Positions 1 to 33,041 of a stretch of DNA of 33,041 bases are shown here, piece by piece (position 1 is the stretch's first letter; each line of letters starts with the position of its first letter). The DNA is from Gammaproteobacteria bacterium (GTDB taxonomy: Bacteria > Pseudomonadota > Gammaproteobacteria > HK1), in NCBI GenBank assembly GCA_022823045.1, contig JAJDXW010000016.1:1-33041 (forward strand). Reading direction: 5' to 3'. The translations under genes were made by a program, and so were the position numbers. The notes below the pieces were generated by a model. The model was not told the DNA's origin. It saw only the letters and a program-made list of their open reading frames with translations, and did no database searches.

Positions 1-270
1 CCGTGACCGCACGCAGATCAATGGACGAATCCGGGGCCGGCAGCGTCGCCATGGACGGCACACTGCCACATCGAGAACGAAATGACCAGCCGCGCGATCA
101 CCTCACGCCGCTCGCCGGGCGGACAAAAAACGAGCCCTGCCTACGTCCGATGCGCTGTCTTCCTGTCCACATCCCGCCAGTCCACGGAGTAAGGTCCCGG
201 TGAGGGATGGACGGATGGAACCGAGTGGTGGAGCCGTCCGCCACGGCATGATGCGAGATGAGGAAACACC

Positions 271-939
271 ATGCAAGGGAGAAGCAAGCTCGGCTCGATC
301 AAGGTCGTCCTCGTCGAGGACGAGATCCTCGTTCGGTCGTTGATCAAGACGCTCCTCGAATCAACCGGAAACATCGACGTCATTGGCGAAGCGGTCAATG
401 GAGAGGAAGCGGTTCAACTGGTGAAGAAGAAATGCCCGGAGGTCGTGGTGCTCGACATCAACCTCGCCGGCATCGGAGCGATCGAGGCCACCCGCCTCCT
501 GCGCCGGGTGGACGACTCGATCCGGCTCCTCGCCCTCAGCCCGAACGTGGACCCGAGCGTTCCCATGCGGCTTCTCGAGATGGGGGTGGACGGGGTGATC
601 ACGAAGTCGAGCACCCCGGAGGAATTCGTGGAGGCGGTTCGGGAAGTGCATCGGGGACGCCGCCATCTCGACTCGCGGGTCGCCCGAAACATCGTGCTTG
701 ACCGCGTGAGCGGGCGCCTGTCCCCACTGGACGCCCTGACGCCCCGGGAAATCGAGGTGATGACCTGGCTCGCGAAGGGCAGCCGGGTGCAGGAGATCGC
801 CACTGCCCTGTCGCGAAGTCCGAAGACGATCAGCACGCTCCGGAGCCGGGTCTTCCGCAAGCTCGATGTCCATTCGGACGTGGAGCTCGCGCTGCTCGCG
901 ATCCGGCACCGCCTCATCAAGCTCGACTTCGTCTGCTGA
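271..939 (+). CDS. uvrY: LuxR/FixJ-family response regulator, UvrY/GacA-like
   Basis: REC domain (VVLVEDE, VVVLDINL with phospho-acceptor Asp, ITKSS Lys) plus C-terminal HTH LTPREIEVMTWLAKG...SPKTISTLRSRVFRKL; directly upstream of uvrC as in many gammaproteobacteria. Confidence 0.88.
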   Translation: MQGRSKLGSIKVVLVEDEILVRSLIKTLLESTGNIDVIGEAVNGEEAVQLVKKKCPEVVVLDINLAGIGAIEATRLLRRVDDSIRLLALSPNVDPSVPMRLLEMGVDGVITKSSTPEEFVEAVREVHRGRRHLDSRVARNIVLDRVSGRLSPLDALTPREIEVMTWLAKGSRVQEIATALSRSPKTISTLRSRVFRKLDVHSDVELALLAIRHRLIKLDFVC

Positions 940-1134
940 CCGGAGCCGGCGACCCCGGGTCGGGCAGGGAAGCCCGGCCCGCTCCACGGACGACGAGCCG
1001 CGCACGAGCCCGGCGGCGCGGGCCGTGCCCGTGCGCGGGGCAGGATGCGGGCGGCGGCGCTGACGGCGAAATGGCTGCACCGGGCGGGGTCCACGCTGGC
1101 CGCTGCCGTGCGGTAGCGGGTATCCTTTGCGCCC

Positions 1135-3012
1135 ATGCTCGACGACGCGGCGGCCCGCTTCGACGCCGGCGCCTTTCTCAAGACGGTGCCGGGCCGGGCT
1201 GGCGTCTACCGAATGGTGGATCGCCACCAGCGGGTTCTCTATGTCGGCAAGGCCCGCAACCTCCGGCGGCGCCTCTCGTCCTGGCTGCGGGGCGGCTCGC
1301 GGGACGAGAAGGGGAGGGCCCTCCTCGCGCGAACCGCGGCCGTGGAGGTCACCGTCACCCACACCGAGACCGAGGCGCTGCTCCTCGAGAACAACCTCAT
1401 CAAGGAGCACCGGCCGCGGTACAACATCATCCTGCGGGACGACAAGAGCTATCCTTGGATCCATCTCGCGGAAAACACCTCCTTCCCCCGCTTCGTCTTT
1501 CACCGCGGCGCGCGACGGGCGGCGGAGCGGTACTTCGGCCCCTACTCGAACGCCGGGGCGGTGCGCCAGACCATCGCCCTCATCCACAAGCTGTTCCGCG
1601 TCCGGCAGTGCACGGACGCGTTCTTCCGCAACCGTTCGCGGCCCTGCCTCCAGTACCAGATCGATCGCTGCAGCGGGCCGTGCGTGGGACTCGTCGACCG
1701 GGCCGACTACGCCGAGGACGTGCGCCATGCCACCATGTTCCTCGAAGGCCGGAGCGAGGCCATGATCGATGAGCTGGTCGAGCGCATGGAAACCGCCTCC
1801 CGACGCCTCGACTTCGAGCTCGCGGCCCGTTACCGGGACCAGATCTCGGGGCTGCGCAGGGTCCAGGAGCGCCAGTACGTCGACGGCGCAAAGGGCGACA
1901 TCGACGTGATCGCGGTGTGCCGCGGGGAAGGGGTCGGGGTAGTGCAGGTGCTCGAGATCCGGAACGGACACAATCTCGGCAGCCACACCCGCATCCCGCG
2001 CAATGCCCAGGGGGCGACCGAAGAGGACATCCTCGAAGCGTTCCTCGCCCAGCACTACCTGTCCGACGATCGGACGGTTCCCCGCCGCATCGTCCTCGAC
2101 CGGCCGCTCGAGGGGCTCGAACCGCTCGTCGAGGCGGTCTCCCGGCGCTCCGGCCGCCGGGTCTCGATTGGCATGGGCCGGCGGGGGCACCGCGCGCGGT
2201 GGGTGGAGATGGCGCGGGAGAACGCCGACGTCGCCCTTGCCCAGCGCCTCGCCGATCGCTCGACCCTGCACGACCGCCTCGCCGCCCTCGCTCGGGCTCT
2301 CGAGCTTCCCGAGCCGCCCGCGCGCATCGAGTGCTTCGACGTGAGCCACACCGACGGAGAGGCGACGGTGGCCGCCTGCGTGGTGTTCGGCCCGGAAGGG
2401 CCGATCAAGTCCGACTACCGGCGCTTCAACATTCGCGGCGTGACGCCGGGAGACGACTACGCCGCGATGCACCAGGTGCTCACGCGCCGCTTCGCCTCGG
2501 CCGGAAAGGGCGCAGGCAAGGACGAGGACGAGAACGAGGAGGCGGCGGTCTTCGCGCGCCTCCCCGATCTCCTGCTCATCGACGGCGGCCGAGGACAGCT
2601 CGACCGCGCCGTCGAGGTGCTCGGGGAATTCGCCCTGACCGGCGTCGAGACCGCCGCCATCGCCAAGGGCCCGGGCCGCAAGCCCGATTTCGATTCGGTG
2701 CTCCGCCCGGGGCGTGCTTCCGCCCTCCGGTTGCGCCAGGACTCGCCGGCGCTCCACCTCGTCCAGCAGATCCGCGACGAGGCGCATCGGTTCGCGATCA
2801 CCGGCCACCGATCGCAACGCAACCGGCGCCGCCGCACCTCGACCCTCGAATCGCTGCCCGGGGTCGGGCCGGTGCTCCGCCAGCGCCTCCTCTCCGAGTT
2901 CGGCGGCCTGCCGGGGGTGAAGCGGGCGGGGGTCGAGGACCTCGCCCGGGTCCGGGGCATCAGCCGCCGGCTGGCCCGGTCGGTATACGAGCGACTGCGG
3001 GAGGAGGAATGA
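1135..3012 (+). CDS. uvrC: Excinuclease ABC subunit C
   Basis: GIY-YIG-type N-terminus ([25 protein letters not shown]), [46 protein letters not shown]-terminal Hh[19 protein letters not shown]. Confidence 0.97.
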
Positions 3013-3602
3013 ACGTCCCCATCGCGTTCACCCTGTTCCGCATCGCCCTCATCCCCGTCTTCGTGGTGGCGTTCTACCTGCCTGTGCCGTGGGCGAACGA
3101 GATCTGCGCGATCGCGTTCGCGCTCGCCGCCATCACCGACTGGCTGGACGGGTTCCTCGCCCGGCGCCTCAAGCAGACCACGATCTTCGGCGCCTTTCTC
3201 GATCCGGTGGCCGACAAGCTCATGGTCGCGGTCGCCCTCGTGCTCCTGGTTCAGGCCAACCCCGAGATCTGGGTCGCCCTTCCCGCCGCGACCATCATCG
3301 GGCGCGAGATCGCGATCTCGGCCCTCCGGGAGTGGATGGCGCGCATCGGCGAGCACCGGCGCGTCGCCGTCGTCATGCTGGGCAAGTTCAAGACCTTCTG
3401 CCAGCTCGCGGCCATCGTCCTCATGCTGTACGGCTCGGGGGACGTCCCCGAGGAGTTCTACCGGGGCGGGCTCGGGCTCCTCTACGTGGCCACCGCGCTC
3501 ACCCTGTGGTCGATGGTGCAGTACCTCGTCGCGGCCCGCATCCTGCTGCGGGCCGAGGCGGGGCAACCAGGTACCGAAGAGGGGAGGGAGCCGGGCCACT
3601 GA
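3009..3602 (+). CDS. pgsA: CDP-diacylglycerol--glycerol-3-phosphate 3-phosphatidyltransferase
   Basis: CDP-alcohol phosphatidyltransferase motif D-x2-D-G...R...G-x3-D-x3-D seen as [32 protein letters not shown] overlap with the uvrC stop. Confidence 0.95.
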
Positions 3603-3811
3603 CCCGGACCCCGAATCACGCCGGACCGCCCGGCGCGGGGCCGTTCGGGCAGGGCGGGGCGGGGCGGGGCGGGCGTTTCACATTGCAGTGTGCGCCCGGA
3701 TTGCGATGACCCGTCGGTCCGAGCGGCAATTCGGCCGGAGACCCAGGACCCGGAAGGGGCCGAGAGCCCGCTTGAACGGCGAGTCGCACGGGCCTAGAAT
3801 CCTTCCACGGC

Positions 3812-3886
<75 letters not shown>

Positions 3887-3934
3887 TTTCGTCTCCCCGG
3901 GCCGATCCCTCCCGGCCGGGAGACCCGCACCGCG

Positions 3935-4008
3935 GGCTGAGTGGCAGAGTGGTCATGCAGCGGCCTGCAAAGCCGTGTACGCCGGTTCGATTCCGACCTC
4001 AGCCTCCA
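3935..4008 (+). tRNA. cysT: tRNA-Cys (anticodon GCA), CCA encoded
   Basis: Acceptor ggctgag/ctcagcc, anticodon loop ctGCAaa, T-loop gTTCGATTc, 3' tCCA. Confidence 0.94.
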
Positions 4009-4048
4009 TACGCGCCGGGGCGTCCCCGCCCCGGACCCCCAGCCACCC

Positions 4049-4134
4049 GCCCGGATGGCGGAACCAGGTAGACGCAGCGGACTTAAAATCCGCCGGCTTC
4101 GGCCGTGCCGGTTCGAATCCGGCTCCGGGCACCA
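4049..4134 (+). tRNA. leuZ: tRNA-Leu (anticodon TAA), CCA encoded
   Basis: Class II tRNA with long variable arm; acceptor gcccgga/tccgggc, anticodon loop actTAAaa, T-loop gTTCGAATc, 3' aCCA. Confidence 0.95.
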
Positions 4135-4137
4135 TTT

Positions 4138-4192
4138 CAATATCAATAAATTATAGAGGATATTGCGAGAACGAAGTCATACACTTTCGTTC
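4138..4192 (+). repeat. Two consecutive inverted repeats (hairpins) just 3' of tRNA-Leu
   Basis: CAATATC (4138-4144) / GATATTG (4159-4165), perfect 7 bp; then GAACGAAGT (4169-4177) / ACTTTCGTTC (4183-4192), complementary with one bulged base. Confidence 0.6.
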
Positions 4193-4686
4193 CCATGCCA
4201 CCAATGCTTCACCGCCGTGTCACACCGATTCCACACATCTGGCAAGAATCGGACCGAACCCAACACCGCTCGGTGATCACGGGTGCTCGCGGTCTGAGTC
4301 CGGGCGCGGAGCCTGTCGCCAAGCGAAGGGCTCACGAGTACACGTGGACTTACCCGATTCGATGGACCGTTTGTGGTTGGTCCGGCACGTCCCCCGGCCG
4401 GACAGCGAAGGTTGACTCGACATCGCGCGATGCATCGTGACCGAGCTCGCGTGCTTCCTCCTGCTTCGACAAGGTGTATGGCCCGCATGGTGTCACGGTG
4501 GTCGCCTTCGATACCGGGACGACGGATCGTGCGAGATTTGCGTCTCGGACGGCACGTGGCGCGCCCACCAAAGCGGGACAAGGAACGACATCGTCTCCCT
4601 GCTCGTTCGTCCATTCGCCTCGCACCGCGCCGTCCGGGAGACGCCGAGTTTGCTATCGTGGTTGTCGGGTTTCAGGAGCCACCCCG

Positions 4687-6249
4687 GTGCACGACAAGTT
4701 CCTTGAAGTCAGGCTCTACGGCCGACGGGCCGGGTTCCTTCAACGCGGCGACAGGAATGGCTTCTCCTTCCAGTACGACTGCAACTACGCGAGCGATCCG
4801 GGGATGCCACCCCTCGGGATCCGTTTCCCGCTCCGCGAGAAAGCGTTCTCGCCCCGGCTGACACAGCGGTGGTTCGAGGGACTGCTGCCCGAAGGCGACC
4901 GACGCACCGAGTTTGCAAACGCTCTTGGCGTACCGAGAGTCGATGTATGGTCTCTGCTTCACGCGGCAGGCGCGGAGTGTGCAGGCGCGGTGCAGGTGGT
5001 TCCACCGGACCATCGCGACGACCCTCGACTCTTCGAACTCGACGACGAGACGTTGAGCGCACTCCTCGAACCGGCCACCTCACCACTGCCTCCCGCGACC
5101 AGGGCGGCGCGACTGTCTCTCGCCGGCACACAGGACAAGCTGACCCTGCATCGCAAGACGGACGGAACGTGGTGGATACCGATGGACGGACACGTCAGCA
5201 CGCATATCCTCAAGCCCTCCCACCCCGAGTTCCCGGGCCTGGTCGAAAACGAGCACTGGTGCATGGAAGTCGCCCGGCGAAGCGGGATCGAAACCGCGTT
5301 GACCACGATCGAGAACATCGACGGACTATCAGTGCTCATCGTGGAGCGCTACGACCGCATACACCAACCGGAGGGCACGCTCGAACGCGTCCACCAGGAG
5401 GACCTCGCGCAAGCACTCGGGAGCCGGACCAAGTACCAGGAAGACGGTTACCCGAGCACGCCGGATCTCTTCCGGGTGCCGGGAGTCGATCGCGATGCGA
5501 TGCTGGACCGAATCTTCGCGAACTGGCTGCTCGGCAACTGCGACGCACACGCGAAGAACTACTCGGTTCTCGAACCGGGAACCACCCGGGCGCGCCTCGC
5601 GCCCGCGTACGACGTCGTCGCCACGGAGGCCTACCCGCACCTCAGCCGGAGACTGGCAACCTCGATCGGGAGAGCGACGACGCTCGACACGGTTGACGCG
5701 TCAGCCGTCGAGGCCCTCGGGCGTCGTCTGGGCTTCGAACGCGGAGAGCCTCTCCGGCGACTCGGCGAGCTCGCCGATCGGTTGGGTCAAGCGATTGGTG
5801 AGGTGGGGGCTCCACCATTCGGCTCCGACTCCATGCCGCGAGGAACGGCGCAACGGATCGTCTTGGGTCGGAGATGGCGGAACGCACACCACAGGGTACA
5901 GGGAGAGCCGACACTGACGACCCGGAGAATCCGGCTCGCAAGCAGCGTGAAGAAACTCGGCACCGGACCGGTAAAGGGCGACATCCGCCGGATATTCCGC
6001 GAGCACGACACCAGGGTCCCGTCGATGATGATGGATTCGGGAAAACGGGTAGTGTTCGGACTCGCGACCGAAGACGGCGAAGTGACGCCGCTATTCGTGG
6101 TGACGCCAGGGGCTGAAGACGCGTTCGCGGACTGGATGCAACAACACGAGGACCTCTGGGGCCAGCCTCTCGGCCACGGAGGCGACGGACCCGGCGGCAT
6201 CGCGGCAACCGTCGCAAGCTACCGCGAAAAATGTTTGGAGAAGACGTAA
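4687..6249 (+). CDS. HipA-family serine/threonine kinase (type II toxin-antitoxin toxin-like) with C-terminal extension
   Basis: HipA N-terminal domain (FEGLLPEGDRRTEFANALGV, AAGAECAGAVQV); kinase motifs RLSLAGTQDKLTL, LKPSHPEFPGLVENEHWCMEVAR, ANWLLGNCDAHAKNYSVL, LAPAYDVVAT. GTG start at 4687 is in frame and matches the HipA N-terminus better than the ATG at 4474. Confidence 0.88.
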   Translation: MHDKFLEVRLYGRRAGFLQRGDRNGFSFQYDCNYASDPGMPPLGIRFPLREKAFSPRLTQRWFEGLLPEGDRRTEFANALGVPRVDVWSLLHAAGAECAGAVQVVPPDHRDDPRLFELDDETLSALLEPATSPLPPATRAARLSLAGTQDKLTLHRKTDGTWWIPMDGHVSTHILKPSHPEFPGLVENEHWCMEVARRSGIETALTTIENIDGLSVLIVERYDRIHQPEGTLERVHQEDLAQALGSRTKYQEDGYPSTPDLFRVPGVDRDAMLDRIFANWLLGNCDAHAKNYSVLEPGTTRARLAPAYDVVATEAYPHLSRRLATSIGRATTLDTVDASAVEALGRRLGFERGEPLRRLGELADRLGQAIGEVGAPPFGSDSMPRGTAQRIVLGRRWRNAHHRVQGEPTLTTRRIRLASSVKKLGTGPVKGDIRRIFREHDTRVPSMMMDSGKRVVFGLATEDGEVTPLFVVTPGAEDAFADWMQQHEDLWGQPLGHGGDGPGGIAATVASYREKCLEKT

Positions 6250-6333
6250 GGACGGAACGCCGAGGAGGGCGCCGCCGCCGCTTCGTGCTGCACTTGCGGG
6301 AGACTCGCCGGAACCGCAGGAACGCGGGACGGG

Positions 6334-7209
6334 TCAGGTTCGCATCCAGGCCGTCCCCCAGAGGTTGAGGGTCCGCTCCTCCAGGGGCCACACCCGGTGC
6401 GGGGCATCGCGGTCCATGTGCTCCATTTCCGCGGAGATCTCGATCCGGTTGCCGTCGGGGTCCCGGATCATGAGGAAGAGGTTGTTGCCGGGGCCATGCC
6501 GCCCCGGACCCCACCAGATGGGAACCCGGAGCTCGGCGAAGTGGTCCGCCCAGTCACGGAGATCGTTCCACCCTTCCGCCTCGAGCGCGAAGTGATCGAA
6601 GGCCGGCCGTGAGGCACGGAAGGCCGCGAAGGAGTGATGCTCCGGATCGGAACGGACGAAGCCGGCGGTGAGCGCGCGGTCGTCGTTCTCCACCCGATCG
6701 GAGAGCACGAATCCCGCTTCGTCGACCAGGAAGGAAAGGAGCGGTTCGGGCGCGGGGGTGCGAAACACCACGTGCTGAAGGCGTCCGGACAGCCCGCCCC
6801 CATCCGCCGCGGAGGGCGGTTCCGCCGGGACGCCGAAGAGAAGCGCGATCCCGTCGGGGGCTCCGTCGGGAGCAAGGACCCGGAATGCGCCCGCCTCGAG
6901 GAACGGAGACTCGGCAGGCTCCGTCGGGACCCCGCGGCCCGCAAACCGCGCCTCGAGCTCCGCGACCCGCCCGGAGCTGTCCAGCCCGTATGCGACGTGG
7001 CGGGCGCCCGTCCCGGAGCCGGGCTCGACGACGATGATCCGGCCGGGCCCGGCAAGGACCGCGCCGCCGCCCGGGGTGCGCTCCCATCGCATCTGGAGGG
7101 TCGCGGCAAGGAAGTCGGAGACCCGTTCCGGATCGGCGCTCTCGAGCGCGAGGTGATGCAGCGAGGCGGGCCAGAGCGGGGAGGGGAGGGGAGGAGGGGA
7201 AGAGGGCAT
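6334..7209 (-). CDS. Two-domain VOC-superfamily protein (glyoxalase / extradiol dioxygenase-like)
   Basis: Two VOC modules (LHHLALESADPERVSDFL ... LQHVVFRTP ... FDHFALEAEGW ... DPDGNRIEIS), with His/His/Glu candidate metal ligands. Confidence 0.8.
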   Translation of the reverse strand: MPSSPPPLPSPLWPASLHHLALESADPERVSDFLAATLQMRWERTPGGGAVLAGPGRIIVVEPGSGTGARHVAYGLDSSGRVAELEARFAGRGVPTEPAESPFLEAGAFRVLAPDGAPDGIALLFGVPAEPPSAADGGGLSGRLQHVVFRTPAPEPLLSFLVDEAGFVLSDRVENDDRALTAGFVRSDPEHHSFAAFRASRPAFDHFALEAEGWNDLRDWADHFAELRVPIWWGPGRHGPGNNLFLMIRDPDGNRIEISAEMEHMDRDAPHRVWPLEERTLNLWGTAWMRT

Positions 7210-7272
7210 CGCGGGGCGCCTCCAGCTTGGCAATCGATCCGGGCCGCCGGTCTGTCCCTTGCAGTCACCGCG

Positions 7273-7388
7273 TGGACCGTCGTGGATGGAGCTGCACGCA
7301 CCGGCATGCCACCGTACCACGATCACGCCATGGACCGCCGTGGAGGGACCGCGTCGCACCGGCACGCCACCGCGACACGATCTCGCTA
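7273..7388. repeat. Imperfect 58-bp tandem duplication in a divergent intergenic region
   Basis: Copy A 7273-7330 and copy B 7331-7388 align without gaps, about 45/58 identical (tggaccg-cgtgga-gga ... gcaccggca-gccaccg ... cacgatc). Confidence 0.85.
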
Positions 7389-7401
7389 TAGACTGACGTG
7401 A

Positions 7402-8682
7402 ATGGAATTCCGCGCCCCGACCCATCGCCGCGGCACGCTCGCGCTCTTTGCGGTGATCTGCCTTCCCTTCGGGGCCGGCTACTTCCTCTCCTACCTCTAT
7501 CGCTCCATCAACGCGGTCATCGGCCCCCCGATCGCACGGGAGCTCGGGCTCGGGGCCGGAGACCTCGGACTCCTGACCTCCGCCTACTTCCTGGGCTTCG
7601 GGCTCTTCCAGCTCCCCCTCGGGGTCCTGCTCGATCGCTACGGGCCCCGCCGGGTGCAGTGCGCGCTCCTGCTCGTCGCCACCGGCGGGGCGCTCATCTT
7701 CGCCGCCGCGCAGTCGTTCGCGCTCCTCACCCTCGGGCGGGCCCTCATCGGGATCGGATTCGCGGGCGGGCTCATGGCCTCGTTCAAGGCGATCACGGTC
7801 TGGTTCCCGCGCCGCCGGTGGCCGCTCGTCAACGGTCTCCTCATGGGCTTCGGGGGCCTCGGCACGATGGCCGCGACCGCGCCCGTCGAGATGGCGCTCG
7901 CGTGGGGGGCGAGCTGGCGCGACGTCTTCCACCTCCTCGCGGCGGTGACCGCGGCGGTCTCCTTTCTCATCCTCTTCGCGGTTCCCGCTCACGCCTCGGA
8001 GCGGGAAGGGCGCGCGGACTCGGTGGGGGAGGCCCTCGCGGGCCTCGCCCTCATCTTCCGCGATCGGCTCTTCTGGCGGGTCGCCCCCGTGTGCATCGCG
8101 GCCATGGGCGCCGGTCTCTCGATACAGGGCCTGTGGGCCGGACCCTGGCTGCACGACGTGGCCGGGCTCCCCTCGAGCGAGGTCGCCCGCCACCTCCTCG
8201 TGCTGACCGTCGCCCTTACCCTCGGAATGCTCGCGACCGGCCCCGTCGCCGACGGATTCGCCCGATTCGGGGTCGGACCGCTCGGGGTGGTGGGCTTCAC
8301 CGCATCCATCCTCGTCCTTCCCATCGTCCTGCTGATCATGGAGGTGCATCCCCGCGGGTACTGGGTATGGGCCCTGTTCGGGCTTCTCAGCAACCTCACC
8401 ATCGTGGTCTATCCCGCGATCTCCGCCCACTTCACGGTGCGCTACGCGGGCCGGGCGATGACGGCGCTCAACCTGCTGCTCTTCCTCGGGGCGTTCCTGA
8501 TGCAGTACCTGATCGGCGCCATCATCGACCTCTGGCCGCCGGGTCCGGAGGGGGGGTATCACCCGGAGGGCTATCGAGCCGCCTTCTGGCTCGTCGGACT
8601 CATCCTCGTGCTCGGAGTGGGGTGGCTGACGGTGCCGGGAGGCGTGCTCAGGAACGCTTCGCTGCGAGGTCCAGCTCCGTAG
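7402..8682 (+). CDS. Major facilitator superfamily (MFS) transporter
   Basis: About 12 hydrophobic segments; MFS loop 2/3 signature GVLLDRYGPRRVQ after TM2; length 426 aa. Confidence 0.9.
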   Translation: MEFRAPTHRRGTLALFAVICLPFGAGYFLSYLYRSINAVIGPPIARELGLGAGDLGLLTSAYFLGFGLFQLPLGVLLDRYGPRRVQCALLLVATGGALIFAAAQSFALLTLGRALIGIGFAGGLMASFKAITVWFPRRRWPLVNGLLMGFGGLGTMAATAPVEMALAWGASWRDVFHLLAAVTAAVSFLILFAVPAHASEREGRADSVGEALAGLALIFRDRLFWRVAPVCIAAMGAGLSIQGLWAGPWLHDVAGLPSSEVARHLLVLTVALTLGMLATGPVADGFARFGVGPLGVVGFTASILVLPIVLLIMEVHPRGYWVWALFGLLSNLTIVVYPAISAHFTVRYAGRAMTALNLLLFLGAFLMQYLIGAIIDLWPPGPEGGYHPEGYRAAFWLVGLILVLGVGWLTVPGGVLRNASLRGPAP

Positions 8683-8774
8683 TCTGAGTCGTGCGTTCAC
8701 AGCAAGTTAAGTCCGCAACTTGATAAACGCTGAGACCCGGCGGCGCCTTCACCGCGCGCCAGGCGGTCAGGTTG

Positions 8775-8802
8775 CGCCGCCAGCCGACTCCCGCTGGCGG
8801 CG
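8775..8802 (+). other. GC-rich stem-loop downstream of the MFS gene (terminator-like, no U-tract)
   Basis: CGCCGCCAGC (8775-8784) - cgactccc loop - GCTGGCGGCG (8793-8802): 10-bp perfect stem, not followed by a T-run. Confidence 0.4.
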
Positions 8803-8855
8803 GACCGCCGCTTCCGGCCCCCGTCCGGCGCCGGATCGTCCTGTCGGATCTCTTT

Positions 8856-8885
8856 TACTTTACATAATATGTATTATGCGAAGTA
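8856..8885. promoter_or_regulatory. AT-rich palindrome, operator-like
   Basis: TACTT-TA-CATAATA-TG-TATTATG-CG-AAGTA: perfect CATAATA/TATTATG core (8863-8878), extended by TACTT/AAGTA with two mismatched pairs between; lies upstream of the beta-subunit-like CDS. Confidence 0.5.
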
Positions 8886-9014
8886 TTCGAACTGACGCCC
8901 GAGGACCCCAAGAACCAACCGGCGACCACCACAGCTCTCGAGACTCACGGGTACACTCCTCGTCCCCCGATCGACCGGAACCGGATGTGCGCCCACGACG
9001 CGCACAATCACGCC

Positions 9015-9512
9015 ATGACGAACGACATCACCGACCCCCGCGTACTCGCCCTGGTTCGTCGGCTCGAGCAACGCTACGTCGACGCCGTCGATTCCCGCCG
9101 AATGGACGCATGGCTCGCCTGCTTCACCGAGGACGGCTCGTACTACGTCCTCGGCGCGGACAACGAGGCGGACGACCTGCCTCTTTGCCTGATGATGGAC
9201 GACTGCCGGGAGCGCCTCGAGGACCGGGCGACCTTCGTCGACGAGGTCTGGCCGGGCTCGTACGAGGACTACCAGACACGGCACTTCGTCCAGCCGCTGC
9301 GGCTGGAGGCCGACGAGAGTGGCGCGGGGATGTTCCGTTCGCTCTCGAACTTCACGGTGTTCGCGACGGACGCGCGGGGCCGCACGAGTCTGTTCATCGC
9401 GGGACAGTACCGCGACCGCATCCGGGTGAACGGAGAACAATGCCACTACGTCGAGCGGCGTGCGGTGATGGATACGTTCACGACCCCCGGCGTGATCGTG
9501 TATCCTCTTTAG
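9015..9512 (+). CDS. Aromatic-ring-hydroxylating dioxygenase beta (small) subunit-like, NTF2/SnoaL fold
   Basis: LVRRLEQRYVDAVDSRRMDAWLACFTEDGSYYVLG...LPLCLMMDDCRERLEDRATF...QTRHFVQPLRLE...FTVFATDARGRTSLFIAGQYRDRI. Start at 9015 (MTNDITD) preferred over 8985. Confidence 0.78.
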   Translation: MTNDITDPRVLALVRRLEQRYVDAVDSRRMDAWLACFTEDGSYYVLGADNEADDLPLCLMMDDCRERLEDRATFVDEVWPGSYEDYQTRHFVQPLRLEADESGAGMFRSLSNFTVFATDARGRTSLFIAGQYRDRIRVNGEQCHYVERRAVMDTFTTPGVIVYPL

Positions 9513-9577
9513 TTATATATAAAACAATCGGTTAAACGGTATATTTCAACCTGCCTTCGTCCAATCGCACGAACCGC

Positions 9578-10870
9578 CTAGCGCTCGTATCCCATCGTTC
9601 GCCGATAGACCTCCCACCACACCGTGTTGGTGGTCTCGTCGTTCTGCGTGACCGCGTACGGATCGTAGTCGGCGTCGTCGCTCCACCCGCGGACGTAACG
9701 GGTGTTGTCGGGGCGCGAGTGGAGCCCGCGCTGAATGCGGGCGAACACCGCGCCATCCTCCAGGCTGATGAACCCGCTCGGCCCGATGAGGTTGGAGGAC
9801 TGCCGGAGCCGATGACGGACCATGTTCGGCTCGTCGTCCGCGTGGGCGAAGTACGCGTAGTGGACCTCGGTCCGGGCCGGATCGACCGGGTTTGCGAGGC
9901 GGACATTGATGACGTCGAGGTGGTTCATCACCGCCCCGAGCGGCCACGGGGTCACCAGCAGGGAGCCCGCCGCCTGGTCCGCGAACTTGTTGCGGGGGTC
10001 GTCCCCCCCCCGGTACGCGATGAGCTCCGGATCGCGAAGGAGGCGCGTGTCGGGCCGCGCGCCGGACCGGGTCCGGGTGATGCGGTGCCCGTTCGGGTCC
10101 CGGCGCTGGCTCCCTTCTCCTCCCCGCCACTGGAGGATCTGGAAGGCCCGGTGCAGCAGCGGCGCGTGGTAGCCCTCGTCGTCCATGTAGACCTTCCAGT
10201 TGGCCGCGAACTCCACCTTCTGGTAGCCGAGCAGGCGCAGGCGCCCGTCTCCGCCCATCGCGGCCCGCAGCGCGTCCCGGATGGAGCCGAGCCACTCCTC
10301 GAGCTCGGGCGGGCGTTCGTGAAGACTCACGAAGACGAGCCCCGCGAAGGTCGCCGCGTGCGCCTCCGCGAGCCCGTGGCGGCCCCGGTCGAACGAGACC
10401 GGGAAGTCCTTCTCGCCGGGGGTTCGCTCGAGCCGTCCGTCGAGTCCGTAGAGCCACCGGTGGTAGGGACACTCGAACCCGTCCGCCTGCCCTCGGAACC
10501 GGGTCTCGACCATGGTCCCCCGATGTGCGCACGAGTTGTGGAAGGCTCGGACCTCACCGTCCGCGCCGTGGACGAGGATGAGAGGGGTGCGGCCAAGGGT
10601 GGTGGTCTTGAACCGGCCCGGGGAGTCGAGCTCCGCGAGGTGGCCGACGACGTGCCACAGCGGACCCTCGAATATGCGTTCGATCTCGCGCTCGAAGACG
10701 GAGGCGTCCTCGACCGCCCACTTGGGGGCTTCGTTGAAGCTCGTCGGCCACTTCCTCGCCGGCGCCGGATCCGGCGCGGCCGCCGCCGCGGCCTCGGCGA
10801 CCCTCGGGCCGGACGGGGTCCATTCGCTCAAGCGGTCGCTCCAGCGAAGGGCTCTCGCTCCTCGCGCCAT
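9578..10870 (-). CDS. Rieske [2Fe-2S] aromatic-ring-hydroxylating oxygenase, alpha (large) subunit
   Basis: Rieske ligands C-x-H (NSCAHRGTMVE) and C-x2-H (FECPYHRWLYGLDGRL); mononuclear Fe region NWKVYMDDEGYHAPLLH. The annotated start overlaps the upstream cupin CDS by 43 bp, so the true start may be further in. Confidence 0.88.
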   Translation of the reverse strand: MARGARALRWSDRLSEWTPSGPRVAEAAAAAAPDPAPARKWPTSFNEAPKWAVEDASVFEREIERIFEGPLWHVVGHLAELDSPGRFKTTTLGRTPLILVHGADGEVRAFHNSCAHRGTMVETRFRGQADGFECPYHRWLYGLDGRLERTPGEKDFPVSFDRGRHGLAEAHAATFAGLVFVSLHERPPELEEWLGSIRDALRAAMGGDGRLRLLGYQKVEFAANWKVYMDDEGYHAPLLHRAFQILQWRGGEGSQRRDPNGHRITRTRSGARPDTRLLRDPELIAYRGGDDPRNKFADQAAGSLLVTPWPLGAVMNHLDVINVRLANPVDPARTEVHYAYFAHADDEPNMVRHRLRQSSNLIGPSGFISLEDGAVFARIQRGLHSRPDNTRYVRGWSDDADYDPYAVTQNDETTNTVWWEVYRRTMGYER

Positions 10871-11880
10871 AGCCCGAGGGCCTCCTGCACAACGCGGTCG
10901 GAGAAGCTGAACAGTACCGCCTCCTCCTCGACTTCATGGCGCCGCGGCCACCAGCTCGGAATGACGAAGGTGTCGCGCGGCCCCCAGGTGAACGTCTCTT
11001 CGCCGGCCTCCGTCCGCCCCTCCCCTTCCGCCACGCAGAACACCGTGGCGTCGGTCGAACGATGGGCGGCACCCCGGAAGCCCCGGGGGAGAAGCTGGAT
11101 GAACGTCGCGATGGTGGGAAGCGCGTATCCGCCGTCGAGGGGATTGGCGTACTTCATCCGGATCCCGTGGCAGGCGTCGACCGCCGCGCTCGCACGGAGA
11201 CGGTCGAGGGCTTCGCGGGTCCGCGCGTAGGGGAAGCTGAAGACCGGCGAAGCCGGGCCTCCGGAGGAAGCCTCGACCGGGAGCAGCCCGCACCCGTAAC
11301 GGGCGGCGGCGGCGCCGCGGGGACGGGTCGTCGCTTGCGCCTCCTCCGGATAGCGCTCCGCGAACGATGCGTCGAGCAGGGTCACGATGGGAATGTCCAA
11401 CCCGTCGAGCCACACTACGGGTCCATCGGACTCGTTGCCGTGGTCGTGCCAGGTACCCGAGGGGGTGATGATGAAGTCTCCCTCGTGCATCACCGCCTTC
11501 TCGCCGTCCACCGCGGTGTAGGCGCCCTCCCCTTCGACCACGAAGCGAAGGGCGGTCTGGGTATGGCGGTGGGCCGGCGCCACCTCTCCCGGCAGGATAA
11601 GCTGAAGGCCCGCGTAGAGCGACGTGGTTACCCGTGACTCGCCGCGCAGGCCCGGATTCTCGAGGACCAGCACCCGACGCTCGGCCTCCCGCGCGGAGAT
11701 GAGGTCTCCCGACTCGAGGAGCAGGGTTCGGACATCCTCGTAGCGCCAGCATGCGGGCCGGCAGCGGCTCGCGGGGGACGGGGTGACGAGGTCGCCCAGC
11801 ACCTCCCACAGCGGCGCCATCGAGAGCGGGTCGAGCCGCCGGTAGTAGTCGTTGCGCCGCGCCGCCGTGGCACCGGTCAT
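10828..11880 (-). CDS. Gentisate 1,2-dioxygenase-like bicupin
   Basis: First cupin APAHRHTQTALRFVVEGEGAYTAVDGEKAVMHEGDFIITPSGTWHDHGNE...VVWLDGLDIPIV, second cupin RGAAHRSTDATVFCVAEGEGRT...WGPRDTFVIPSWWPRRHE. Start chosen at MTGATAARRN (11880) rather than 11931. Confidence 0.85.
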   Translation of the reverse strand: MTGATAARRNDYYRRLDPLSMAPLWEVLGDLVTPSPASRCRPACWRYEDVRTLLLESGDLISAREAERRVLVLENPGLRGESRVTTSLYAGLQLILPGEVAPAHRHTQTALRFVVEGEGAYTAVDGEKAVMHEGDFIITPSGTWHDHGNESDGPVVWLDGLDIPIVTLLDASFAERYPEEAQATTRPRGAAAARYGCGLLPVEASSGGPASPVFSFPYARTREALDRLRASAAVDACHGIRMKYANPLDGGYALPTIATFIQLLPRGFRGAAHRSTDATVFCVAEGEGRTEAGEETFTWGPRDTFVIPSWWPRRHEVEEEAVLFSFSDRVVQEALGLWREEREPFAGATA

Positions 11881-11905
11881 CGAGTCACCTCCGTTCGGGG
11901 CCTCG

Positions 11906-12319
11906 TCAGCCGAGGAGGCCGCGGAAGGCATCCGGGATCGGTTCGGCCCGGAGCCGGCCGTCGGCGCCCCGCTTCGCCCAGATGCGGACCTCGCGTCCTT
12001 CCACGGCCATGACTTCCGCCTCGCCGTCGAAGCGATGGTACACGGTGAAGCTGCTGGTGCCCCATCGTTCGACGAAGCTGGTCGTCCGCAGGAGGTCCCC
12101 GTAGGTCACCGGGGCGGTGAAGCGGGCGCTCGCGTCCACCGCTGCGGTGCCGACGATGCCGAACTCGTCGCGGAGCGATCGCTGGTCGAGCCCGACGCTC
12201 CGCAGGAGCGCCTGGGTGCACTCGTCGAACCATCGGAAGTAGACGGGATAGAAGATGATGCCGGCCGCGTCGCAGTCCCCCCAGTTGGCCCGTATCTCGG
12301 TTCGGTTTCGGTGTGCCAT
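11906..12319 (-). CDS. 4-hydroxybenzoyl-CoA-thioesterase-type (hotdog) acyl-CoA thioesterase
   Basis: NWGDCDAAGIIFYPVYFRWFDECTQALL (4HBT D-x-D-x2-G-x2-[FY] signature) and hotdog length of about 137 aa. Confidence 0.87.
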   Translation of the reverse strand: MAHRNRTEIRANWGDCDAAGIIFYPVYFRWFDECTQALLRSVGLDQRSLRDEFGIVGTAAVDASARFTAPVTYGDLLRTTSFVERWGTSSFTVYHRFDGEAEVMAVEGREVRIWAKRGADGRLRAEPIPDAFRGLLG

Positions 12320-12339
12320 GCGTGTCCGCGGCGATCGGA

Positions 12340-13266
12340 TCAGGCCGCCGTTCCTGCGCAGCGAAGGGCAAGCCCTTCGTAGAGAAGCTGCTCGTTGAGC
12401 CCCGGGACCTCCAGCCACTGGCGTCGGGTGTCCACCACGTCGTCGACGGCGGCGTAGAGCCGATCCGGATCGGCGACCCCCCGCCGGGCCAGGTTCCGAA
12501 GCGCGGCGAACAGCGCCGACAGGACGAGGCCCCCGTCTCCCAGCTTCCGCCAGCCGCCCGCCACCTCGATCGGGTCGGCCGCGCCATCGAGGAGCGCGGC
12601 GGTGTCCGCGCGAAGGGCGGCGAGCGCCTCCTCGCCGTGGCGCTCCCCGAGCTCCAGAGCGGCGAGCGGCGACCCGTCCGAGAGATCGAGGAGGTGTCGG
12701 GCGAGGGCCGGATTCGCCTTCGTCTCGAGCCACGCGAGCGCCTCGCCGCGCGCCGGCGCGGGCACCGCCATCTTGCGGCAGCGGCTCCGCACGGTAGCCG
12801 GCAACCGGCCCGGCGCATCGCTCGCGAGAATGAACGTCGCGTTCCCGGCCGGCTCCTCCAGAGTCTTGAGGAACGCGTTCGCGGCCGCCTGGTTCATCGC
12901 CTCCGCCGGCGCAATGACCGCGACCCGGGCCCGTTCGGCGGTGAGGGTGAACCGGTCGATGAGGTTGCGCACCGAACCGATGGGAATGACGGCCTCTCCT
13001 TCGCCGGGCTCGATGCGAAGGAAGTCGGGGTGGCTCCCCGCGCCCAGGAGATGGCAGGACCGGCACGCGCCGCACGGCCCCGATCCCGGTCCGCCGCACA
13101 GGATTGCCCCGGCGATGCGGGCCCCGAGCCGCCGCTTGCCGATCCCGCCCGGCCCGTGCAGCAGCAGGCCATGGGGCGGCCGCCCGGCCTCGAGCATCGC
13201 CTCGATCCGCGACCACGTTCCTTCCTGCCAGGGCAGGAGCCCGGTCCCGGCGACGACCGCGTTCAT
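12340..13266 (-). CDS. holB: DNA polymerase III subunit delta'
   Basis: HGLLLHGPGGIGKRRLGARIAGAILC, C-x2-C-x2-C zinc site (CGACRSC), NAFLKTLEEPAGNATFIL; adjacent to tmk. Confidence 0.92.
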   Translation of the reverse strand: MNAVVAGTGLLPWQEGTWSRIEAMLEAGRPPHGLLLHGPGGIGKRRLGARIAGAILCGGPGSGPCGACRSCHLLGAGSHPDFLRIEPGEGEAVIPIGSVRNLIDRFTLTAERARVAVIAPAEAMNQAAANAFLKTLEEPAGNATFILASDAPGRLPATVRSRCRKMAVPAPARGEALAWLETKANPALARHLLDLSDGSPLAALELGERHGEEALAALRADTAALLDGAADPIEVAGGWRKLGDGGLVLSALFAALRNLARRGVADPDRLYAAVDDVVDTRRQWLEVPGLNEQLLYEGLALRCAGTAA

Positions 13267-13937
13267 GCGCGGCCGCGCTCCGGCCGGCCCGCCCCCGCCT
13301 TGCGCGCAGGTCCCGGCCCGTTCTCCGCGTGCAGCGCCTCCAGGATCGCGCGGGTGACATCGGGGATGTCGAGCGCGCCGTCGATCCGTCGGTAGCGCTC
13401 CGGGCGCCGCGCGCAGCGCGCGAGATAGGCTTCGCGCACCCGCTCGAAGAACTCGAGGTGCTCGCGCTCGAACCGGTCCCTCGTCTCCTGGAAGAGCCCG
13501 CCCGAGATGCGAGCAAGGCTCGTCTCGACGGGCAGATCCAGGAAGATCGTGAGATCCGGCCTCAGCTCGCCCTGCACCCACGACTCCAGCACCGAAATTC
13601 TCTCGGCGGGAATGCCTCGCCCACCCCCCTGGTAGGCGTAGCTCGCGTCGGTGAACCGGTCGCACAGGACCCAGGCCCCGCGCTCCAGGGCGGGCCGGAT
13701 CCGGGTCTCGACGTGATCGGCCCGCGCCGCGAAGAGCAGGAGCAGCTCCACGTCCGGGATGAGCGGCTCGTCTCCGAGCAGGAGCCCGCGGAGCCGCTCC
13801 CCGAGGCGGGTGCCGCCCGGCTCGCGGGTCATCTCGACGTCGATCCCGAGGTCGACCAGGGCCTCAGCCACCGCCCGCACCTGCGTCGTCTTGCCGGCAC
13901 CGTCCAGCCCCTCGAAGGTGACGAAGCGCCCGCTCAT
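13263..13937 (-). CDS. tmk: Thymidylate kinase
   Basis: RFVTFEGLDGAGKTTQ P-loop, TREPGGTRLGERLR, CDRFTDASYAYQGGGRG. Confidence 0.96.
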   Translation of the reverse strand: MSGRFVTFEGLDGAGKTTQVRAVAEALVDLGIDVEMTREPGGTRLGERLRGLLLGDEPLIPDVELLLLFAARADHVETRIRPALERGAWVLCDRFTDASYAYQGGGRGIPAERISVLESWVQGELRPDLTIFLDLPVETSLARISGGLFQETRDRFEREHLEFFERVREAYLARCARRPERYRRIDGALDIPDVTRAILEALHAENGPGPARKAGAGRPERGRA

Positions 13938-14953
13938 CGCTTCTCCTTCGTCCCGCGGCGGCGCTGCCACGCGTCCACCGCCTTGCGGTGCTCGGCGAAG
14001 GTCGCCGAGAACACGTGCCCCCCCTCCCCCGTCGCCACGAAGAAGAGCTCGGCGCCGTCCGCCGGGTGGAGCGCGGCGTCGAGCGCCGCCGCACCCGGAA
14101 GGGCGATGGGGGTCGGGGGCAGGCCGCCCCGCCGGTAGGTGTTGTAGGGCGAGTCGCGCTTCAGGTCCCGGCGGGTGAGGTTTCCGTCGAAGCGCTCGCC
14201 GAGTCCGTAGATCACGGTCGGATCGGCCTCGAGCCGCATCCCCCGCTCGAGGCGCCGGACGAAGACTCCGGCGACGCGGGGGCGCTCCTCCGCGATCGCG
14301 GTCTCCTTCTCGACGATCGAAGCGAGAATCAGGGCCTCGTAGGGGCTCCGGAACGGGAGGTCGCGGCTGCGTTCGGGCCACGTCGACTCGAGAAGCTCCA
14401 ACATCGCGCGGTGCGCCATCTCGAGCAGGGCGACATCGGTCGAGCCGCGCCGGAAGTCGTAGGTGGCCGGCAGGAACCATCCTTCCGGATCAGGCGTCGG
14501 AAGGTCGAGGATCCGCGCGACGTCGGCGGGACGCTCGATCGTGGCTCTGACGAGCGGGTGGGACTGGATCTCGGCAAGGGCTCTCCGCCAGGTCCACCCC
14601 TCGATGAGGCGGACCCGGTGCCGGACGACCTCTCCGCGCTCCATCATTTCCAGCAGGCGCTCGGGCGTCGACTCGGGCGGCACACGATACTCCCCGGCCT
14701 GGATCCGCCGGTCCCGCTCGTGCCAGCGGGCGTAGCCGACGAGGTAGCGCGGGTGGGTCAGGATCGATTCGGCCGCGAGCCGGGCCGCGACACGAGTCAG
14801 CGTCTCGCCGGGCTCCACGAGCAGCACGTACCCTTCGGCCGGAACGCTCATCGGGGCCTTCATGAACCTCGTGACGTCGGTCACGAACCATACCGCGCCG
14901 CATGCGGCCACAACGAGAGCCGCCCCGAGCACCCGGAGGGCGACAGCTCGCAT
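13934..14953 (-). CDS. mltG: Endolytic murein transglycosylase MltG (YceG-like)
   Basis: YVLLVEPGETLTRVA, LIEGWTWRRALAEI, EGWFLPATYDF, ILASIVEKETA, LEADPTVIYGLG, SPYNTYRRGGLPPTPIALPG. Confidence 0.95.
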   Translation of the reverse strand: MRAVALRVLGAALVVAACGAVWFVTDVTRFMKAPMSVPAEGYVLLVEPGETLTRVAARLAAESILTHPRYLVGYARWHERDRRIQAGEYRVPPESTPERLLEMMERGEVVRHRVRLIEGWTWRRALAEIQSHPLVRATIERPADVARILDLPTPDPEGWFLPATYDFRRGSTDVALLEMAHRAMLELLESTWPERSRDLPFRSPYEALILASIVEKETAIAEERPRVAGVFVRRLERGMRLEADPTVIYGLGERFDGNLTRRDLKRDSPYNTYRRGGLPPTPIALPGAAALDAALHPADGAELFFVATGEGGHVFSATFAEHRKAVDAWQRRRGTKEKR

Positions 14954-14958
14954 GTGCC

Positions 14959-16200
<1,242 letters not shown>

Positions 16201-16224
16201 GCAGGCAGGCTCGCCTCGGACGGG

Positions 16225-16461
16225 CTACTCGGCGTTCGCGTTCAGATACTCGACCGCCTCCTTGACGGTCGTGATCTTCTCGGCGTCTTCATCCGGGATC
16301 TCGCAACTGAACTCCTCTTCCAGAGCCATCACGAGCTCGACCGTATCGAGTGAATCGGCGCCGAGATCGTCGACAAACGACGAGTCGATGCTGATCTCGT
16401 CTTCCTTGACCCCGAGCTGCTCAACGATGATCTGCCTGACCCGTTCCTCGACGTTGCTCAT
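16225..16461 (-). CDS. acpP: Acyl carrier protein
   Basis: [18 protein letters not shown]...[42 protein letters not shown] with the DSLD phosphopantetheine site. Confidence 0.97.
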
Positions 16462-16638
16462 TCTGACCGAACCTCCTGATTGACGCGCGATACGGCCGTG
16501 AACCGAACCGGCGCGTAGTTTAGTGGAATCCAGGGCCGGATGTAGAGATCGCCACCGGTCCGAACGCCCGCCCCGGCGGGCGGGAACCCGGGGAATTCGC
16601 GCCCCGCCGGCCAGGCGAATCTTCACCCTGCGATCGGC

Positions 16639-17376
16639 CTACGGCATGTACATCCCGCCGTTCACGTGAATCGTCTCCCCGGTGATGTAACCCGCCTCCG
16701 GCGACGCGAGGAACGCGATCACCGAGGCGACGTCCTCGGGGCTCCCGAACCGGCCGAGCGGGATCTCCGACCGAAGCCGCGCGCGCTGCTCGTCCGGCAG
16801 GTCCCGCGTCATGTCGGTGTCGATGAACCCGGGGGCCACGGTGTTGACGGTGATCCCGCGCGAGGCCACCTCGCGCGCGAGCGCCTTGGTGAAGCCCGCG
16901 ATCCCCGCTTTCGCGGCTGCGTAGTTCGTCTGCCCCGGGTTGCCGACGATGCCGATCACGGAGGTGAGATTGATGATCCTCCCCGCCCGCGCGCGCATCA
17001 TCGGCCGCAGGGCGGCCCGACACATTCGATATATCCCCCCAAGGTTTACGGATATAACCTCATCCCACATTTCCGGTTTCATTCGCGCGAGGAGGGCGTC
17101 CCGGGTCAGCCCTGCGTTGTTGACGAGAACGCCCGGCAGGTCGCCCTCGGCCGCGAGAGTCGCGAAGATCTCGTCGACCGAGCCCTGGTCGCCCACGTCG
17201 AGCACGACGCCGGCCCCGGGCGCCGCGCCGTCCGCGAGCGCCTCGCGGATCGCCTCCGCCCCGGCCGCGCTCGTCGCGGTCCCGATCACCTGGTGTCCCC
17301 GATCCGCGAACGAGCGCGCGACCGCGCGGCCAATCCCGCGGCTCGCGCCGGTCACGAGGACGACCGGCTCAGCCAT
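16639..17376 (-). CDS. fabG: 3-oxoacyl-ACP reductase
   Basis: VLVTGASRGIGRAVA, NNAGLTRDAL, SVIGIVGNPGQTNYAAAKAG (Ser/Tyr/Lys), APGFIDTDMT, GYITGETIHVNGGMYM. Confidence 0.97.
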   Translation of the reverse strand: MAEPVVLVTGASRGIGRAVARSFADRGHQVIGTATSAAGAEAIREALADGAAPGAGVVLDVGDQGSVDEIFATLAAEGDLPGVLVNNAGLTRDALLARMKPEMWDEVISVNLGGIYRMCRAALRPMMRARAGRIINLTSVIGIVGNPGQTNYAAAKAGIAGFTKALAREVASRGITVNTVAPGFIDTDMTRDLPDEQRARLRSEIPLGRFGSPEDVASVIAFLASPEAGYITGETIHVNGGMYMP

Positions 17377-18307
17377 GCCCGAGCGCCTCGAGGGCGGCGC
17401 CGAGGGACGCGGGATCGAACACCGCGTGCGCCTTCATACCGCGGTCGATGCGGCGGTTGAGCCCGGCCAGCACCCGGCCGGGGCCGGGCTCGAGGACCGC
17501 GTCGGCACCCGCGCCGGCGAGACGCAGGACGGTCGCGGTCCAGGGCACCGGGGAGTGGAGCTGGCGGACGAGACGGTCGCGTATCGAGTCCGGATCGCGG
17601 TGCGGCTCGACGCCGATGTTCGCCACCACCGGGACCACCGGGGTCGAGAACGCGACCTCTTCGAGACGCGACCGGAACCGCTCGGCGGCCGGCTCCATGA
17701 GCGGAGAATGGACGGGGACGCTGAGCGGAAGCAGGATCGCCCGCCGGGCGCCGGCCTCCCGCGCGAGGTCGAGGGCACGCGTCACCGCCCCCGTGTGACC
17801 GGCGAGCACCACCTGCCCCGGGGCGTTGAAATTCACGGGGCATACCACCTCGCCCCGGGCGGCGGCGCGGCATGCCGCCTCGACCTCGTCGTCGCCGAGC
17901 CCGATCACCGCCGCCACCGCCCCCTGCCCGCTCGGCACCGCCTGCTGCATGTACCGGCCGCGCGCCGCAACGAGGGCGACCGCGTCGGGGAAGGCGACGC
18001 CGTCCGCGCACACCAGGGCCGAGTATTCTCCGAGGCTGTGCCCGGCCATGATCTCCGGCACCCCCCCGCCCTGCTCACGCCAGACCCTCCAGACCGCGAC
18101 GCCGGCGGCGAGCATTGCCGGCTGGGTGCACTCGGTGGAGTTCAGCTTCTCCTCGGGGCCTTCCCGGCAGACCTGCCAGAGGTCGTAGCCGAGAGAGTCC
18201 GAGGCCTCCGCGAAGGTTGACTCCACGGTCGGGAAGGCGTCCGCGAGCTCGGCGAGCATTCCCACCGACTGGGACCCCTGGCCGGGGAAGACCGCCGCGA
18301 AGCCCAT
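17369..18307 (-). CDS. fabD: Malonyl-CoA:ACP transacylase
   Basis: FPGQGSQSVGM, active-site GHSLGEYSAL, VNFNAPGQVVLAGH, SVPVHSPLM, EPGPGRVLAGLNRR. Confidence 0.97.
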   Translation of the reverse strand: MGFAAVFPGQGSQSVGMLAELADAFPTVESTFAEASDSLGYDLWQVCREGPEEKLNSTECTQPAMLAAGVAVWRVWREQGGGVPEIMAGHSLGEYSALVCADGVAFPDAVALVAARGRYMQQAVPSGQGAVAAVIGLGDDEVEAACRAAARGEVVCPVNFNAPGQVVLAGHTGAVTRALDLAREAGARRAILLPLSVPVHSPLMEPAAERFRSRLEEVAFSTPVVPVVANIGVEPHRDPDSIRDRLVRQLHSPVPWTATVLRLAGAGADAVLEPGPGRVLAGLNRRIDRGMKAHAVFDPASLGAALEALGHG

Positions 18308-18348
18308 CAGCGGGAGCCCATCGAGTCCGTCGAGTCCATCGGAGCGGT

Positions 18349-19317
18349 TCAGAACCGGACCAGGGCCGAGCCCCAGGTGAACCCGCCGCCGAAAGCCTCG
18401 AGAAGGAGCAGATCGCCGCGGTCGATCCGCCCGTCGCGGACCGCTTCGTCGAGGGCGAGCGGCACCGATCCGGCCGAGGTGTTGCCGTGGCGATCCACCG
18501 TGACCACCACGCGCTCCATCGGCATCCGCAACCGGCGGGCGGTCGCCTCGATGATCCGGTAGTTGGCCTGATGCGGAACGAGCCAGTCGATGTCCCCGCG
18601 CGCGAGTCCGTTCGCCTCGAGGGTCTGGTCCACGATCCCCCCCAGCGCCCTCACCGCCCGCTTGAACACCTCGTTGCCCTGCATCCGGGTTCGGGCCGCG
18701 CTCTGGATGGGGTTGTCGTAGCCGTCCTCGACGCTCCCCTCCACGTAGAGGAGCCGCTCACCCGTCCCGTCCGCGTGGAGATGGGTCGTCATCACCCCCG
18801 GCTCCGGCGCGCTCTCGAGCACGATCGCTCCCGCACCGTCCCCGAACAGGATGCAGGTGCCGCGGTCGCTCCAGTCGAGAAGGCGCGAATGCACGTCCGC
18901 GCCGACCACGAGCGCGCGGGCCGCGCTGCCGGTACGGACGAATTTCTCCGCGACTCCGAGTGCGTAGATGAAACCGGTGCATACCGCCTGCACGTCGAAC
19001 GCGGGGCCTCCCTCGGCCCCGAGGCGGGCCTGCAGCCTGCACGCGGTGGACGGGTAGACCCGGTCCGGGGTGGTGGTCCCGACCACGATGAGGTCGAGAT
19101 CGGCCCCCTCGAGGCCCGCCGCCTCGAGGGCCCGCCGCGACGCCCGTTCCGCGAGGTCGCAGGTCGTCTCCCCGGGGGCCGCGATGCGCCGTTCCCGGAT
19201 GCCGGTCCGCTCCCGGATCCAATCGTCGGTGGTGTCGACGGTCGCGGCGAGCTCGTCGTTGGTGAGCACCCGCTCCGGAAGGTAGCTGCCGGTGCCGGCG
19301 ATGCGGGCGAAGGTCAT
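18349..19317 (-). CDS. fabH: Beta-ketoacyl-ACP synthase III
   Basis: [33 protein letters not shown] catalytic Cys, [41 protein letters not shown]. Confidence 0.97.
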
Positions 19318-20333
19318 GCGCTCTGTCCCAGCGAAAGAAGGCCGTCGAGGTGCTCGCCGATGCGGGCCGGAACGTTGTTCTCGACCTCCACGACCGCCTC
19401 CCGGATGGCGTTCGCGAACGAGTGCGCGTCCGCCCGTCCATGGCTCTTGACGACCGTACCCCGGAGCCCGACGAAGATCGCGCCATTGTAGGTGCGGGGG
19501 TCGATGCGGCGGGCGACCGAGCGAAGGACCGGCGCCGCGAGCAGCCCCGCGATGCGGTTGAAGCCGGTGCGCCGAAACTCGCCGCGGATCATGTCCCCGA
19601 TCATCCGGGCCGCCCCTTCGCTCGACTTGAGGGCGATGTTGCCCGCGAATCCGTCGCAAACCACGACGTCCGCCTCGCCGCTGAAGATTCCGTCCCCCTC
19701 CACGTACCCGATGTAGTTGAGATCGCTCCGGGCGATGAGCTGGGCCGCCTCGCGAACCCGTTCGTGGCCCTTGATCTCTTCTTCTCCCACGTTGAGAAGG
19801 CCGATCCGGGGCTTCCGGTTATGGTGGATCGCGCTCACCAGGGTCGACCCCATGACGGCGAACTGGAAGAGGTGCTCCGGGGTCGGATCCACGTTCGCAC
19901 CGAGGTCCAGCACGTGGGTATGCCCGCCGCGCGACGGCAGGGCGGAAATGATTGCGGGGCGGTCTATGCCCGGCAGGGTCTTCAGCACGAACCGCGAGAT
20001 GGCGAGCAGGGCCCCCGTGTTCCCCGCGCTCACGCACGCATCGGCCTCGCCACCGGCCACGAGGTCGAGGGCGACCCGCATGGAGGAGTCCCGTTTCGTC
20101 CGCAGCGCCTGGGCCGGAGGCTCGTCCATCCCGACCTGCTCGCCGGCGTGGTGGACGCGCACCCGCTCCGGCCGCTTCCGGCCTCCGAGCGCGGCGTTGA
20201 TGCGCTCCGAGTCCCCGACGAGGACGGCCTTGAGGCGGTCGATCCGCTCGACGGCGGCGAGGGCGGCGGGAACTACGACGGACGGGCCGTGATCACCGCC
20301 CATCGCGTCGAGCGCGATGGTGATCGGCTGCAT
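19314..20333 (-). CDS. plsX: Phosphate acyltransferase PlsX
   Basis: [69 protein letters not shown]. Confidence 0.96.
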
Positions 20334-20354
20334 CCGGGACGCTTCGTGCGCGAC

Positions 20355-20534
20355 CTATTCGTCCTTGCCGGCAATCACCTTTCGGCCTCGGTAGTAGCCG
20401 TCGGGGCTGATGTGGTGGCGCCGGTGCGTTTCGCCGGTCTCCGGCTCGATGGAAAGACTCGGAGACCGCAACGCATCGTGGGCACGCCGCATCCCGCGCT
20501 TCGAACGCGTCTTGCGATTTTGCTGAACGGCCAT
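20355..20534 (-). CDS. rpmF: 50S ribosomal protein L32
   Basis: Not in the ORF track; manual translation gives [59 protein letters not shown], between plsX and yceD as in E. coli. Confidence 0.95.
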
Positions 20535-20546
20535 GAATCGGGATCC

Positions 20547-21056
20547 TCAGGTGCGAGATTGTTGAAGCCGGGCGCGCAGACCGGAGAACGGCGACTCTTC
20601 CGGATCAGGGGTATCGGCCGCCCCCTCGGCGGTACACGGTCCGGTCTGATGCATGGGAAAGTCGGGCAGGGCAAGCAGTATTTCGTCCTCGACAATCGCG
20701 GTCAATCCGATCCGTCGGTCACACTCCATCGGTTCGTAGCCCGCCGCAAGCTCCGCTCTGTCCACCGCCTCGCTGCCGTCGGTGAATGCGACCCTGAGCT
20801 CGGGCGCCAGCTCGAGATCGAGTGGAGCCAGGCAGCGCTGGCACGTCAGGCGGGCGGTCATTCGAACCCGCCCCTCCGCCCTCGGCACTCCGGAGGCCGA
20901 CATCCGGAAGCGCAGCGCAACCTCTACCATGCCCGAATCGTCACGCACGAGGGCGGCAATCCTCGTCATCGCGGCCACGGCAAAGACGCCGATAATGCGG
21001 GATTGCTGGCCGGCGAGCCGGAACGGGTCCACGAACTCGGGCAGCGGGCCAAGCAT
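20547..21056 (-). CDS. yceD: YceD/DUF177 family protein
   Basis: LTCQRCLAPLDLELAPELRVAF and EDEILLALPDFPMH; upstream of rpmF as in the conserved yceD-rpmF-plsX order. Confidence 0.88.
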   Translation of the reverse strand: MLGPLPEFVDPFRLAGQQSRIIGVFAVAAMTRIAALVRDDSGMVEVALRFRMSASGVPRAEGRVRMTARLTCQRCLAPLDLELAPELRVAFTDGSEAVDRAELAAGYEPMECDRRIGLTAIVEDEILLALPDFPMHQTGPCTAEGAADTPDPEESPFSGLRARLQQSRT

Positions 21057-21207
21057 GGCGCGCGGATTCTATTTTGGGGCCCCGATCATGTCAAAGCGCA
21101 TGTCAGGGCGCGCGCCACCTTGCGCAGGCCCCCGGTCGGGCCGAAGATTGCGGCCACGGGGCCGGACACCCGTTCGACGAACACAAGCTGAGGAGATCCC
21201 GGAGGCG

Positions 21208-21477
21208 ATGGCGAGACGAAGGAAGGGCCCGAGCCCGAACGGCGGAAACGACCACCACCCGGAGGCCAGGACGTGCCACTGGCCCGGCTGCGAACGCCAG
21301 ATCCCGCCGCACTACTGGGCCTGCGCCGAGCACTGGGCAGCGCTCCCGAAGCGGCTCCGCGACCGGGTGGCGCGCGCGTACCGGCCGGGACAGGAAATCG
21401 ACAAGCAGCCCTCGCGCGAGTACATCCAGACCGCGCAGGAAGTCCATCACTGGATGGTCGAGCACGACATTCGCTGA
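21208..21477 (+). CDS. Small Cys/His-rich (putative zinc-binding) protein, 89 aa, function unknown
   Basis: MARRRKGPSPNGGNDHHPEARTCHWPGCERQIPPHYWACAEHWAALPKRLRDRVARAYRPGQEIDKQPSREYIQTAQEVHHWMVEHDIR; C-x4-C ... C-x2-H pattern; GGAGG-like RBS (ggaggcg) just upstream. Confidence 0.65.
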   Translation: MARRRKGPSPNGGNDHHPEARTCHWPGCERQIPPHYWACAEHWAALPKRLRDRVARAYRPGQEIDKQPSREYIQTAQEVHHWMVEHDIR

Positions 21478-21542
21478 CCGCACCGAGGGCCGGCACCGCG
21501 TTGCCCGCGTCCCGCCTTTACCGGTCCGGAGAACCGGAAGTC

Positions 21543-22133
21543 ATGACACGGGAGCGACCCCTCGTGCTGGGTTCGGGATCGCCCTACCGGCGCGCCCTCC
21601 TCCACCGGCTCGGACTTGCGTTCGAGGTGATCGTCCCCGGAATTCCGGAACGGCGCCGGGAAGGCGAGCCGCCGGCCGCCACCGCGCGACGGCTCGCCCT
21701 GGAGAAGGCCCGCGCGGTCGCCGGGGGTGCTCCGGCAAGCCTCGTGATCGGGTGCGACCAGGTCGCGGAGGCGGGAGGGCGCGACCTCGGAAAGCCACTC
21801 GACCGTCCCCGCCACCTCGAGCAGTTGACCCTGCTCTCCGGGCAGCGCGTGTCGTTCCGGACCGCGGTGTGCCTCCTCGACGCGGCAAGCGGCCGCGTGC
21901 AGTCGGAAGTGGTCGACACCATCGTGAAGTTCCGGCCCCTCGCGGCCGCCGAGATTGAGGCCTACGTGGAGCGCGAGCACGCCCTCGACTGCGCGGGGGG
22001 CTTCAAGTGCGAGGGACTCGGAATCGCCCTCGTCGAGTTCATCCGGGGAGACGATCCCACCGCCCTCGAGGGCCTGCCCCTCATCGCGCTCTCCCGGATG
22101 CTCCGCAACGAGGGTGTGAACCCGCTCGCGTAG
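21543..22133 (+). CDS. Maf/YceF family nucleotide pyrophosphatase
   Basis: LVLGSGSPYRRALLHRLG, VIGCDQVAE, GKPLDRPRHLEQL, ALDCAGGFKCEGLGIAL. Confidence 0.94.
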   Translation: MTRERPLVLGSGSPYRRALLHRLGLAFEVIVPGIPERRREGEPPAATARRLALEKARAVAGGAPASLVIGCDQVAEAGGRDLGKPLDRPRHLEQLTLLSGQRVSFRTAVCLLDAASGRVQSEVVDTIVKFRPLAAAEIEAYVEREHALDCAGGFKCEGLGIALVEFIRGDDPTALEGLPLIALSRMLRNEGVNPLA

Positions 22134-22176
22134 CGCGCCCGGAACCGCCCCGCCGCGCGCCCCGCCGGCCGGCCGC

Positions 22177-23142
22177 TCACTTCGAGTCCGGGCCCGAGCG
22201 GCGGTAGCGGACAAGGGCGTCCTCGGGGATGCCCGCTCGCACGGCGATGGCGACGAGATCCGCGTCGAGGGCCGCCCGCACGGTCACTCCCGCGAGCTCC
22301 GCTCCGGCGATCCGGATGCTCGCCGCGTGCAGGAAGAGCCTCCTGAGGCCCGCGGACCGGAACCGCCGGTTGAGGGCCCGGTCGCCGTACTTCGGGTCGC
22401 CCGCCACCGGATGGCCAAGCGCCGCGCAGTGCACCCGGATCTGATGGGTGCGTCCAGTGCGGGGGAAGACCTCCGCGAGCGTCACCCCGGCGCCCGCCGC
22501 GATCGTCGCGAGCTCGGTCACCGATGCTCGCCCCGCTTCGGAGACCCGCACCACCCGCTCGCCCCCGGACCGACGATCGCGATCAAGAGGCAGGTCCACC
22601 CGGCGCCGCCCGCCGCCGCGAAGGCTCCCGCCGAGGAGCGCGACGTACCGCTTGTCGAGGGATCGCCGGCGCAATCCCTCATGCAGTGCCCGCAGGGCGC
22701 TACGGCGCTTGGCGACGACGAGGCACCCCGAAGTCTCCCGATCGAGCCGGTGCGCGAGCTCCAGATACCGGGAAGCCGGGCGGGCGGCTCGAAGCAGTTC
22801 GATCACCCCGTACGAGATCCCGCTCCCGCCGTGCACGGCGACGCCGGAGGGCTTGTTCAGCACGAGCAGCCGATCGTCCTCGAACACGATTGCGCCCTCG
22901 ATCCGCCGGACCTGGACCGGTGGCGGTCTCCCGCCCGTCTTCGGCTCCCGGAAGGAGACGACGGGGGGGATCCGGACCGCTTCTCCGGACCGCAGGCGGC
23001 GTCCCGGCCGCGCCCGCGCGCCGTTCACCCGCACTTCGCCCCGCCGAAGGAGCCGATGCAGCCGGTCACGAGGGATGTCCGGCAGCTCGGAATGCAGGAA
23101 GTTGTCGATCCGGCGGCCGTCGTTCTCGCCGTCAACCGTCAC
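22177..23142 (-). CDS. rluC: 23S rRNA pseudouridine synthase RluC-like
   Basis: S4 domain RIDNFLHSELPDIPRDRLHRLLRRGEVRVNG; catalytic HRLDRETSGCLVVAK; RTHQIRVHCAALGHPVAGDPKYGD. Start uncertain (GTG 23142 vs ATG near 23262). Confidence 0.92.
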   Translation of the reverse strand: MTVDGENDGRRIDNFLHSELPDIPRDRLHRLLRRGEVRVNGARARPGRRLRSGEAVRIPPVVSFREPKTGGRPPPVQVRRIEGAIVFEDDRLLVLNKPSGVAVHGGSGISYGVIELLRAARPASRYLELAHRLDRETSGCLVVAKRRSALRALHEGLRRRSLDKRYVALLGGSLRGGGRRRVDLPLDRDRRSGGERVVRVSEAGRASVTELATIAAGAGVTLAEVFPRTGRTHQIRVHCAALGHPVAGDPKYGDRALNRRFRSAGLRRLFLHAASIRIAGAELAGVTVRAALDADLVAIAVRAGIPEDALVRYRRSGPDSK

Positions 23143-23209
23143 GTACCGGGCCGGGCTTCGCTCGGGGGCCGCCGCCGGTACGGACGGTGAAGACGGTAAC
23201 TGATTGGAA

Positions 23210-23238
23210 TTGCGGGACCCGGCCAAGGCTGCTATATT
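23210..23238 (+). promoter_or_regulatory. Candidate sigma70-type promoter for rne
   Basis: TTGCGG (23210-23215) - 17 bp - TATATT (23233-23238), upstream of the rne leader. Confidence 0.55.
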
Positions 23239-23744
23239 CCGTGCACCACCGGGGTGCATCATCCCGGTGCCGCGGATCTGCCGCGATACTATCTCACATC
23301 GCCGGCCCCCGATCGGAGCAGCCGGCGATGCGTTGGAGAGGCTGCCGTAGCGAATCGGCGCCCGGTGAAGTCACTGCCGAATCGAGGATCGACCATCTCA
23401 CCGGCCAGGCCACGAGCGCCGGCCGGGCAGTCCAGAGCCCGAGGCTCCCGCCGCTCGCCACGGGGAAGCGGTTTCCCCCGCGGAGGCAGGTTCCGGGTCG
23501 ATTCCGAGTCCGGCGAACCGGCTCCTGATGGCCGGGCCGCGCCGCGACCACGTATGCGGACGAGGCGCGCCGCCATCCCGAGACCGGCGAGGGTCGATCG
23601 CAACGCCGCCGCCCGGTAGACCCGGACGGCGGAGAAGCGCGATGCGTCCGGCGACGAGGACGCGCGCGCCGTTTCGTGCGTCGTTTCGCGCACGCCTCTC
23701 GTTCAATGCTCCGACGACCGACGGCATTGAGTGAAGGCTTTCTC

Positions 23745-26183
23745 ATGAAACGAATGTTGATCAACGCGAAGCAGTCGGAAGAGCTTCGTGTTGCGCTCGT
23801 CGACGGGCAGAACCTCCTCGACGTGGACATCGAGACGCCGTCTCGGGTCCAGAAGAAGTCCAACATCTACAAGGGCCGGATCGTCCGTATCGAGCCCAGC
23901 CTCGACGCCGCCTTCGTGGACTACGGCGCGGATCGCCACGGATTCCTCCCGTTCAAGGAGATCGCCCGCGAGTTTCTCCGCGACCAGGGAGACGGAGAGG
24001 ATCGCCGCCTCGCGGTGCAGGAGGCGGTCTCCCCGGGCCAGGAGGTCATCGTCCAGATCGAGAAGGAGGAGCGCGGCAACAAGGGCGCGGCGCTCACCAC
24101 CTTCATCAGCCTCGCGGGCCGCTACCTCGTGCTCATGGCGAACAACCCGGGAGCGGGCGGGATCTCGCGCCGGGTGGAGGGCGACGAGCGGGCGGAGCTT
24201 CGCGAAGCCCTGGGAGGACTCGACATCCCGGACGGAATCGGCCTCATCGTGCGCACGGCCGGGGTCGGCCGCACCACCGAAGAGCTTCAGGGGGACGTCG
24301 ACTATCTCCTCCAGGTGTGGGAGGCGATCCAGCGCGCGGCCAAGGAGCGCCCCGCCCCCTTCCTCATCTACCAGGAGAGCAACATCGTCATCCGCGCCCT
24401 GCGGGACAACTTCCGCAAGGACACCCAGGAGATCCTCGTCGATACCCCGGAAGTGTACGAGCAGGCGCGCGAGTTCATGAGCCTGGTCATGCCGGCCAGC
24501 GTGAGCCGCCTGAAGCTCTATCAGGACCGAGTGCCGCTGTTCAGCCGGTACCAGATCGAGAGCCGCATCGAAGGAGCATTCGACCACAGCGTGCGCCTTC
24601 CTTCCGGCGGCTCCATCGTCATCGACCATACCGAAGCACTGGTGTCCGTCGACATCAACTCCGCACGGGCCACGCGAGGCTCGGACATCGAACAGACCGC
24701 GTTCCAGACCAACCTGGAGGCGGCCGACGAGATCGCCCGGCAACTCCGGCTCCGCGACATCGGCGGACTCATCGTGATCGACTTCATCGACATGACCCCG
24801 GTGCGCAACCAGCGTGAGGTGGAGCAGCGCCTGCGCGATGCCCTGCAGATGGATCGGGCCCGGATTCAGCTCGGAAAGATCTCGCGCTTCGGGCTGCTCG
24901 AAATGTCGCGGCAACGGCTGCGGCCCTCCCTCGGCGAGTCCAGCCACCAGGTCTGTCCGCGCTGCAACGGCCGCGGCCACATTCGCAACACCGAATCGCT
25001 CGCGGTGTCGGTGCTCCGGCTGCTCGCCGGCGAAGCGATGAAGGAGCACACCGGAAGGGTCGTCGCGGCGCTCCCGGTGGAGGTGGCGACGTACCTCCTC
25101 AACGAGAAGCGGGCCGCGCTTCGGGACATCGAACAAAAGAGCGGCGTGGAGCTGCTGGTCGTTCCCGATCCGGGCAAGGAGTCTCCCGACTACACAATCG
25201 AGCGGGTGCGGAACGATGACCGGGGCCACGCCTCGCACCACCGGACGAGCTACGACCTCGCGACCCCGCCCGCGCCCGTCGTTCCGGACACCGCGAAGCG
25301 GCGCCCGGCTCCGGCGGCCGAGCCGGCCGTCCGGCACCTTCCCCCGCCCGCCTCTGCCGCCACTCCCGAGCCGGTTCGGAACGGGCAGAAGACGGGCCTC
25401 CTGCGACGTCTCGTCGAATCGATTCGCGGAAAGCCGCGCGAGACGGAAACGGCCGCGACCGGCGAGCGTGCCGAGGACCGGGCGGCGCCGCGAGAGCCCG
25501 GACGCCGGGGGCGCCGGAAAGCCGCGGGGGCGAGACGCGAGCCCGCCGCGCGGGGCGAGAACGCCCGGCGCTCCGAGGAATCGCGGCGGCGCACGCGCTC
25601 GAACCGCCGCGCCGGGTCCGATTCCGGTGAATCGAAGCGGGCTGCGGGGTCCGAACGCGCGGCACGTCCCGCGCCGGGCGGGCGATCCGGGTCCGGGTCC
25701 AGAACGAGATCCGGATCGGGGTCCGGATCCGAATCGAGAACGGGGTCCCGGTCCGTACCCGGGCCTGCGTCCGGATCCGAATCCGAAAGTGGACCACGCA
25801 CGGAGCTGGCGGGCGCCGGTCGCCGGCGCTCCCCTTCGGACCGCGCTCCCCGCTCGGAGACCCCCGCCGCCGCGGCCGATGGAAACGAGGCGCCCTCTCC
25901 CCCTCCCTCTACCCTTCCGCCACCGACGCCGGCGCCGGCCGTCGAAGCGACTCCGGATTCGCCGGCATCGCCGGACGAGGGCGGAACCGGACGACGCACC
26001 CGGACCCGCCGCGGCCGTCGAGGAGGCCGTCGCTACCGCCGGCCCGCTTCCGAGGCGGCCTCGGCCTGCACGTCGTCGGACGAGGCTTCGGCCGGAGGCG
26101 ACGGGCCGAAGACATCCGTCTCGTCCCCCGGGACCTCCCCGGCGGATCCCCCGGACACGAAGGTCGAAACCGTCTCCGGGTAG
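23745..26183 (+). CDS. rne: Ribonuclease E
   Basis: [31 protein letters not shown]1 domain ([23 protein letters not shown]), [19 protein letters not shown], Zn-link [12 protein letters not shown]; Arg-rich low-complexity C-terminus. Confidence 0.96.
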
Positions 26184-26208
26184 CGGGCCTTCCCCCCAAC
26201 GCCAGCCG

Positions 26209-26967
26209 TCACCGGAGCGAGGCGCGTGCCGCGTCCATCAGGCTCCGCATGTCGCGCACCGCGCGGTCGAGGCCCGAAAACACCGCCCGGGCAATGATCG
26301 CGTGTCCGATGTTGAGCTCCCGGATCGGCTCGATCCGGGCGATGTCGGAGACGTTGTGGAAGCCGAGTCCATGCCCGGCGTTGACGACGAGCCCGCGCTC
26401 CGCGCCCCGATTCGCGGCGGTCCGGATGCGGGCCAGCTCCTCGTCGCGGGCCCTCCCCCGCTCCTCCGCGAATCGCCCGGTGTGGATCTCGATGACCGGC
26501 GCGCCCGCTTCGGCCGCCGCATCGATCTGCACCGGATCGGGGTCAATGAAGAGCGAGGTCCGGATCCCCGCGGCAGCGAGCCGAGCGCAGGCATCCCGGA
26601 TCCGGGCGGGCTGGCCGGCGACGTCGAGCCCGCCTTCGGTGGTGAGCTCCTCGCGGCGCTCCGGAACGAGGCAGACGTCCTCGGGGAGCAGCCGTTCGGC
26701 GAACCCCAGCATTTCCTCCGTCACCGCCATTTCCAGGTTCATCCGGGTATCGAGCGTGGACCGGAGGATCTCGACGTCGCGCTCCTGGATGTGGCGCCGG
26801 TCCTCGCGGAAATGGATGGTGATGAGGTCCGCGCCCGCCGCCTCGGCCACGAACGCCGCCTGGACCGGATCCGGATAGCGCGTCCCCCGTGCCTGTCGCA
26901 GGGTCGCGACGTGGTCCACGTTGACTCCGAGGAGAATGGGCCGGCTGGCCGATGTTTCAACGTTCAC
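26209..26967 (-). CDS. pdxJ: Pyridoxine 5'-phosphate synthase
   Basis: [87 protein letters not shown] start overlaps the recO stop. Confidence 0.95.
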
Positions 26968-27719
26968 TCCGATTCCTCCGTGCTTTCCCGCGCAAGGGGC
27001 AGGACCCGGCTGAATAGCTGCCGGCTGCCGAGCGGGCGTGGACCGAGATGGGGGGCAAGGATGGCTCGCATGAGGTGCCTTGCTTCCGCCCGATTCCGGT
27101 CGTCGCCCCCGCACCCGAGACCTCCGTCGGCGAGGGCGAGCAGGGTTCGCCCCGATACTACCGGACCGTCGTCGCCGACCGCCCCCTCCCCCTCCACCGG
27201 TCCACGCTCCGGCACGTACCGATAGCGCTTGTCCGGGGAGACCGGGTTTCCGGTGTCGACCGCCCGATCGAGAGTGGGCCCGTATCCGAGGGCGTCCAGG
27301 AGACGCTTCTCGAAGGTGCGAAGGACCCCGTCGAGGACCGCGTCTCCGCCGAGGGCGTCGATCGCGCCCCGATACTCGTCGAAGAGCTCCGGATGGGCAT
27401 CGCTGCGCGGAAGCAGCTTCAGCATGAGCTCGTTCAGGTAGAAGCCGCCGAACAGGGCCCGGCCTCGCAGGACTCCGACGGGGCCCTCGGAGTCCGCCCC
27501 GGTGAGGGTGGGAAGCTCTCCCCGCCCGCTCCACGACAGGAGCAGGAGCCGGAACGGAAGGAGCAGCCCGCGGAACCGGGAGCGGGCCCGGCGCACGCCG
27601 CGCGCCACCAGCCCCACCCGGCCGTGCTCGCGGGTGAACGCCTCCACGATGAGGCTCGTCTCGCGCCACGGGCGCGAGTGCAGCACGTAGCCCGGCGCGT
27701 TCTCGACGCGACGGGTCAA
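26964..27719 (-). CDS. recO: DNA repair protein RecO
   Basis: [56 protein letters not shown]; between era and pdxJ as expected. Confidence 0.94.
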
Positions 27720-27725
27720 CGCGGC

Positions 27726-28622
27726 TCACCCGTCATAGCCGAGGCTCCGGAGGACCTTCTCGTCGTTCGGCCAGCCCGCCCGCGCCTTGACCCAGATGTC
27801 GAGGTGCACGCGCGAACCGAACAGGGCCTCCATGTTGGCGCGCGCCTCCGCGCCCGCCGCCTTCAGCACTCGGCCGCCCTTCCCGATCACGATGCCCTTC
27901 TGGCTCGCGCGTTCCACCCAGACGACGGCCCCGATCCGCAGGATCCGCTTCTCGCGGCGGAACTCCTCGATCTCGACCGCGAGCCGATAGGGAAGCTCCT
28001 GGTCGAGCTTCCGGGTGAGCTTCTCGCGGACGAGCTCGCCGGCGAGGAAGCGCTCGCTCCGATCGGTGAGCGCGTCGGAAGGGAGCATTGCGGGGGCGAC
28101 CGGCAGGCGCGCCCGCACCTCGCCCACGAGAGCTTCGAGGTTCTGCTGACGGCGCGCCGAGACGGGGATGATCTCCTCGAACCGGTCCTCGCCCCGAAAC
28201 CGATCGAGCCAGGGCAGCAGCTCCTCCCGGCCGACCATTCGGTCGATCTTGTTCGGGACGAGGAGCACGGGCTTCCGGCTCTCCCGGAGCTCGCGGCGGA
28301 CGTCCTCGTCCTCGTCCGTCCACCGCAGCGCTTCGACCATGAAGATCACCACGTCCACCCCATCCACCGCGCCCCGAGCGGTGCGGTTGAGGTACCGGCT
28401 CATCGCGGAGCGCCGGTCGCGGTGGATCCCCGGCGTGTCGACGAACACGATCTGGGCGTCGTCGCGGCTCAGCACGCCGCCGATCCGGTGCCGGGTCGTC
28501 TGCGGCTTGGACGCGGTGATGCTCACCTTCTGCCCCACCAGGCGGTTGAGAAGGGTGGACTTGCCGACGTTCGGGCGGCCGACGATGGTGGCCGTGCCGC
28601 ACCGGAATTCATCCGCCCTCAT
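27726..28622 (-). CDS. era: GTPase Era
   Basis: [50 protein letters not shown]-terminal KH domain [11 protein letters not shown]. Confidence 0.97.
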
Positions 28623-29305
28623 TTCTCACCGATCTCCGCGAGAGCCTGTTCCGCGGCCCTCTGCTCGGCCTGGCGGCGGGAAGAGCCCTCCCCGCGCGCA
28701 GGATCCCCGATGCCCGCGTCGCATTCGACGACGAAGGTCGGACGGTGCGCGGACCCGTCCGACGCCACCACCCGGTAGCGGGGCAGGTCGAGCCCCCTCG
28801 ACTGGAGCAGCTCCTGGAGCCTCGTCTTCGGGTCCTTGGCGGTGGCCCCCGGCGCCGCGCGAGCGAGACGCTCGGCGAAGACGCGCTCGACCGCGCGGCG
28901 CACGGCCCCGTAGCCGCCGTCGAGGTACATCGCACCGAACAGCGCCTCCATCGCGTTGGCGAGGATCGAGTCTCGGTCCCGCCCCCCGCTTCGCCGCTCC
29001 CCCGCGCCGAGCACGAGGCAAGCCCCCACATCGGCCTCGCGGGCGATCGCCGCGAGCGCCTCCCGGCGCACCAGTGAGGCGCGGGCCCGGGTGAGCTCCC
29101 CTTCGGTCGCATCCGGGTGGCGGGAGAACAGCAGGTCAGCCACCGCGAGGTTCAGCACCGAGTCGCCGAGGAATTCGAGCCGTTCGTTGTTGGCGCCGGA
29201 CGCGCTGCGGTGGGTGAGCGCTCGCCGCACCGCCTCCGGATCGGAGAACGCGTAGCCGAGGGCGGAGCCCAGTTTCGCCGCCGCCTCCCGAAAGGTGTCG
29301 TCCAC
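28619..29305 (-). CDS. rnc: Ribonuclease III
   Basis: NNERLEFLGDSVLNLAVADLLF signature, ANAMEALFGAMYLDGGY, dsRBD C-terminus. Confidence 0.97.
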   Translation of the reverse strand: MDDTFREAAAKLGSALGYAFSDPEAVRRALTHRSASGANNERLEFLGDSVLNLAVADLLFSRHPDATEGELTRARASLVRREALAAIAREADVGACLVLGAGERRSGGRDRDSILANAMEALFGAMYLDGGYGAVRRAVERVFAERLARAAPGATAKDPKTRLQELLQSRGLDLPRYRVVASDGSAHRPTFVVECDAGIGDPARGEGSSRRQAEQRAAEQALAEIGEK

Positions 29306-29309
29306 GTTC

Positions 29310-30128
29310 TCAGTCGATGCTGGTCCCGATCCGCCCGAAGTCCACGCCGTGGCCCCAGTCCCAGTTCATCCACACGATGGAGGCGGGACCGACGAGGTTC
29401 TCCTCCGGCACGTATCCCCAGAACCGGCTGTCGTGGCTCTTGTCCCGATTGTCGCCGAGCACGAAGTACTGCCCTTCCGGCACGACCCATTCGCCCTCCA
29501 CGGTCGGCTGGCCGGGCCGGTAGAGCACCGCGTGGGTGTGCTCGCCGAGCGCCTCGATCCGCTGCCTCGAACCGGTCATGTGACTCCCCGAGCCGGTGCC
29601 CTCGTAGATCTCGGGGGCGCTCCGGCCGGTCTCCACTCCGTTGATGTGCAGCCTCTTCTCGCGGTCATAGCGGACACTGTCGCCCGGCAGTCCCACGATG
29701 CGCTTGATGAAGATGGTCTCTCCGTCGACCGGGTAGCGGAACACCACCACATCGCCCCGCTCCGGCTCCCCGACGTCGAGCACCTTGCGATTCGAGACGG
29801 GAAGCCGGATGCCGTAGGAGAACTTGTTGACCGCGATGAAGTCGCCGATGAGGAGGGTGGGCATCATCGAGCCCGAGGGGATCCGGAACGGCTCGATCAC
29901 GAACGACCGGATGAGAAAGACGGCAAGGAAGACGGGAAAGAACGAGCGCGCGTACTCGACGACGGCGGGCTTCGGCGGGAGCTTGACCGCATCCTCCCCG
30001 CCGACCGCGCTGGCCGCTCCGGCGGGCCGCCGGCGAGGCGCGAGGACCCAGGAATCGACGGCCCAGATGGCGCCGCTCACCACGACGATGAGCGCCATGA
30101 AGGTCGAGAAGTCCAACCACTGGGTCAC
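29310..30128 (-). CDS. lepB: Signal peptidase I
   Basis: FVIEPFRIPSGSMMPTLLIGDFIAVNKFSYG (catalytic Ser), RGDVVVFRYP...FIKRIVGLPGDSV (catalytic Lys), VLGDNRDKSHDSRFWGYVPEENLVG. Start taken as GTG at 30128. Confidence 0.96.
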   Translation of the reverse strand: MTQWLDFSTFMALIVVVSGAIWAVDSWVLAPRRRPAGAASAVGGEDAVKLPPKPAVVEYARSFFPVFLAVFLIRSFVIEPFRIPSGSMMPTLLIGDFIAVNKFSYGIRLPVSNRKVLDVGEPERGDVVVFRYPVDGETIFIKRIVGLPGDSVRYDREKRLHINGVETGRSAPEIYEGTGSGSHMTGSRQRIEALGEHTHAVLYRPGQPTVEGEWVVPEGQYFVLGDNRDKSHDSRFWGYVPEENLVGPASIVWMNWDWGHGVDFGRIGTSID

Positions 30129-30347
30129 GGGCGCGGGTTCCCCGGCGAGACCTGACTCGGATCGGCCGAATTCCGCTTCCGCCCGGTCCGCGGAACCCTC
30201 GCCGGCGCCGCCGCCGCACCCGGCGTCCGGCCGTGGCAATACCCCGTGGCGGGCAGGCCCGGAACGCGAGGGTCGCTATTCGGCATCAATGGTCGAATCC
30301 TTCCCGGCGGGGACGGACAGTGTATCAGGATCGGCCCGCGCCCCGGC

Positions 30348-31349
30348 TCAGGCGATGGCGTCGGGAAAGGCGATCGCATCCTCGATGCGCTCGAGATCGA
30401 GGGCGAGCATGACCAGCCGATCGAGCCCCAGGGCGACGCCCGCGCACGCCGGCAGACCATGCGCGAGGGCGGAGATCAGCCGCTCGTCGATCTCCATCGC
30501 GGGGAGCCCGGCGTCCCGTCGGCGCGCCGCCTCCATCTCGAAGCGCCGCCGCTGTTCGGAGGCACAGGTCAGCTCGTGATAGCCGTTCGCAAGCTCGATT
30601 CCGTCCACGAAGAGCTCGAACCGCTCCGCGCGCTCTCCGTCCTCGGCGGCCCTCACCCGGGCCAGGGCGGCCTGGCTCGCCGGATAGTCGTGGACGAACA
30701 CGGCGCGCGAACCGACGAGGTCCGACAGGCCCGGCTGCACACAATGGGTGAGCAACAGGTCGAGGCACGCGTCGCGATCGAGCTTCGCCGCGGTGCCGTC
30801 GCTCGCGCCCGCCCGCCTCGCCCGTTCCCGCAGCGCCTCGCCCGGCGCCCGGTCGACGTCCACCCCCGCGAGCTCCCGGAACGCCTGCGCGTACGCGACT
30901 CGCCGCGGCGTCTCGTACCCGAGCGCGGCGACGACCAGCTCGCCGACCTCGTCCATGAGCCGGTGGTGGTCGTAGCCCGGCCGATACCACTCGAGGAGCG
31001 TGAACTCGGGGTTGTGGCGCGGCCCCGCCTCGCCGGCCCGAAACGCGCGGGTGATCTGGAAAATCGGCCCGCTCCCGGCCGCGAGCAGGCGCTTCATCGC
31101 GTACTCCGGGGAGGTCTGGAGCCAGCGCACCCTTCCTCCTCGCCCCACCGCGGAGAAACTCTCGATGGCCGGATCCATGGCGCCCCGGGCGCCGAGGAGC
31201 GGGGTCTCCACCTCGAGCACCCCGCGCGCGGCGAAGAAGTCGCGGACTCCCGCGACCAGCCTCGCCCGCCGCTCCCATCGAGCGCGGTCACCCCGGGGGC
31301 GCCAGGCCGCCGCGGACGCGGGCGCGGTTGCGGCTGGCCCCTCCGTCAC
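30348..31349 (-). CDS. epmA: EF-P--(R)-beta-lysine ligase (GenX/PoxA/EpmA)
   Basis: Class II LysRS-like core without an anticodon domain: FFAARGVLEVETPLLGARGAMDPAIESF, LQTSPEYAMKRLLAAGSGPIFQITRAFRAGEAGPRHNPEFTLLEWYR, FELFVDGIELANGYHEL, ACAGVALGLDRLVML. GTG start at 31349. Confidence 0.94.
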   Translation of the reverse strand: MTEGPAATAPASAAAWRPRGDRARWERRARLVAGVRDFFAARGVLEVETPLLGARGAMDPAIESFSAVGRGGRVRWLQTSPEYAMKRLLAAGSGPIFQITRAFRAGEAGPRHNPEFTLLEWYRPGYDHHRLMDEVGELVVAALGYETPRRVAYAQAFRELAGVDVDRAPGEALRERARRAGASDGTAAKLDRDACLDLLLTHCVQPGLSDLVGSRAVFVHDYPASQAALARVRAAEDGERAERFELFVDGIELANGYHELTCASEQRRRFEMEAARRRDAGLPAMEIDERLISALAHGLPACAGVALGLDRLVMLALDLERIEDAIAFPDAIA

Positions 31350-31353
31350 CGGA

Positions 31354-31923
31354 CTACCCCTTGACGCGGGAGACGTATTCTCCGGTGCGGGTGTCGATGC
31401 GAAGGAGCTCGCCGTTGTCGACGAACAGGGGCACCCGCACCGTCGCCCCCGTCTCGACGACCGCGGGCTTGTTCGCGCCGCTCGCGGTATCCCCGCGCAC
31501 CCCGGGTTCCGTGTCGGTGACCCGGAGCACCACGAAGTTGGGCGGGGTGACTCCGATCGCCTCGCCATTCCAGAGCAGCACCCTGCAGACGTCCTGCTCC
31601 TTGAGCCACTTCGCGGAATCGCCCAGCACCGCCTCGGTCACCGGGAGCTGCTCCCAGGTCTCCGGATGCATGAAGTGCCAGTGCTCATCGTCGCGGTACA
31701 GGTACTGCAGCTCGGTCTCGACCACGTCCGCTCCGGGGAGGGACTCTCCCGACTTGTAGGTCTTGTCGACGACCCGCCCGGTGAGCAGGTTGCGGAGCTT
31801 CACCCGATTGAATGCCTGGCCCTTTCCGGGCTTTACAAACTCGTTCTCGATGGTCGCGCAGGGTGAGTCGTCGACCATGAGCCGCAGTCCGGCGCGAAAT
31901 TCGTTGGTGCTGAAGGTAGCCAT
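31354..31923 (-). CDS. efp: Translation elongation factor P
   Basis: [49 protein letters not shown]...GEYVSRVKG; close to E. coli EF-P with Lys in KPGKGQAF. Confidence 0.97.
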
Positions 31924-31940
31924 CGCGGAGTATTCTTTCC

Positions 31941-31958
31941 CGGGGTTGCGAGACCCCG
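31941..31958 (-). other. Small hairpin in the parC-efp intergenic region
   Basis: CGGGGT (31941-31946) / ACCCCG (31953-31958) with 6-nt loop; 17 nt from the efp start codon. Confidence 0.35.
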
Positions 31959-31988
31959 CATAGTCTATCGTCCGCCCGGCTTCGTACC

Positions 31989-33041
31989 CTACTTTCCGCC
32001 CGGTTCCGTACCGTCGGCGGCCTGCGGCCGGCCGGCCGCCATCGAGTCGACGCCGCGCAGGCCCCGCGGCAGCAGCCGCCCGCGATTGGTGCGGGCGCCG
32101 GAGTACGCCTCGAGGTCGCGGGCCCGCAGGGTGAGGTGCCGGCGCCCGGCGTGCACCGTCAGCCGTTCGCCGGCCGGCACCACCACGATCGCCCGAATCG
32201 TCTCGGCGCGGCTGCGGAGCTTCGCTGACGGAATGCTCATCAGCTTGACTCCCTTCCCCCGCCCGAGGAGGGGAAGCTCCGCGAGGGGATAGACGAGGAG
32301 ATGACCCGCGGTCGAGACCACCGCGACCCGATCCGTGTCCGGCTCCGACACTTGAGCCGGTGTCAGCACCCGGTCGTCCTCGCCCGTCTGCATGACGAGC
32401 TTTCCGGTGCGGTTCTTCGACCACAGGCTCGACACCTTCGCCACGAATCCGTAGCCGCCGTCCGATGCGAGGACGACCCGATCGTCGCCCCCTCCCATGA
32501 GGACCGCCCTCCACTCCGCGCCGTCCGGCGCGTCGAGCCGGCCCGCGAGAGGCTCCCCCTGCCCGCGGGCGGAGGGCAGGACGTGGGCGGGCAGCGAGTA
32601 CGCGCGCCCCGTCCCGTCGAGAAACACGGCCGTCTCGTTGCTCCGGCCGGGCGCAGCGGAGAGGAACTCGTCTCCCGCCCGGTAGTTGAGCGTCTCCGGA
32701 TCGATCTGATGGCCCTTGGCCGCCCGCACCCAGCCGCGCCGCGAGAGCACCACGGTGACCGGCTCCGCGGACGCGAGCTCGTCGCGGTCGAGGGCCCGGG
32801 CCGGCGCCGCCTCCTCGACGAATCGCGAGCGGCGCTCGTCGCCGTGCGCCTTCGCGTCAGCAAGGATCTCGTCTCGCACCAGAGCGTCGAGGCGAGCCGC
32901 GGAGCCGAGGATCTCCGCGAGGGCATCGCGCTCGTCTTCGAGCTCCTTCCGCTCGCCGCGGATCCGCACCTCCTCGAGACGCGCCAGGTGCCGCAGCCTG
33001 AGCTCGAGGATCGCCTCCGCCTGCACGTCGGTCAGCCCGAA
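31989..33041 (-). CDS. parC: DNA topoisomerase IV subunit A (C-terminal part; runs off the window)
   Basis: [96 protein letters not shown]. Confidence 0.95.

Follow-up and report, generated by a model that had tools for sequence, protein, structure and literature searches.

The stretch of DNA analysed here (the window, 33,041 nt) carries a small catabolic island, the features of which are listed in Table 1. Its Rieske oxygenase alpha gene is open over all 430 codons, and the product exceeds the Pfam cut-offs for both Rieske (60.4 bits) and Ring_hydroxyl_A (56.8 bits). On the same strand, the genes for a thioesterase and a gentisate 1,2-dioxygenase overlap by 26 bp, and the latter overlaps the annotated alpha start by 43 bp; the thioesterase and the dioxygenase are probably in one operon. 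The beta subunit gene lies on the opposite strand, convergent with alpha and separated from it by 65 bp, and the same order is found in the two sister genomes L021 and L022. A search for promoters or terminators between the window alpha and beta genes gave nothing above chance. The VOC-superfamily gene is present in L022 and only partially matched in L021, and its part in the pathway is uncertain. A HipA-type kinase gene (HipA_C and Couple_hipA; 4474-6249, +) adjoins the island; it is flanked by uvrC and a CDP-alcohol phosphatidyltransferase gene to one side and by the MFS and beta genes to the other. The region 12340-33026 (-) holds genes of the holB, fabF, fabG, fabD, plsX, pseudouridine synthase, era, pdxJ and elongation factor P types, and this ordinary housekeeping block makes a chromosomal location of the island most likely. 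A phage collection contained distant Rieske alphas only.

Table 1. Features of the catabolic island in the window.
Feature	Position	Strand	Remarks
VOC-superfamily protein, extradiol-dioxygenase-like	6334..7101	-	HpaD 92.7 bits vs cut-off 321
MFS transporter, possible aromatic-acid permease, upstream of beta	7402..8682	+	PF07690 122 bits; conserved in L021, L022
Ring-hydroxylating dioxygenase beta subunit	8985..9512	+	PF00866 66.9 bits; 35-45% to clade betas
Rieske oxygenase alpha subunit, BphA1e/AhdA1e clade, bridging Glu232	9578..10870	-	430 aa; PF00355 + PF00848
DNA of shortened mononuclear-iron motif NWKVYMDDEGYHA (Asn231 -> Asp, bridging Asp -> Glu232)	10164..10201	-	
Gentisate 1,2-dioxygenase	10828..11931	-	TIGR02272 545 bits vs cut-off 442
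4HBT-type acyl-CoA thioesterase	11906..12322	-	PF13279 46 bits; conserved in L021, L022

Residues 224-240 of alpha read NWKVYMDDEGYHAPLLH, and the Rieske boxes CAHRG..CPYHRW span residues 114-139. Numbered from the annotated ATG, the key positions are N224, D230, D231, E232, H235 and H240 in the iron motif and C114, H116, C134, H137 and W139 in the Rieske domain. The annotated start codon is uncertain, as the first ~40 residues overlap the end of the upstream gene or are poorly conserved; conservation is firm from about residue 44. Alignment with the pNL1 paralogues and pA81 OhbB showed a gap of 2 residues between NWK and the first His and placed Glu232 in the column of the bridging Asp, while the other iron ligands (His235, His240, Asp372) are intact. 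Thus, the initial annotation had read the motif letters exactly, and the shortening, the bridging Glu and the CPYHRW box that it described are all present. It had missed the Asn231 to Asp change and the beta gene on the opposite strand.

Alpha has AndAc as its best NCBIfam match, and a sequence search gave TphA2 and NagG as best matches, with CntA far weaker. The best PDB matches found with Foldseek were terephthalate dioxygenase and the salicylate 5-hydroxylase NagGH, which agrees with the sequence search. The underlying AlphaFold model (pTM 0.81, 37 sequences) recovers the alpha fold and is of weak value exactly at the motif, where pLDDT falls to about 55 over residues 231-250. Kinship of alpha to CntA or GbcA was rejected on sequence: enzymes of the CntA group (group V quaternary-amine oxygenases) are alpha-only, and a beta gene is present here. 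The earlier comparison with CntA therefore holds for the bridging residue and not for kinship, the protein being an alpha/beta oxygenase of the NagG-AndAc-TphA2 type.

The same short Glu motif is found in two independent genomes of the genus (NWKVYIDDEGYH), L021, an Immundisolibacterales bacterium, and L022, an uncultured Gammaproteobacteria bacterium, whose alphas are 86-94% identical to that of the window. Between the window and each sister species the dN/dS of alpha is 0.077 and 0.076 (NG86), and by the same measure beta gives 0.12 and the gentisate dioxygenase 0.14 and 0.08. Alpha is under strong purifying selection, and the low ratios of alpha (0.08) and beta (0.12) indicate functional constraint on both. 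The source MAG has 7.3% contamination, which could have favoured an artefact of sequencing or assembly, or gene decay, as the origin of the motif. Given the open frame, the low dN/dS and the same short Glu motif in the two sister genomes, we regard this explanation as refuted, and the indel near the motif that the initial annotation had named as grounds for withdrawing its reading is excluded by the same evidence.

To place the protein we scanned ~85,000 species genomes, which yielded 79 loci. In a tree computed with the motif and trait columns masked, and with AhdA1c/d-like, OhbB-like and NagG-like alphas as outgroups, the 54 short-motif representatives formed one group with support 100/100. 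The window alpha falls with BphA1e-type sequences of pNL1, apart from the AhdA1c/d, OhbB and NagG types (100/100); the pNL1 protein itself was left out of the tree, as it is near-identical to other sphingomonad sequences that were included. The short spacing is seen in 54/54 sampled clade members, window included, and the short motif occurs in every clade member recovered, nearly all of them spelling it DNDGYH or close to it. The third position of the clade's D-X-D is the bridging Asp, where the window alpha has Glu232; since the tree places it there, we count the protein, despite this Glu, as a variant inside the clade. It shows neither the close sequence relationship nor the EN-x2-D motif of a NagG, from which it differs in both motif and clade. 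Among six alphas checked on pNL1, SARO_RS16980, which is 45% identical to the window protein, is the only one with the short motif. This matches the statement published in 2014 that AhdA1e is the only sphingomonad ring-hydroxylating oxygenase with D-X-D-X2-H-X4-H (PMC4048848).

BphA1e, AhdA1e and ORF25 had already been grouped as a separate cluster by Kweon et al. 2008 (PMC2358900). The "divergent Rieske subgroup" of the initial annotation is thus a distinct subgroup and not a novel one. It had taken the short spacing for an anomaly unless a described clade proved to share it; such a clade is on record, and the spacing is standard in it (PMC4048848, PMC2358900). CPYHRW was likewise rejected as a novelty: it is near-universal in the clade, the basal L112 to L114 having CPYHAW or CPYHGW, and is no published clade criterion. 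As for activity, the P2 "BphA1e" is reported to work with a type IV electron chain (PMC2358900), and AromaDeg lists three validated salicylate 1-hydroxylases from P2, in clusters I, XIV and XV (PMC4250580). From the accession order we infer that the cluster I protein is AhdA1e. PNB has a truncated, inactive AhdA1e gene (PMC4048848). Three gammaproteobacterial genomes (G166, G277, G371; L104-L117) hold four or five short-motif alpha paralogues each, which suggests substrate diversification. Judged by its sequence, the window alpha is an ordinary, conserved representative of a known salicylate-type Rieske family. The short motif and CPYHRW come to it from the clade, and Glu232, Asp231 and the gene order are specialities of the genus. 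Elsewhere in the clade, a beta gene, where detected, nearly always follows alpha and shares its strand. The closest relatives of the window alpha, from Immundisolibacter-like genomes (52-56%; L130:8307-9524, L131:9088-10272), showed no beta gene up to about 8 kb away; at these two loci an amidohydrolase gene precedes alpha.

In Rieske oxygenases the bridging carboxylate gates electron transfer. Glu is the bridging residue of Novosphingobium hassiacum (L076) and of all three species of the window genus; the other 50/50 of the 54 representatives have Asp. Closest to the window genus in this set are L109 and L111 (from Immundisolibacter-like genomes, 52-56% identity), which have Asp preceded by Asn, and at position 231, where the window genus has Asp, Asn is found in 49/50 of the other representatives. 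Constraining both Glu lineages to a common origin costs 54 log units and was rejected by an AU test (p = 0.0001), although L076 is a long branch and the constrained group was defined after the tree was seen. Two separate origins of Glu are therefore favoured, with some reserve owing to the long branch. The only columns common to both Glu lineages and rare elsewhere are 232 (Glu), 266 (Arg) and 373 (Gly). Position 373 directly follows the iron ligand Asp372 and is Ala in 48/50 other representatives, Gly being the outgroup state; the change from Ala to Gly could make room for the longer Glu beside the iron ligand.

Scans with a single codon pattern, which would miss other motif spellings, covered 301 genomes from the family of N. 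hassiacum, where that species was the only Glu member, 300 from the family to which Xenophilus belongs, where there was none, and 369 from the class of the window, where the window alone had the motif. Alpha-only Rieske oxygenases often have a bridging Glu, among them several of the window genome (L002, L003, L004) that read like FLETYH, FLECYH or FIEPYH, so that the surprise is limited to its presence in an alpha/beta salicylate-type enzyme. A full-text literature search for "bridging glutamate" and Rieske led to work on CntA only, in which the bridging residue is E205 and the variants E205A, E205Q and E205D are all inactive (PMC7948474, PMC7986066). Asp and Glu are thus not freely interchangeable there, which counts against our preferred explanation as well.

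The gentisate dioxygenase of the window has counterparts in the two sister species with 92% and 85% identity. N. hassiacum also has one, scoring 496 bits, 2.4 kb downstream of its alpha and beside a fumarylacetoacetate-hydrolase-family gene and an AndAa/HcaD-like reductase gene. Among the 58 loci with at least 5 kb of sequence upstream and 3.5 kb downstream, strong gentisate dioxygenase neighbours were confined to the Glu lineages and were absent from all of the roughly 55 loci with Asp; L094, an Asp locus, carries a weaker relative of 227 bits, below the cut-off. Counted on the tree, this amounts to two matching pairs of two (p = 0.5). The pairing of Glu with gentisate dioxygenase thus appears to have arisen twice, which is suggestive and not significant, and because two events underlie it we put the link forward as a hypothesis. 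The initial annotation had considered altered coupling or substrate possible; the gentisate dioxygenase gene hints at an altered product. Glu is unnecessary for gentisate formation as such, since the salicylate 5-hydroxylase (7c8z) and a NagG-like alpha adjoining a gentisate dioxygenase (L012) keep the bridging Asp. Elsewhere in the window genome, a further gene resembling gentisate dioxygenase (40%) lies close to one of the fumarylacetoacetate hydrolase family (G000:C8:4310-5317, C8:8681-9184), and a similar pair lies on contig 73 of G002; these are possible downstream steps of the window pathway.

The Glu may be no more than neutral drift, with Asp and Glu interchangeable in the short-motif scaffold and the gentisate coincidence meaningless, a reading that is compatible with any function of the enzyme. 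With two independent events (sign test p = 0.5) and Glu so frequent in alpha-only oxygenases, several of the window genome included, we give drift a substantial chance, somewhat short of even; the uniform Asp of the 50 other representatives, the inactivity of E205D in CntA and the Gly373 common to both Glu lineages argue against it. We consider it improbable that Glu and the Gly by the iron ligand evolved twice, in a short-motif clade with catechol-making characterised members, upon recruitment of the enzyme to the gentisate pathway, with the bridging residue, or the pocket change that goes with it, helping to switch salicylate hydroxylation from C1 to C5.

On balance we favour, by a modest degree of confidence, the interpretation that alpha and beta form the oxygenase of a three-component, salicylate-type Rieske hydroxylase of the BphA1e/AhdA1e type that is coupled to gentisate cleavage. 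The MFS permease or internal metabolism would supply an ortho-substituted benzoate, most likely salicylate. Electrons from NADH would reach the Rieske cluster of alpha by way of an AndAa-like reductase and a Rieske ferredoxin, and would cross the subunit interface via Glu232, which by alignment holds the bridging position. For both carriers, each of the three genomes of the genus encodes candidates away from this locus, namely proteins related to the pNL1 ferredoxin (40-45%) and to the N. hassiacum reductase (42-45%), and in sphingomonads several oxygenases are served by one ferredoxin and one reductase (PMC4048848). The iron held by His235, His240 and Asp372 would then hydroxylate the ring, probably at C5, and the gentisate so formed would be opened by the gentisate 1,2-dioxygenase, whose family assignment is strong. 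Gentisate is suggested as the product because the neighbouring dioxygenase scores over its cut-off and the gene order is kept in three species; the catechol made by characterised clade members through 1-hydroxylation counts against it, as does, for the scheme as a whole, the putative pairing of alpha and beta across strands.

The enzyme could instead still be a salicylate or anthranilate 1-hydroxylase that yields catechol or 2-aminophenol like AhdA1c/d/e, beside a gentisate dioxygenase that is a chance neighbour serving another substrate. Such an activity is documented for the clade and its sphingomonad paralogues, and the genome does hold other Rieske alphas along with the 40% identical dioxygenase homologue. 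We nevertheless find it unlikely, as the dioxygenase overlaps alpha on the same strand in a conserved order, the second Glu lineage likewise has an authentic gentisate dioxygenase, and no sampled Asp member of the clade has a strong one nearby. Just as improbable to us is another substrate, either a different substituted benzoate (e.g., 3-hydroxybenzoate or an aminobenzoate) or a CoA ester, the latter accounting for the 4HBT thioesterase, with gentisate or a close analogue as product. The overlap of the thioesterase with the dioxygenase, conserved in the genus, would fit this, as would the AndAc match of alpha and the 262 bits, below the cut-off, that the window dioxygenase scores with the 5-aminosalicylate dioxygenase model. 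There was, however, no CoA ligase beside the locus, and annotated members of the salicylate/anthranilate/terephthalate group use free aryl carboxylates (PMC9060491).

Taken together, the family is ordinary and the detail is real, and we offer the regiochemistry switch and the role of Glu as hypotheses. In CntA, even a conservative change of the bridging carboxylate kills the enzyme. Here, nature has made the Asp to Glu swap twice in a single clade that also contains closely related Asp enzymes, and both Glu lineages share a further change near the iron, which offers a ready comparison for the effect of residue length. These swaps would also annotate an uncharacterised, probably gentisate-forming enzyme of Immundisolibacterales-type bacteria.

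Of the known systems, BphA1e/AhdA1e (N. aromaticivorans pNL1, Sphingobium P2 and PNB) share the short D-x-(D/E)-x2-H-x4-H motif, CPYHRW and the monophyletic group with the window protein, at about 45% identity over 390 residues. They differ in having the bridging Asp, an Asn before it and Ala after the iron-ligand Asp, and their alpha and beta genes stand in tandem on one strand with DHDPS-family aldolase and amidohydrolase neighbours and no gentisate dioxygenase. The salicylate 5-hydroxylase NagGH (PDB 7c8z) belongs to the same wider family of alpha/beta enzymes, has Gly after the iron-ligand Asp, and makes gentisate, which would also be the product in the window; its motif is full-length with a bridging Asp (NWKLMQENIKDPYH), its second Rieske box is CPYHQW, and identity is about 30%. 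TphA2 terephthalate dioxygenase (PDB 7q04, 7vju) is the closest solved fold and sequence match, whereas it has a full-length motif, a bridging Asp, CVYHAW and a dicarboxylate substrate, again at about 30% identity. CntA carnitine oxygenase (PDB 6y8j) resembles the window protein in the bridging Glu at D/E-x2-H and is otherwise different, being an alpha3 enzyme without beta, from another clade, which acts on a quaternary amine and is inactive as E205D.
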